Virus record (IMG/VR): IMGVR_UViG_3300025759_000107
Coordinates: 1-58,231 of that record
Reading direction: 5' to 3' (one strand)
From: a virus
DNA: 58,231 nt
Part shown: positions 1 through 58,231 of the stretch, piece by piece
How positions within the stretch are numbered: the stretch's first letter is position 1
Layout: every line of letters begins with the position of its first letter
Program-made: the position numbers and the translations under genes
Notes under the pieces: model-generated
Databases searched by the model: none
Seen by the model: the letters and a program-made list of their open reading frames with translations, nothing else
Told to the model about the DNA's origin: nothing

Positions 1-1
1 C

Positions 2-199
2 CTTCTATCTCCATACGTACTACGCTACGACATTATGGAAACTATCGAGGGCGACCTTACACCACCTTCTGAAATTGCTAGAAGCAGAAATCTTAGAGCG
101 GTTTTGTACGAGTCCGGTGAGAATACAGACAACGGTGAGTTCTACCTTGGAATTGCCTTCGTTTCCGAGAGTATGTACCAATCTATCATGCAAGACTGA
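2..199 (+). CDS. Partial protein, C-terminal 65 residues (possible tail-completion or minor tail protein)
   Basis: An open frame enters from the left edge and ends at TGA 197-199. The visible product ends in ESMYQSIMQD and has no family motif I recognise. Its place directly before the tail tube gene is where siphovirus genomes usually carry tail-terminator or head-tail joining genes, so that role is an inference from position only. The start lies outside the window. Confidence 0.5.
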   Translation, partial: LLSPYVLRYDIMETIEGDLTPPSEIARSRNLRAVLYESGENTDNGEFYLGIAFVSESMYQSIMQD

Positions 200-254
200 G
201 GAATCAAATCTGACAGTATATAAAGTGTGCAAAACACCTACGCAACCGCTTTAC

Positions 255-261
255 TTAATAC
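255..261 (+). promoter_or_regulatory. TATA-like box of the tail tube gene
   Basis: TTAATAC starts 31 bases before the ATG at 286, matching the leaderless spacing seen across the window. A second TATA-like stretch (TATATAAAG, 217-225) lies further up and would give a leader of about 40 bases. I cannot tell which is used. Confidence 0.4.
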
Positions 262-285
262 CCATGTTCGACAGCATCTCACTCA

Positions 286-723
286 ATGGCATTACATTCA
301 TTCACAGGTGTAACTGGTTCAATCAGAACTTCCGGTACTACAACCGGGGCATTAGTGGGGTATGTGCAGGGAGACTTCACATTGGCCGCCGCTACTGGAA
401 AATATGTTGAACTAGGGTCATCTTATGCAACTGCGAACACAAGAGGACTGAAATCAGCAAGCGGGTCATTATCCGCCGCATGGGGAATAAAATCTTCAGA
501 ATTACATGACATGTTAACCAATGACGAAGAGTTTGAGATTAGATTTGCAGCAGCCGGAACACAGGCAGTGGGAACAACATCTGGAACTAAAGTTTTCACA
601 TTAAGCAACTGCGTATTTACTGACCTAGCAACAGAAGGTCTTGAAGCAGGTGGCGAAGGTCCATTATTACTCAATGCTTCATTTGAAGCGTTAACTTGGT
701 CGTACACTGCGGCTGACAGTTGA
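286..723 (+). CDS. Major tail tube protein (candidate)
   Basis: A 145-residue protein rich in Gly, Ala, Ser and Thr with alternating beta-type segments. It begins MALHSFTGVTGSIR and ends in a beta-rich stretch (LLLNASFEALTWSY). No catalytic motif is visible. Identification rests on context and size: it sits immediately before an overlapping-frame tail assembly chaperone and then the tape measure gene, which is the standard siphovirus order of tube, chaperone pair, tape measure. Tube proteins of long-tailed phages are usually 140-250 residues, so the length fits. A different small virion protein cannot be ruled out. Confidence 0.6.
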   Translation: MALHSFTGVTGSIRTSGTTTGALVGYVQGDFTLAAATGKYVELGSSYATANTRGLKSASGSLSAAWGIKSSELHDMLTNDEEFEIRFAAAGTQAVGTTSGTKVFTLSNCVFTDLATEGLEAGGEGPLLLNASFEALTWSYTAADS

Positions 724-726
724 GAC

Positions 727-732
727 GGTGAT
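727..732 (+). promoter_or_regulatory. Shine-Dalgarno site for the tail assembly chaperone
   Basis: GGTGAT matches the complement of the archaeal 16S rRNA 3' end and stands 5 bases before the ATG at 738. It supports that start and translation from a shared transcript with the tail tube gene. Confidence 0.6.
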
Positions 733-737
733 TAAAC

Positions 738-1055
738 ATGACATGGATAGATAATATAATTGAACAGGCTTCAGAACCGATAATAGTGGTTGTAAAACAT
801 TTGAACATAGGAGTGGATGAGATAAAGTGTCTCCCCCTATCTGTAAAAGAATACAACGGCTTGAAACAGAACCCAGAACTAATAGGACTGAATGAAGAAG
901 ACCGAGCAGAAAGACTTGGAATGCTCATGGTTTTTGAAATGATGCTAAAGTGCGACAAAGAACTCACATGGGATAGTTTTCAAAGGATGCCCTTAACAAC
1001 CATAGGACAACTAACAACTGCAATAATGGGAGCAGTTAACGTCCCTTTAGAATAA
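738..1055 (+). CDS. Tail assembly chaperone, short form (lambda gpG-like by position)
   Basis: A 105-residue product (MTWIDNIIEQASEP...) ending at TAA 1053-1055. It lies between the tail tube gene and the tape measure gene, the place of the lambda G/GT pair. The start is supported by the GGTGAT Shine-Dalgarno. A canonical slippery heptamer lies in frame four codons before the stop, so most ribosomes should make this short form and a fraction the longer fusion. In lambda and many siphoviruses the two forms bind the tape measure protein and recruit tube subunits before tail polymerisation. No homology is claimed; the call rests on position and frame arrangement. Confidence 0.7.
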   Translation: MTWIDNIIEQASEPIIVVVKHLNIGVDEIKCLPLSVKEYNGLKQNPELIGLNEEDRAERLGMLMVFEMMLKCDKELTWDSFQRMPLTTIGQLTTAIMGAVNVPLE

Positions 1056-1261
1056 TCGAAGAGTATGCCGAGTCTGATGAAGGTCAATTCCTCTTCGCCC
1101 TCTTAGCACATCTCGGCATGAGTATAATAGAGTGGAAAGAATTAGACCCTAGAGAGGCTCATTTCCTTATAACCGCCTTCTCTGTAAAGAACCGTAAGGA
1201 GTCTGAACATAACCGTAAGGCTAGTCAAAGGGCTAGAGCGAATAGAATGGTGGGAAGATAA
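738..1261 (+). CDS. Tail assembly chaperone, frameshifted long form (lambda gpGT-like)
   Basis: After slippage at 1043-1049 the ribosome reads the -1 frame from base 1049, adding about 70 residues (RIIEEYAESDEGQFLFALLA...) to give about 174 in total. The extension ends at TAA 1259-1261, overlapping the first base of the tape measure ATG. The extension frame is fully open, has a helical hydrophobic core (FLFALLAHLGMSIIEW) and a basic tail, and has no start codon near its beginning (its first ATG is well inside, at GMSII), as expected for a frameshift-only domain. In lambda the T domain recruits tube protein. Confidence 0.75.
1043..1049 (+). other. Programmed -1 ribosomal frameshift site CCCTTTA
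   Basis: The heptamer is C CCT TTA in the zero frame (codons GTC CCT TTA), the X XXY YYZ form. The zero-frame stop follows at 1053-1055 and the -1 frame stays open to 1259. Both tRNAs can re-pair after slipping to CCC and TTT. I did not identify a clear downstream pseudoknot by eye. Confidence 0.8.
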
Positions 1262-3903
1262 TGGCAGAAGTAACAACCATTATGACAAGGGTTACGGCTG
1301 ATACCACATCCTTTCGTAAGAACATGTCTGCTGTAGGTAGGTCTCTACTAGCAGCAGGTGGAAAAGTATCTCGTTTGGGTACGGTGATGAATGCTAATTT
1401 CAAAGCAATCGCTCTTTCAGCCAGTGCCGTCGGTGCATCTCTGACAGCAGGGTTTCTCAAACAATCTTCTGAACTATTCATTGAGTTTAACGATACGCTA
1501 GTCCGTACACAAGCGGTTATGCAATCGACAGGCGAAGAAGCCATGACGCTTGAGAATACAATCAGAGACATAGGTAAGTCAACAAGATTTACTGCGTCTC
1601 AAGCAGCACAGGCAGCCGAGGTTCTGGCTATTGCAGGTGTTTCATTTAATGAGATGGTTGATGATGAAGTTATTGACAAGTTAGTGAAGTTCGCTATCGC
1701 AGGTGGTACTGATATTCAGACTGCTACTACAATTGGTGTAGCGTCGGTTAAGGCGTTCCGTATGGAGATGGGACAATTGAACGAAGCAACTGACGTTCTT
1801 GTTAAGACATTTACAAGTGCAAACGTGGATGTAGTCGGTCTTGGAGAAGCAATGAAGTTCGTTGCTCCTGTTGCAGCAGCGGCAGGTATTGGAATTGAAG
1901 AAACAGCAGCGGCTATCGGTGCGTTAGGTAATGCAGGTCTACGTGGTACAGTGGCAGGTACAGGTCTGCGTATGTCCATCAATAAATTATTGAAACCAAC
2001 TTTCGATGCTAGAAAAGTTATCAATGACTTGAACTTAGAAGTATTCGTTTTATCTGATGCAGGTAAGACTGCAAATGCATCATTGAAAGCCACTATGAAC
2101 CAAATGGATGTAACAGCACGTATTACATCCCGTCTAACTATGGAAGTCAATAACTTACAAGGCGAGTTAGATGATTTGGCTATGGCTGAGAGAAAGAATC
2201 AACTCTCCATCTCAGAGATTAGATTTAGAGCGGCGCAACAACAAAGAGAGTTGAATCAATCTGAAATAGACCAAATCCGAAGGTTAGAAATGGCTAATGA
2301 AGAACTTAGTATAACATCTCAAAAGAGAACAATAGAGTTGATGGAAACATCCGATGCTATGAAGAAAGCCGAAGAAAGACAATCATCATTGAAGAAACGG
2401 TCTGATGAACTAATCAAAACAGTTGAGATGCAAACTATGGGTCTGACTTCATTGACGGACTTACTTCATCAGATGCGTGATGGTAATATTACTGCGGCTC
2501 AAGCACTGGAGATATTCGGTGTTCGTGGTGGTACGGCTGTTCTTTCATTGATGTCTCAAGTAGATGCTTTCGATGAACTTGTAGCAGCAAACAGAACTGC
2601 GGCAGGTACAACAGAACAATTCTCTACCACACTACAACAATCATCTTTTGAAGCATTGCGTGTTTTCAAATCACAGATTGAAGAAGCGTCAATTACTCTC
2701 GGTGTTCATTTCGTCCGGGCTTTATTCGATGTCGAATATCAAGGACAGAAAACTACGGGTGTCCTTAGCGACTTCGGTAAGACGTTGAACGAACCGGGTG
2801 GTGTAGTTGAACAATTGACACCGCAGATAATTGCATTAGCAAATACTCTGAAAACAAATCTACCTGCTGCAATCGACGTTTTAGTCGCTACTGTACCTTT
2901 GTTCGTAGAAGTCTTGTCGGCAATAGCAAGAATACTACCTGCACTAGCATTGTTGGGTCGAATATTAACGGCTATTGTGACTCCATTAGTAAGACTGTTT
3001 GGTATGTTCATGGATGTGGTTGATGCGGTTCTTACATTCGACGGTTCACTAAAGGGGTTAGTGAAAATATTTAGTACACTTATTACTTTCGTATTGGAAG
3101 CAATAGTTATATTCTCTGGGGTTGGATGGGTCTTGAGGTCTCTCGGCGTTTTCTTTGAAGGAACTAATGAAAAAGCGTCTAAGTTTTTCCACACTCTAGC
3201 CGACTTTGCAGGGTTGGCAAAGGGTGGAGCAAAACTATTCATGATGTTGGGTAAAAGGTTGCCCGGTCTAGGACGTTTGTTCAAAGGTGCAAGTAGTGGA
3301 GCAGGTTCTTTCTTGAAGAGTCTTAAAATCTTAAAAGGCCCAATCAACACTATATCGAAGTTGGTTGCTAAATTGAAAAACTTACTCCAACAACTTGGCG
3401 GAGTCTTGAAGAATAATCGTTTTACAAAGTTCTTCGGCAAGGTGAGAAGTGCATTAACTGACAGTCGTTCTTCTGCTCAAATAGCAAATAGTGTTGAAAA
3501 AACCAATCGAAGAAACTTAGCACATGCTATGGGGAATCAAGGCATGGGTGGAACAAAAGGATTGACACCCGACCAAGTGAACGCAGGGCTACGGGCTAGA
3601 GGTATTCCAGTAAAGGATATGCCTCTCTTCGCCGCAGGTGGTATTGTGTCAAAACCAACAATAGGTATGATAGGTGAAGGTGGAGATAGTGAAGCAGTTA
3701 TTCCTTTGACAAATAGTAAACTAAAACAAATTGGAGTAGGTATCGCTGATGCAAGTGGTGGCATGGGTACTAACATCTCTATTGGCGATATTGTGATTAA
3801 CGGTGATGGGTTGAACAAGCATGAGATACAGGCTATGATTGAACGTGAACTACCAAAAATCATCAACCGTTCAATGAGACGGGGAGCACAGGGGGTTATC
3901 TGA
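1261..3903 (+). CDS. Phage tail tape measure protein
   Basis: This 880-residue protein sets tail length and is packed inside the tail tube. Residues 60-250 resemble the TP901-type tape measure core (DTLVRTQAVMQSTGEEAMTL, then STRFTASQAAQAAEVLAIAG). A long coiled coil spans about 285-390. Hydrophobic helices follow at about 520-680, as expected for segments that may insert into the host membrane. The C-terminal motif AAGGIVSKPTIGMIGEGGDS near 785-810 is typical of the family. Start ATG overlaps the frameshift product's stop; the stop TGA shares one base with the next ATG at 3903. It is at the core of a translationally linked tail operon. Confidence 0.93.
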   Translation: MAEVTTIMTRVTADTTSFRKNMSAVGRSLLAAGGKVSRLGTVMNANFKAIALSASAVGASLTAGFLKQSSELFIEFNDTLVRTQAVMQSTGEEAMTLENTIRDIGKSTRFTASQAAQAAEVLAIAGVSFNEMVDDEVIDKLVKFAIAGGTDIQTATTIGVASVKAFRMEMGQLNEATDVLVKTFTSANVDVVGLGEAMKFVAPVAAAAGIGIEETAAAIGALGNAGLRGTVAGTGLRMSINKLLKPTFDARKVINDLNLEVFVLSDAGKTANASLKATMNQMDVTARITSRLTMEVNNLQGELDDLAMAERKNQLSISEIRFRAAQQQRELNQSEIDQIRRLEMANEELSITSQKRTIELMETSDAMKKAEERQSSLKKRSDELIKTVEMQTMGLTSLTDLLHQMRDGNITAAQALEIFGVRGGTAVLSLMSQVDAFDELVAANRTAAGTTEQFSTTLQQSSFEALRVFKSQIEEASITLGVHFVRALFDVEYQGQKTTGVLSDFGKTLNEPGGVVEQLTPQIIALANTLKTNLPAAIDVLVATVPLFVEVLSAIARILPALALLGRILTAIVTPLVRLFGMFMDVVDAVLTFDGSLKGLVKIFSTLITFVLEAIVIFSGVGWVLRSLGVFFEGTNEKASKFFHTLADFAGLAKGGAKLFMMLGKRLPGLGRLFKGASSGAGSFLKSLKILKGPINTISKLVAKLKNLLQQLGGVLKNNRFTKFFGKVRSALTDSRSSAQIANSVEKTNRRNLAHAMGNQGMGGTKGLTPDQVNAGLRARGIPVKDMPLFAAGGIVSKPTIGMIGEGGDSEAVIPLTNSKLKQIGVGIADASGGMGTNISIGDIVINGDGLNKHEIQAMIERELPKIINRSMRRGAQGVI

Positions 3904-6900
3904 TGGCACGTTCAACACAGAATATTGACAAGCCTTTCTCTCGTATCAAGAACGGGCTTGCCGAACTTCAACCTATGTGGCCCGCATACGTAAAAGGCGA
4001 CGGTGGGTTAACCGTTGACCCTCAGATATTCCGCTCAAACTTCGGACCTACAACACCGTCTCTAAGCGGCCTCGTAGATGACGTTGCCAATACACCCGGT
4101 ATTCGAGTTGAAGCAATCAATGATAATGGAACAGATGCAGGGACGGAAACCGACCCCGCAGGGATAGAGCCAACTCTTACTATCTCTGGCTCTGGTGGCT
4201 TCAAGCCAATCTGTACGCTTACTCATGCTGATTCTACTAAGACATCAGTCTTTCTCATTGCTCCAACATCTGCACCCACTGATTCATTTGGTTTGTATGA
4301 TAATGACTATACTGCTGAGAAGAGAACAAGCCCAATGCAGGGTGAGGTTGGTGTAGGCACTGAGCATACAAGAAGTAACGGTCCATATCCAGTCTTTATG
4401 ACAATTCAAGAACTCACCGAGTTTATTGATGACTACCGTCATATCGGTCAACTCAATGCAAGTAAGCCTTCATTCTTACCACATGGGGTCGAAGGTAGAG
4501 ACAGTCATGTAAGTGCGACAAGTGCTAACCCTGTACATGGGGCTGACCCTCGTATTGAATGGATGGTAGATACCAACAGTGAGTCTGCATTCGGCCATGC
4601 TGACATACCTGCAACTTCTCCTTACAGAGCAACTGTTTTCCATCCAATGTTGCTTGACGTTAATCAGTTTCATAAAGACATATCCGGTGCTACAATAAAA
4701 GTATCAAGTGGTATAAGAAATGGGTCAACATCAGCACAGTATTTTCCTAATGGAATTACTAGATATGACTCTGACCCAAGTGGTCTTGATTCTTCAACAA
4801 TAAAATACAAAGTATTCGGTAAGTCTGGAGACCACTTGACGGGTCTCCTTCATGCTAACCTTCATGCTAATTTACCGAACAGTAATTATTTTCAATCATT
4901 TGATTCAACAGCAGTGCCTTCACCAAAATATAGAATGAAAATGGCACTGGCTTGCTTTCTCAAAGACGGCACTTACTCATTGAATGATGGTGTAATTGTT
5001 CCTTATGTCTACGACCAAACAAGACATATTGGTGGAACGACAACAAGCACACTCTATTCTATATGGGATGGATTACACGGCTACGGCAGTGAGGATGATG
5101 CTACTTACTATTCAAATGATTACCTTGAGACAAATGATTGCTCGGCTCAGATATTCCCATTCTTTGACTTCACTCAAGGACCACTTGCCCCCTCTGCTCA
5201 AGGCAACAACTGGACCAACGAACAGATGACTGCTAGGCATACAACCACTACAAATGCAAATGGTGTGTTGAACACAATTATTGCTCCACCGCCTCATAGA
5301 ATGGCAATCTTAGGAATGAAGAAAACGGGGTCGTTAATCACCGTGTTTTGCGACCACATGGACACCACTGAAGATACTGCTCTACCTGCGGGGACACCTA
5401 TTTATTTAGAAAATAATAACGCAAATAATTTTGGAACTACTAACAAAGCAACATTCCCAACCGCAGAAAGAAAACTATGGCCCGATAGATGGGGCTTGAG
5501 AGGTAATCAAGATGGTTCAGATACTTATGAGGATTCAGACGACTCCACTGATGTAGGACGCTCCTACAACGGTTGGTGGATAACTAACGCTGATGCTACA
5601 ATAACTACGGGCAATTCAGACGCGGATTGGCAAGCCGCCGATGCTCCGGCAGGTATGTATGATAAGTCGGGTCAAACAATAGCAAATGGTTATGGCGGGA
5701 CAACTCGTTCTTTTGTTGCGTTTACATTCAAGACTGCATTGTTTGAAACAGGAACGGATTTGAATGAAGTTATCTTATTCAATAGAGGTGATGCTTACCT
5801 AAGAAGGGGCATGGTGGGTGGTTCAGAACAGAAATACTTTCACACTCCCGATGCAGATGACAATGCAACAGCAGGGAATATCTTTGGAATTGAGAAGAGA
5901 GATGCTAACGCCGAAGGAAGTCCTTCGCATTCAGAACTTGGAACAGGATTTCAAATTGGTGTTTCACAAATGGACAGCAATGTTCCGGCAAGGAGTTCCG
6001 TAGATGCAACTTACCCCGGTAGACCAACAATCGGTGAGAGAAGTTTACCCTCAGTTGATGGAAAACATAGAGATGGAAAAGTTGTGTTACGTTCAATTGG
6101 TATAGTCACTAAAGATGTCGATGGTAAGATATTATCTGCTCCGAATACATACAATGAAGGTGATGGTGCTTTACGTATTCCGTCTCCATTGGGGTATGAT
6201 TTATCGGATAGATACATTACTGTAAGCGGCAACTATAATGATAGATTGAGAGCCGATAGTGGTTTTCCTAGACTGAATGGTGAGTATGGTCATGACAAGT
6301 GGTTGTTCCGAGGTGTAAGTACACCATTCTGGTCTTATACTGATACTAACACTGGCCGTCGAGCATGGGATTACATTAAGCCAGTGGGAACTGCTCTTAC
6401 TACAAGTGGAACTTGGACGTATGGTAGAAATCGTCCTTGGCCCGGACACGAAAGACTTGGTACTCGATTATCTATGAGTCCTACGTTGCTACGTAGCACT
6501 GACCATTCTGCAACTTGGACAGAGAGTGTGTCGGGAGATGTCGTCTCGGCTAGAAGTTCAACTACTAAGTATGGACTTTCAGAGATGGCCGCATCTCCGG
6601 TTTATCTTGACGCTGAGATTACTGCGTTCTTCCCCGCTAGACCAAATAGAATGATTATGGTTGAGTTTGATGGTAATGAAGAACACCCAGTATTCGGCAG
6701 ACATTCTATGGTTATGGACACCCCTGCTCATAATTATGGTATGGGGTTAGAGCCTATTTGGGACGGGAATATTGACGGTATATCTCAATTGACTGACCCA
6801 ACATCAGTGAGTGGAACTGCATTGACTATCCCAACTAACAGTGATAAGAGATTCTACACTAGGTTAACAGCCGCCCAACATAATGGTGAGAATGCCGGTC

Positions 6901-9530
6901 CTTTCCGTAGTGGTTATTTTGATTCAGACGATGTAGCGGTGACTGCCGGAACAGTGAAAACTGTACCCGGCCTACATAATATGAAGAGATTATTTTGGAA
7001 TCATACACCTAATGCTACTGGTAATAAATCAGCAGATGTGGGGGTGTTTGACGTAAAGAACAGGTATGCACGTGTTAAGGCTGATAATGCCTATCCACCT
7101 TCTTCAATATACAATAGACCCGCAGTATGGATGACTGGTGGGCTACCACACTTGACAACAAGTGGAACATGGACTGGATTCGTTGACCTTGATGGAGATG
7201 ATACATACAACCTACCCGGCACTGGTGGGTTTGGTAGGTTAGGAAATGGTTTTGGAACTTCAAATTACTTCACATTCTCTGAAGGCACTAACACATTACG
7301 GACAGTCTTTAATACAAAGGGAATGACTTTCCTTTGGAATGGGGAAGTTGTTGGAACTGATGTATCATGTAGAACTCCAGTATGGGCCATGTCAATCAAA
7401 TCTTGCGACATAGCAACATTCCCAGTGAGAACTCCAATCGCTCATCCATCTAATTCAACCGACCACTGGGCGAACCACTGGGCCGAAGGCGACCCTGCGG
7501 TAATGCACACTGGAACAAGAGATTACAACAGAGACGATAGAGTTGCTTTTACGGAACATCAAGGTGCAAGATACACTCTTTACCTTGGTGAAATGACATA
7601 TGCTACATCGGGGACTTCACTCTCTAGGAGCGTTAGTACACCTTATGCTTTCGATACTGACTCTACATTGAATGCCGCTATGATTGCCCGTCTAACTGAC
7701 TTAACGGCAACCGAAGCACAGTTTGTTGTATTTACCTCTGACAACTTTGCAGGGACACCATTCACAATTGGCAAACAAGTCATCACTGAGTCCAGTGGAA
7801 CTTTATCTATCAACGTGGGTAGTGCTACATACATATTCACGATAGGGGGTAGTCCACCTACTTGGGTTAATAATGCAACGTATCATGTTTTTGTGTCATT
7901 ACAAGGAGAGCCAATCACACCCGATTCAATTCCGATTACATCATTGAATGGTTTCACACAAACAAGTTATTTCGAGCCAGAATATCCCGCTAGAACTCTT
8001 TTACACGTACCTGCCGACCCTACGGACTTCCTTGACTCGAATGGTGAGATAACCCGGTTGACGAATCCAACTTTGCAGAAGTCGAATCAAGATTTACAAA
8101 TCGACTCTATGACATTACGTCAATTACCAACAGACAGTATGCTACCATTTACAGTTGATTCAATTAAACAACAACCTTCGACAACGGTAGCAAGATATAC
8201 TAAACTGAATATCTATGCTAGGAATATAGACAAGGCGAAAGGGATGGACGTTAGAGTTACTTTACTAGAACCCCCAGTGGTTGCTACAATAGACCAAGAG
8301 GCTTCTACAACAATAGATGGATTCATAGACCGAGAATTAGATTATACTGGTGGAATAGGAACACTGGACTTGACTGGTTTGCCAAGCAGCGTGGTCGCTA
8401 ATGGTTTCGTCGTGAGGTTTAACTTTTATATACCTTCCGTTTCTGATACCTTACTACATCCTATCGACTGGTCTGCTATTCCTTATGTTACTTCATGGGA
8501 CGTTGAATATGATGAGAAGCCGACAGTCGATATAGCAGTTATTTCAAACTCATATGACGGCAGCACTGCGACAAGTGTTGTTGAGGCATCAGACACTACA
8601 TTCGCAACAAAGGTAGGACATGTGATAACATTCAGAGTGAGTGGTGCTACAACAGATGAAAACCGCACCATCTCTGAGTTTAAGGTTGAGTATGGCGACG
8701 GGACAGATAGTGGATGGGTAAAAGTAGAAACCCCTGCGACAAGTATAACTCAAGATATATCGTATGTTTATACAACAACAACTGGAACAAGAAACGTAAA
8801 AGCGTATGTCAAAGATGATGTGGGTAATGAATCAGTTGCTTCAGACCCTACGATAACTTACACTATTGTAAATGCCGAACCTATTGCTATCCTTAGAGCA
8901 ATACCAACAATGGTAAGAGCGGGACAAGCAATTCGCCTCGACGCATCTTCTTCGTATTCGATTAATTCATCGGCTTCACTTTCAACTTACACTTTCAACT
9001 TCGGAGACGGTTCATCTGCTGTTTCTAGTGGTACGTCATATAACGACCATACTTATGCAGAAGCGGGTGAGTTCCTTGCTACACTTGTTGTCGTGGATTC
9101 TAACGGCACATCTTCGGCTGTTGCTAAGGTAGTTGTGAAAGTATTACCTGCAACACTAATCATCCCATTAACATTGAATACAAAGCCTTCATCTTTCAGC
9201 AGACGAAGGGTTGCTACCTTTACACAAACTCCAGTCTTAGATGCTGTTTATCCCGAAGTAACTGACCGAGGGCAGAGAGTTGATGAGTTTGAAATGCAAG
9301 GAATATTCCTTAAAGAAACTGAGAATACTGATATTGAGTTTATGGAAGAGTTGTTACAAAGCGGTGCATTGGTTGAGTTTGAATATGAAGCAGTTAATTT
9401 CTCTGGACAGGCAACTAACAAGACCTTTGTAGGAAGAATGGTTTCATTCAACTATCAACGTCAAGGCGGCAATGTAGGGCAGACACCTTACACTGCGGTA
9501 TTCGTTAGAGAAGCAGGTCTGGGGGCATGA
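3903..9530 (+). CDS. Giant tail/baseplate structural protein with PKD-like domains
   Basis: This 1875-residue protein follows the tape measure gene with a one-base overlap. Most of it is beta-rich, low in Cys and Lys, and has no enzyme motif. Near residues 1590-1740 there are two Ig-like or PKD-like repeats: one has VEYGDGTDSGW and the next FNFGDGSSAVSSGTSYNDHT followed by GEFLATLVVVDSNG. The last 110 residues (RRRVATFTQTPVLDAV onward) look like a separate small beta domain of the kind that attaches distal tail proteins. Likely role: distal tail, baseplate or host-contact structure. The exact role and the attachment partner are inferred only from gene order. Confidence 0.7.
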   Translation: MARSTQNIDKPFSRIKNGLAELQPMWPAYVKGDGGLTVDPQIFRSNFGPTTPSLSGLVDDVANTPGIRVEAINDNGTDAGTETDPAGIEPTLTISGSGGFKPICTLTHADSTKTSVFLIAPTSAPTDSFGLYDNDYTAEKRTSPMQGEVGVGTEHTRSNGPYPVFMTIQELTEFIDDYRHIGQLNASKPSFLPHGVEGRDSHVSATSANPVHGADPRIEWMVDTNSESAFGHADIPATSPYRATVFHPMLLDVNQFHKDISGATIKVSSGIRNGSTSAQYFPNGITRYDSDPSGLDSSTIKYKVFGKSGDHLTGLLHANLHANLPNSNYFQSFDSTAVPSPKYRMKMALACFLKDGTYSLNDGVIVPYVYDQTRHIGGTTTSTLYSIWDGLHGYGSEDDATYYSNDYLETNDCSAQIFPFFDFTQGPLAPSAQGNNWTNEQMTARHTTTTNANGVLNTIIAPPPHRMAILGMKKTGSLITVFCDHMDTTEDTALPAGTPIYLENNNANNFGTTNKATFPTAERKLWPDRWGLRGNQDGSDTYEDSDDSTDVGRSYNGWWITNADATITTGNSDADWQAADAPAGMYDKSGQTIANGYGGTTRSFVAFTFKTALFETGTDLNEVILFNRGDAYLRRGMVGGSEQKYFHTPDADDNATAGNIFGIEKRDANAEGSPSHSELGTGFQIGVSQMDSNVPARSSVDATYPGRPTIGERSLPSVDGKHRDGKVVLRSIGIVTKDVDGKILSAPNTYNEGDGALRIPSPLGYDLSDRYITVSGNYNDRLRADSGFPRLNGEYGHDKWLFRGVSTPFWSYTDTNTGRRAWDYIKPVGTALTTSGTWTYGRNRPWPGHERLGTRLSMSPTLLRSTDHSATWTESVSGDVVSARSSTTKYGLSEMAASPVYLDAEITAFFPARPNRMIMVEFDGNEEHPVFGRHSMVMDTPAHNYGMGLEPIWDGNIDGISQLTDPTSVSGTALTIPTNSDKRFYTRLTAAQHNGENAGPFRSGYFDSDDVAVTAGTVKTVPGLHNMKRLFWNHTPNATGNKSADVGVFDVKNRYARVKADNAYPPSSIYNRPAVWMTGGLPHLTTSGTWTGFVDLDGDDTYNLPGTGGFGRLGNGFGTSNYFTFSEGTNTLRTVFNTKGMTFLWNGEVVGTDVSCRTPVWAMSIKSCDIATFPVRTPIAHPSNSTDHWANHWAEGDPAVMHTGTRDYNRDDRVAFTEHQGARYTLYLGEMTYATSGTSLSRSVSTPYAFDTDSTLNAAMIARLTDLTATEAQFVVFTSDNFAGTPFTIGKQVITESSGTLSINVGSATYIFTIGGSPPTWVNNATYHVFVSLQGEPITPDSIPITSLNGFTQTSYFEPEYPARTLLHVPADPTDFLDSNGEITRLTNPTLQKSNQDLQIDSMTLRQLPTDSMLPFTVDSIKQQPSTTVARYTKLNIYARNIDKAKGMDVRVTLLEPPVVATIDQEASTTIDGFIDRELDYTGGIGTLDLTGLPSSVVANGFVVRFNFYIPSVSDTLLHPIDWSAIPYVTSWDVEYDEKPTVDIAVISNSYDGSTATSVVEASDTTFATKVGHVITFRVSGATTDENRTISEFKVEYGDGTDSGWVKVETPATSITQDISYVYTTTTGTRNVKAYVKDDVGNESVASDPTITYTIVNAEPIAILRAIPTMVRAGQAIRLDASSSYSINSSASLSTYTFNFGDGSSAVSSGTSYNDHTYAEAGEFLATLVVVDSNGTSSAVAKVVVKVLPATLIIPLTLNTKPSSFSRRRVATFTQTPVLDAVYPEVTDRGQRVDEFEMQGIFLKETENTDIEFMEELLQSGALVEFEYEAVNFSGQATNKTFVGRMVSFNYQRQGGNVGQTPYTAVFVREAGLGA

Positions 9531-9533
9531 TGA

Positions 9534-12500
9534 ATGGCTTATTCCCCAGTCGATATGAGACCGCCAGTTGGTGCAGAACCGGGCTTACCGTTGACATCTA
9601 TTGTTGATGCAACAGGTACATTTCGAAACACATTCTCTCCTTCACAACCACCTACAACAAACGACTTACTGCTAAACATTTCTCCCCCATCTTTGAACAG
9701 TGAAATGGGTTGGTTGGAGATGTCTCAAATAGAAGGTGTAACAGTAACAGGTTCTCATCATGATGCCTCAGCAACAAGTGTTTCAGTTTCGGGAACAGTC
9801 ATGACTTTCACCGAAGCAGGTAGGTTCGGGGCGCACAGTAGAAGAACTGAAACAGGTAATCAACCTGCTAACCATACTTTTTCTATCAAGAGAGATACAA
9901 CTTCAATCCCTGCCACAGATAATCAGTTGACTCTGGGTAGAACTACAACTAACGGTGCTCCTTTGAATATCGCTCATTACGCAGCAACAGTTGTTCCATC
10001 GAACGGACTTGGGATTTCATTCGGCTCGTTTCACAACACTGCGTATTCAGTCATTGGTTTCGTAGCAGACCGCTCAGATAAATCGGTAAGTGATATGGCT
10101 ATGTTTGATAGAGCCGAAGAGAGTGGACCAACTTCTTCATACTGGGGGATTAACTTGGGTGCAAGACAAACCGTATTGGCTAGTGGTACATCGTTAACAT
10201 CCCCAACAAGCACTGAATCTGCTACTGAAACTTCTAACATTCTGACTAACTATTCGACTATTCAAGTACCGAGAGTTATTGAAGACAGTGATGCTTTACC
10301 ATATTCTATTGGTGCAGTTGAAAGAGGCAATCATGTTGTCGTCGATTCATGCGGTCTTGTTGGCTACGAAGGTGCGTTAGTTGTTACTGCGTTTCATAGT
10401 GTGCCAGAGGATGAAAACGATGAAACATATTCTGGGTTGAATGTTCAAGTTCATTCGGGTCAAACTCTACTAAGAAATGGTAAGTGGTATAACGATTCTA
10501 CCTTAGCCACTGGTTCACGATATAACTACACAGACGGTACGCCTATATTTCCACTACAAGAAGCACTAGGAACTGCTGCTAGACGCTCTGGGAAGTCTGG
10601 AGATACCAATGACAATCAAACTACATTTATGACAGGAAGAAACATTAGAACCGCTCCTAGTACGGCTTTTGGAACTCAAACAATCAGCAGTCGAACATCT
10701 GTTCAATCTAAGGCTAGTGGTAGAATATATGGAGACATAACAGGAACAGGTGCTTGGTCTAAGACAACTGCAATTTCCTCAACCTTCCTTGCTGATAAAG
10801 TTCCGACCCGTGTTAAAGTTGTTCCTTCGATTCTTCGTTATGAAGATGTAACAATCGAGGGGGTTGCATTTCGAAAACCAATTGTTGACTATCATATTCT
10901 AGTATCAGTTGTCAATACCCCGAAAACGGTTAGAGCAAGTGGGACAGTTGACTATACAAGAGGCGCACCAACATTAGCCCAGTCTCACATTCCAGCAAAC
11001 TATTCTGAAGATAGTGTAACAATATATCATGCTATATTCAGACTCGACCCAACACTTACAGGCGTTAAATTAGGAACTACGGCCCAATCAAAACAAGTAA
11101 CACAATCTGCATGGGGGTTACATCAGATGACACCATTCAGACCCTTAGCAAATCCATCATGGGCGAGAATACCAAAGTTATGTGGAACAATAGAGCCGGG
11201 TGGATTCTATCAACAAGGTGGCATTTCACATCTATGGGACGCAGATGCTTACGGTGGAGAGTTGCTTGTAGGGGCAGATGCTATCGACGCATCGGACTTC
11301 AACTCGGCAGTTTGGGGTAACGGCCAAGTATGGGCTGACGGGGGCAGTGGAGCAGCAGGTAATCCTAGAGGCAGCGAACTACTACTATTCAAGTGGACAG
11401 CCAACAATGACGCTCTATACACCGAAGATGCTACCACAGCAACAGACAATCCATTGTATAATCTATTAGTGGGTAAGTCTGAATCTCTCGATGCTAGAAC
11501 TGGCATTTCTATCTCTGAATATATGTATCAATGGACTATCCATGATTGGGTGTTTCCTCAAGTCGAACTAATGAGATACTTAGGTCAAGAGAGAAAAGAC
11601 CGGGCCAAACACCCGGACCACACATCCTACGCAGAATCGTTGCTTCATCCGACAATACATTGTTCGTCATTGCGAATCATGGAAGATGGAAAGATGATGA
11701 TGGCTGCGATTCACCGAGATATGATAAGTAATACTGGGGAATATCCGAGTCCCGACATTAACCCTTGGCCTTGGAATCCCGATGGTTTTTCCAATCCATG
11801 CCCGCCGGGTTTCTATTACGATGATGCTGCTAAAACATGCAACCCGATACAAGATGAACAGAGCGACCCACTTAGCGGCACTGGTGATGCTGTTTTACAG
11901 CATCCAGAGCCAGTGTTGAACTTCGGCAGTACGAACAACTACACTGGAACAAACTTCGGTGCTGTTCCACCTTGGGGGCAGATGGTTGCTAACTCAAGTG
12001 CAAGAAGTCTGATTCTATTATGGTCGGACACCCCTGCAAAGAATGGCAGGGTGCGTGAAGGTAAGGCAATGTTCGACATCAAATATTCAACAGTTGACGG
12101 GGCTAGTAAAGGAACACAAAACTGGATAGAAGATGATACGTGGTGGAGTGGTTCTCGAATTGCTTATTGGTTTCCCGAATCAGCACAAAGGGCGATACCG
12201 ATTACTTACGGCTCATATCCAGAAGGACGTTGTTCTCATGCGGTCTTACCTAAGTGTCTCCCTCACATACTAAGTGATGGTTCTATTTTACATGGTTATC
12301 CTTACAGACAAATGACTGACCGTGTTTCTTATCTTGGGTATGACGACATAACCACAGAGAAAAGTGGAATAGATGCTTGGGCTGTTGATAGATACCAACA
12401 TTTGAGAAAGACTAGGTTCATTCCTACAACCATTGGTTTTGCTGATTTCGGCTCATCTGCGAGTCCATTCTGCGAGTTTGGGTTCAATGGGTGGGCTTTC

Positions 12501-14975
12501 CCTGCGGCTCTGTATAACACACGTTCCTATGACACTACGTCGTATTCAGAGGGCGACACTGACGCACCATTCTCAGACTTACTATCAACAAATGCTGCTA
12601 GAAAATTAGTCGGCCCTCTCGGTGGGTTCTCACATTTCGGCCCTCTTCATTACGGTCTTTCATCTAAAGCACACCCGTACAGAACTGATAGAACTTGGAA
12701 ACAGGTTCACGCTGGTCTAGGCTACGACATTCCTTTACATCTACTTGCACCCGGTCAAGTTCACGTCCGGGCTAGAGCAGGTGGAAAAGGAACTCTTGAT
12801 TTAGAACTTGAAACTCCATTCTCAAGAACGGACACCCTTCACTTAGAAGGTGCGGCAGGTTTGTTATCTGGTTTTGATGCAGCAGGTGATGGTGGGACTA
12901 TCGGTCAATCTTACTTACGCACTAATCTATGGGCTGATACAGCAAGGAGAACAACTAACAGTGGTAATGTTCTTTACAATGATATTCTATTACCAAATGA
13001 GTTAATGGGTGGCCCATTCGTAAGTGGTAATTCTTTATCTGCATTCTGGCTTAATCACCCAACAGACCACTTCCACGCAGGGGCTATCCCTGTTATGACA
13101 GGCAGTGATTACGACTGGGATAAAGTCTACACTGCCGGTTATCCACATGTAACATTGGCTAGAGCACAGGAACTTAGTAAGAAGGACTGGGTTGCTGTAT
13201 CTGAACAATTGAAATCATCAGTCGAGGTACACGTATCTAATCACGTAAGACCATATTGGGATAGTGGTAGTATAGTCAATGCAACAGGAATAATATCCTC
13301 ACAGGGTAATGTTACTGCGAATAGAAAAGAAATGAATGACAGTGCGAGTGCTACCGGAGCAACTGACGGCTATCTTGGCAAGGGTCAAAGAATATTGAGA
13401 ACACCCGATGGGACATTGCATCAATTTACAATTGCTCCATCGACTAAGGCAAGCCGAGGGAATCAACCTACGTACGTACATTACACCAAACCACCGGGTT
13501 CAGATTTATTCTGGAATCGACACGCCGAACAACTTGGTGCAACAACAACTGGTCTTGATGAAGTCCTACTTATTTCAGAGATAGGTAGTTCTGCGCTTGA
13601 CACTAATGATAAGATATACGGAGCAGCATTCGCCTCAGACAGTCTAGGAACAATACACGCTGTTATCGAAGTAGCAAGGGATGATTCTGCTAGTATAACA
13701 GGCGCACCGATACGCAGACTCTTCTATACATATGCAACTAGAAACATAGTCGCATCTTCACCGGACCACGTGTATAAGTGGGACTGGACGACTGTTACAC
13801 CAATCAACATCTCAGCAACTAACAATCCATACACCACTGGAGATAACATGATGCAACCGACTTTAGTATGCGACTCTAAGGACAGGCTTCACTTGTCTGC
13901 GGTTCATTACCGGGAGAGTGCCTCAGAATATTCAGTCGTCTATTCAATCAAAGAACCGAATGCAAGTTGGGTTGCACTTCCGAGCGGTAGTCCAACAACT
14001 TGGGATGATGGAAGATGGGTTTCAGTTGACAACACGACATCAGGTAGAATAGACTCACCTAAGTTGGCTCTTAGGGGCGACGACATTCCTTTCATCTTCT
14101 TTAGAAAAGATAACAACACTGCGAATGCTAAAGTGTATGCTTGTCAAGGCGACTTAGGCTCTGGCACAGTGCATACTTTCGGAAGTCCACTTTACTTACA
14201 TGAAAATGATGCTGATGTATGCGACTGGTATGATGCAATCATAAACGAAGAAGATAGGATATATGTAGTCTGTAGGTTAAGTAAAGTCGATGACATTGCT
14301 GCTAACGATGTAATGATAACTGCCATGAATGCTAGAGACGTATTGTCATCAACAACAAAGACTGTAAAACATATTTTTCATCCAATCTCCGGCGACCCAT
14401 TCGATATATCCGACATGACAATGACAACTAATGGAAATGGGAATATTCACATCGTCGTTAGATGGCGTAGTAACCTACAATATACAACAGTGCCTACTCC
14501 AGAAGTTGACGGTGCTGCACCGCTTAGTTGGCCCGCAGTAGTTGACTCATCACCTATGACTATTGCAGGTACATCCGGTGTATGGACACAACGCTCACAC
14601 TTCATGGAGATATGGCTTCCTTCTTTCGAGTTTGATGCTGCTACTGCTGATGAGAATGTTATCCGTTCTATGAATGTTCGTTGGCTATCTGTTCCATCAG
14701 TAAAGACTGACGGGACTGAATGGACTATACTAGGTGCGGCTGAAACTCTTGCAGGTAGTGAGGATTTCACTCACGATGCACCACAGTTACGTTACCAAAG
14801 ATTCTGGGGACATAATGCGGCAGACCTAGACTTGGCTTGGACGACTAACCCATTGGCTTGGTACAGAACTCCACATGCAGGGTCGTCTTTGTACTGGCCT
14901 TGGAGTGGGGCTTTGATAACCCGCATAGGCGACCAAGATGCTGTGAGTGGTACTACTAACCGTCATGGGTTTTAG
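9534..14975 (+). CDS. Giant tail/baseplate protein, possible beta-propeller C-terminal half
   Basis: An 1813-residue protein starting 3 bases after the previous stop. The first two thirds are beta-rich with no recognised motif. From about residue 1290 to 1640 it shows repeats of the type DSLGTIHAVIEVARDD, DSKDRLHLSAVHYRE and NGNGNIHIVVRWRS, which resemble BNR/sialidase-like propeller blades. Such domains in tail tips often bind or cleave glycans; no catalytic triad was identified, so binding is the more cautious reading. It shares size and style with the upstream 1875-residue protein and probably belongs to the same tail tip. Confidence 0.65.
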   Translation: MAYSPVDMRPPVGAEPGLPLTSIVDATGTFRNTFSPSQPPTTNDLLLNISPPSLNSEMGWLEMSQIEGVTVTGSHHDASATSVSVSGTVMTFTEAGRFGAHSRRTETGNQPANHTFSIKRDTTSIPATDNQLTLGRTTTNGAPLNIAHYAATVVPSNGLGISFGSFHNTAYSVIGFVADRSDKSVSDMAMFDRAEESGPTSSYWGINLGARQTVLASGTSLTSPTSTESATETSNILTNYSTIQVPRVIEDSDALPYSIGAVERGNHVVVDSCGLVGYEGALVVTAFHSVPEDENDETYSGLNVQVHSGQTLLRNGKWYNDSTLATGSRYNYTDGTPIFPLQEALGTAARRSGKSGDTNDNQTTFMTGRNIRTAPSTAFGTQTISSRTSVQSKASGRIYGDITGTGAWSKTTAISSTFLADKVPTRVKVVPSILRYEDVTIEGVAFRKPIVDYHILVSVVNTPKTVRASGTVDYTRGAPTLAQSHIPANYSEDSVTIYHAIFRLDPTLTGVKLGTTAQSKQVTQSAWGLHQMTPFRPLANPSWARIPKLCGTIEPGGFYQQGGISHLWDADAYGGELLVGADAIDASDFNSAVWGNGQVWADGGSGAAGNPRGSELLLFKWTANNDALYTEDATTATDNPLYNLLVGKSESLDARTGISISEYMYQWTIHDWVFPQVELMRYLGQERKDRAKHPDHTSYAESLLHPTIHCSSLRIMEDGKMMMAAIHRDMISNTGEYPSPDINPWPWNPDGFSNPCPPGFYYDDAAKTCNPIQDEQSDPLSGTGDAVLQHPEPVLNFGSTNNYTGTNFGAVPPWGQMVANSSARSLILLWSDTPAKNGRVREGKAMFDIKYSTVDGASKGTQNWIEDDTWWSGSRIAYWFPESAQRAIPITYGSYPEGRCSHAVLPKCLPHILSDGSILHGYPYRQMTDRVSYLGYDDITTEKSGIDAWAVDRYQHLRKTRFIPTTIGFADFGSSASPFCEFGFNGWAFPAALYNTRSYDTTSYSEGDTDAPFSDLLSTNAARKLVGPLGGFSHFGPLHYGLSSKAHPYRTDRTWKQVHAGLGYDIPLHLLAPGQVHVRARAGGKGTLDLELETPFSRTDTLHLEGAAGLLSGFDAAGDGGTIGQSYLRTNLWADTARRTTNSGNVLYNDILLPNELMGGPFVSGNSLSAFWLNHPTDHFHAGAIPVMTGSDYDWDKVYTAGYPHVTLARAQELSKKDWVAVSEQLKSSVEVHVSNHVRPYWDSGSIVNATGIISSQGNVTANRKEMNDSASATGATDGYLGKGQRILRTPDGTLHQFTIAPSTKASRGNQPTYVHYTKPPGSDLFWNRHAEQLGATTTGLDEVLLISEIGSSALDTNDKIYGAAFASDSLGTIHAVIEVARDDSASITGAPIRRLFYTYATRNIVASSPDHVYKWDWTTVTPINISATNNPYTTGDNMMQPTLVCDSKDRLHLSAVHYRESASEYSVVYSIKEPNASWVALPSGSPTTWDDGRWVSVDNTTSGRIDSPKLALRGDDIPFIFFRKDNNTANAKVYACQGDLGSGTVHTFGSPLYLHENDADVCDWYDAIINEEDRIYVVCRLSKVDDIAANDVMITAMNARDVLSSTTKTVKHIFHPISGDPFDISDMTMTTNGNGNIHIVVRWRSNLQYTTVPTPEVDGAAPLSWPAVVDSSPMTIAGTSGVWTQRSHFMEIWLPSFEFDAATADENVIRSMNVRWLSVPSVKTDGTEWTILGAAETLAGSEDFTHDAPQLRYQRFWGHNAADLDLAWTTNPLAWYRTPHAGSSLYWPWSGALITRIGDQDAVSGTTNRHGF

Positions 14976-15002
14976 GCTTGTGAAAGTGTAGAACAGTTAT
15001 CC

Positions 15003-15034
15003 TTATATACCAATGCACACTCCGATAGAACATG
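15003..15034 (+). promoter_or_regulatory. Class II leaderless promoter (TATA plus CTCCG element)
   Basis: TTATATA at 15003 is followed 17 bases later by CTCCGATAGA (15020-15029) and the ATG at 15032, 29 bases from the TATA start. The same arrangement occurs before the genes at 19508, 28697 and 50114. Confidence 0.7.
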
Positions 15035-15493
15035 GAAGCAAGAGAATACTGGCAGACACGAAGAGAAGGAAAGAAAGAAGAAGGCGAGACGTACGCTGAG
15101 TACATCGTTAGAGAGTTAAATATCTCATTAGAGCATTTTGGCCGCTCTGAAAGAGCCGAAGTTAGAGACGACCATGTTTACTTCTGCGGTATGACTGTCT
15201 TAGAACACTGGGCTGACTGGTGCGACGACCGCCCTGCATCTTGGGTATGTTCCGACCACACTAACCCTAATGAAACTGTTATCTGGAATCACCGCGACCA
15301 CGAAGGTGAAAAATGGTCTGGTAGTTTCAACGTATGGCATCAGTTCGTAGTATCAACACTCTGCCACATCGAAGGCTGTGGTTGGACTGCTGACTATCGA
15401 GACGAGGACGCTTGGGTGTTCGACCCTATCGCTAACCCACCGTATGAAGGCCACACAATAAGCGTGCAAGAATTGGCTTCACTTATGGCTTAG
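15032..15493 (+). CDS. Hypothetical acidic protein, 153 residues
   Basis: I do not recognise a family. The protein is acidic and rich in Trp and His, with four Cys spread through the middle (FCGMTV, WVCSDH, TLCHIEGCGW), so metal binding is possible. It has its own class II promoter and is separate from the tail operon. Its stop overlaps by 4 bases with the end of groEL, which comes from the other strand. Confidence 0.75.
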   Translation: MEAREYWQTRREGKKEEGETYAEYIVRELNISLEHFGRSERAEVRDDHVYFCGMTVLEHWADWCDDRPASWVCSDHTNPNETVIWNHRDHEGEKWSGSFNVWHQFVVSTLCHIEGCGWTADYRDEDAWVFDPIANPPYEGHTISVQELASLMA

Positions 15494-17064
15494 ACTTCTG
15501 CGACAAGCACTTCGGTTGTTAGGACTAACCCTGCAATCGAAGCGGCTGTCTCCAGTGAGTTTTTGACAACCTTGGCAGGGTCAATAACACCCTGTTCAAT
15601 AAGGTCTCCAAACTCCAAAGTCTTGGCGTTTAGACCGTAGTTAGAGTCATTCATTTCTATGACCTGCTCTAGTGCCTCTGAACCATCAACCCCTGCGTTA
15701 AAACACAACTGATGAAACGGCTCTGCTAGTGCATCATGTACCATCATCATACCTAGCCATTCGTCGCCTTCATGGTCGTCTGAGGCATCTAGTATCTCAT
15801 CTCTAGCACGTAGATACATGATAGAGCCACCTACTACTATCCCCTCTTGTAAAGCGGCTCTAGTAGCGTTCAATGAATCATCTACACGTGCGATTCTTTC
15901 TTTCATCTCTGCCTCGGTCTTACCACCGATGTGTAATACTGCAACACCGCCGGAAATCTTACCTGCTCTTGCTCTCAATGCCTCTGCTTCCCAATCAGTT
16001 TCAGCGTCTTTCGATTGAGCGATAAGTGCTTCTTGTCTTTTCCGAATATCACTCTCTGTACCACGACCACCAACTATTGTTGTTTTCTTCATCGAACATG
16101 AGATTGAAGACGCACCACCTAAAGATTCTATTCCGTTCCTTTGAGTTGACATTCCCTTACTGGAGAAAATCGGAACTGCTCCTACAACCGTAGCAATATC
16201 GGTGAGTATTTCTTCACGTGAATTACCAAATGAAGGTGCTTCTACTGCTGCGACTTCTAAGATACCACGTGAAGCATTAAGGGCGAGCGTAGCCAAAGCC
16301 TCACCTTCCATCTTGGTAGCGATAATCAAAAGTGGTCTTTTCATCTCTACTGCATAATTTAGAACATCAACAATTTCTTGAGCGGTTCGAATAGTTTCAT
16401 CAGTTACTAAAATCAAAGGCTTCTTCATCGTCGTTTGTTGTTTTTCCGAGTCGGTAATAAAATGTGAACTAAGTAGCCCCTTAGTAAACTCAAGTCCGTC
16501 AACAATTTCTAGCGTCGTATCGAGACCATTCGATTCTTCAATCGAGACAATCCCATCTCTTCCTACTGTTTGGAATGCTTGTGAAATCAGAGAACCAATT
16601 GCTTCATCATTATTGGCTGCTATTGTTGCTACATGAATCAAAGACGTGTCGTCAACATCGGAAGCCGCATCTTCGATTGACTTAACTGCTATCTCAACTG
16701 CCTTATCGAATCCTTTCTTAATGTGTATTGGATTGCGACCTGTTTTCATTTCAACTAATCCTTTATTGCATAATGATTGAGTTAGGATAGAGGCGGTAGT
16801 TGTTCCATCCCCTGCATTATCTTGAGCCTTACTCGCTGCTTCTTGAATAAGACGTACACCTAGATTCGCATATGGGTCTTCTTTCATATCAATGTCTTTA
16901 GCAATAGTAACACCATCATTAATTACAACAGGTGAGCCATATTGTCTTTCTAGTATTACAGTTCTAGCAGCAGGTCCTAATGTTGGCTTAACTGAATTGG
17001 CAACTTCATTTATTCCTCTCATTAATGCTTCTCTTGCTTCTTCACCATATATTGACTTCTTCAT
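15490..17064 (-). CDS. groEL: Group I chaperonin GroEL (HSP60)
   Basis: The 524-residue product is close to the usual GroEL length of about 545. It carries the group I N-terminal pattern KPTLGPAARTVIL (26-38), NDGVTIAKDI (49-58), and the ATP-binding signature GDGTTTAS (85-92). It lacks the Gly-Gly-Met tail of bacterial GroEL, ending TTEVLVAEV. GroEL forms a ring in which proteins fold with the GroES lid and ATP hydrolysis. Its start overlaps the groES stop (ATGA), so the two are co-translated. A bacterial-type chaperonin rather than a thermosome in a virus with archaeal replication genes is notable. It likely folds virion proteins, since it sits inside the tail module on the opposite strand. 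Confidence 0.96.
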   Translation of the reverse strand: MKKSIYGEEAREALMRGINEVANSVKPTLGPAARTVILERQYGSPVVINDGVTIAKDIDMKEDPYANLGVRLIQEAASKAQDNAGDGTTTASILTQSLCNKGLVEMKTGRNPIHIKKGFDKAVEIAVKSIEDAASDVDDTSLIHVATIAANNDEAIGSLISQAFQTVGRDGIVSIEESNGLDTTLEIVDGLEFTKGLLSSHFITDSEKQQTTMKKPLILVTDETIRTAQEIVDVLNYAVEMKRPLLIIATKMEGEALATLALNASRGILEVAAVEAPSFGNSREEILTDIATVVGAVPIFSSKGMSTQRNGIESLGGASSISCSMKKTTIVGGRGTESDIRKRQEALIAQSKDAETDWEAEALRARAGKISGGVAVLHIGGKTEAEMKERIARVDDSLNATRAALQEGIVVGGSIMYLRARDEILDASDDHEGDEWLGMMMVHDALAEPFHQLCFNAGVDGSEALEQVIEMNDSNYGLNAKTLEFGDLIEQGVIDPAKVVKNSLETAASIAGLVLTTEVLVAEV

Positions 17065-17327
17065 TCAATCACCCCTATTATATTCATTATTTTAACCATC
17101 AAGCAAATATTTCCATTCCACTGTAGTGAAGTCCCACAGTCTTTTTCTATCAAAACAACATCTCCTTTTTTGTATTCACTTTCTTTACTAAAAGGAGTAA
17201 TTTCTTCTATTACTCCAAAGCCATACGACGCTGCTTCGTCTTGTATAACTATTCCACTTGTTGTTGTTTGTTCGGGCATCCAACGCTTAACTAGAGCATA
17301 TCCTTTTGTCGGTGTTAAAACTCTCAC
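17061..17327 (-). CDS. groES: Co-chaperonin GroES
   Basis: An 88-residue GroES starting at GTG 17327. The sequence RVLTPTKGYALVKRW aligns with the usual GroES opening of about 12 residues before VKR. The mobile-loop segment is TTTSGIVIQDEA, followed by GDVVLIEKDCGT. The GTG is preferred over an upstream in-frame ATG at 17396 because the longer N-terminus is foreign to the family, and because a TATA-like TAATATT on the minus strand starts exactly 29 bases before the GTG. GroES caps GroEL. A methionine-rich tail (CLMVKIMNIIGVIE) closes the protein. Confidence 0.92.
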   Translation of the reverse strand: MRVLTPTKGYALVKRWMPEQTTTSGIVIQDEAASYGFGVIEEITPFSKESEYKKGDVVLIEKDCGTSLQWNGNICLMVKIMNIIGVIE

Positions 17328-17349
17328 AGACGGTTCGAGTCCTAAGTGT

Positions 17350-17356
17350 AATATTA
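17350..17356 (-). promoter_or_regulatory. TATA-like box of the groES-groEL operon
   Basis: On the minus strand TAATATT begins at 17356, 29 bases before the GTG start at 17327. It lies in the divergent gap shared with the hub gene, and supports a leaderless groES mRNA. Confidence 0.55.
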
Positions 17357-17365
17357 AGCATACGG

Positions 17366-17372
17366 TAAATAA
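17366..17372 (+). promoter_or_regulatory. TATA-like box of the baseplate hub gene
   Basis: TAAATAA begins 29 bases before the ATG at 17395, the leaderless spacing used elsewhere in this window. Confidence 0.5.
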
Positions 17373-17394
17373 CTTTAGTTTGCCCTGTATAAAC

Positions 17395-19206
17395 ATGGAT
17401 GATGAGGCCGAGCGGTATGTTCGCATCGTTAGAGACCCTATTGACGATGAGTTTGTCATTACTCCGCCGGATAATCTCAAAGATTTCGTTGAGGAATTAG
17501 GGCAAGACCCACGAAGACCGAGGACGGCGATTGCTCGATTCGTTTCTCGAACATGGGCTGAAGTTCAGTGGTTGAATTACAGAGCAAGAGATACGGTAGC
17601 GGAACACGCTATGACCGTCAATGATAAAGAAGATATTAACAGACCCGCTCATTATCCAGCAGACTTCGGTCTCGGTTTAATCCCACATCCAAATACGATG
17701 ACTGCTCTTTCAAATCAATGGACGACGGGTGGACCAACAACTTACTGTTATACTAATCTTGCATCACCAAAACCATTCGACCCTCATCTTCACAACGGCT
17801 ACACCGGGGCAACTGACGGCTTCGGTTATCTCTACGCATCTGCGTCGTTATTCCCAGACCAATACGATTTGACAAGCAGACGTGGCGGTGGACCACGTGG
17901 CGGTTTTGCATTTACAACAGGACCGACCGAAGGCAACTATCCAACATCAGTTTTACCAAACCCAACATTCAATCTAGGAAAATTGGGTTACAGTAACGGC
18001 GGTTGGAATCCAGAAGGTCTACAATGGATGAATAGACCGAGACAATTTCAATTAGGTAATCTAAGAAACAACTGGCCTCACAAGGTTTACTTCGTTAGGT
18101 CAAGGCAAGTTTTGGGACGAACAATATACGGGCAGATAGCAGAAGATGAGGCAACGCCAAAGACACCTGTTGTATTAGTTAATGGAATTAGACCCTTACA
18201 TGGTGTCAAGTCAATTTCTTCAAAAGATGACTTGAACACACCACGACAAATTACAATCAACATATCATCCGTTGCGGGTCGAAGGAGCGGCATAGCAGAA
18301 GTTGGAGAAACGATTCAAGTTTACTTAGCACCACGAATGTGGTCTAATCCACCATTGATATTCACAGGCTATGTAGCAGGGATTGAAGAAACATCTGATA
18401 GTATTCGATTGACTTGTCTTGATGCACTGGGTTTCTTGACGAATGAATATATCACCGAACAACCTGCACATGCAAATGGAAACATTGCTACTATAATTAA
18501 AAGTATAATCGCCAATTCCAGTTACAACCCACCTATCGCCCGCATCATCTCTGACTTTCAATTTACTTTACCAACTGGTTTGAAGTTCAAGGGTAAGACG
18601 AGATTAGCAGCGATTCAAACTCTGCTGAGTTTTGTGAACTCTGGACCGATACAATATCAAATCTACGCAGACGCTTATGGTTACATTCACGTCGCCCAGA
18701 AAAAAGAACTTCACGATTCTAACTTCACCCCTTACACAGCGGGTCGTGTTCCAAAGACTACTGTTCCTCTCGACTTTTATCCAACTATGATTGAGAGAGT
18801 TACAAACGATGATGACTTCTTCAACAAAGTTACTGTTGAAAATGAAGAATTAGACATTAGTGCGACTGTCTCATTGACAAGTGAAAGACCTGTTCATCGG
18901 TACATCAAAGATACTAGCGTTACCACAGTTGCACACGCTGAAACTCTTGGTAGGCAAATACTGATGAGACAAGGAATTGCGTACAGTCAATGGATAGTAG
19001 AAGGTCTTCCAGAACGATTTGATTTGAGAGCGGGAGATATAATGGACTTCGCATCAATTGACGGTAGTCTAGCGGGTAGACAAGAATTATTTTCAATCGC
19101 TTGGGAGTTTTCAACTGACGACTCTAGTATGACATTAACAGTCGGAAAACAACCATCAGACATAGCGGCAACCATGAGGATGGCCGCCGGATTAAGTGTT
19201 CAGTAG
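17395..19206 (+). CDS. Tail baseplate hub protein
   Basis: A 603-residue protein. The start at ATG 17395 is chosen because it lies 29 bases after a TATA-like box and because the open frame further upstream is antisense to groES. The central part (about 260-480) has the hub-type pattern GETIQVYLAPRMWSNPPLIFTGYV followed by IRLTCLDALGFLTNEYI, as in gpD/gp27-like hubs that form the first ring of the tail tip. The C-terminal part continues as in hub proteins (RQILMRQGIAYSQW, RAGDIMDF). It is transcribed separately from the main tail operon, divergent from groES-groEL. Confidence 0.75.
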   Translation: MDDEAERYVRIVRDPIDDEFVITPPDNLKDFVEELGQDPRRPRTAIARFVSRTWAEVQWLNYRARDTVAEHAMTVNDKEDINRPAHYPADFGLGLIPHPNTMTALSNQWTTGGPTTYCYTNLASPKPFDPHLHNGYTGATDGFGYLYASASLFPDQYDLTSRRGGGPRGGFAFTTGPTEGNYPTSVLPNPTFNLGKLGYSNGGWNPEGLQWMNRPRQFQLGNLRNNWPHKVYFVRSRQVLGRTIYGQIAEDEATPKTPVVLVNGIRPLHGVKSISSKDDLNTPRQITINISSVAGRRSGIAEVGETIQVYLAPRMWSNPPLIFTGYVAGIEETSDSIRLTCLDALGFLTNEYITEQPAHANGNIATIIKSIIANSSYNPPIARIISDFQFTLPTGLKFKGKTRLAAIQTLLSFVNSGPIQYQIYADAYGYIHVAQKKELHDSNFTPYTAGRVPKTTVPLDFYPTMIERVTNDDDFFNKVTVENEELDISATVSLTSERPVHRYIKDTSVTTVAHAETLGRQILMRQGIAYSQWIVEGLPERFDLRAGDIMDFASIDGSLAGRQELFSIAWEFSTDDSSMTLTVGKQPSDIAATMRMAAGLSVQ

Positions 19207-19336
19207 GTCTTGGTCTGGTGTATTCATAGAGGTCGCCGCACCAGTCGTTCTCTGTATTGCGGGTAGTATATTTACCTATAAAGGTTTGCATGTATATAGT
19301 GTAATCATCCTATGTGGAACAAAAGGGGTCATCATT

Positions 19337-19368
19337 AGAAGTGTTTCCCCGTAGGGGGAAACCCTTCT
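19337..19368 (+). terminator. Strong 14-bp stem-loop after the hub gene
   Basis: Arms 19337-19350 and 19355-19368 pair over 14 bases with one mismatch and a GTAG loop. It is followed by AT-rich DNA rather than a T-run. It could end the hub transcript or stabilise its 3' end. Confidence 0.45.
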
Positions 19369-19406
19369 ACAAGAATTAATATAATTCCAATACCCCTTAC
19401 AGGCAC

Positions 19407-19431
19407 ACACATACAAGGGTAGTGTATGTGT
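19407..19431 (+). repeat. Inverted repeat ACACATAC / GTATGTGT
   Basis: Perfect 8-base arms (19407-19414 and 19424-19431) with a 9-base loop, in the gap between the hub gene and the replication block. Function not evident; could be a second transcript end or an operator. Confidence 0.4.
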
Positions 19432-19478
19432 AACATCACTAGGGGAACACTCATCATTAAATCCCTATAGGCATAATG

Positions 19479-19510
19479 TTATATACCCACACCCCTTCCC
19501 GTATAACATG
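19479..19510 (+). promoter_or_regulatory. Class II leaderless promoter
   Basis: TTATATA at 19479, then TTCCCGTATAAC from 19496, then ATG at 19508, 29 bases from the TATA start. The element before the ATG is a variant of CTCCGNTAGAAC. Confidence 0.65.
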
Positions 19511-19891
19511 AGCAACCGAATAACAGAACTAATAACACAAATCAGAGAACTACCGGACAGGCCAACTTTAGAACCCGGAGACTGCTACATGCAAAGGTAC
19601 GGAACAACTTCGGTCCGTGTATGGTCTTACAGAGTTCGACCATTGACATCAGTTGGAATCCCACGAAACTTAATCACATCGAGAGTTTCATATCACAGGG
19701 TCAACCAAGGCAGAAGCCGTTTCCCCGACACTATTTACGACTTAGAAGTTGAAGTACCTCATAACACATCAGCAGACGGTCGAGACTGTGTATGTGGTTG
19801 TAATGAATTAACAAATGAGTTGTATGCTGAGTTGGCGAATGAGGGCTTCAATGTCTACTGGGGCGGCAGAACCCACTGGTTAGACAGGTGA
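19508..19891 (+). CDS. Hypothetical protein, 127 residues
   Basis: No family recognised. The protein is basic in its middle, with a short cysteine cluster (CVCGC near 97-101) that might bind a metal. It has its own promoter and stands alone before the helicase operon. Confidence 0.7.
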   Translation: MSNRITELITQIRELPDRPTLEPGDCYMQRYGTTSVRVWSYRVRPLTSVGIPRNLITSRVSYHRVNQGRSRFPDTIYDLEVEVPHNTSADGRDCVCGCNELTNELYAELANEGFNVYWGGRTHWLDR

Positions 19892-19909
19892 ATTAATAAT
19901 GGTGGGGTT

Positions 19910-19960
19910 GCACCCCCTATTTGCCCCGAAGGTAATACCTCAAAAAAGCCGAGGGGGTGC
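19910..19960 (+). repeat. Inverted repeat GCACCCCC / GGGGGTGC
   Basis: Perfect 8-base arms at 19910-19917 and 19953-19960 enclosing a smaller GGTAATACC hairpin. A GGTGGGG element preceded by TAATAAT (19894-19907) stands just before it but has no start codon at the usual distance, so a small RNA or a terminator are both possible. Confidence 0.35.
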
Positions 19961-20036
19961 GTGTCCATCGGGGTGGGTTTAGGTTATTTCCCAATACATT
20001 AGCACGCATCTCTTCGCATCTCTAATACAACCCTCA

Positions 20037-20068
20037 TTATATTGGTGGGGTATATCTGAACCATCATG
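20037..20068 (+). promoter_or_regulatory. Class I leaderless promoter (TATA plus GGTGGGG)
   Basis: TTATATT at 20037, GGTGGGG exactly 7 bases from its start (20044), and ATG at 20066, 29 bases from the TATA start. Confidence 0.75.
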
Positions 20069-21805
20069 GCCGTCGTGAGAATCAACATTCCAAGCAAATC
20101 AAAACTTCCAAATCTTTGGGATGAGATACAACCGGATTTTCCAATGCCTTCACCTAGAAAGTTTCAGAATGAAGCATTATCAGTTATCTATCACGCATTG
20201 AAGAAAGATGAGTTTGACAACATAGTTATTCAAGCCCCTACTGGAATAGGGAAATCAGCCATAGCCATGACCGTTCAAGCACAGTTTCAGTCTGCTTATC
20301 TATTGACTCCGAGCCTCGGCCTCGCAACCCAGTATCTTGCCGACTACGGTCATGTTGTGAAAGAAGTGAGGGGTCGCTCCAATTTTCCTTGTTGGGTGAA
20401 GAGTGGTACTGCTGACGGTGCTCCTTGTTGGACGAAGAGAGGTGGTTCTTGTCCACATTCGAAAGAGACCGACCCCTGCCCCTACTACGAACAAAAGTTC
20501 GCTGCCTCTGACGCACGAATCACCCTATCCAATCCGGCTTATTTGTTTAGGGTAATACAGGGCGACCAAAGATTTGAACAAAGAGACTTCGCTATTATAG
20601 ATGAGGCACACAGGATGGAAGGATTTCTTCTTGACCTTCTCGGCACTAGAATATCAGAGAAAGACTGGCAAAAAGTACATGGTCCAAAATGGAACTTTCC
20701 AATGCACTATCACCCTGCCGACTGGCTTGATGATGTAAAGGACTTCGTGAAGTCTTGCGATATGCACCTCAAGGCTGCCGAGGATGAAGAAGATGATGTA
20801 AAGATAAAGGCGTTCCGTAGTATCTTAGAGAAAGGAACTACGATTCTCACACTTCTGCAACAACCGGATAACGTGGTTGTCAAAATGGATAAGACAAGAT
20901 TCGGTAGGTTTGTTGAGTTCAAGCCAGTTCGGGTTCGTGATTATGCAGTTGACATGCTTGATTCAGTTGCGAGAAAAAGAATCTTCTTGTCTGCTACTAT
21001 ACTTGACGTAGATACGTACCTTCATTCTATGGGACTTGAGGACCAGAAAACTCTCTACATCAACATTACCGAAAGTCCATTCCCCAAAGATTGCTTCAAC
21101 ATTCATTATGCTCCCGTTGGCTCTATGTCATACTCGAAGAGAGATGCAACTATTCCAAAACAAGTCAAAGCAATAATCGGAATAATGGAAAAATATCCGA
21201 ACAAGCGTGGTGTCGTTTTACCTCATACACATTACATAAGGAAGGGCATAGTTGAAGGTTTGAGAGCAGCAGGTTACGGAGACCGAGTTGTAACTCACGA
21301 TTCAGATGCAGGGGGTCGAGATTCAGCCATTGATTATTTCATGACAAGTAAAGAAAACAACTTAGTTTTAATCTCGACTTATGTCAATGAGGGGTTTGAC
21401 TTCAAAGGTAAACTAGCCGAGTGGTTGGTATTGTGTAAAGTACCCTATTTACCTGTTATAGACCCTGTTATATCGACTCGATTGACAGAAGACGAACATG
21501 CATGGCGGAGAAAGTATGAAGGCACTGAGGATTGTCCATACGAGCCACCTAGTAAGTATAGTAATGGGATGTGTGGTTCGTTCAGTTGTCCCGCTCCTTG
21601 TAAGAAATGGTACAACCTTCAAACTGCGTTGACTATCGTTCAAGGTGCAGGTAGAATAGTACGTTCACCAAAAGACAAAGGTCAAATATTCATCTTGGAT
21701 TCTTCGTGGGCTAGATTCCAAAGGATGAATGCAGGTATGCTACCTGCTTGGTTCAGAAACAATATCGGACCTATGCCCGCATGGTTAAGGAGACACGTAG
21801 GATGA
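20066..21805 (+). CDS. XPD/DinG-family superfamily 2 DNA helicase
   Basis: A 579-residue ATP-dependent helicase. Walker A is APTGIGKSA (57-65), motif II is DEAH (179-182), and motif VI is QGAGRIVRS in the C-terminal part. Four Cys between motifs I and II (109, 121, 129, 138) match the iron-sulfur cluster position of XPD, Rad3 and DinG. Such enzymes unwind DNA 5' to 3' during repair or R-loop removal. The class I promoter places the start. It leads an operon with two small genes joined by ATGA overlaps. Confidence 0.9.
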   Translation: MAVVRINIPSKSKLPNLWDEIQPDFPMPSPRKFQNEALSVIYHALKKDEFDNIVIQAPTGIGKSAIAMTVQAQFQSAYLLTPSLGLATQYLADYGHVVKEVRGRSNFPCWVKSGTADGAPCWTKRGGSCPHSKETDPCPYYEQKFAASDARITLSNPAYLFRVIQGDQRFEQRDFAIIDEAHRMEGFLLDLLGTRISEKDWQKVHGPKWNFPMHYHPADWLDDVKDFVKSCDMHLKAAEDEEDDVKIKAFRSILEKGTTILTLLQQPDNVVVKMDKTRFGRFVEFKPVRVRDYAVDMLDSVARKRIFLSATILDVDTYLHSMGLEDQKTLYINITESPFPKDCFNIHYAPVGSMSYSKRDATIPKQVKAIIGIMEKYPNKRGVVLPHTHYIRKGIVEGLRAAGYGDRVVTHDSDAGGRDSAIDYFMTSKENNLVLISTYVNEGFDFKGKLAEWLVLCKVPYLPVIDPVISTRLTEDEHAWRRKYEGTEDCPYEPPSKYSNGMCGSFSCPAPCKKWYNLQTALTIVQGAGRIVRSPKDKGQIFILDSSWARFQRMNAGMLPAWFRNNIGPMPAWLRRHVG

Positions 21806-22134
21806 ATAAGAAACAGTTGGTATTCAAAAAACGAAATCCAGATTTCATCAATGAGTTGAAAAGAAAGAGAGAGATAATGTGTTTTGTTATGCATGAAAAC
21901 GGAGAACCGTTATACAAATCTGCCGAGGCTCTTTGGAGTAAAGTCAATCGACAATATCAAAAACATGGTTATGTCAAGAATAAAGCATGGATAGAGTGGA
22001 TAGGTTTTCGAGAGTTATTCTGGGAGAGGCTTGTTGATTCTCATAACGATTGGATAAGTACACGTGAGGACATTCAAAGATATGCTACTATAAGCAAAAG
22101 AGCATCTATCATAATGGGGGATGAAGAGGAATGA
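21802..22134 (+). CDS. Hypothetical basic protein, 110 residues
   Basis: It begins MNKKQLVFKKRNPDF at an ATG overlapping the helicase stop; an earlier in-frame ATG inside the helicase gene is less likely. It is helical and rich in Lys, Arg and Trp, with no recognised motif. Co-translation with the helicase suggests a partner role in DNA metabolism, but that is inference. Confidence 0.75.
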   Translation: MNKKQLVFKKRNPDFINELKRKREIMCFVMHENGEPLYKSAEALWSKVNRQYQKHGYVKNKAWIEWIGFRELFWERLVDSHNDWISTREDIQRYATISKRASIIMGDEEE

Positions 22135-22409
22135 CAAGATACCTAATGAATAGGACAATACCGAACAAAGTCCTTGCTCCTTCAACTGAATCTCAACCCG
22201 CACGTGAGTGTGAAGTGGTGGGGTTGTTCACCCTACCCGAATGTCCTAATTGTAAAAGAAAAGGACCAGTTGATTGCATGGCTCTAGGACCGGGCAATTT
22301 GTGGCCGAATAGCGTAGTTATATGTGGAGACAATGACTGCGGTTTGTATTGGTCGCTAGTATCACAATTTCCACCGGACACAAAATGGCGGTCTGATGTA
22401 ACACCTTAA
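22131..22409 (+). CDS. Small zinc-ribbon-like protein, 92 residues
   Basis: The start overlaps the previous stop (ATGA). The core CPNCKRKGPVDC and later ICGDNDCG supply two Cys pairs, as in zinc ribbons. Function unknown; it belongs to the helicase operon. Confidence 0.75.
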   Translation: MTRYLMNRTIPNKVLAPSTESQPARECEVVGLFTLPECPNCKRKGPVDCMALGPGNLWPNSVVICGDNDCGLYWSLVSQFPPDTKWRSDVTP

Positions 22410-22436
22410 GAGGGTGAGGATAAGGAGAGGGGGAAT

Positions 22437-24392
22437 ATGGTTCACGTAAGACAGTCAAGTGAAAACGCAACAGTGTATCACGTTGAAGAGATTGGTTATG
22501 ATATAGTCTTGACTTTCTTGTCTGCGACAAAAGGCCGCATGGACTTCTCTGTATCTCTGAATGATGAGCCTAAAGGTAAAGTGAATGTCCTATCTCAATA
22601 CAGTATCAAGCGTCTAGCAAAAGACTGTAAAATAAAAGATGAAGATTTCCAAACCAACTTACTCAAGGCGGGTCTTATTCTAAAGGATGGAGAATACGAA
22701 GCGGCAGAGTTTGTATCTGCTGAAAAGAAAGAAGCCGAATCATTGTATGGTGATATAGAAGATAAAGATGTAAACGATTTTCTTGGAGACGCTGCCTTAC
22801 TAGATAAGGTGAATAAAATACTCCACGAATCAAGAGACATGCCGTTTGTCGGTGATGATGCTAATCTCATTCTCACATTCTTAGTTATGTTATCATGTAA
22901 AACAGATGCACCATTGAATCTCGAATTGATAGGTCAATCGGCATCTGGAAAAACATACATGACACTGACTGCTAGAAACGGTTTCCCCAAATCTATGTGC
23001 ATGGTATTAGCGGGTGCATCGAGAGAAGCAATGAAGTATGACTATGATGAAATTGATGAGGACGGCAACTTCATTGTCAACGTGGATGGGAAATGTATTA
23101 TCATCTTAGAGAAAGACGAATCGTTTGCATTCATTCAGAGGATGAAGCCGCTCATGTCCGGCGACGATAAGGAGTTGGTTTGGAAAACTCCGATGAAGAA
23201 TGAAATGACAGGAGAGATTGAGACTAGAGATTTCATTATCAGAGGACAACCTGCTTTCATTACATTAACAACTAGAAACCCAAAAGAACAGGAACAAATC
23301 ACAAGACAACTTTTGATGACACCTCAAACATCTGTAAGTAAAGTTGGAAATGTTGTTCGTAATCAATTGATGGCGAAGGCTCGACCCGAAACTTTCACCG
23401 TGAATCCATTGGTTCATACTTTACAAGCATCTATGCTATCCCTTAGAAAGAACAGAGTACGAAATATATTCGCACCTTTGTTGGCTGAGTTTTTCCCATC
23501 GAGAAATGCTCAACATCAGAGGGACGTGAAAAAAGTCCTATCAGTAATCGACGCAGTTACGTTATTACATAGTCATCAACGTCCAACACAGACTGACAAA
23601 ACAGGAACATACATTCTATCTTCTATCGAGGATAATATTGTTGGCTTGTTATTATGCGACATTGTACTTCGTGCTTCATTGTCGGGTGTACCGGACGATG
23701 CGTGGAATACATTCTTGCAGATGCAAACAATGGCAGATTCAAAACGCCGACTCACAATTGATGCTATTCAACAGTGGTTAAACCTTCACGCATTCTCGGT
23801 TTCAAAATCTCAAATCAAGGAGAAGCATTTGCCTACATTAGAAGATGCGGGTCTCATCGAAGTTGCCAATCGAGGTGGTGGCCGAGGTGGTAGCCGCAAG
23901 ACATACAAGATAGTTAAGTCGAGAGAAGGACTACTAGATACATATGCGCTAACACCATTATTCATAGAGGCGGTTCGAGATAATCTGAAAGATGTAATCG
24001 CAGACTTTTCAGATGTACTTGGAACATCAGAACGAGCGAAATCAATCCGAGCATTAACAAAAAACGAAGGTAAGATACTCCGTAGCATCGGATGTAAAAC
24101 CAAAGAGGAATCTGAGATTTGGCGAAGTCTATTCTTGCCGAATTATTTCAGAACAACAAACAAAGGCAACTTACTATGGAAAATAATAGGAACGTCTGAT
24201 AATCGAGATGTGTTATACTCCGGTCGAGCATGGTTCGATAATACTTGGGAATCAAAGGCTACCGAGAAACTTGAGGCTAAGAGAGAGTTGAGAGAAGAAA
24301 TGAGAGTTACCACAATGAAAACAGCCGACATAGATAATGACTCCCTTTGGGATAGTTTGATGGAATCCCACTTAGAGGACTTAGAGGAATGA
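22437..24392 (+). CDS. AAA+ ATPase with winged-helix tail, candidate replicative helicase
   Basis: A 651-residue protein with Walker A GQSASGKT (166-173) and a Walker B-like IIILEKDE (221-228). The sensor-like strand PAFITLTTRNP follows. The region after about 430 reads as a winged helix (LTIDAIQQWLNLH, then LEDAGLIEVANRGG). This build of an N-terminal domain, a single AAA+ core and a C-terminal winged helix resembles MCM-like viral helicases, but I cannot prove membership. A purine-rich Shine-Dalgarno (GGAGAGGGGG) precedes the ATG. No other obvious replicative helicase is present in the window, which strengthens the guess. Alternatives are a motor for recombination or transcription. Confidence 0.7.
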   Translation: MVHVRQSSENATVYHVEEIGYDIVLTFLSATKGRMDFSVSLNDEPKGKVNVLSQYSIKRLAKDCKIKDEDFQTNLLKAGLILKDGEYEAAEFVSAEKKEAESLYGDIEDKDVNDFLGDAALLDKVNKILHESRDMPFVGDDANLILTFLVMLSCKTDAPLNLELIGQSASGKTYMTLTARNGFPKSMCMVLAGASREAMKYDYDEIDEDGNFIVNVDGKCIIILEKDESFAFIQRMKPLMSGDDKELVWKTPMKNEMTGEIETRDFIIRGQPAFITLTTRNPKEQEQITRQLLMTPQTSVSKVGNVVRNQLMAKARPETFTVNPLVHTLQASMLSLRKNRVRNIFAPLLAEFFPSRNAQHQRDVKKVLSVIDAVTLLHSHQRPTQTDKTGTYILSSIEDNIVGLLLCDIVLRASLSGVPDDAWNTFLQMQTMADSKRRLTIDAIQQWLNLHAFSVSKSQIKEKHLPTLEDAGLIEVANRGGGRGGSRKTYKIVKSREGLLDTYALTPLFIEAVRDNLKDVIADFSDVLGTSERAKSIRALTKNEGKILRSIGCKTKEESEIWRSLFLPNYFRTTNKGNLLWKIIGTSDNRDVLYSGRAWFDNTWESKATEKLEAKRELREEMRVTTMKTADIDNDSLWDSLMESHLEDLEE

Positions 24393-24401
24393 TGACGCTC
24401 T

Positions 24402-24434
24402 TTATATGGGTGGGGATTTCTGACTTTGAATATG
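24402..24434 (+). promoter_or_regulatory. Class I leaderless promoter
   Basis: TTATATG at 24402, GGTGGGG at 24409 (7 bases on), ATG at 24432 (30 bases). This spacing selects the ATG over a TTG at 24426. Confidence 0.7.
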
Positions 24435-25586
24435 CCGTCAAAGACCGCTAGTAAAACAAAGAAATTGCCAAAGAACGTACAGAGCCGTTTACAGCCCTAC
24501 ATTGATAGGGGTGTTCAGAACGGTATTTTCGTGGATGATTCTCCAGTCGTCGACCTTTTCTCAAGAAAAGCAAACGACCCGAATCTACGTGAAACAATTC
24601 AAGCATTAGGTGGAATGAAATCACCTGCCGCTCAAGGATTCGTAACTGATTGTGTCCTTACTGATTTGTCTAACATCCTACGTCAAAAATCGTACACTGC
24701 TCATATGGATGTATGGGAAGTTGCTCACCGAACAGTCGGAATCGCAAAAGGAAATCCACGCCCAGTATGTTTCATCTACGGTCAAGCCGTTATTGAAGAT
24801 GGCGACGCAGTAATGGACGCTGCTATGTTCAGTATGTCTCTATGGGATGACGACGCAGCAATCGCAGATGACCTTGTAAGAGGCTCATGGAAGGCTGCTG
24901 TATCATGTAGAAACCTAGATGCTGAAATGCTAGACCTAAGACCATTGACAGGCTTAACAGCGTTCAATGAAGAAGAATACGACCACTCACCTGCTGAGGA
25001 CGTTCTACGTAACTTGTATGACGTTACAGACATAGCAGACTTAGAGGACGACATCTCAAGAACACCAAGAGACTACCGTCTAGTTGAAGCGACTGTATCA
25101 TATGCAGGGGTTCAGACTTCAAGGACTGGAAATCAATTCGGTAAAGTCTTACTAAAGGACGAATCAACTATGACTATGGATGCTATCGAGAGCGGTGAAA
25201 ACCTTATGCTCAACTGTATTACTACACCCGACATTGCATCTCGCTATGGTCGATATTCAAGAATCCTAGCACTCATTACAACCAAAGTAAATGGTGAATA
25301 CGGACTATCCGCAAACCTAGAAATCGCAGTCGGTCTAGTGGTTGTTGAACCACCAAAGCCGGAAGTACCCGAAGCAGTAGCAGGGGATGACGGTGCAGAC
25401 GACGCAGCAGATTATTTTGCTGACGACGATGACGAAGAAACACAAGACTCCACAGTTGAAGAAACCGTTGAAGAGACCGCAACAGACGGCTCTATTGAGG
25501 CGGAATCTGACACGGAAACTGTAGAGGGTGATGCCGAATCTCACGAAGCCCCGTCAACTGATGACGACTGGGATGACTGGGAGTAA
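24432..25586 (+). CDS. Single-stranded DNA-binding protein candidate with acidic tail
   Basis: A 384-residue protein. The N-terminal part is basic (MPSKTASKTKKLPKNVQSR) and the segment from about 215 to 300 has OB-like strands (YRLVEATVSYAGVQTS, FGKVLLKD). The last 75 residues are almost wholly Asp, Glu, Ser and Thr, ending DDDWDDWE. Acidic tails ending in an aromatic residue plus acidic residues are typical of bacterial and phage SSBs, where they recruit replication partners. High expression is plausible from its own promoter. The call is inferred from composition, tail and neighbours (AAA+ ATPase and RecA-like ATPase). Confidence 0.6.
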   Translation: MPSKTASKTKKLPKNVQSRLQPYIDRGVQNGIFVDDSPVVDLFSRKANDPNLRETIQALGGMKSPAAQGFVTDCVLTDLSNILRQKSYTAHMDVWEVAHRTVGIAKGNPRPVCFIYGQAVIEDGDAVMDAAMFSMSLWDDDAAIADDLVRGSWKAAVSCRNLDAEMLDLRPLTGLTAFNEEEYDHSPAEDVLRNLYDVTDIADLEDDISRTPRDYRLVEATVSYAGVQTSRTGNQFGKVLLKDESTMTMDAIESGENLMLNCITTPDIASRYGRYSRILALITTKVNGEYGLSANLEIAVGLVVVEPPKPEVPEAVAGDDGADDAADYFADDDDEETQDSTVEETVEETATDGSIEAESDTETVEGDAESHEAPSTDDDWDDWE

Positions 25587-25591
25587 GCAGT

Positions 25592-25623
25592 TTAATTAGG
25601 TGGAGAACGGAGAGATTCATATG
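25592..25623 (+). promoter_or_regulatory. Class I leaderless promoter
   Basis: TTAATTA at 25592, GGTGGAG at 25599 (7 bases on), ATG at 25621 (29 bases). It selects ATG 25621 over a GTG at 25600 inside the element. Confidence 0.7.
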
Positions 25624-26517
25624 GTAAAATCAGCAAAGAAGAAAACAGAAGCCTACGCTAATTTGATTGCATCTTGTGATACAGGAGATTCAATGGTGAA
25701 GATAAGACCACGCCACATGAAACTGCAAGGTTTCAGCGGTGCGGGTAAATCCACTTTCGCTCTGAAACATTTTGCTTATCATAGTGAAGGACGAGACCCT
25801 TCTGAATGCTTGATGACGATTATTGACTGCGACCTTGAAGGCCAAGCCGACTTGGTAGCACGTGAAGATATTCTACCACCGTCTCTCCGTTCTCGCCTAT
25901 ACCGTAAGGTATGTCGTAACCCACAAGAAGTCAATGATATGGTTCTAGCATTCATTGATTTACATAGACAACACGCTGCTGAATATCCAGACGGCGTTCG
26001 TGTAATGGTTATGGAAAATGAAGGAGCATATTACCTATCATGCCGTGATTATTATTCACAAGAAGTACACGGTAAGTCCGAAGGTGAACTATTACTTGCT
26101 AGACAACAACAAGCAGTAGCAGAAGGGAAAAAGACACTACCTGCATTCGCAGAAGGTCAAATGCACTCTTACAAAGTAATCAACAAATTATTTTTCCAAC
26201 CATACGAGAGACTCAAAATTGGTGGAGAGTTGTATAACTATCACTTCTTATCTACGGTACTACTTAGACAATATACCCAAGACTACGGAACTGCAAACGA
26301 GAAACAAGTGGTTTCAGCAGCGGGCAGACCAGACCAAACCGACCCTCTCTTTGATTGGATTATTGAACTATCTCAGCAACAGCGAACCAAAGGCGGAGAG
26401 ACACAAGTAAGACACACAGCGCATGTAAAGAAATCACGTGCTTGTAAGCCATTCAGAATAGACAACCCAACACCAGAAAGATTCTGGGATGCCGCTAGAA
26501 AGCAGGGGATGAACTGA
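25621..26517 (+). CDS. P-loop ATPase, RecA/Sak4-like
   Basis: This 298-residue ATPase has Walker A GFSGAGKST near residue 38-46, a Walker B-type strand VRVMVMENEG and a conserved-looking acidic strand MTIIDCDLEG. The size and layout resemble phage Sak4-type single-strand annealing ATPases and small RecA-fold proteins. The gene follows the SSB candidate, which is the usual partner of Sak4. A generic AAA ATPase is the alternative. The stop immediately precedes the ATG of the dioxygenase gene. Confidence 0.7.
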   Translation: MVKSAKKKTEAYANLIASCDTGDSMVKIRPRHMKLQGFSGAGKSTFALKHFAYHSEGRDPSECLMTIIDCDLEGQADLVAREDILPPSLRSRLYRKVCRNPQEVNDMVLAFIDLHRQHAAEYPDGVRVMVMENEGAYYLSCRDYYSQEVHGKSEGELLLARQQQAVAEGKKTLPAFAEGQMHSYKVINKLFFQPYERLKIGGELYNYHFLSTVLLRQYTQDYGTANEKQVVSAAGRPDQTDPLFDWIIELSQQQRTKGGETQVRHTAHVKKSRACKPFRIDNPTPERFWDAARKQGMN

Positions 26518-27090
26518 ATGATGAAACACCCTGCATGGTTAATGTGGTCTGAGGCTATTCCATCAGATGTTATTGATGGATGGGTTGAGAAGTGTGTAAA
26601 ACTTCCTGTTCAAAAAGCGTCTACTTTCAGAACTGGAGACGATGGCGACGATGAGAATGATGGACATAGGAAAACCGATATTCGATGGATTCCAAACGAT
26701 GACGTTTACAAGGAATTACATAACACAGTTTGGGAATATGCTATGGCAGCAAACCAACACTTCGGTGTCTCGGTTTCCACATTACCACCGCTACAATTTA
26801 CAGAGTATTCAGATGTTGGACATCATTATGATTCACACCACGATATTGACTACATGAGACAAGATGGTCGCCATAGGAAATTAAGCGTGGTTATACAATT
26901 GACTGACCCCGATGAATACGAAGGTGGAGAATTAGGATTCTCTCATACTGCTTCACCTGCTCCAATAGACCTAGCAAAGAAAGGGTCAATCATAGTATTC
27001 CCTTCGTATCATGAACACTACGTAACCCCTATTACCAGTGGACACCGAAAGTCTTTGGTTGGATGGATAGAAGGACCTAGATGGCAATAA
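26518..27090 (+). CDS. 2-oxoglutarate/Fe(II) dioxygenase, prolyl-4-hydroxylase type
   Basis: The 190-residue protein has the full double-stranded beta-helix signature: iron ligands H107-x-D109 and H167, and 2-oxoglutarate-binding R177. The pattern GGELGF then KKGSIIVFPSYHEHYVTPITSGHRKS is that of the PKHD-type hydroxylases. These enzymes hydroxylate proline or other residues using oxygen and 2-oxoglutarate. The same genome encodes three Gly-Pro-Thr collagen-like proteins, which are obvious possible substrates; nucleic acid or another protein is also possible. It sits at the end of the SSB/ATPase unit. Confidence 0.9.
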   Translation: MMKHPAWLMWSEAIPSDVIDGWVEKCVKLPVQKASTFRTGDDGDDENDGHRKTDIRWIPNDDVYKELHNTVWEYAMAANQHFGVSVSTLPPLQFTEYSDVGHHYDSHHDIDYMRQDGRHRKLSVVIQLTDPDEYEGGELGFSHTASPAPIDLAKKGSIIVFPSYHEHYVTPITSGHRKSLVGWIEGPRWQ

Positions 27091-27103
27091 TTAAGCGTTT
27101 AAT

Positions 27104-27110
27104 TTATACG
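27104..27110 (+). promoter_or_regulatory. TATA-like box of the RecB-like nuclease gene
   Basis: TTATACG starts 29 bases before the ATG at 27133. The GGTGGGG element is absent here. Confidence 0.5.
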
Positions 27111-27132
27111 ACACTTAAGATACGCTTTCATT

Positions 27133-28329
27133 ATGAAAGTACCCTACTTATCGGCCAGTAGACTAAAAATGGCGAAAAACTGCACACAACAATATGAGTA
27201 TCATTATGACCCCAAGTCTGATGATGAAATAACGCTTAAGGCAAAAGCGAACCACAGGGATTCTAGTCAAGCGGCTAGAGTCGGAACAAATGTTCACAAT
27301 GCACTAGAGCATTGGCGTAAGCCAGATGAAGATGGTAAAACTGGCAAACTAACATTCGACCGTCTAATGGAATTGTACGAAAAAGAAAACGCAATTTCAG
27401 AAGTCGATTTTCAATTCTATCAAGATGGTAAATCTATGCTGACCCGTTGGTTCGACCGTAGGGGTCGTCAACCAGTAAGAATCATCGACACAGAAAGAGG
27501 ATTTGGAACACATCGAAATCCTTACAAATTATCAAACGGAACACCAGTATTCGGTTTCATTGACGCTATCTTGGAACACAGGGATGGAACAATTGAACTT
27601 CTTGATTACAAGACTCAAAGGGCTGACATAACTCAAGCCGAGGCTGATAATTCAATACAGGCCGGAATCTATCTTGCAGTTGCTAGAGAGTGGTGGCCGG
27701 AAAAGAAAATCAAGTTTTCATTCGACTTGCTACGCTACGGCGTAGTGTCAACTACATGGTCCGATGAAAAAATCGACACGTTCAAAGATTGGTTGAAGGC
27801 TCAGTACGAATGGATTTCAAGTATCGACAAAGGTAATCCAACTATCGGAGATGGATGTAAATGGTGTGCCTTCTCTGATATATGCCCGAAGGCTCAAGAG
27901 TTGATGCAAAAAGGTGCATGGGATTTACTCGACCCTACTACGGGTGAGGACTTGGATGATATGCTAACAGAGTTAGCCACTATCAAAGCCTCTAAGCAAA
28001 TGTTAGACCGTAGACAACGTGCTATTGACGCTCATCTAAAGAACAATGTATTCGATAGGCAGATGCCTGTTGATGAATGCGTTATAGAGACGCAGAATTG
28101 GTCTGTTGTTTGGGGCGAGACCACACGAACACAATACATTCCCTCATTGGTGCAAGAACTTATTCCACCTGCTGTATTCGGTCAAATGGTTTCTCTATCC
28201 AAAACCGCTGTTGAAAAAGTTCTACCAGTTTTACCCGATGATGTTGCGCTTGAAGTCAAAAAGACTGCGATAGTTAAGCCACAGCGTAGGATGAACATAA
28301 AGAAAAAGGAATCGAAAGCAGATGAATGA
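27133..28329 (+). CDS. RecB/Cas4-like PD-(D/E)XK nuclease with iron-sulfur cysteines
   Basis: A 398-residue nuclease. It begins with LSASRLKMAKNC (Cys17), carries the alpha-helix motif GTNVHNALEHW (51-61, His55), and the catalytic core GFIDAILEHRDGTIELLDYKT with D144, D158 and K160. Cys242, Cys245 and Cys251 (CKWCAFSDIC) with Cys17 can hold a 4Fe-4S cluster as in Cas4 and AddB. It is longer than Cas4 (about 200) because of an extra C-terminal region. No CRISPR array is nearby. Likely role: exonuclease in recombination or DNA end processing. Confidence 0.88.
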   Translation: MKVPYLSASRLKMAKNCTQQYEYHYDPKSDDEITLKAKANHRDSSQAARVGTNVHNALEHWRKPDEDGKTGKLTFDRLMELYEKENAISEVDFQFYQDGKSMLTRWFDRRGRQPVRIIDTERGFGTHRNPYKLSNGTPVFGFIDAILEHRDGTIELLDYKTQRADITQAEADNSIQAGIYLAVAREWWPEKKIKFSFDLLRYGVVSTTWSDEKIDTFKDWLKAQYEWISSIDKGNPTIGDGCKWCAFSDICPKAQELMQKGAWDLLDPTTGEDLDDMLTELATIKASKQMLDRRQRAIDAHLKNNVFDRQMPVDECVIETQNWSVVWGETTRTQYIPSLVQELIPPAVFGQMVSLSKTAVEKVLPVLPDDVALEVKKTAIVKPQRRMNIKKKESKADE

Positions 28330-28663
28330 TAAAACACAAGACGACAAATACGTGCCTAGTAGTAAATATGGACAGCGACGAAAAGGTCGCTTAGGCAAGT
28401 CTGACGGTCGTAATGTGAAACGTCTTTGGAATGCTATGATGAAAGCGGGTGCAACCCATCCCGATGGCAACGCTTTGACAACAGGTCAAATTGCCGCTCT
28501 CGATAATCAACCATTCGAAATGAATCGTTTATCAAATCATCTCGCAAAGAAACCTCATCTATTCGTGTGCGTAGGTTCTGAAAAGATTTCCAGCGTAGAT
28601 GGCAGGTCCAAATATCCGCAAAAAACATGGTTGGCTTTACCGGATGCGTATGACTATAACTAA
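28322..28663 (+). CDS. Small winged-helix-like protein, 113 residues
   Basis: It overlaps the nuclease gene by 8 bases. The basic N-terminus is followed by a helix-turn-helix-like core (ALTTGQIAALDN, then EMNRLSNHLAKKPHLF) and a terminal wing (KTWLAL). Its layout matches two other small proteins in this window, at 40475-40714 and 54238-54570. A DNA-binding role is inferred. Confidence 0.6.
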   Translation: MNDKTQDDKYVPSSKYGQRRKGRLGKSDGRNVKRLWNAMMKAGATHPDGNALTTGQIAALDNQPFEMNRLSNHLAKKPHLFVCVGSEKISSVDGRSKYPQKTWLALPDAYDYN

Positions 28664-28667
28664 AAGG

Positions 28668-28699
28668 TTATATACCCCTACCCTCTCCGTTAGAACATG
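28668..28699 (+). promoter_or_regulatory. Class II leaderless promoter
   Basis: TTATATA at 28668, CTCCGTTAGA at 28685 (17 bases on), ATG at 28697 (29 bases). Confidence 0.7.
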
Positions 28700-28969
28700 A
28701 ACTGCCAAGAACAACAAATGACACAACAAATGTGGGACGCTATGCCTCAAGGTATGACATTAAACTATCACCCTTCTATGGAGTACATGGACTTAGAGCC
28801 TACTGTATCTGAGTTCAACGGTGCTACTTACAGGTGGGACGCTGAAGTCGGTGCTTGGTACTGTACCCAAGTAACCAACATGGAAGCCGTGTTAGAGGCT
28901 TACTCAAACAGGGTTTGGAGAGGAATGGACGTATATGTTGAACCTCAAATAGAGAGGGTGTACGCATGA
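28697..28969 (+). CDS. Hypothetical protein, 90 residues
   Basis: Not recognised. Rich in Met, Gln, Tyr and Trp, acidic overall. It has its own class II promoter and overlaps the next gene by an ATGA. Confidence 0.7.
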   Translation: MNCQEQQMTQQMWDAMPQGMTLNYHPSMEYMDLEPTVSEFNGATYRWDAEVGAWYCTQVTNMEAVLEAYSNRVWRGMDVYVEPQIERVYA

Positions 28970-29169
28970 GTGCATTCGACCCTCGACTTCAATTCTTGAA
29001 GGACGGTTTGGCCGCATGGGAAATCCAGAATCATTGGAAAGGACCATGCGGTCATTCTATCTCTGAACTAGACTACGACTGTGAATATTGTAAGGCAGTT
29101 AATGAGTACATAATGTACCTAGACTGGCTACCAGAATACAACTACGGTCAACGTGTAGGCGGGCAATAA
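28966..29169 (+). CDS. Hypothetical protein, 67 residues
   Basis: Not recognised. Contains CGHSISELDYDCEYC, three Cys and one His able to bind zinc. Co-translated with the previous gene. Confidence 0.65.
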   Translation: MSAFDPRLQFLKDGLAAWEIQNHWKGPCGHSISELDYDCEYCKAVNEYIMYLDWLPEYNYGQRVGGQ

Positions 29170-29180
29170 CACAAGTTCGT

Positions 29181-29212
29181 TTATATTGGTGGGGAACTAC
29201 GTTCAAAGCATG
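29181..29212 (+). promoter_or_regulatory. Class I leaderless promoter
   Basis: TTATATT at 29181, GGTGGGG at 29188, ATG at 29210 (29 bases). It argues against the TTG at 29186 as start. Confidence 0.75.
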
Positions 29213-30034
29213 GCTAGAGAGAACACTCCTAATAGTGCTGTGTCTCGACAGGTGGACATAACAGCCGCAACTAGCCTTCTTACACGATTTCTCGATGCAG
29301 GGACAGTGGATGACCCACCCACCCCAGTACGTATTTTATTCGACAACGACGGTGCTTCTATTTGGACTACGAATCAAACGAGAACACTTCAAGTATTTGT
29401 TGACCGATGGGGTGTCCTTAGTTCACTGGCAGAGCCTTGTGTACTTTTGGTTAACCCAAAGGAACTTTCGAATCTTCTCAAACTAAAGTTTCAGAGTGAA
29501 AATGTTCGTATCACTACGGACACTCATAGTATGATTCGCATACAAGGAGAAACGACAGGAGCAGAAATCAATTGTGCTGACGAGGATGAATGTTTGACAA
29601 TACCCGACCGTTGGGTTTTACCTATCGTGGATGGTGTGAGAACATTCCCCATGTTTAGAAATGAACCGGCTGATTATATTATTGAAATGTCTATGAGTCA
29701 ACTCAAGAACTGTTTGAAAGATATGAAGGTAGCGAAAGCCCCGTATGTTGAATTATTCTTGAACGAAAAGAATCGAGGCGAGGGTAGATGTATGGCCGGT
29801 CATTGGACTTCTAAGACGACACGTTCATGGTCTGACGTGGAATATGAATCTGTTATTGAGCCTACATCTTGGACTATTAGATTCAGTGAAAACCTCGATA
29901 CTATACTTCGTAAGTTTTCAATTGATACAACTGAAGTACGTATCTCGAAACATAGAGAAGGTGCATTCGTTATTATAGATTCAACTGATGGAGAGTTTAC
30001 ATCAGTTTTAGCAACAGAAGCGGTGAAAGAATGA
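29210..30034 (+). CDS. PCNA-like sliding clamp (candidate)
   Basis: A 274-residue protein, a little longer than archaeal PCNA (about 245-250). The C-terminal half has the clamp pattern: a helix-like MSMSQLKNCLKDMK, a strand VELFLNEK, then WTIRFSENLDTILRKFS, TTEVRISKHREGAFVIIDS and a terminal FTSVLATEA where PCNA has its YLAP strand. Clamps encircle DNA and tether polymerase. A clamp loader subunit and family B polymerase are encoded in the same window, so a clamp is expected. The N-terminal half is divergent and no PIP-pocket residue can be assigned by eye. Confidence 0.65.
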   Translation: MARENTPNSAVSRQVDITAATSLLTRFLDAGTVDDPPTPVRILFDNDGASIWTTNQTRTLQVFVDRWGVLSSLAEPCVLLVNPKELSNLLKLKFQSENVRITTDTHSMIRIQGETTGAEINCADEDECLTIPDRWVLPIVDGVRTFPMFRNEPADYIIEMSMSQLKNCLKDMKVAKAPYVELFLNEKNRGEGRCMAGHWTSKTTRSWSDVEYESVIEPTSWTIRFSENLDTILRKFSIDTTEVRISKHREGAFVIIDSTDGEFTSVLATEAVKE

Positions 30035-30240
30035 AAGAAGACGTAATGAAAAAAATAGAAGAGATGCTTGGTTTTACTGAGGACGATGTAGAGAGTTTGA
30101 GGCTGTTAGTTACAGTTGACTTACTAAAATCGGCTATGGGAATAACAGAGCAGCAAATAGACCTAGCATATGAACAAAGAATCAAGAAAGAATTGAGAAG
30201 TCTTTCGGACACATTTACAAAAATATTGGACGGGAATTGA
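30031..30240 (+). CDS. Hypothetical helical protein, 69 residues
   Basis: Starts in the stop of the clamp gene (ATGA) and ends in the start of the primase gene. Highly charged and helical with no motif. Its place between clamp and primase suggests a replisome accessory role by inference only. Confidence 0.7.
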   Translation: MKEDVMKKIEEMLGFTEDDVESLRLLVTVDLLKSAMGITEQQIDLAYEQRIKKELRSLSDTFTKILDGN

Positions 30241-31400
30241 TGAGACTTGACTTCCAACAGTTTGAGGAATTATGTGAGCAATTAGGCTTCACACATTACC
30301 CACGTGCAGTTGGAAATCCAAGACAACATTTCATCTTTACACCCGAAGATGCTTATGCTTCTTTTGTTGAATGGAACGGTTCTAATTCGTGCTTTATCAG
30401 TACACAGGGTTATGACGGCTTGGGGTATGATGGCGGCGGTAAACAACTGCCTACGCAGATACAATACCGTCTCACCTTCTTCGACTTCGACCATGACACC
30501 AAGCCGGAGAATGCTTACGCTGATGCTGTTAAGTTATCTCAGTACCTAGAAGAACACGACATTGCTCATTGGGTTCAATATTCTGGCTCAAAGGGTTATC
30601 ATTTATTCATCATGCACAGACCGACTTTGTTCAAGTACAAACATACTGATGGTTCAGCAGATGCACTACGGAAAATCGTTAATACAACTCAGACTCACTT
30701 GAAGGTTTTACTTGGCTTAAATACACTCGATGTCCAAACTACTGGCGACCCTAAGCGGTTGTGTAGATTTCCATTTACTAAACATGTGAATAGACATGGA
30801 GAGATAAGTGGCCGCCATGCAATGCCTGTTACTAGAGAGATGCTTTATGGTGGACATGATGATATTGTGAAACATTCTTACCGTCCGAGAAATGTTGGAA
30901 ACTACATTCTGGGAAGTAAGACATTCAACTTGAAGGAACTCATTACATACATAGACGTGAGAATCAATAAGGAAGATGTGGAACTTCGTCCTGTTAACTC
31001 AAGTCAAATCAATGTCAATGTTGAAACATCACTGGGACAGTTTCTTGCTTCACTAGAAGTTAGATGCCCCGGCGTTATTAATGAGTTGAGAACAATGAAT
31101 CCATATCACAAAGCGAGAGTCCATACGGCAATGTTCGCCAAGTCTCTAGGTATGGATTTGGAGACCTTCGACGCTCTCTGGATTGAACTAGCGAATGAAA
31201 GGGGCTACGTTGATGTTGAGAATCATGATTATCGAAGACATCAACTTCGTTCAATATTTCATAACGATAGATACCACACAAATGCCAATTGTTCAACTTT
31301 GAAAAGAGACCGTTGTTGTATTGGCGACGCATGTCCTAAATATATCAAAGCATTCCCTAAGAAAAAGAAGATTAAACGCAAATGGAGCAAGAAAGTATGA
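30240..31400 (+). CDS. Archaeo-eukaryotic primase, PriS-like catalytic domain fused to PriL-CTD-like domain
   Basis: A 386-residue primase. Catalytic motif I is FFDFDHD, motif II YSGSKGYHLFI, and motif III TTGDPKRLCRFPFTKH. The C-terminal third resembles the iron-sulfur domain of the large primase subunit: Cys at the start (VRCPGVI), the ARVHTAMFAKSLGM segment, then Cys near 351, 359/360 and 365 (NCSTLKRDRCC, DACPKY). The archaeal enzyme normally splits these functions between PriS and PriL; here one chain holds both. Start at ATG 30240 overlaps the upstream stop. It makes primers for the family B polymerase encoded at the right end. Confidence 0.9.
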   Translation: MRLDFQQFEELCEQLGFTHYPRAVGNPRQHFIFTPEDAYASFVEWNGSNSCFISTQGYDGLGYDGGGKQLPTQIQYRLTFFDFDHDTKPENAYADAVKLSQYLEEHDIAHWVQYSGSKGYHLFIMHRPTLFKYKHTDGSADALRKIVNTTQTHLKVLLGLNTLDVQTTGDPKRLCRFPFTKHVNRHGEISGRHAMPVTREMLYGGHDDIVKHSYRPRNVGNYILGSKTFNLKELITYIDVRINKEDVELRPVNSSQINVNVETSLGQFLASLEVRCPGVINELRTMNPYHKARVHTAMFAKSLGMDLETFDALWIELANERGYVDVENHDYRRHQLRSIFHNDRYHTNANCSTLKRDRCCIGDACPKYIKAFPKKKKIKRKWSKKV

Positions 31401-32230
31401 CCCCCGCAAACAAGACATTCAAGCCTCAAGAAATATTAGACGACCCTGTTGCTTTTGCAGAGGCGGCGAGTAGTGGTGGATTAGGCCGTAAACTTGCCTT
31501 GTTACGCCTTCTAAGCGGTGGTAGCGTTGAAGTTGGGGAAATACCCGACTCGATAGAAGAACGCTGTGAATGGCTCGGTAGGGCTATCATAAACGAATTG
31601 TTAGATAGACAACAAAAGGTAGACCATAGAGAGCATTGGGTTATCGCTGAATATCTCAACAATCTTGGTTTTGAAATTGTTCATCTGAACACCGGGTCTG
31701 GAGACATTTCAACTCGAAGTGTTTCCGTAGAAAGAAAAGAAGATGACTTTCTACCTTCACTTTTCGACGATAGGAGATTAAGACAACTTGGTGCTATGAG
31801 AGAAGAGGCTGAGTTTTCTTATCTTGTAGTAACGAAGTCTTATGAAGAAATCAAAGCAGATGTTATGATGCGAGATGTGAACGAGAGAATCCTTCTCGGA
31901 TATATTGCTTCTCTATGTGCAGTCGGCTACCCCCCTCTATTCATCCCCGACAAGCATGACGCTGCCGAACTCATCAAGAGACTGGTCGATAAGATTGAAG
32001 ATGACGACCCTAGAGTTTACGTTCCGAGACCAAAAGGTGCGAAGCCGAGTGATTATAGAAACGCCATGATTGAATCATTACCTAAGATTGGAACTAAGAC
32101 GCGACGTAGAATAGTTGAGACATTTCCGAACTTCGCCAGTCTAGCAAATGCTACTGTTGAAGAGATAATGGCAATAGATGGAATAGGCAAGAAAACAGCC
32201 GAGAAGATTCATCGTATATTACATGATTAA
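31397..32230 (+). CDS. XPF/Mus81-type structure-specific nuclease (ERCC4 plus helix-hairpin-helix)
   Basis: A 277-residue nuclease. The ERCC4 core is around 60-190 with GD (102-103) and ERKEDD (112-117). The canonical motif is ERK followed by three residues then Asp; here only two residues separate K and D, a small deletion. Two helix-hairpin-helix motifs end the protein (LPKIGTKTRRRIVETF and IDGIGKKTAEKIHRIL). This matches archaeal XPF/Hef C-terminal halves, which cut branched DNA. Start at ATG 31397 overlaps the primase stop (ATGA); ATG 31382 is in frame 5 codons earlier and possible. Confidence 0.9.
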   Translation: MTPANKTFKPQEILDDPVAFAEAASSGGLGRKLALLRLLSGGSVEVGEIPDSIEERCEWLGRAIINELLDRQQKVDHREHWVIAEYLNNLGFEIVHLNTGSGDISTRSVSVERKEDDFLPSLFDDRRLRQLGAMREEAEFSYLVVTKSYEEIKADVMMRDVNERILLGYIASLCAVGYPPLFIPDKHDAAELIKRLVDKIEDDDPRVYVPRPKGAKPSDYRNAMIESLPKIGTKTRRRIVETFPNFASLANATVEEIMAIDGIGKKTAEKIHRILHD

Positions 32231-32258
32231 ATAGGTGGGGAGTCAAAGATTTATCATG
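32227..32258 (+). promoter_or_regulatory. Class I leaderless promoter
   Basis: TTAAATA at 32227 (overlapping the nuclease stop), GGTGGGG at 32234, ATG at 32256 (29 bases). It rejects the GTG at 32235 as a start. Confidence 0.75.
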
Positions 32259-32453
32259 CCTCAATTCCGAGTCTCAGTTGACTTTGGTAAAGAAGGAGTA
32301 GAGCAGTTAGAAGTTAACGCCAATAATGTCGGTGTTGCCTTGAAACAAGCATATGAAATAACTGCTGAAAGAAAGACGAACCCCGTTTCCGTCAATGTGG
32401 TACGTGTTATTGAAGAAGTTTGGGAAACTAGAAGCCCAGTAATGAAAGCATAA
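32256..32453 (+). CDS. Hypothetical protein, 65 residues
   Basis: A small alpha-beta protein (MPQFRVSVDFGKEGVEQLEV...). Not recognised. It has a well-placed class I promoter. Confidence 0.65.
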   Translation: MPQFRVSVDFGKEGVEQLEVNANNVGVALKQAYEITAERKTNPVSVNVVRVIEEVWETRSPVMKA

Positions 32454-32492
32454 ACACAGTAATGAACCACGTCGGGGGACTTGAACATAGAC

Positions 32493-32831
32493 ATGATACC
32501 ACACTCTGAAAAATTAACTTGGACGACAAGCGGTGCGTTCGGTATGGAACTTCTCGGTATTGATGAGAATGGAGACCACGTTGCTACCGTTGTATGCAAA
32601 TCAGATGGGACATGGACATTCGTTTTTACAGGCTATGCAGGTCGAGGAACTATTCAAGTCGGCAACGGTTGTGATTACAATCCATTACATATGGTAGAAG
32701 TCCTAAGAACACATTTTATTGAACCCGAAGAAGAAAGTAATTATATTCCATTCAAACCTAAAATGAAGAAAGCAGACATTGACCCAAACTGGGTTAAGTG
32801 GGACGAAGGATGGAGTGAAGAATGGTCTTAA
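32493..32831 (+). CDS. Hypothetical protein, 112 residues, tandem paralogue A
   Basis: Start at ATG 32493 preferred over TTG 32481. The pattern LTWTTSGAFGMELL, then DGTWTFVFTGYAGRG and a final YIPF, recurs in the next gene with the same order and spacing, so the two are probably duplicates. It overlaps the next gene by 10 bases. Function unknown. Confidence 0.65.
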   Translation: MIPHSEKLTWTTSGAFGMELLGIDENGDHVATVVCKSDGTWTFVFTGYAGRGTIQVGNGCDYNPLHMVEVLRTHFIEPEEESNYIPFKPKMKKADIDPNWVKWDEGWSEEWS

Positions 32832-33129
32832 CATGGTCTCAGACTGGTGCTAATAATCGCACTGAAATGTTGGCTTTTACGAACTCTTCCGTGTCTGGAC
32901 AGCATAGTGGTATTCATCTTACGAAGAGAGACGACGGCATGTGGGTTGTGTTTCACGAAGGAGCAGAATACGTTATGCCAGACAGGACAGGAACAGAAGA
33001 AGCAGCACGTGAGTTTCTAATTTCCATGCTTGGTGGCAAAAAGTTATCTAATAGAAACGAGGATAAACCCTTTATCCGGTTCAATGACCACGAAAGAGGG
33101 GCATCCTTCGATGTGTGGCAGGTGAAATA

Positions 33130-33130
<1 letters not shown>
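32822..33130 (+). CDS. Hypothetical protein, 102 residues, tandem paralogue B
   Basis: Starts [15 protein letters not shown], with [14 protein letters not shown] and PFIRF in the positions matching the previous protein. Its stop TAG shares one base with the GTG start of the first fibre gene, so it is translationally linked to the fibre operon. Confidence 0.65.
33121..33125 (+). promoter_or_regulatory. Shine-Dalgarno deciding the GTG start of fibre 1
   Basis: GGTGA stands 4 bases before GTG 33130, which itself overlaps the upstream stop. A GTG at 33115 lies before this site and is less likely. Confidence 0.5.
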
Positions 33131-36531
<3,401 letters not shown>

Positions 36532-36541
36532 GGTGTGATGA

Positions 36542-39343
36542 ATGGCAGATAATTTCAAAGTTGACGGAGATATAGAAGTCGAAGATGGTATAAAGTTCGG
36601 AGATGGAACTAGACAAACAACCGCTTCTAGTGGAATAGCAGGGCCTACAGGACCGGCAGGGCCTACAGGTCCAACGGGTTCTACTGGAGCGACAGGACCG
36701 GCAGGTGCAACAGGTCCAGCAGGTTCGACAGGACCGACAGGTGCAACAGGACCGACAGGGCCGACAGGTCCTACAGGAGCAACAGGTCCTACAGGAGCAG
36801 CAGGGCCACCCGGTCCTACAGGTCCGACTGGTGGAGATGGACCAACTGGTCCAACAGGTTCTACTGGGCCTACAGGTTCTACTGGACCGACAGGAACAGC
36901 CGCAGGGTTCGGTACACCTACCGCAAGTACAGGACCAATAGGTGTAACAGCGTCCGGTCCTAACACAGCCAAAGTTTTTGCTTTTAGTATTCCTCAAGGA
37001 GACACCGGAGCGACAGGTGCAACAGGGCCACCCGGCCCAACTGGTCCGACAGGGGCTACTGGACCTACTGGAAATACAGGTCCAACTGGAAATACAGGTC
37101 CAACTGGAGCGACTGGTCCAACAGGTGCGACAGGTCCACCCGGCCCAACTGGTGCTGTTGGTCCAGCAGGTAGTGTTGGTCCAGAGGGTCTAGTTTGGAA
37201 AGGTACATGGGCTACTTCGACTGCTTATGCAGTTGACGATGCTGTTTATTATTCCGTTGAGGAATCATCTTACATTTGTATTCAAGCACATACATCGGGT
37301 GCAATAACTCCGACTAACACATCTTATTGGAGCATCTTAGCAGCACAGGGAGATACAGGTCCTACAGGTCCGACAGGGGCTACAGGTCCAGCCGGACCAC
37401 CCGGCCCTACTGGTGGCACTGGTGTAGCCGGACCACCCGGCCCAACCGGAGCGACAGGGCCTACTGGAGCAACAGGTCCGACTGGTAGCACTGGACCAAC
37501 AGGAACGGCAGCAGGGTTTGGAACACCCACAGCAAGCACTGGTCCTATTGGTGTGTCTTCAAGTGGTCCAGACACCGCTAAAGTATTCGCTTTCTCGATA
37601 CCCGCAGGGGATGTAGGCCCAACAGGTGCAGCAGGTCCACCCGGTTCTACTGGTCCTACTGGCCCTGCTGGTGCGGCAGCAGGTTTCGGAACTCCTACTG
37701 CTAGTACAGGTCCTATTGGTGTTACAGCAAGCGGTCCTAATACCGCTAAAGTATTCGCATTTTCTATACCACAGGGAGCAACTGGCGCAACAGGGCCTAC
37801 TGGGGCTACTGGTCCACCCGGTCCTACCGGACCTACTGGTGCTACAGGACCTACTGGTCCTACAGGACCTACTGGTCCTACAGGTGCTACCGGACCTACT
37901 GGTGCTGTTGGTCCTACTGGAGCGACTGGTCCGGCTGCCGGATTTGGAACACCCACAGCCTCTACCGGACCTATCGGAGTAACCGCTAGTGGACCGGACA
38001 CGGCTAAAGTATTTGCATTCAGCATACCTGCGGGTGCTACTGGGCCAACAGGTGCTACTGGAACAGCAGCAGGTTTTGGAACTCCAACCGCTTCTACTGG
38101 CCCTATTGGAGTAACGGCTAGTGGACCGGACACAGCGAAAGTCTTTGCCTTTTCAATACCTCAAGGTGCGGCAGGTCCTACAGGACCAACAGGGCCTACT
38201 GGTCCTATTGGACCAACCGGACCTGCGGGGGCTACAGGACCTACTGGTGCTGCGGCTGGCTTCGGCACTCCGACAGCCTCAACTGGTCCTGTTGGAGTAA
38301 CGGCTAGTGGTCCTGACACAGCCAAAGTATTTGCTTTCTCTATACCTAGTGGTGCAACAGGTCCAATAGGGCCAACAGGTGCTACTGGTCCTACAGGTCC
38401 GGCTGGTCCTACAGGTCCGGCAGGGCCTACTGGACCTACAGGTGCTACTGGGCCAACCGGCCCTGCCGCCGGATTTGGAACACCTACCGCAAGCACAGGT
38501 CCAATAGGCGTAACTGCCTCTGGACCAAATACTGCTAAGGTGTTTGCATTCTCGATACCGGCGGGTGCTACTGGACCTACTGGTCCACCCGGTGCAACAG
38601 GACCTACTGGACCTGCCGGACCTACTGGGCCACCCGGTGGAACAGGGCCAACAGGACCTACCGGACCAACTGGTTCTACAGGTGCTACTGGACCTACCGG
38701 ACCAACTGGACCTGCCGGAGCGACTGGACCTACCGGACCTACCGGACCAACTGGTGCAATTTCATGGGAAAATGTTTGGGCTGATGGTAATTACTCCATA
38801 GGTGATGTTGTTACTCACGAAGGCGGTACTTACATTGCGGTGGCTGGTGTAACTTTTGGCGAAAATCCACCCAATGATTCGAGTAGATGGCAAACATTAG
38901 CAACACCCGCTAAGTTTTTCATTACAGCAGAATGGAATGACCAATATTATTCATCAAGTCTTAGAAACGGTTGGAGATTTTCTTTTGGTAGTGGTATCAA
39001 TAACGTAAACAACACTGATGGTTCAACAAATCCAATGGGTGCAGTAATACCGTTTGATTGCGAACTTAAGGAAATACGTTGGTTCGTAGGTAATGTCGGT
39101 GCGGAAACCGGGTCTACTTCTTTCATTCACAAGATTACAAAGAACGGTTCGGATTTAGCAACAACATATTCTTGGGCTTCAACCGGAAGCGGTGGTACTT
39201 CCTATACAAGAACCGCATCACCGAATCTTGGCTTTGTTGCAGGTGATACATTCAATCTACGATTAACTAGCCCGTCATCATATGTAAGTACAAATCAAGT
39301 GGGAAGAGTAAGAGTAGTGTTTTATTTTGAAATGAAGGAGTGA
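36542..39343 (+). CDS. Collagen-like tail fibre protein 2
   Basis: A 933-residue fibre preceded by a GAGGTG Shine-Dalgarno. It opens with a short tail-attachment-like segment ([20 protein letters not shown]) and then Gly-Pro-Thr collagen blocks. Seven copies of the [14 protein letters not shown] module are interspersed. Two CBM5/12-like modules occur, one internal ([20 protein letters not shown]) and one near the C-terminus ([20 protein letters not shown]). The last 140 residues form a beta-rich tip ([20 protein letters not shown]...). It shares modules with fibre 1 and probably arose by duplication. Role: fibre or appendage for glycan contact. Confidence 0.92.
39337..39343 (+). promoter_or_regulatory. 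Shine-Dalgarno of fibre 3
   Basis: GGAGTGA stands 5 bases before ATG 39349 and overlaps the stop of fibre 2. It favours ATG 39349 over GTG 39340. Confidence 0.6.
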
Positions 39344-39348
39344 TAAAA

Positions 39349-39957
39349 ATGAGCAGAAGTTTTGAAAGTGAAGAATTAGCAGAGAAAAGATTGAAAGCAA
39401 CCCAAAGAGAATGGTTGAGAAGAATACAAAACGCATACGGTGAGAACTATTATGATACTTTAACCGAATCAGAGAAAGCCGAACTTGACACTTTTAGAAC
39501 TGCTATGAAGAACTTATCTTCTATTGCTACTAAATCGACTTTTCATGATGATGGTGTATTCCCATCTATCCCATCTTGGTTCGACTATGGAGAGTTGGAA
39601 GAGGAACAAGGTGTGTCAAGAGCAGCAGCAGGTCCTACAGGGCCTACTGGTCCGACTGGTCCTACTGGCCCTGCCGGAAGTAACGGAGCAACAGGTCCAC
39701 CCGGTCCTCAAGGTGCTACTGGACCTACCGGACCTGCGGGTGCAACTGGCCCTCAAGGTGCTGCTGGAGCGACAGGACCTACTGGTCCACCCGGTAGTGG
39801 TGGCGGCGGTGGTGAGATTTTAGTAACGGGTGATGGTGGAAGAATAAATACGTCTCTTACTGAAATGTCAATTGACTCAAGAAACGGAACAGTATCGTTT
39901 GTTTTTGCAGATGGCACAAGTCTTGTTAATGTTCCAGCAGATTACATTAGTGGTTGA
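39349..39957 (+). CDS. Short collagen-like protein 3
   Basis: A 202-residue protein with a helical, charged N-terminal domain of about 90 residues ([17 protein letters not shown]...), a central collagen block of about 60 residues (GPTGPTG..., GPQGATG) and a Gly-rich linker GSGGGGGE before a short beta C-terminus ending [10 protein letters not shown]. The helical head may attach to the virion. Third gene of the fibre operon. Confidence 0.88.
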
Positions 39958-39963
39958 TACTTT

Positions 39964-40506
39964 ATGTATGAAGGAACAGCATCATATAACGAAGAGTACG
40001 TTTTGATGACCCCACCTAGAACTGGTGGGCGTTATCTTTTCACTATTTTACAGCCGCATGGTTTTCTCGGTGGTGGTGGTGGTGAACCGAAGCGCATGAG
40101 TCATTCTTGGTCTGTTCCAGAACATGCTAAGGACTTCCCTAGAATACTATCAGTGCGAAACCCGTTTTCCCGGCTTGTGTCGTTCTATCAATTAATCAAA
40201 AATCATTGGCAACCTAATCATCAATACAACAAAAATACGTTTGAAGAGTTTGTTGACTTCGTAACTGAACGTGAAAATATACTAGAACCACTTACTCATT
40301 ACATTGATGACGGAACATACATTTTTATTCACTTTGAAACCTTTGAAGACGACTTTCATTCTCTTCCTTTCATCAATAATGAAGAAGTTAATTTGTTGCG
40401 GAGCATCACAGATTGGAAAAGTTACTACAACAATGAAACTAAAGAGAAAGTTAGAGTCTACTATGCTGAGGATTTCACAAAGTTCGGTTATGATGACGAT
40501 TTTTAA
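39964..40506 (+). CDS. Sulfotransferase-like protein
   Basis: A 180-residue protein. The segment LMTPPRTGGRYLFTIL fits the 5'-phosphosulfate loop of sulfotransferases that use PAPS, and RILSVRNPFSRLVSFYQLI fits the 3'-phosphate-binding motif. The end YYAEDFTKFGYDDDF is the usual closing pattern (Y..DF..FGY) of the Sulfotransfer_2 family. Enzymes of this kind move sulfate to sugars or tyrosine. The gene follows the collagen fibres by 6 bases, so fibre protein or fibre-linked glycan is a possible acceptor. It is shorter than most relatives (about 230-300), missing part of the acceptor region. Confidence 0.75.
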   Translation: MYEGTASYNEEYVLMTPPRTGGRYLFTILQPHGFLGGGGGEPKRMSHSWSVPEHAKDFPRILSVRNPFSRLVSFYQLIKNHWQPNHQYNKNTFEEFVDFVTERENILEPLTHYIDDGTYIFIHFETFEDDFHSLPFINNEEVNLLRSITDWKSYYNNETKEKVRVYYAEDFTKFGYDDDF

Positions 40507-40714
40507 GACGGAACTCCGTACTTCCGTTTAATCCAACCTTCCGTGTATCAACTTCCGGCATTCTTTGAAGAACTTGACTCATTTCTCGACTGTTTGGGGC
40601 ATACTTTGGATATTTTTTTCCAAAATAATATAACACTTCATGAGAAGTCATCCAACGACCCGTCGGCATACATGATTTTACTTGGTCCATCATCCGTTGG
40701 CGACGTTGAGCCAT
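40475..40714 (-). CDS. Small winged-helix-like regulator candidate on the opposite strand, 79 residues
   Basis: Starts MAQRRQRMMDQVKSC. A helix-turn-helix-like core (WMTSHEVLYYFGKKYP, then SREMSQVLQRMPEVD) is followed by a short wing (GSTEFRLKN). Its order of elements matches the proteins at 28322 and 54238. Its 3' end overlaps the sulfotransferase gene by 32 bases. A weak TATA-like TTACAAA lies 28 bases before the start. The plus-strand frames here are low in recognisable features, so the minus-strand gene is preferred. Confidence 0.6.
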   Translation of the reverse strand: MAQRRQRMMDQVKSCMPTGRWMTSHEVLYYFGKKYPKYAPNSREMSQVLQRMPEVDTRKVGLNGSTEFRLKNRHHNRTL

Positions 40715-40814
40715 GTTTACGACGCTGCGTAATCGTTTGTAAGCATTTCCATAGTTTCAAAACCCGCAGACAATACAGTACATCGGACAGAATGAGGTTT
40801 ATGAGCGATAGTAG

Positions 40815-40846
40815 TTAATATAGGTGTGAACAGACGAATAAACATG
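40815..40846 (+). promoter_or_regulatory. Class I-like leaderless promoter
   Basis: TTAATATA at 40815, GGTGTGA at 40823, ATG at 40844 (29 bases). The G-rich element is a variant. It selects ATG 40844 over GTG 40826. Confidence 0.6.
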
Positions 40847-41329
40847 GAAGAAACCGTTGAAATGCAAATGTTATACTCAAATTGGGAGCAAGCCCAACAG
40901 GATTTTATCGCTAGAAACGCTTTTGAGACTAGATTGAAGGCAATGCAACGTGATGACCCTCTAAAAGCCGATAATTATGTTAAAGCACACATTGACGCAC
41001 TCCACGTCCTTCTCGGAACACTCGACCAATACGAAAAACACCTTTTGAGCGACTTCAAGGAGTACCCGTATGCGTATTCAGCAATGATTCAAGTCATAGG
41101 CAACACAAATCGACAATTTCAGATGCTAATGCGTTTACTTGGACCAATAGATGATGAAGTTATCAAAAATTGCCTTGATACTATCGCTACAGACCGTCCA
41201 CTTGAATTAATTAATGGAATTGACCATTTCAATGATGTTTTTCTTGGTTCGTTGTTTGCGGAGCGTCAACAACGTGCTTCTAAACAAGCAATTGATGATT
41301 GGGATAACGCAAAGGTCGAAGAAGAGTGA
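40844..41329 (+). CDS. Hypothetical helical protein, 161 residues
   Basis: A predicted all-helical acidic protein (MEETVEMQMLYSNWEQAQQD...). No family recognised. It begins a run of genes leading into the DNA methyltransferases. Confidence 0.7.
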   Translation: MEETVEMQMLYSNWEQAQQDFIARNAFETRLKAMQRDDPLKADNYVKAHIDALHVLLGTLDQYEKHLLSDFKEYPYAYSAMIQVIGNTNRQFQMLMRLLGPIDDEVIKNCLDTIATDRPLELINGIDHFNDVFLGSLFAERQQRASKQAIDDWDNAKVEEE

Positions 41330-41333
41330 TAAA

Positions 41334-41630
41334 ATGAATTATAGACGATTATTTAGATACCTAATAGGAATGATGATTGGTGGTTTGGGTTTATTCAATT
41401 CTTACAAGTTAGAAATCAGATATGAGACGAATAGTAACCTAGAATTGTTGTGTCAAAATGGAATTATCGTTTCTACGCTATTTATCATATATTTTTGGTT
41501 AGCATTCTTCATAGAAATCTTAGTAGTGAAAAATAAAAAGAGAATCCGAAAAAAGACAGTCAGTGCATTTACAAAACCACTTAATGCAACTGAGTTTTAT
41601 GAAAAACACACAAAAGATGAAGAAGAGTGA
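41334..41630 (+). CDS. Small membrane protein with two transmembrane helices, 98 residues
   Basis: Starts at ATG 41334 after GAGTGAT. Hydrophobic helices are at about 8-22 (RYLIGMMIGGLGLF) and 42-65 (NGIIVSTLFIIYFWLAFFIEILVV). The C-terminus is basic then acidic. A two-helix small protein in a virus could be a holin-like or host-membrane protein; neither is proven. Confidence 0.65.
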   Translation: MNYRRLFRYLIGMMIGGLGLFNSYKLEIRYETNSNLELLCQNGIIVSTLFIIYFWLAFFIEILVVKNKKRIRKKTVSAFTKPLNATEFYEKHTKDEEE

Positions 41631-41634
41631 AAAA

Positions 41635-42228
41635 ATGAAAGTTTTAGTCGCTTGTGAGTATTCTGGGCGAGTTAGAGAGGCTTTTCGTGCTAAAGGGCAT
41701 GATGCGTGGTCTTGCGACCTTCTTGAGTCCGATGACGACTCTCCATATCATATACAGGGCGATGTAAGGGATATTCTTGATGATGGATGGGATTTAATGG
41801 TCGCACATCCACCTTGTACGTACTTTACGAACAGTGGGGTCTCTTGGCTACATAAAGACGCTACAAGATGGCTTAAACTCGATGAGGCAGCAGTATTCTT
41901 CAATCTATTACTTGATTGCGATATTCCATTGAAGTGTATCGAGAATCCTATCCCTCACAAGTATGCAGTATCAAGAATCGGTGGACGTAAATATACTCAG
42001 ATAATTCAACCATATCAATTCGGTCATAAAGAAACTAAAGCGACCTGCCTTTGGTTGCAGGGCTTACCGAAGTTAGAGCCGACTACGGATTTGAAAGACG
42101 AAACTATGGCTCTACCTAAGAACGTCCGTCAAAGACTTCACTATTTACCGCCAAGCCCGGACAGATGGAAAATAAGAAGTACGACCTTTCAAGGAATTGC
42201 AGATGCAATGGCTGAACAGTGGGGATGA
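41635..42228 (+). CDS. Phage-type cytosine DNA methyltransferase-like protein
   Basis: A 197-residue protein matching a family common in phages: MKVLVACEYSGRVREAFRAK (SAM-binding start), GHDAWSCDLL, a catalytic-type HPPCTYFTNSGV (Pro-Cys), IENPIPHKYA, and QFGHKETKATCLWLQGLP. The family is usually annotated as DNA cytosine methyltransferase and is shorter than ordinary C5 enzymes. The activity is inferred; substrate specificity unknown. It sits directly before a second, classic C5-methyltransferase. Confidence 0.8.
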   Translation: MKVLVACEYSGRVREAFRAKGHDAWSCDLLESDDDSPYHIQGDVRDILDDGWDLMVAHPPCTYFTNSGVSWLHKDATRWLKLDEAAVFFNLLLDCDIPLKCIENPIPHKYAVSRIGGRKYTQIIQPYQFGHKETKATCLWLQGLPKLEPTTDLKDETMALPKNVRQRLHYLPPSPDRWKIRSTTFQGIADAMAEQWG

Positions 42229-42231
42229 AAC

Positions 42232-43089
42232 ATGGTTGTCGTATTATCTCTGTTTGATGGTATCTCATGTGGCAGAGTTGCACTAGAACGTGCGGGCATC
42301 AAGGTTACTCGATATTATGCTAGTGAGATAGATTCACACGCTATTAAAATATCCAAAAAGAATTACCCCGACATAATACATTTGGGTGATGTGAAGAATT
42401 GGCGTGAATGGGATTTACCTAAGATTGATTTAATCATTGGTGGTAGCCCATGTCAAGGTTTCTCTTTTGCAGGTAAGGAACTGAACTTTGATGACCCCCG
42501 TAGTAAATTATTCTTTGAGTTTGTGGATATACTAAATTACTATAAACCCAAATATTTCTTATTGGAAAATGTAAGGATGAAACAAGAATATCAAGACATA
42601 ATTAGCAATTATCTCGGAGTTCAACCTATTAAAATAAATAGTGCATTGGTATCAGCCCAAAATAGGAATAGATTATATTGGACTAACATCCCTAATATTT
42701 CTCAACCCTTAGACAAAGGTATAATATTAAAAGATGTTTTGGATGGTGATGAGTCTATTGATTTTATAAATTACTTTGATATAATGAAGCCAGTAAATAG
42801 TAAATCTAATCGAGTAGGAATAATCGGGAAGGGCGGTCAAGGAGATAGAATATATACTACGGATAAAAAGTCCGTGACTCTTATGGCTAAAAGTGGTGGG
42901 ACAGGTGCAAAAACAGGATTATATTTGACGGGTGAAAAGACTGTTAGAATGTTGATGCCTAATGAATGTGAAAGATTACAAAACCTTCCCGATAATTATA
43001 CCGAAGGAGTAAGTAAGGCTCAAAGATATAAAATGCTTGGTAATGGTTGGACAGTTGATGTTATTGCTCACATTTTGAGGGGCATATAG
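42232..43089 (+). CDS. C5-cytosine DNA methyltransferase
   Basis: A 285-residue enzyme with all main motifs: I (LSLFDGISCG, 5-14), IV (GGSPCQGFSFAG with Cys74), VI (ENV 112-114), VIII (QNRNRLYW 143-150), IX (MPNECERLQNLP) and X (GNGWTVDVIAHIL). It transfers methyl from SAM to cytosine at a target set by the short region between VIII and IX. No partner restriction enzyme is nearby, so it is an orphan enzyme, probably guarding viral DNA against host restriction. Confidence 0.95.
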   Translation: MVVVLSLFDGISCGRVALERAGIKVTRYYASEIDSHAIKISKKNYPDIIHLGDVKNWREWDLPKIDLIIGGSPCQGFSFAGKELNFDDPRSKLFFEFVDILNYYKPKYFLLENVRMKQEYQDIISNYLGVQPIKINSALVSAQNRNRLYWTNIPNISQPLDKGIILKDVLDGDESIDFINYFDIMKPVNSKSNRVGIIGKGGQGDRIYTTDKKSVTLMAKSGGTGAKTGLYLTGEKTVRMLMPNECERLQNLPDNYTEGVSKAQRYKMLGNGWTVDVIAHILRGI

Positions 43090-43097
43090 CGACTATC

Positions 43098-43104
43098 TTA
43101 TATA
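43098..43104 (+). promoter_or_regulatory. TATA box after the C5-methyltransferase
   Basis: TTATATA starts 32 bases before the ATG of a 19-codon ORF at 43130, close to leaderless spacing. Confidence 0.5.
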
Positions 43105-43129
43105 TGGTAGCACAGTCGGAGAAATCAGC

Positions 43130-43189
43130 ATGACGTGGGAAGAATACTTCAAACGGAAAGCAGCATACAAAAGGAGACAAAGAAAATGA
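43130..43189 (+). CDS. Possible 19-residue leader peptide
   Basis: MTWEEYFKRKAAYKRRQRK, starting at leaderless spacing from a TATA box and ending in an ATGA overlap with the next gene, whose Shine-Dalgarno (AGGAGA, 43171-43176) lies inside it. Short and basic. It may be a translated leader that couples initiation of the downstream gene. Confidence 0.4.
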   Translation: MTWEEYFKRKAAYKRRQRK

Positions 43190-43506
43190 GTAGAACAAGT
43201 GCAGAAGCAGCAGAGCGAGTAAAGAGACTAAAACAAGGAAACGAAGTAATGGCTGAGAAGTGGAAAATGAAACCTTCATCTTTGACAGCAATGTATCATT
43301 GTGTTATTCCAGAAGAGGACTCAATGAACGTCTGTTCCATCTGTTTGTGTCTTGAGGACGAACCTTACAACTATGGTGAAGAAATCGAGCCAACAACATA
43401 CGACGGAGACTGCGACGAATGTCATGGCGAGTCTCTACCATATGCAATAATGGACAGTGGCGAGTTCTTTACCACAGGCAATAATGGACAGTACAGTGGT
43501 GAGTGA
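43186..43506 (+). CDS. Small cysteine-rich protein, 106 residues
   Basis: Starts at ATG 43186, 9 bases after an AGGAGA Shine-Dalgarno. Contains HCVIPEEDSMNVCSICLC and DGDCDECHGE, two Cys pairs suited to zinc. Unknown family. The earlier GTG at 43135 would extend it in a frame that overlaps the leader ORF and is less likely. Confidence 0.65.
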   Translation: MSRTSAEAAERVKRLKQGNEVMAEKWKMKPSSLTAMYHCVIPEEDSMNVCSICLCLEDEPYNYGEEIEPTTYDGDCDECHGESLPYAIMDSGEFFTTGNNGQYSGE

Positions 43507-43507
43507 A

Positions 43508-43678
43508 ATGAAGTTCAAGAAAATATTTGGAAAAGAGAAGGACGAGAATATATTTGAAGTGAATGTAAAAACTGGTACTGCTAGAATCTTGAAAACAGAA
43601 ATAGCGGCAGTTGTGTATCATGAAAATGGTGCAGACATACATATGAAAAGTGGTACTATTTTTCAAGTCATAAATTAA
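43508..43678 (+). CDS. Hypothetical protein, 56 residues
   Basis: Small beta-rich protein (MKFKKIFGKEKDENIFEV...). ATG follows the previous stop by one base. No motif. Confidence 0.6.
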   Translation: MKFKKIFGKEKDENIFEVNVKTGTARILKTEIAAVVYHENGADIHMKSGTIFQVIN

Positions 43679-43694
43679 CATTGGTGGGTAAGTA

Positions 43695-44228
43695 ATGGCT
43701 ATACATGAGGGCTTTGGTTCTGGTAAAGGTCTCGCGGCAGCCAATCCTCAACCCCCGAATGATATAGTCATGACACCGATAAAGATAGCACAGCAAACTA
43801 TCAGTTTCTATGACATACCTGCGGGTTCAACAATATTAGACCCATGTAGGGGCGAAGGAGCATTCTATGATAACTACCCTACTGGTTGTGAAAAGGATTG
43901 GTGTGAGATAGCAGAGGGACGTGATTTCTTAGATTATGAAGGACATGTTGACTGGATTATAACTAACCCACCATACAGTATCTTTGATGACTTCTTGAAC
44001 AAAGCATTAGATGTAAGTGATAACGTAGTATTCCTAGTGCCTTTGAGTAAAATGGTATCAAGTTTTAGACGCATAAGAAGTATCTTTGAATATGGTGGCA
44101 TAGTATCAATTGACTTAATCAGTGCAAGTAAATGTGGATTCCCTTTTGGTTTCCCTGCGTGTGCTTTCTACATGAAGAGAGGCTATGAAGGACAAACTTT
44201 GTTCACTGAATGGCGGGGCGAGAACTGA
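43695..44228 (+). CDS. N6-adenine DNA methyltransferase-like protein
   Basis: A 177-residue class I methyltransferase. Motif I is TILDPCRGEGAF (about 47-58) and motif IV is NPPYS (about 90-94), the catalytic motif of amino methyltransferases for adenine. The protein is short and lacks an obvious target-recognition domain. A GGTGGG element is 10 bases before the ATG, closer than in class I promoters; the in-frame ATG at 43770 (MTPIKIAQQ) is a possible alternative start. Third DNA methyltransferase-family gene within 2.6 kb. Confidence 0.85.
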   Translation: MAIHEGFGSGKGLAAANPQPPNDIVMTPIKIAQQTISFYDIPAGSTILDPCRGEGAFYDNYPTGCEKDWCEIAEGRDFLDYEGHVDWIITNPPYSIFDDFLNKALDVSDNVVFLVPLSKMVSSFRRIRSIFEYGGIVSIDLISASKCGFPFGFPACAFYMKRGYEGQTLFTEWRGEN

Positions 44229-44283
44229 ACAAATTGGCTCATAACCCAATGACCTTAAACCATACAAAGAGGTGAGAAATACG

Positions 44284-44451
44284 ATGAAGCGTTATGATAA
44301 TGATTCTGATATTGATGCAGCAATTGAGAAGTCTGGGAACAATTATTGCGAGTGGTGTGAGCGGGATGTTGAACTCAAAGAAGTAAAGACAAGACGATTC
44401 TTTGGCCGCACCATTTACAAGTGTATCGAGTGCCTCGCCATATTGAGATAG
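44284..44451 (+). CDS. Mini zinc-ribbon protein, 55 residues
   Basis: A strong Shine-Dalgarno (GAGGTGAG) precedes ATG 44284. Two knuckles, CEWC (22-25) and CIEC (47-50), form a compact zinc ribbon. The stop TAG directly abuts the next ATG. Could be a regulator or a protein partner; unknown. Confidence 0.65.
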   Translation: MKRYDNDSDIDAAIEKSGNNYCEWCERDVELKEVKTRRFFGRTIYKCIECLAILR

Positions 44452-45396
44452 ATGGTAGAACAGTATCAGACCCGTTGGGTAAGAGGCAAAGCAGATGGTA
44501 ATGGCGTACGTGAGTGTGCCGATAGATATGAGATAATTAAGTCGATAGCGAAACAATTCAATCGACCATTTACAGTTTTAGACATCGGTGCTAATCTTGG
44601 ATATTTCTCTTTCAGATTAATGGAAGATTTTGATAACTGCCACGCAGTGATGGTTGAAGGTCATCCTACGTACGCACGTCAGTTAACAGAGTTGGCTGGT
44701 ATCAACGGACAAGGAATTGTTCTAACAAAAAGTTTGACGCAAGGAGACTTGGGATTACTTGGTGATGTTGAGCACTTTGATTTAGTTCTAGCAATGTCAG
44801 TTGTTCATCATATCAATGGTGATGTGAACAGAACATGTCGCCTCATTGAGAACTTAGGTGATAACGTCATATTCGAGATGCCTACAGAGAACAATGCGTG
44901 TGGTCAGAGGCTAGTACAGTCTTGGGAGATAGGAGAGCACTGGGAGCGGCTTGGAGAAGGTAAATCACACCTTGATGGTGGCGTACGACCAATCTTCTTG
45001 TCGCAGCAATCTCGGACTCGTCTCGGTCAAAGATATATTGGATGTCCTAAACATTTGAAGCCGCGTCTCAAGATTATCTCGGATTGGGATAGTAAAGAAG
45101 TCATGTTCATGGATGATAAAGAGCCACGTCGAGAATGGCTACCGGGTATTAATTTGCATACGTGGAAATACTTTCAAGGAACGAAACCTGTTCCATTTTT
45201 GATACTAGATGATGTTCGGAAGGAGTTGGGAAGTCATGGTGATGTACGGCCTTGGAATGTTATCGTTTCTTCTAACGCTGCTACGTTAATTGACTACTCC
45301 GACCCTACGCATATACCTACTGAAACCGATGATGTTTCGTTTCAAAAATTGGAAAATTGGTTTGCTGGCGAAGCCCCGCACTGGGTAAATCTTTAA
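44452..45396 (+). CDS. SAM methyltransferase with a kinase-like C-terminal segment
   Basis: A 314-residue protein. The N-terminal half is a class I methyltransferase: LDIGANLGYFSF (43-54), FDLVLAMSVVHHI (109-121), and FEMPTE. The C-terminal half includes SHGDVRPWNVIV (261-272) and LIDYSD (279-284), matching the catalytic loop HGD...N and the metal-binding Asp of aminoglycoside-kinase-like folds. The ATP-binding N-lobe is not apparent, so this may be a reduced or non-catalytic kinase. Methyltransferase-kinase fusions are known in WbdD, which caps O-antigen chains. Glycan or lipid modification is therefore possible. No other glycan genes are close. Confidence 0.7.
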   Translation: MVEQYQTRWVRGKADGNGVRECADRYEIIKSIAKQFNRPFTVLDIGANLGYFSFRLMEDFDNCHAVMVEGHPTYARQLTELAGINGQGIVLTKSLTQGDLGLLGDVEHFDLVLAMSVVHHINGDVNRTCRLIENLGDNVIFEMPTENNACGQRLVQSWEIGEHWERLGEGKSHLDGGVRPIFLSQQSRTRLGQRYIGCPKHLKPRLKIISDWDSKEVMFMDDKEPRREWLPGINLHTWKYFQGTKPVPFLILDDVRKELGSHGDVRPWNVIVSSNAATLIDYSDPTHIPTETDDVSFQKLENWFAGEAPHWVNL

Positions 45397-45435
45397 CCGA
45401 AAACGTGAATTACCATAACGAAGTATTTCAGAGAT

Positions 45436-46017
45436 ATGTCAGAAGACAATTTTGATGAAGATGAGTGGGATGGAGAAACACTACCTGCTGATACTAGGGA
45501 GAACGAACATGACCCCCTAGTAAGGTGGACAGCACAATTACTGGTCCGAGGAATGAAGCCAAGTCAGATACGAAGAAAAGTGGCAGATGCCAGTTTGGAG
45601 AGGCGACTCGACCCCGATGAATGGAATCGCCTTATGTCCGATGCCGGAAAATTAGCGGAAAATATGCGAGAGATGGTTGTAATGAAAGCAGAGTTGGATG
45701 ATACGGACTGGCTTAGGTTGGATTCGTACGCAAGAAGAAGACGTTCTATGGAAAGAATGGAACGTCTAATCATCAAAGCAGAAGAACAAGCAGACACAGT
45801 TTCGAAGTTGGGGCAAGTGTCTTTCATGGTAGGTGGTCTAATCAAACAACAAGACGGACTAGACAAAATGTCTGGTGCTCAAGACGCAAAGCCGCAAGTC
45901 ATAGTTAACATTGGCTACGACCCATTGGAGCAGATGCGTGAGGTTCTACAAAAAGAGATTATTGACATAGAAAACAAAGCCGAAGACGATGACGATTTAG
46001 TCGATACTTCCGATTAA
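45436..46017 (+). CDS. Small terminase subunit candidate
   Basis: A 193-residue protein. Near residue 30-60 there is a helix-turn-helix-like stretch (TAQLLVRGMKPSQIRRKVAD). A long helical middle follows (RRRRSMERMERLIIKAEEQA), then a conserved-looking end IVNIGYDPLEQMREVLQK and an acidic tail. Length and layout fit TerS, which binds viral DNA and starts packaging. The large subunit is not in the window. Iteron-type repeats begin within the last codons of the gene; many viruses keep the packaging site in or beside terS. A DNA-binding replication initiator is the main alternative. Confidence 0.5.
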   Translation: MSEDNFDEDEWDGETLPADTRENEHDPLVRWTAQLLVRGMKPSQIRRKVADASLERRLDPDEWNRLMSDAGKLAENMREMVVMKAELDDTDWLRLDSYARRRRSMERMERLIIKAEEQADTVSKLGQVSFMVGGLIKQQDGLDKMSGAQDAKPQVIVNIGYDPLEQMREVLQKEIIDIENKAEDDDDLVDTSD

Positions 46018-46093
46018 AACTGCTCATTTACTCGATACTTAGCCGATACTTCTTACATTTGATGCACGTTTAGCCGATACTTAGTCGATACTT
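45996..46093 (+). repeat. Five iterons of consensus TTTA(G/C)(C/T)CGATACTT
   Basis: Copies start at 45996, 46027, 46039, 46069 and 46081. The centre-to-centre spacings are 31, 12, 30 and 12, so the last four form two close pairs about 42 bases apart (near four helical turns). The first copy is inside the end of the upstream gene. Such iterons usually bind an initiator or a packaging protein. Confidence 0.75.
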
Positions 46094-46221
46094 TGCACAA
46101 TTTTTCCACATTTTCAATAAAGCATACGCTCCGCACTTTCGGCCATGTTGATGGGACGACGTTCTAGTATATGAATGTTTGCCTGTAGCATTCTCACTTT
46201 TTAGGCTCGCATTGTATAGAC

Positions 46222-46311
46222 GGGGTTAGTGATATGGGTTAATTGCTTATAGTCTTTCGCCTATATACTTCTGACTTATATGATAATCAAACTATAGAAA
46301 ACTTTAATACC
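46222..46311 (+). promoter_or_regulatory. Promoter module copy A (no downstream ORF)
   Basis: Box 1 GGGGTTAGTGATATGGGTTA at 46222, box 2 TTATAGTCTTTCGC at 46247 (25 bases on), then ACTATAGAAAACTTTAATACC at 46291 with the TATA-like CTTTAATA at 46302 (55 bases after box 2). The next gene has its own module, so this copy appears to drive only the GC-rich hairpin region. Confidence 0.65.
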
Positions 46312-46329
46312 TAAGCCTTACCTCGTAGG

Positions 46330-46410
46330 GGGTGGGCGGGCGGCTTCAAGGGCCGCAACCGAACCCACGCGGGCGGTTCTCGCATCCAGCCCCGTTAACG
46401 AGATGAGATG
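46330..46410 (+). ncRNA. Candidate small non-coding RNA downstream of module A
   Basis: About 80 bases, very GC-rich against AT-rich flanks. Nested stems: GTGGG 46332-46336 with CCCAC 46364-46368 outside, GCGGC 46340-46344 with GCCGC 46352-46356 inside. A second stem pairs CGCATC 46381-46386 with GATGCG 46407-46412. No ORF. The 3' end is not defined. Confidence 0.35.
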
Positions 46411-46468
46411 CGGGTTTATAATCTTTCGCTTATATCCTTTCAAGATATATACTACAAAACCTTTATAT
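46391..46468 (+). promoter_or_regulatory. Promoter module copy D
   Basis: Degenerate box 1 (GTTA..GA.ATG pattern) at 46391, box 2 TTATAATCTTTCGCTTATAT at 46416, TATA-like CTTTATAT at 46461 (45 bases after box 2). ATG 46493 is 31 bases after TTTATAT, so leaderless. Confidence 0.6.
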
Positions 46469-46492
46469 CAAAATCATTGGCTCAGATAAAAT

Positions 46493-46756
46493 ATGGAGAC
46501 AGGCAGCAATAACGCAACCTTTACAGTTGGGGCGACTTACATGACTCGTTCTATCTGTAATCATGACACAATAGTAACCGCCACAGTAACAAAGAGAACA
46601 AAGCACTTTGTAACTTTTGACACAGCACACGACAAAAACATCAAGAGAAAAATAAGGACTTCCCGGTATGGTGAAGGCGTTCCTTTATTCGCTGGTTTTT
46701 GGCTCAGTGCTGAATCTCAATTACCTTCTTGGGAAAGAGACTCAACCGACTACTGA
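46493..46756 (+). CDS. Hypothetical protein, 87 residues
   Basis: Beta-rich sequence (FTVGATYMTRSICNHDTIVT, ATVTKRTKHFVTFDT) suggests a small barrel. Family unknown. A single-gene unit with its own module and terminator. Confidence 0.65.
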   Translation: METGSNNATFTVGATYMTRSICNHDTIVTATVTKRTKHFVTFDTAHDKNIKRKIRTSRYGEGVPLFAGFWLSAESQLPSWERDSTDY

Positions 46757-46766
46757 GGACTTAAAC

Positions 46767-46800
46767 GGCCTCGCTCTATATGGGCGAGGTCGCTTTTTTT
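46767..46800 (+). terminator. Hairpin plus T7 terminator
   Basis: CCTCGC 46769-46774 pairs with GCGAGG 46784-46789, followed by seven T at 46794-46800. It follows the gene ending at 46756. Confidence 0.75.
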
Positions 46801-46831
46801 ATTTCGCCGATGGCATAAAGTCGCCGTCCAC

Positions 46832-46920
46832 CCCGTGTCTCTGACGGGCTGGGGGTATATAATCTTTTGCTTATATGATTCTAACTTTTATCAAGGTATA
46901 ACTATAGTAGTATTGATATA
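46832..46920 (+). promoter_or_regulatory. Promoter module copy E
   Basis: Box 2 as ATATAATCTTTTGCTTATAT at 46857; TATA-like TTGATATA at 46913-46920, about 55 bases after box 2. Box 1 is not recognisable. ATG 46956 is about 43 bases on, giving a short leader with CTCGGAGAAG. Confidence 0.55.
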
Positions 46921-46955
46921 GTGATACCCGTTCCCCTAACTCGGAGAAGACGCAT

Positions 46956-47951
46956 ATGAGCCGAACACGAAAGCCAAAGACGACGACACAAGAACGAATG
47001 AATGAAATTGCTGACCAAGTAATTCAGACCATCAGCGAGGGTAATCTCCCTCAGTGGTCTAAGCCTTGGAACGGGCTTTTCAGTCCAACAAATGGACACA
47101 CTGGGAAAGGTTTCACCGGCCTCAATGTTTGGGCTTCAATTATCGCAATGAGCCGAAACAATTACTCAAGCCCTCTATTCGTAGCAGCAGGTCAAGCAAA
47201 GAAATTAATCGAAGAATACAACAAAGAAAACGGTACGGAATTAGTCGCATTTGTAAAAGGTGGAAAGGCGGACACATACCACTTTAGACCTATTCAATAC
47301 AAAGTAAAATCAAAAGACGAAGAAGAAGAATCAAGCCGCTTCTTAACTGGTTTCACTGGTTATGCTGTTTGGAATATCGAGAATACAAACATTCCGTCCG
47401 AGTGGGCTTTCAAAAGGCTCAACGTAGAAATCAACGACCCTGTAGAAGTTAGCGACCTAATATCTACCGTAGAATCAAACTTGAAGGGAGTTTCTTTCGC
47501 CACTGGCGGAGCAGCATATTATACACCTAGAACTGACGTAATCACTATGCCACCATTGACCGCATGGGAATCAGAGAATGACTACGCGGCTGTTTTACTT
47601 CACGAAGCAGCACACGCAACCGGCCACCCTCACAGACTAGCACGACCGCTTGAAGGAATTACCGCAAGAGGCTCAGACTATGCGACCGAGGAACTAATAG
47701 CGGAACTGGCTTCAATTGCTGCTTGTGGTGCTTTAGGCTATGAGGCTGACCTAACCCGTTCAAGTGCATACCTTAGCGGTTGGGCATCTCGTACACCACA
47801 AAAAGAAGCAAGGGCAGCAATCTTGAAAGCCCTTTCAAGGTCAATGGCGGCGGCTGAATGGGTCATCACTGGAGCACCCGACCGCCATGAAGGACCAACT
47901 TCTTCAAGCGAGTTGGCCGAGGGTGTACTTGACGGAATCACAACCGAATAA
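46956..47951 (+). CDS. ardC: ArdC-like antirestriction protein (ssDNA-binding plus zinc metallopeptidase)
   Basis: A 331-residue protein with the ArdC layout. The N-terminal domain (about 10-160) carries the LPQWSKPWNG and NGHTGKGFTGLNVWAS motifs of the single-strand DNA-binding part. The C-terminal zincin domain has HEAAH (216-220) and a downstream Glu in TEELIAELAS. ArdC protects incoming plasmid or phage DNA from restriction. It is placed in a block of single-gene units behind a repeated promoter, suggesting early or coordinated expression. Together with the methyltransferases it points to strong pressure from host restriction systems. Confidence 0.92.
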   Translation: MSRTRKPKTTTQERMNEIADQVIQTISEGNLPQWSKPWNGLFSPTNGHTGKGFTGLNVWASIIAMSRNNYSSPLFVAAGQAKKLIEEYNKENGTELVAFVKGGKADTYHFRPIQYKVKSKDEEEESSRFLTGFTGYAVWNIENTNIPSEWAFKRLNVEINDPVEVSDLISTVESNLKGVSFATGGAAYYTPRTDVITMPPLTAWESENDYAAVLLHEAAHATGHPHRLARPLEGITARGSDYATEELIAELASIAACGALGYEADLTRSSAYLSGWASRTPQKEARAAILKALSRSMAAAEWVITGAPDRHEGPTSSSELAEGVLDGITTE

Positions 47952-47974
47952 GTACGACCGTTGAAAATCGTAAA

Positions 47975-48002
47975 CCGCTCAAGGGCTTCGGCTCTTGGGC
48001 GG
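47975..48002 (+). terminator. 12-bp stem with TTCG loop after ardC
   Basis: Arms 47975-47986 and 47991-48002 pair fully, counting two G-T pairs, around a TTCG tetraloop. No T-run follows, so it may be an RNA 3' stabiliser rather than a terminator. Confidence 0.55.
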
Positions 48003-48105
48003 CCATATCTGAACGTATCAAATGCGAGCGTTTAGAGGGGTAATATAGGCCGTGTTTCATATAACTGGTACTCTGAGACCTCTGAACCTGAAAGGCGGCC
48101 TTAGA

Positions 48106-48127
48106 ATGGCTCTATTGGGCCATTTTT
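48106..48127 (+). terminator. Hairpin plus T5 terminator
   Basis: ATGGC 48106-48110 pairs with GCCAT 48119-48123, running into five T (48123-48127); a further seven-T run is at 48138-48144. Confidence 0.5.
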
Positions 48128-48171
48128 GAAATCGCTCTTTTTTTGTCCGAACTGGTCCGCGTGGTCAAGTT

Positions 48172-48261
48172 GGGGTTAGTGATATGGGTTAAGGGTTTAT
48201 AGTCTTTCTCTTACATGATTCTGTCATTATAGGGTAAACGACTTATAGATACCTTTAATAC
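48172..48261 (+). promoter_or_regulatory. Promoter module copy B
   Basis: Box 1 identical to copies A and C over 20 bases at 48172, box 2 TTATAGTCTTTCTC at 48197 (25 bases on), TATA-like CTTTAATA at 48253 (56 bases after box 2). ATG 48296 follows 43 bases later. Confidence 0.7.
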
Positions 48262-48295
48262 TGGGCATCCTTTCGGAAGGTCTGAGGTAGTTCAA

Positions 48296-48838
48296 ATGGA
48301 AACTGAAAATATCCGAAATGAAAGCACAAGAACGAACGAATTGGTCATAGACCGAGAGAGTGGCTCTGTAACCACATTAGGAGCATTTGCAGGGCTTGAA
48401 ACAGTCCTTCGTGCTTCAAGAGGGGTTCTCGGTGGAGACACCACAGTATCAGCCCGTGAAAATCTGGGTCAAGACTCTGTAACTGACGTTAGTTTTACAA
48501 TAACTGACAACCGAACCGGCGACACAAGAACCATTGAAGGTGACTTAATCGTAGGCTCTGACTACATCAGAAGCCAAACTATGGCGTTTCCGACATCGGT
48601 GGCTATGCTGCTTAGCGCGTCCCTTCTAGGTATGTTCAGAGGGACAGTACGAACCGCTGTATTAGACGCTATTCAGAGCGGCGTTGAAGGTGCATCTACT
48701 GAAGAAGTAGGCAACGCAATTATGAACGCAATAAACTTGAGTCCCGAAGCATTAGCAAACGGTCAAGAGGTACTTGCTGAAATGCGTCGCGTATCGGCTC
48801 GCACCGTAGCCGCTCCGGTTCGCTTCGACGAGAATTGA
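48296..48838 (+). CDS. Hypothetical protein, 180 residues
   Basis: Not recognised. The N-terminal half is beta-type (SVTDVSFTITDNRTGDTRTI). A hydrophobic segment near 100-115 (TSVAMLLSASLLGMF) may be a membrane helix or buried core. The C-terminal half is helical. One-gene unit behind module B and followed by two terminators. Confidence 0.7.
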   Translation: METENIRNESTRTNELVIDRESGSVTTLGAFAGLETVLRASRGVLGGDTTVSARENLGQDSVTDVSFTITDNRTGDTRTIEGDLIVGSDYIRSQTMAFPTSVAMLLSASLLGMFRGTVRTAVLDAIQSGVEGASTEEVGNAIMNAINLSPEALANGQEVLAEMRRVSARTVAAPVRFDEN

Positions 48839-48845
48839 ATTGAGT

Positions 48846-48870
48846 AGGCTTCGGCCTCTCTTTTCTTTTC
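48846..48870 (+). terminator. AGGC-TTCG-GCCT hairpin with pyrimidine run
   Basis: A 4-bp stem with TTCG loop (48846-48857) followed by CTCTTTTCTTTTC. Confidence 0.5.
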
Positions 48871-48884
48871 TCTGAACGTCGTAA

Positions 48885-48923
48885 GGTCGCTGAGGGCTTA
48901 GGCTCTCAGTGGCCGCTTTTTTT
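48885..48923 (+). terminator. 13-bp hairpin plus T7 terminator
   Basis: Arms 48885-48897 and 48902-48914 pair completely, allowing G-T pairs, with a four-base loop, then seven T at 48917-48923. Confidence 0.8.
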
Positions 48924-48952
48924 ACTCAATGCCCCGGTCGGGTGGTCCACAT

Positions 48953-49030
48953 GGGGTTAGTGATATGGGTTAGAGGTTTATAGTCTTTCGCTTTTATCAT
49001 ATTGAGACTATATGACCAATACCTTTATCA
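48953..49030 (+). promoter_or_regulatory. Promoter module copy C
   Basis: Box 1 identical over 20 bases at 48953, box 2 TTATAGTCTTTCGC at 48978 (25 bases on), TATA-like CTTTATCA at 49023 (45 bases after box 2, one helical turn shorter than in A and B). The next ATG is about 100 bases on. Confidence 0.7.
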
Positions 49031-49125
49031 AAAAAATATGGTTTGATAAGGACACCCATCTCAATAAGTAAGAGAGTAAGTGGGACGGAAACGCCAAAGC
49101 GATAAACAAACAGGAGAGAGAAAAA

Positions 49126-49254
49126 ATGCAGAAATTGATTGAAAGCCTAAAAATAGAAATTGAACAGAGAACGCCACAAATAGTTGTATTAAGTTGTGAC
49201 TGCTTAGACGGTCAACATGACGGCTGTATAACGGTCATAGACGGAAACTATTGA
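49126..49254 (+). CDS. Small cysteine-containing protein, 42 residues
   Basis: An AGGAGAGAG Shine-Dalgarno precedes ATG 49126. The peptide has CDC and a later Cys with Asp and His residues between (SCDCLDGQHDGC), compatible with metal binding. A leader of about 75 bases separates it from the promoter. Function unknown. Confidence 0.55.
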   Translation: MQKLIESLKIEIEQRTPQIVVLSCDCLDGQHDGCITVIDGNY

Positions 49255-49285
49255 GAAGGTTGGGGGATTTTCCCCCTTCCATCTC
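49253..49285 (+). terminator. Long hairpin with GGGGG/CCCCC core
   Basis: GGGGG 49262-49266 pairs with CCCCC 49272-49276, and outer GG and AGAG bases pair with CC and CTCT with three mismatched positions. It directly follows the 42-residue gene. Confidence 0.6.
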
Positions 49286-49289
49286 AACT

Positions 49290-49360
49290 GTATAATTTAC
49301 TCATTATAGAGAGTTTGAAGTATAGAACTATTGATATACTAATGCATGCTCCGGTAGACT
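49290..49360 (+). promoter_or_regulatory. Promoter module copy F with class II element
   Basis: A weak box 2 (TATAATTTACTCATTAT, 49291), TATA-like TTGATATA at 49331-49338, and CTCCGGTAGA at 49349, 17 bases after TGATATA. It links the repeated module to the class II element. Confidence 0.5.
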
Positions 49361-49373
49361 GGAGATAACCGAA

Positions 49374-49478
49374 ATGAGCCTAATGAGATTAATTATGAGA
49401 AGCCGAGAATATTCCTGTTTTTGCTGTAATAGCAAGCATGAAACAAAGACCGAACTAATAGAACACATATGCAATTAA
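49374..49478 (+). CDS. Mini zinc-finger-like peptide, 34 residues
   Basis: Sequence ends YSCFCCNSKHETKTELIEHI then CN. Spacing C15-x2-C18-x12-H31-x-C33 resembles a shortened C2H2/C2HC finger. Its ATG is 42 bases after the TATA box. Unknown role. Confidence 0.5.
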   Translation: MSLMRLIMRSREYSCFCCNSKHETKTELIEHICN

Positions 49479-49490
49479 GGAAGTGAAAAA

Positions 49491-49805
49491 ATGACATACA
49501 TTGAAGAAGAAATAAAAACAAAATACGAAGCCCGCAAGAATGAAACCGTACTCAAAGGAGAATTAGACTTTAACGTCAAAATCAAGTTAGACTTTCCAAC
49601 TCATGAGAAGTTAAAATATAGTAGTGACATCGAAGACCTAGCCGAACAATTTACCGACGCTATACAATCCGCTATTCAAAAAGAAGCCTTCTCGTTTCTT
49701 GACAGTTATGCTGTTGACGAATACGTATCACTATCAGACTTCAAACTTGAAGAAAGTTTCACGGACGCATTGAATGAAGCATTAAAGGGGGGTAGTGAAG
49801 AATGA
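49491..49805 (+). CDS. Hypothetical acidic protein, 104 residues
   Basis: An AGGAAGTG Shine-Dalgarno precedes ATG 49491. Helical, very acidic, no motif. Overlaps the next gene by 4 bases (ATGA). Confidence 0.7.
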   Translation: MTYIEEEIKTKYEARKNETVLKGELDFNVKIKLDFPTHEKLKYSSDIEDLAEQFTDAIQSAIQKEAFSFLDSYAVDEYVSLSDFKLEESFTDALNEALKGGSEE

Positions 49806-49939
49806 AGCAATTCACATGTTCAATATGTGAGCATTCATTCTTTGCTTACCCGAATAACGCTCAACCTTTGAATGAAGGTGAATGTTGTGACTCATGTAAT
49901 ATTCAAGTCATCATGGCACGTCTTAACGGTGGTGCTTAG
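49802..49939 (+). CDS. Mini zinc-ribbon protein, 45 residues
   Basis: CSIC (6-9) and CCDSC (28-32) form two zinc knuckles. ATGA overlap with the previous gene. Confidence 0.6.
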   Translation: MKQFTCSICEHSFFAYPNNAQPLNEGECCDSCNIQVIMARLNGGA

Positions 49940-49940
49940 A

Positions 49941-50042
49941 ATGAAGGTTCAAGTTTTAATCATGTCCGAAGAGTTTGAATTGCTCAAGGAATGCGACTTG
50001 AATGAAGGCTTTCCGTCATGGTGGAAAGAAGGTCTCTGTTGA
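49941..50042 (+). CDS. Very small protein, 33 residues
   Basis: ATG starts 1 base after the previous stop. Sequence begins MKVQVLIMSEEFELLKEC and ends SWWKEGLC. Could be real by its operon position; no known family. Confidence 0.4.
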   Translation: MKVQVLIMSEEFELLKECDLNEGFPSWWKEGLC

Positions 50043-50083
50043 GAATTATACAACATATAGTTGTGATTAATATTACCTAGTTG

Positions 50084-50116
50084 TTATATAGGGGTATCTT
50101 CTCCGCTAGACTGATG
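50084..50116 (+). promoter_or_regulatory. Class II leaderless promoter
   Basis: TTATATA at 50084, CTCCGCTAGA at 50101 (17 bases on), ATG at 50114 (30 bases). It excludes the TTG at 50081 as a start. Confidence 0.7.
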
Positions 50117-50524
50117 ACAACCCAAGCACCAACCCTAACCGGAACAAAGCACGCACTAGATAGAGCCTCAATCAGACTGGTTGAAGGCGAGTTAAAACAG
50201 GCTATTGCAGTTAGCCAACGCGAATGGAATAACGCATATAACGCCGGTCATAGAGCCGTTGCTGTCGTAGCACTAGACCTAAGCCAACGCCGAATGACTG
50301 ACAACACTGGTTATGAATCGAATGGAGACATGGTAGTTTTAATCATAGTTCAAGGTCAAGTCAAGACCGCATACTTGAGAAGGTCAACCCAACCAATGAA
50401 TAAAGCATGGGTTCAAAGAATCGGTGCATCTCATCAAGGCGGACTTTCAAAAGTAAAATGGGCGCGAGGAACTGAGGCAGCCAAAGCAAGAAATACAAGA
50501 GCATACAAAAAAGGGAGAAGGTGA
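50114..50524 (+). CDS. Small basic protein, 136 residues, possibly DUF4258/toxin-like fold
   Basis: The opening TGTKHALDRASIRLVEGELKQAI and the later strands MVVLIIVQGQVKTAYLRR recall small RelE- or DUF4258-type folds, where a KHA...R start and a final VVT.Y strand are common. The C-terminus is strongly basic. A toxin-like or RNA-binding role is a guess from this pattern. No antitoxin gene is evident. Confidence 0.45.
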   Translation: MTTQAPTLTGTKHALDRASIRLVEGELKQAIAVSQREWNNAYNAGHRAVAVVALDLSQRRMTDNTGYESNGDMVVLIIVQGQVKTAYLRRSTQPMNKAWVQRIGASHQGGLSKVKWARGTEAAKARNTRAYKKGRR

Positions 50525-50579
50525 AAACCTTCTTCCGATTCTTGTATGAATAGAGCCAATCTGAGAGGCTCTTTTCTTT
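50513..50579 (+). terminator. Two tandem hairpins with T-run
   Basis: First stem 50513-50522 with 50527-50536 (10 bp, GAAA loop) spans the stop codon. Second stem AGAGCC 50552-50557 with GGCTCT 50567-50572 leads into TTTTCTTT. Confidence 0.7.
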
Positions 50580-50768
50580 AGCCAATGGTTCGGAGTCTAG
50601 TTATAGAAACAACGGCCTGTATGAGCCTCTAAATATAGAAATATAGGCAACTACTCCCTCTACTACTCCCCCTATACCCTACCCCTATAATTGATGACAG
50701 CCATTTTCAATTCTGAAATGCACCGCATACTGGTTTCGCTCGCTATGAGTCAATTTTTCTTATGAGCA

Positions 50769-50820
50769 CTATATACTTCTTTTCTTACAAGAAAAGTCAA
50801 CTATAGAAACATTGATAAGG
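50769..50820 (+). promoter_or_regulatory. Promoter module copy H (no downstream ORF)
   Basis: CTATATACTTCT at 50769 and AACTATAGAAACATTGATAA at 50799 match copy A (46261 and 46290) with the same 41-base distance from CTATATACTTCT to the TATA-like segment. No box 1 found. No ORF follows for 850 bases. Confidence 0.55.
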
Positions 50821-50837
50821 GGACACCCTGTCCCATC

Positions 50838-51300
50838 AAACAGCCGAGTCGGACTCGGTGGCTAGAACATGGTAATACATGTGGACTAGCGGGAATGAAT
50901 GTGGAGAACCACGAATGCGTCAGTGTATTGCGGTAGTCGTGCGTCTCAACAGGGTCTTGGCAAGAACAGTCATGTAAAGCCCGCGAATGTTGAGGGAGAG
51001 TTCTATGGTTGAGGGAGAAATCCCCCTAAGACGCTCATCACATCTCTGAGGCCGAGTATAAGGTAAGGGGGTGTGTTATGAGAGACTGGTCCAGAAGCGT
51101 GAGAGAATGTAGGCATACATTAGGCTCATGTCGCAACCCACATTCACCCCACTAAATCGTGGGGGGTGTTCACTAGAGCGTAGGTAGTTCCATCTTTGAT
51201 AGTCGACTAGAACGACTTAGATAGGAGTCGTAAGAACCTCGCCGCCCATCTAGTAAATGTGAAGTAAGGAAGGTGCGATTGGCAGCGTACCCATGCCCCC
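50838..51300 (+). ncRNA. Candidate long structured non-coding RNA
   Basis: About 460 bases, GC-richer than its flanks, with many stems: AGCCGAG 50842-50848 with CTCGG-T-GGCT 50854-50863; CACCCCAC 51145-51152 with GTGGGGGGTG 51159-51168; ACGACT 51212-51217 with AGTCGT 51226-51231; CCCCCT 51022-51027 with AGGGGG 51066-51071. Module H gives a plausible start near 50838. I could not match it to RNase P, SRP, tmRNA or a group I or II intron by eye. Confidence 0.4.
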
Positions 51301-51310
51301 CACCCCTACC

Positions 51311-51371
51311 CTATTTTCTATACTATATACTATTATAATTAATTAAAATTAAAATTAATTAAATTAATTTG
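51311..51371. other. AT-rich tract, possible origin unwinding element
   Basis: About 60 bases with almost no G or C, built of AATTAATT-like units. Such tracts often mark replication origins. Placed next to inverted repeats and in the largest non-coding gap. Confidence 0.35.
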
Positions 51372-51386
51372 AAAGGTTATGGGGGG

Positions 51387-51418
51387 ACACACACACAACA
51401 GGGGTAAGGTGTGTGTGT
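51387..51418. repeat. Inverted repeat ACACACACAC / GTGTGTGTGT
   Basis: Perfect 10-base arms 51387-51396 and 51409-51418 with a 12-base loop beside the AT-rich tract. A shorter form of the same type is at 19407-19431. Confidence 0.55.
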
Positions 51419-51489
51419 GCTCAAGGGGGTCTCTCTCCAGTCGAATTAATTTATTTTTTATCTAAGTAGGCTCGTAGTGTATCGTTTTT

Positions 51490-51526
51490 CCCCTAAATTA
51501 ATTCAAATTAATTCGAGGGGCTTTTT
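51490..51526 (+). terminator. Terminator-like palindrome CCCC-AATTAATT / AATTAATT-GGGG plus T5
   Basis: CCCC 51490-51493 pairs with GGGG 51517-51520 and AATTAATT 51496-51503 with 51506-51513, then CTTTTT. It could end a transcript from module H or act as an origin palindrome. Confidence 0.5.
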
Positions 51527-51660
51527 CGCCACATAGGATGATAACACTTTAGGTTTTAGAATACTATATATCAGAGTTATAGGCTTTAATCAAAAAATCA
51601 GTACCAGAATTACTAAATATACCATCGGAATTAATTTTGCCAGTTATAGGCATGAAAAGA

Positions 51661-51667
51661 TATATAT
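51661..51667 (+). promoter_or_regulatory. TATA-like box of the glycosylase-family gene
   Basis: TATATAT starts 32 bases before ATG 51693. The sequence TTCCTCGGAGAAG before the ATG resembles the leader of ardC (TTCCCCTAACTCGGAGAAG). Confidence 0.5.
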
Positions 51668-51692
51668 TCGATGCCTTCCTCGGAGAAGTCGC

Positions 51693-52622
51693 ATGAACAT
51701 ATTTGTCCTAGACACAGACCACAAGAAGAACGCCAAATACCACGCCAATGTCCACGTAAGTAAAATGACATTGGAGACCGCCCAAATGCTATGCACAGCA
51801 GTGCGAGTATGTATGGAAGACTCTGGCTTCCACACGCACTTCATTGAGAAGACTCTGCCTAAAGCAAAGTCCGGCAAAGCATACCGACGCTCACATCCGA
51901 ACCATCCCTGTACTATATGGGCGAGAGAGAATCGAGCAAACTATCTCTGGCTATGTAGTCTAGGCTATGAGTTATCTAAAGAGTTTACACGCAGGTATGG
52001 TAAAGTACATGCATGTCATACAGTAATAGAACAATGTGCTGCATTATCTCATTACATTCCACAAGACTTAGACAACCCAAGACAAATTACACCATTCGCT
52101 CAAGCAATGCCGGACGAATACAAGGACGAAGACGCAGTAGTAGCATACCGCCGTTATTACAAATCTAAGTTTGACGCTGGAATGAAAATGGAATACCCAG
52201 ACAATAAGACACCATATTGGTTGCATATAGACGAAGTGAAATCTGAATACAGTTTTTCGGAACGTGCTAGTGGTAAATCAAAAGAAGCATGGGCGAGAGC
52301 AAGACAAATACAATTAGAATACTGGTTAGAATGGGCGTGGGAGAATCTTCATCATTATCAAATCAAACACGCTTACCATCGTAGTAATGTTCCAATGTTT
52401 GACATGGGTATGGCTTTCGACGAATGGAAAAAGGTTCGAGGTGAATCTCCGACCAACGAACCTTGGTCGCCATCGAAGACAGAAGCGAAGCACGAACTTA
52501 GAGTCATGCTAGACTACATGAGGGTGAACCACATGAAACATCCAAAAAACATAAAGAAAAACTTGACAAATGTCAAGACTGAACGTAGGGCGGGTAGACG
52601 TTATCCATTCGTTGTGAAATAA
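51693..52622 (+). CDS. Phage pyrimidine-dimer DNA glycosylase family protein
   Basis: The first 170 residues match a family frequent in marine phages, annotated as pyrimidine dimer DNA glycosylase: MNIFVLDTDHKKNAKYHANVHV, KMTLETAQMLCTA, HPNHPCTIWARENRANYLWLC and MPDEYKDEDAVVAYRRYY. The second half (about 180-309) is basic and not recognised. If the annotation holds it repairs UV damage, useful in surface water. The activity for this exact family is less certain than for T4 DenV. Confidence 0.75.
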   Translation: MNIFVLDTDHKKNAKYHANVHVSKMTLETAQMLCTAVRVCMEDSGFHTHFIEKTLPKAKSGKAYRRSHPNHPCTIWARENRANYLWLCSLGYELSKEFTRRYGKVHACHTVIEQCAALSHYIPQDLDNPRQITPFAQAMPDEYKDEDAVVAYRRYYKSKFDAGMKMEYPDNKTPYWLHIDEVKSEYSFSERASGKSKEAWARARQIQLEYWLEWAWENLHHYQIKHAYHRSNVPMFDMGMAFDEWKKVRGESPTNEPWSPSKTEAKHELRVMLDYMRVNHMKHPKNIKKNLTNVKTERRAGRRYPFVVK

Positions 52623-52638
52623 TATCATTTACAGCACT

Positions 52639-52652
52639 CTAAATAGGTGCGG
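52639..52652 (+). promoter_or_regulatory. Class I-like promoter with a short leader
   Basis: CTAAATA at 52639 with GGTGCGG exactly 7 bases on (52646). The nearest good ATG (52683) is 44 bases away, so a leader of about 15 bases is predicted. Confidence 0.45.
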
Positions 52653-52682
52653 TCAAAAACCCTATCTTGTCTGACATAGGAC

Positions 52683-52829
52683 ATGGACGGAGATAAGATA
52701 TGGGAGATGGACGTAACGGGAAGCCCGAAGGAAGTAGGGATGTTGATTCAATCTCTGATTATAATGAACCCGAATCTTGCGTTCAAGGTTTTCAGAAGGA
52801 AAGACAAAATATGTATCACGGCAGATTAA
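52683..52829 (+). CDS. Small protein, 48 residues, upstream of the SprT gene
   Basis: MDGDKIWEMDVTGSPKEVGM then LIQSLIIMNPNLAFKVFRRK, ending ICITAD. It looks like a folded alpha-beta mini-protein, unlike the competing frame from ATG 52700, which reads as low-complexity polar sequence. It overlaps the SprT start by 19 bases. Confidence 0.5.
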   Translation: MDGDKIWEMDVTGSPKEVGMLIQSLIIMNPNLAFKVFRRKDKICITAD

Positions 52830-53356
52830 ACAATAAAGACATGGATAGTGTTCATTCACTCTTTTATCAGATAGTGAATGAACGGGACTGGCGAACGCCT
52901 GTCAATCCTATGGAGTTTGATTGGGTTTATCTCGACGCTGACAATCAAGTTATTCAAGCACGAATTGAAACACCACCTTACGGCGGTCGGTCAACTATTC
53001 ATTTACATCCACGTGCTTTCGAATGGGACAACCCTATTCTATTGAAGGGTCTCATTCACCACGAACTTGTCCACTGGGTAGTCGGTCCAGAGCACGCACA
53101 TGATGAAGTATTCGAGAAGTGTGAGAAGGAATGGAAATACTTTGATATTTACAAAGAAGAAACAATTTTTTTCTCATCATCTCTGAATGAATCCGATGGA
53201 GAATACATTCTGACTTGTAAGAACTGTAATCGAACTATAAGGCGTAAAAAACGGCCTTCTAGCATGTCTGCGTGCAGAAAATGTTGCATTGAACACAATA
53301 ATGGCAATTGGTCGCAAGACTATACATTTCATATAGGTGGGGAATCACCGAGTTAA
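52811..53356 (+). CDS. SprT-like zinc metallopeptidase
   Basis: A 181-residue protein from ATG 52811. The active-site helix is LLKGLIHHELVHW with HELVH (84-88), then H95 and H97 in GPEHAHDEVF, as in SprT/SPRTN. The C-terminal zinc ribbon uses C136, C139, C155 and C158. SPRTN-type proteases remove proteins crosslinked to DNA. A longer reading from ATG 52700 is possible but its extra 37 residues look non-coding and overlap the small gene before it. The next gene's promoter lies inside its last codons. Confidence 0.85.
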   Translation: MYHGRLNNKDMDSVHSLFYQIVNERDWRTPVNPMEFDWVYLDADNQVIQARIETPPYGGRSTIHLHPRAFEWDNPILLKGLIHHELVHWVVGPEHAHDEVFEKCEKEWKYFDIYKEETIFFSSSLNESDGEYILTCKNCNRTIRRKKRPSSMSACRKCCIEHNNGNWSQDYTFHIGGESPS

Positions 53357-53360
53357 CATG
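53329..53360 (+). promoter_or_regulatory. Class I leaderless promoter
   Basis: TCATATA at 53329, GGTGGGG at 53336, ATG at 53358 (29 bases). It excludes the GTG at 53337. Confidence 0.75.
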
Positions 53361-53828
53361 AGCGAAACAGACGCTTCCCTAAAAGAGAAAACACAACAAC
53401 ACATTGCCGAGGCTTTCAGAGCCAACGGTTGCACCACACTTGAAAGAAGTGCGGGAGCAGTCAAATACATGGCAATACGCATGAACGAAGAAAGCCACCA
53501 AAACGTCGCAGCCATTTATGGCGGGCTAGGTACACCTGCAAGCATATGGGTGAAAGACGTGGTGTTCCAAGAAATAAAGGACATAGTAAAAGACGCAGGT
53601 AACTACGTGGACGACGTGAAATATACACACCGAGGCTTCGACTGGCGTATATTCATCGACAACCCTTCCGACCCACTCATTGACATCATTGTTGAAAACT
53701 CGGTCGACTGGGGCAAGCAAGCGTGGGAAAAGTATCTTGTAAGAAAAGAAGCAACTGACTTGAGAAACTCCCGTCGTGCAGAAAGAGAAGCACGTATGGC
53801 TGAAATCAAGAGAGACCCGTTCGCTTAG
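53358..53828 (+). CDS. Hypothetical protein, 156 residues
   Basis: No known family. An alpha-beta protein with a charged helical end (DLRNSRRAEREARMAEIKRD). Codon choice leans to C-ending codons, unlike neighbours such as the SprT gene, which might mean a different origin. Confidence 0.7.
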   Translation: MSETDASLKEKTQQHIAEAFRANGCTTLERSAGAVKYMAIRMNEESHQNVAAIYGGLGTPASIWVKDVVFQEIKDIVKDAGNYVDDVKYTHRGFDWRIFIDNPSDPLIDIIVENSVDWGKQAWEKYLVRKEATDLRNSRRAEREARMAEIKRDPFA

Positions 53829-53843
53829 GGCGGTGTCGATACT

Positions 53844-54092
53844 ATGACAAACGAAATAGAAGAAATAAACGCAGACGGTGTAACCTATTGGACTTCCAAG
53901 TCTATGGTTGAATGGTTAATGGCGAACACGAATGAAACAGACATAATTGTTTTCAAACCAACGCCATTAATGGGTGAAGAAGAAACAGACGTTGTACTAG
54001 ACTATTCGGTAGGTGCTATCGAAGTAGAAGAGTTTACGCACGTTATCTCCCAACACATTCAAAGTCAACTAAGCGACGCAGAGGGTCAATGA
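53844..54092 (+). CDS. Hypothetical acidic protein, 82 residues
   Basis: Begins MTNEIEEINADGVTYWTSKS. No motif. Overlaps the next gene (ATGA). Confidence 0.65.
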   Translation: MTNEIEEINADGVTYWTSKSMVEWLMANTNETDIIVFKPTPLMGEEETDVVLDYSVGAIEVEEFTHVISQHIQSQLSDAEGQ

Positions 54093-54241
54093 GACACCTC
54101 ACTTGTCAAGACTGCCGCAAAATAATAAACACGTACAACACCAATTCGGTCGACGTAAAGTCTGGCCGAATGGACAACCGTTGTGGTAAGTGTTATTTAG
54201 CGTGGAAAAAAGCAGAGCGAAAAAGAAAGGGATTATTATGA
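54089..54241 (+). CDS. Mini zinc-ribbon protein, 50 residues
   Basis: Knuckles CQDC (6-9) and CGKC (32-35), then a basic tail (WKKAERKRKG). ATGA overlaps on both sides. The fourth two-knuckle miniprotein in the window. Confidence 0.65.
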   Translation: MRHLTCQDCRKIINTYNTNSVDVKSGRMDNRCGKCYLAWKKAERKRKGLL

Positions 54242-54570
54242 CAGAGAATCAAAAACCAAAACCACGAAATAGAAAACATCGAGTTAACATACAAAGAGTG
54301 TATGACTACTTGGAACAACATGGTCCATCAACTGCAATGAAAATTACAGAAGGTGTCCGAACAAAAGCGGGTACAAGACCGAGGTTGTTTCCAACTACAA
54401 ATCAACTATCTAATCTACTACGTAGAGACGAGCGGTTCATGCACATTAACGACAGGCAACAAACATTGAAGGGTCATTCAACAATAACTTGGGGTCTAGT
54501 TGAATTACATCAAGACTTAATTGACAAACCAGAATATAATACCAATGGTGGGTCAAGAGACTGGAGATAA
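54238..54570 (+). CDS. Small winged-helix-like protein, 110 residues
   Basis: Starts at ATG 54238 inside the previous stop. A basic N-terminus is followed by RVNIQRVYDYLEQHGPSTAM, a recognition-helix-like PTTNQLSNLLRRDERFMHI and a wing (HSTITWGLV). Layout matches the proteins at 28322 and 40475. Probable DNA-binding regulator. Confidence 0.65.
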   Translation: MTENQKPKPRNRKHRVNIQRVYDYLEQHGPSTAMKITEGVRTKAGTRPRLFPTTNQLSNLLRRDERFMHINDRQQTLKGHSTITWGLVELHQDLIDKPEYNTNGGSRDWR

Positions 54571-54581
54571 TATTTCACCTT

Positions 54582-54615
54582 TTATTAAGGTGGGTTTCCC
54601 CTCTAAGTTTCCATG
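54582..54615 (+). promoter_or_regulatory. Class I promoter of the clamp loader gene
   Basis: TTATTAA at 54582, GGTGGGT at 54589 (7 bases on), ATG at 54613 (31 bases). Confidence 0.65.
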
Positions 54616-55596
54616 CCTATTTCGGATGAAATAAGACCAAACATTCTGAACGATGTCCTAGGTCAAGACCACATAGTAAAGAGACTCAACCAAATGGTTG
54701 AATCGAATAATTTCAATTGGCCTCATATGATGTTCGCAGGTCCAGCGGGTGTCGGTAAAACTTCGACTGCTATTGCATTAATGCGAACAGCGTTTGGTGA
54801 AAGTTGGAAGGAGAACTGGTTAGAACTGAACGCTAGTGATGAGCGAAGCATCTCCGTTATCAGAACGAAAGTCAAAGAGTTTGCGAGCCGAGGCGTAATC
54901 GGCAGTTACACTGTTGATGGAGAAGAAAAACCAATTCCATTCAATGTGGTCTTTCTTGATGAGGCTGATAATCTCACTCCCGATGCTCAAGCGGCTCTAC
55001 GTAGAATAATGGAAAAGTATTCCAAAACAATATTCATTATCTCATGTAATTACCCTCATAAGATAATACAACCTATTCAAGATAGATGTGCATTCTCAAC
55101 ATCTCGGTTCAAACCAATTGATGATGAAACAATGAGCAACTTCATTTTATCATATGCGAAGAAAACAAAATGTGAGTTTACCGAAGAGGCACTTCAGCGT
55201 ACGATACAATCGAGCAACGGTTCACTAAGGACGTGCGTTAACTTACTCCAGATAATTTGTCTCGTCCCCGGAGAAATCGTAATCGAAGATGTTGAAGATA
55301 TTGTTCAAACAATAAAACCAAAAGAAGCAAAGAAGATTCTTACTTCGATTGCCAAAGCGAAAACACTCGATGCTTATAGAAAGATAGACAAAGACATTGA
55401 CAATCTAATATCACAAGGAATGATGCCCTCAGATATTCTTCATTCAATATACAAACTCACCACGATAGAAGAGAAAATGCCAGACAAACTGCGTCATAAG
55501 ATTCTGACACAAATCGGAACTGCTTTACACCATGTCTCTGTAAGTCAAGACCCCGCACTAGCGTTGAAGTGTTTTGTGCGTAATTTAACGATGTGA
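54613..55596 (+). CDS. rfcS: Clamp loader small subunit (replication factor C)
   Basis: A 327-residue AAA+ protein of the usual RFC small-subunit length. It opens IRPNILNDVLGQDHIVKRL, has Walker A GPAGVGKT (43-50), LNASDERS, Walker B VVFLDEADNLT, and the family motif region NYPHKIIQPIQDRC, where the usual SRC is DRC but the Arg finger is kept. It opens PCNA and loads it on primed DNA. No large subunit is in the window; a homomeric loader or use of a host large subunit is possible. Confidence 0.95.
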   Translation: MPISDEIRPNILNDVLGQDHIVKRLNQMVESNNFNWPHMMFAGPAGVGKTSTAIALMRTAFGESWKENWLELNASDERSISVIRTKVKEFASRGVIGSYTVDGEEKPIPFNVVFLDEADNLTPDAQAALRRIMEKYSKTIFIISCNYPHKIIQPIQDRCAFSTSRFKPIDDETMSNFILSYAKKTKCEFTEEALQRTIQSSNGSLRTCVNLLQIICLVPGEIVIEDVEDIVQTIKPKEAKKILTSIAKAKTLDAYRKIDKDIDNLISQGMMPSDILHSIYKLTTIEEKMPDKLRHKILTQIGTALHHVSVSQDPALALKCFVRNLTM

Positions 55597-55600
55597 GTAT

Positions 55601-55798
55601 ATGGCAGTTTGGATGAGAAGTATGATAGGCAACAAGGTAAAAGTAACACTGTTTAATTATCCCGATGATGTAATTAGAATTGGTACTTTAATTGCAGCAG
55701 TTGATGATGACGCATACGGTGGAATCGCCGTTGTAGAATCTGATGGAGACCATATCATTTGTCGTGGAGATAGGACAGTGATAGACTTTGAGCATTGA
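55601..55798 (+). CDS. Hypothetical small beta protein, 65 residues
   Basis: Reads as a small barrel (GNKVKVTLFNYPDDVIRIGT...). Four bases after the clamp loader stop. No family recognised. Confidence 0.65.
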   Translation: MAVWMRSMIGNKVKVTLFNYPDDVIRIGTLIAAVDDDAYGGIAVVESDGDHIICRGDRTVIDFEH

Positions 55799-55913
55799 GC
55801 AATTCTTGGGTACAGTATTGTTGGGTTTTATTATAGTAATGCCCTCTCTTTGGTGGGTGAAACAATACATTTACCAATGGCTTCAAGACTTTATTGAAGA
55901 ATATAATAGATAA
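55788..55913 (+). CDS. Small single-pass membrane protein with TTG start, 41 residues
   Basis: In-frame stops lie just upstream, so TTG 55788 is the only usable start. The product has one hydrophobic helix (FLGTVLLGFIIVMPSLWWV) and an amphipathic charged tail. It overlaps the previous gene by 11 bases. A small membrane protein is likely; its role is unknown. Confidence 0.45.
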   Translation: MSIEQFLGTVLLGFIIVMPSLWWVKQYIYQWLQDFIEEYNR

Positions 55914-55917
55914 CATG

Positions 55918-55924
55918 TTATAAA
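55918..55924 (+). promoter_or_regulatory. TATA-like box of the MazG-like gene
   Basis: TTATAAA begins exactly 29 bases before ATG 55947, which supports that start over ATG 55926. Confidence 0.55.
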
Positions 55925-55946
55925 GATGGGAATACTGGTGTGTATT

Positions 55947-56171
55947 ATGACCGCAGAGTTTGAGGACGACAATCAAAGAATACTTGAGATAATAAAAGAG
56001 AGAATGAAAGTAGGCCAAGAGAGATACGGTCATGGTATGAGAATAGATGATGATACCAAACAGTACGGAACTAAAAAGAACTCATGGACTGAAATGGGAC
56101 TAGAAGAAATCCTCGACCTTGTTATTTATCTATCAGCGCAAATCTTACGTAAACTGGATGAAGAAGAATGA
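55947..56171 (+). CDS. MazG-like nucleotide pyrophosphohydrolase fragment-type protein, 74 residues
   Basis: The sequence ERMKVGQERYGHGMRIDDDT then SWTEMGLEEILDLVIYLSAQ follows the short all-alpha MazG-related proteins of phages, with the E..ED-type metal-binding helix represented by EMGLEEILDLV. Such proteins may hydrolyse NTPs or alarmones. Its stop overlaps the polymerase start (ATGA). Confidence 0.65.
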   Translation: MTAEFEDDNQRILEIIKERMKVGQERYGHGMRIDDDTKQYGTKKNSWTEMGLEEILDLVIYLSAQILRKLDEEE

Positions 56172-58231
56172 TTTGGAATGACTTACTCATCGTCTCGGTG
56201 AGAGCAATAGAGAAGCCGACTAAATGGTGGACGGAGATTCGTGCGAAGAATCTCGAAGGTGAAACAATAATCATCAAAATAATTGATTGCCAACCTAAGT
56301 TTTGGACTGAAGTTTCAGACTACGATTCTGAACTTGTTAAAACGCCTTTGGAAATACTTGCTACGGATAAGCGTAGCATAGAAGGAAAACAACTCTGGGA
56401 AGTACAGGTCCAGAAACCATCCGAGATTCGAGAAGTAAGAGACCATTTCTTCCCTCACTATTGTGCAGATGCGAAGTGGGGTTCACTTGTTAGATGGATT
56501 TACGGATGGACAGCAGTTGTTAGAGTTCCACTCGGTTCTATGACAAAGGCAGAGGATGGGTCTTATGTTTGTTCTCATGACAAGATTAAACCATCTGATA
56601 AAGAAGTTGATGACTTTACTATCGACTTACTATACTACGATATTGAAACAGCCGATTCTTTAGATATGGAAAACGCTCCAGAAAGAATAGTTTCTATCGC
56701 TATTTATGATGAGGCTACGGACATACATGAGATAGGAACAACTGTTCCATGTTCAACTCGAATGGTGAAGAAGTTTCTTGCATCTCAAGAAGCCCTTGAA
56801 TCAGTTGTCGAACATACGAATCCAATCCCACCACTTGACCCCGATAAGATAGTTGTCAAATGTTTCGACCAAGAAGATGAAGATGAAAGAGAAGCGGCTT
56901 TACTTTGGTGGTTCAATAATCGAATCAAGCATTATGACCCAGACGCACTTGCCGGACAGAACATAATTGGCTACGACCATCCTTACGTTATCAATAGATG
57001 CCGTGTGATGAATGAGAAAAATAATCGCTCGAAAACTCCTTCGGTAGAACACACTTTTCCAAATATGAAATACATCAAATACATGCCATTCTTTGATACG
57101 AAGATTGCCTACGCTGAACAAGTGCAAGGTGCGGCGGCTACTACTGGAGCGGCTAGTCTATCTTGGATGGCAGGGGAGACTCTAGGGTACGGTAAAGTGC
57201 CTAGAACTAGAATCACTGACCTTATGGTGAAAGACCCAGTTATGTTATGTGTTTACAACGCATGGGATAATGTATGTGCAGCAAGATGTATGTCTGAATT
57301 GAATCTACTTCCTTTCTATATTACCAAGACTGCTTATCACAACTCAACACTTCAACATAGCCATAGTAATATGTTGCTCGTAGAAGATATGATGGGTCAT
57401 CTATTGATGGATGAGAATATAGTCATGCCTAGTGCATCTCTGACCGCCTCTAAGATAGAAGGGGGTATCGAAGCAGGTGGGTTCGTTATGGATGCACCAA
57501 CTGGAGTTTACGAATGTGCGTTTGAAGTCGACAACTCGATGGAATATCCATCGGCTATGATTACTGGCAACTTCTCACCGGACACCAAAGTAAACAAAGA
57601 AGATTATCCCGATGGGTTTCCATTCCCAGTTACAATAACCCCTAGTGGTAGATACTATCGAAGAGATACAGAAGGTATCATGCCGAGGGTTCTCAGAACA
57701 CTGGCTCAAACTAGAGAAGAAACAAGAGGTGCAATGAAGTACGTTGAGTATGGTAGTGAAGAGTATCAATCACTTGACCGTCGCCAGAGAGTTATGAAGG
57801 AAAATATGAACTCATGGTATGGTGTATTAGGAAGTGGTAAAACGGAGAAGACAAAGAGACGACCTTTCAGACTAGCCGACCCAGAAATCGGTTCTGATAT
57901 TACCGAAGTTGCTAGAATGCATAATGATTGGAATAAACATTACATCCAAGAGAGAGTATTAGATTGGGAAGGTATCGAGGTTCACTTCGATGTTCTATAT
58001 CAAGATACAGATTCTTGTAAATGTGCAATCAAAAATCTGGCTGAACTCAGAAAGGTGAGACCCGTTCTACGCAGCGACGTAGAGAAGTTTGCCGAAATAC
58101 TCTGTGAGGAACTAAACGATTCATTCGACGACTTCGTAAAAGAAACTTTGAATGTAGATAAAAATGAGTTTTTCAGAATCAAACCCGATGCGTACTACGC
58201 TCGATACTTCCAATGGGGAGTAAAGAAAAGA
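56168..58231 (+). CDS. polB: Family B DNA polymerase, N-terminal 688 residues (truncated by window end)
   Basis: The frame is open from ATG 56168 to the window edge. Exonuclease motifs: Exo I YYDIET (D158, E160), Exo II NIIGYD (265-270), Exo III YNAWD (363-367). Polymerase motifs: A VDNSMEYPSAM (D455), B KENMNSWYG (544-552), C YQDTDS (D613, D615), then the KPDAYYARY motif. Motif A differs from the usual D..SLYPS by Met-Glu in place of Leu. All catalytic Asp residues are present, so it should be an active proofreading replicase. No protein-priming insertions are obvious, consistent with the encoded primase, clamp and loader. The start overlaps the upstream stop. Confidence 0.96.
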   Translation, partial: MIWNDLLIVSVRAIEKPTKWWTEIRAKNLEGETIIIKIIDCQPKFWTEVSDYDSELVKTPLEILATDKRSIEGKQLWEVQVQKPSEIREVRDHFFPHYCADAKWGSLVRWIYGWTAVVRVPLGSMTKAEDGSYVCSHDKIKPSDKEVDDFTIDLLYYDIETADSLDMENAPERIVSIAIYDEATDIHEIGTTVPCSTRMVKKFLASQEALESVVEHTNPIPPLDPDKIVVKCFDQEDEDEREAALLWWFNNRIKHYDPDALAGQNIIGYDHPYVINRCRVMNEKNNRSKTPSVEHTFPNMKYIKYMPFFDTKIAYAEQVQGAAATTGAASLSWMAGETLGYGKVPRTRITDLMVKDPVMLCVYNAWDNVCAARCMSELNLLPFYITKTAYHNSTLQHSHSNMLLVEDMMGHLLMDENIVMPSASLTASKIEGGIEAGGFVMDAPTGVYECAFEVDNSMEYPSAMITGNFSPDTKVNKEDYPDGFPFPVTITPSGRYYRRDTEGIMPRVLRTLAQTREETRGAMKYVEYGSEEYQSLDRRQRVMKENMNSWYGVLGSGKTEKTKRRPFRLADPEIGSDITEVARMHNDWNKHYIQERVLDWEGIEVHFDVLYQDTDSCKCAIKNLAELRKVRPVLRSDVEKFAEILCEELNDSFDDFVKETLNVDKNEFFRIKPDAYYARYFQWGVKKR

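Follow-up and report, generated by a model that had tools for sequence, protein, structure and literature searches.

We analysed a 58,231-nt stretch of viral DNA (hereafter the window), in which the largest gap among the listed genes spans 1168 nt (50525-51692), between genes at 50081-50524 and 51693-52622. An earlier note, made from the letters of the window, had singled out this gap as the largest gene-free one and as a GC-richer stretch followed by AT-rich DNA, both of which hold: the GC content is 0.46-0.54 across 50800-51300 and goes down to 0.24-0.30 at 51300-51400. The gap contains two separable things, an RNA gene on the left and an origin-like DNA element on the right. Downstream of the RNA and on the same strand, the gene at 51693-52622 is related to phage pyrimidine dimer glycosylases, and the replication genes encoding RFC and a family B DNA polymerase (PolB) stand just downstream of the locus.

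The 58-kb contig also encodes a tape measure protein. The nearest relatives of its RFC are archaeal RFC small subunits and, among the phage records listed, its PolB is nearest to those of haloviruses (roughly 24% identity); judged from these affinities and the tape measure protein, we classify the virus as a tailed virus of archaea. Going by the habitat and the genes it carries, our guess at the host would be Poseidoniales, and a host search with the viral chaperonin as query returned a weak match (23%) as its best. This divergent chaperonin is encoded at 15490-17064 on the opposite (-) strand, and 33115-39957 encodes long proteins with collagen-like repeats, one of which matches a carbohydrate-binding module.

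A search with the downstream protein led to two relatives, L001 (82.8 kb) and L002 (18 kb), both alignable over the entire gap with DNA identities to the window of roughly 80% and 87%, respectively. The third close contig (L003/L071) stops short of the gap. The more distant L074 (80.7 kb, RFC 65% identical) came from an RFC search, and the yet more distant L096 was recovered by its inverted repeat. The RNA alignment thus comprises three copies, those of the window, L001 and L002.

Promoter and ends of the RNA gene

Upstream of the RNA stands a promoter box, CTATATACTTCT (50769-50780, + strand), which is the left copy of a ACTATATACT repeat, is found as CTATATAC in the window, L001 and L002, and recurs 31 nt 5' of a CTATAGAAA at 46261. 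It is followed by a TATA box, ACTATAGAAA (50800-50809, +), whose motif is common to the relatives and to other units: ACTATAGA-AC-TTNA is the same or near-identical in L001 and near-identical in L002, and the TATA motif also occurs 5' of the window units at 46292 and 48245. The motif ACTATAGAAACATTGATA, upstream of the RNA, likewise has near-identical forms in L001, L002 and these two units. With CTATATAC and ACTATAGA-like boxes upstream of the RNA in three of three viruses, the region is promoter-led, as the note had proposed, and by sequence the promoter is of the same TATA type as those of the virus's protein genes.

From the promoter position and the archaeal spacing between TATA box and transcription start, the RNA would begin near 50825. 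It would end near 51310, where conservation stops at a pyrimidine/T-rich tail (51308-51321, +) that is T-rich in all three viruses and, by what is known of archaeal termination, is likely to be the termination region. The TATA-like right copy of ACTATATACT (51322-51331, +; direct repeat D11) is the copy that L074 retains as its only one.

These ends bear on whether the RNA could be a long, riboswitch-like structured leader of gene 51693-52622 and its operon, as its position upstream of that gene on the same strand would allow. We consider this quite improbable, as the RNA and the gene are separated by the T-rich tail, the second TATA-like box and roughly 390 nt of separately conserved DNA, the gene is present in L074 where the RNA is absent, and no riboswitch in Rfam matches.

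Similar signals occur elsewhere in the window. A second promoter, ACTATAGAAAACTTTAATACC, followed by roughly 115 nt of GC-rich, gene-free and well-folding DNA, lies at 46290-46440, possibly a second small RNA gene; G002 and the window differ in its hairpin. The module GGGGTTAGTGATATGGGTTA recurs upstream of several units (46226, 48174 and 48954), with a stretch resembling TTTATAGTCTTTC and then a TATA box after it.

A conserved, many-armed RNA fold

The RNA gene (50825-51310, +, roughly 490 nt) is conserved in L001 and L002, and its common structure comprises 96 pairs in 16 helices and three domains, with 99% of the alignment cells paired over the three sequences, a percentage that is inflated relative to the slid control since these very sequences guided the drawing of the structure. 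The stronger measure, even with as few as three sequences, is the number of pairs at which both partners changed: we observed 10 such double changes compared to 3.8 ± 1.6 in shuffled alignments, with none of 500 shuffles reaching 10, and their number fell to 0 or 1 when the partners were slid by 1-3 columns. Random mutation of the stems in relatives, which the note had named as evidence against its proposal, is therefore not what the relatives show. Constant pairs lie outside this covariation test, whose carriers of the RNA number three. Because eight pairs are G-U in one or more of the sequences when read on the + strand, compared to two A-C cells that would be G-U on the opposite strand, we take the + strand to be the RNA.

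The double changes are spread over the three domains. In the 5' domain (50844-50890, +), which holds hairpins H2 (50844-50858) and H3 (50861-50890, loop GUAANA), three double changes rewrite the stem of H3 (ACAUG/CAUGU, ACUCG/CGAGU and ACUUG/CAAGU). The central multibranch domain (50897-51145, +) is closed by GAAUGUGG/CCACAUUC and has the arms H5, H6, H7, H8 and H9, with double changes in H7 and H9 and an additional arm of roughly 53 nt in L001. The 3' domain (51159-51303, +) is closed by an 11-bp helix, GUGGGGGGUGU/AUGCCCCCCAC, which also has double changes, and its long arm H12 (51170-51262, +) carries three, reading GCG.AGGU/ACCUCGC, GGA.UGGU/ACCGUCC and GCG.GGGU/ACCCCGC in the three copies. 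Hairpin H13 (51272-51291, +), with the invariant loop UUGGCAG, was misaligned by the program, and a hand alignment keeps five of its pairs in L001. A candidate helix at the 5' end, H1, is not preserved in L001 and probably shares bases with the promoter.

The three copies share no long conserved reading frame, as indels are present and frames are broken, and the longest stop-free stretch on the + strand of the window copy is 42 codons. Having both compensatory changes and no conserved frame, this is a structured non-coding RNA gene, and the note's proposal of one is strongly supported by the compensatory changes, the lack of an Rfam match and the RNA's own promoter.

Chance folding of GC-rich, gene-free DNA, with no functional RNA at all, could appeal to the energy tests, in which the single sequence folds with an energy only slightly out of the ordinary (z -1.94) and column-shuffled RNAalifold energies are as low for a coding control strand as for the RNA region. 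The latter test is non-discriminating, and we do not rely on energies for the structure; compensatory change does discriminate, and the ten compensatory pairs (0-1 when slid), together with the conserved loops and promoter, already contradict this reading, to which we give next to no weight.

No known family accounts for the RNA, as the note had judged by eye. Rfam 15 gave no family match in the window at the gathering score, and permissive searches (E up to 10 on the region and up to 5 on L001) gave chance matches only. Neither Rfam nor ARAGORN matched group I or II introns, RNase P, SRP RNA, tmRNA or riboswitches, Rfam gave no match to TnpB-guide RNA or ribozyme families, and no tRNA was found in the window, G001 or G002. 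Covariance models of the central part (R1, 50966-51145) and of the 3' domain (R2) recovered the three known copies and no further member among 47 virus records. Searches for DNA similarity in phage and plasmid collections found none, exact RNA motifs among viral contigs matched L001 and L002 only (six further 16-mer matches were chance), and the RNA motif was not found in genome contigs. Within a partial literature search, no paper came to light that describes an RNA of this kind from a virus of archaea.

One candidate diverged copy, L077 (G001), was rejected: a 29-nt 5' match there has an E value of 0.45, and R1 and R2 are blank. L077:1168-1545 (- strand; G001:48167-48545) is a 378-nt gene-free structured stretch (z -2.8) beside an extra open reading frame, at a place where G002 has a short gap.

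An empty site and an origin-like element

L074 keeps both flanks of the RNA, ACCGCATACTG...CGCTACG on the left and the AT tract and inverted repeat on the right, and lacks the RNA together with its promoter; a single ACTATATACT stands at this empty site, where the window has a copy to the left and another to the right of the RNA. Since the models find three copies only and L074 has an empty site, the RNA is an accessory unit that can be cleanly gained or lost. Such exact presence and absence, the 10-bp direct repeat on the flanks and the patchy distribution are also what a selfish or mobile RNA, derived from an intron or ribozyme and inserted between ACTATATACT copies, would leave. We nevertheless hold that origin to be very unlikely, given that no family of introns, ribozymes or TnpB-guide RNAs matches, no gene is interrupted, the RNA is single copy and its promoter is of the viral type.

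To the right of the RNA, an AT tract (51320-51373) is conserved in L001, L002 and L074, and an inverted repeat, GGGGGG-ACACACACAC...GTGTGTGTGT with a GGGG loop (51381-51419; DNA hairpin z -4.2), is shared with L001, L002, L074 and L096, that is, with more viruses than have the RNA. Its 10-base ACAC/GTGT arms, ACACACAC/GTGTGTGT, lie at 51387-51396 and 51409-51418. Seven of the window's eight AATTAATT sites flank it (51337-51636), a clustering to be compared with at most two per 300 bp in any of 60 simulated sequences. One of them forms a CCCC-AATTAATT-GGGG-TTTTT palindrome (51490-51526) that is kept in L001; since L002 has CCAG in place of the CCCC arm, the palindrome does not qualify as a conserved terminator.

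The AT tract, the ACAC/GTGT repeat and the CCCC palindrome with its T5 thus all lie where the note had placed them. Its suggestion that the parts form one long RNA with a terminator fails, as L074 keeps the right-hand parts without the RNA, the TATA-like ACTATATACT stands between the parts and L002 does not keep the T5 palindrome intact. As to its alternative, an origin with a regulatory RNA, an AT-rich tract and clustered repeats, conserved in relatives, are found at 51320-51640, so that a replication origin is plausible there by sequence, as an element separate from the RNA. The cumulative GC skew that the note had recommended for detecting an origin makes no turn at this locus in the window, G001 or G002. 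The element would fit either a candidate origin or a candidate protein-binding site.

Repeats of the ACACACAC...GTGTGTGT type also occur in two contigs without protein similarity to the window (L098:8625-8662 and L099:3251-3288). Directly 5' of the ACAC/GTGT repeat in L096, the stretch 12257-12530 has the arms of a perfect 15-bp inverted repeat, GTTGCGGAGCGTCAC/GTGACGCTCCGCAAC, at its ends and is possibly another structured RNA (z -2.1).

The main rival to a trans-acting RNA is one linked to the origin, acting in cis at the AT tract to prime replication or to regulate its initiation, in the manner of plasmid origin RNAs. The predicted transcript reads toward the AT tract and inverted repeat and ends just before them, and the locus lies just upstream of RFC and PolB. 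The presence of the origin-like element in L074 without the RNA, which makes the two independent, argues against such a role, as do L096, where the inverted repeat is present and the RNA models find nothing, and the missing GC-skew switch; we regard it as unlikely.

An accessory viral RNA and its nearest known counterparts

The data show that this archaeal tailed virus has a discrete non-coding RNA gene at roughly 50825-51310 (+). With a probability of roughly 0.6, we favour the reading that the product of this gene is a free, folded accessory RNA acting in trans during infection. The virus would transcribe the RNA while infecting its host, and the free, stably folded molecule would aid infection either as a scaffold to which proteins bind or by assembling from RNA only; it would be an accessory factor rather than a part of basic genome replication. 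We infer action in trans from the RNA's own promoter, its end before the next promoter-like box, its dispensability in L074 and its many-armed architecture, that is, from its independence and fold. The window and L074 form a presence/absence pair that offers a natural comparison for the function of the RNA, and the origin-like element, now separated from it, can be studied alone.

Viral and plasmid origins with AT tracts resemble the right-hand element in its AT tract, clustered AATTAATT sites and conserved inverted repeat, but the element lacks a GC-skew switch and the RNA, to judge from L074, is no part of the candidate origin. For the RNA itself, the closest parallels are GOLLD and ROOL, large ornate RNAs of bacterial phages that form cages and whose function is not known (PMC12286853). 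Like GOLLD, it is virus-encoded, large, ornate and non-coding, with a conserved and a variable part (PMC12286853); like ROOL, which occurs in phages and prophages with a function likewise not known, it is a large structured RNA with many helices (PMC12286853). Both are encoded in tailed viruses or proviruses, as is the window RNA, given the tape measure protein, PolB and RFC on the contig. Whereas many GOLLD members exceed 800 nt, the window RNA has roughly 490, and whereas GOLLD and ROOL often lie near tRNA islands, it has none nearby (the window, G001 and G002 yielded no tRNA), matches no Rfam family and belongs to an archaeal virus. The cages of GOLLD and ROOL are RNA-only nanocages. OLE is also a large ornate RNA (PMC12286853), but it is bacterial with proposed protein partners, unlike this viral RNA without an Rfam match. 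By model match and tRNA context, the window RNA is thus a member of neither GOLLD nor ROOL, which are nearest to it in kind. We tentatively suggest, at somewhat less than even odds, that it represents a new class of RNAs, large and ornate, made by archaeal tailed viruses, an archaeal counterpart of GOLLD and ROOL unrelated to them in sequence, which would assemble or bind host machinery during infection. If true, an unrelated RNA of comparable complexity in an archaeal virus would suggest that RNAs of this kind are retained independently by viruses from different domains.
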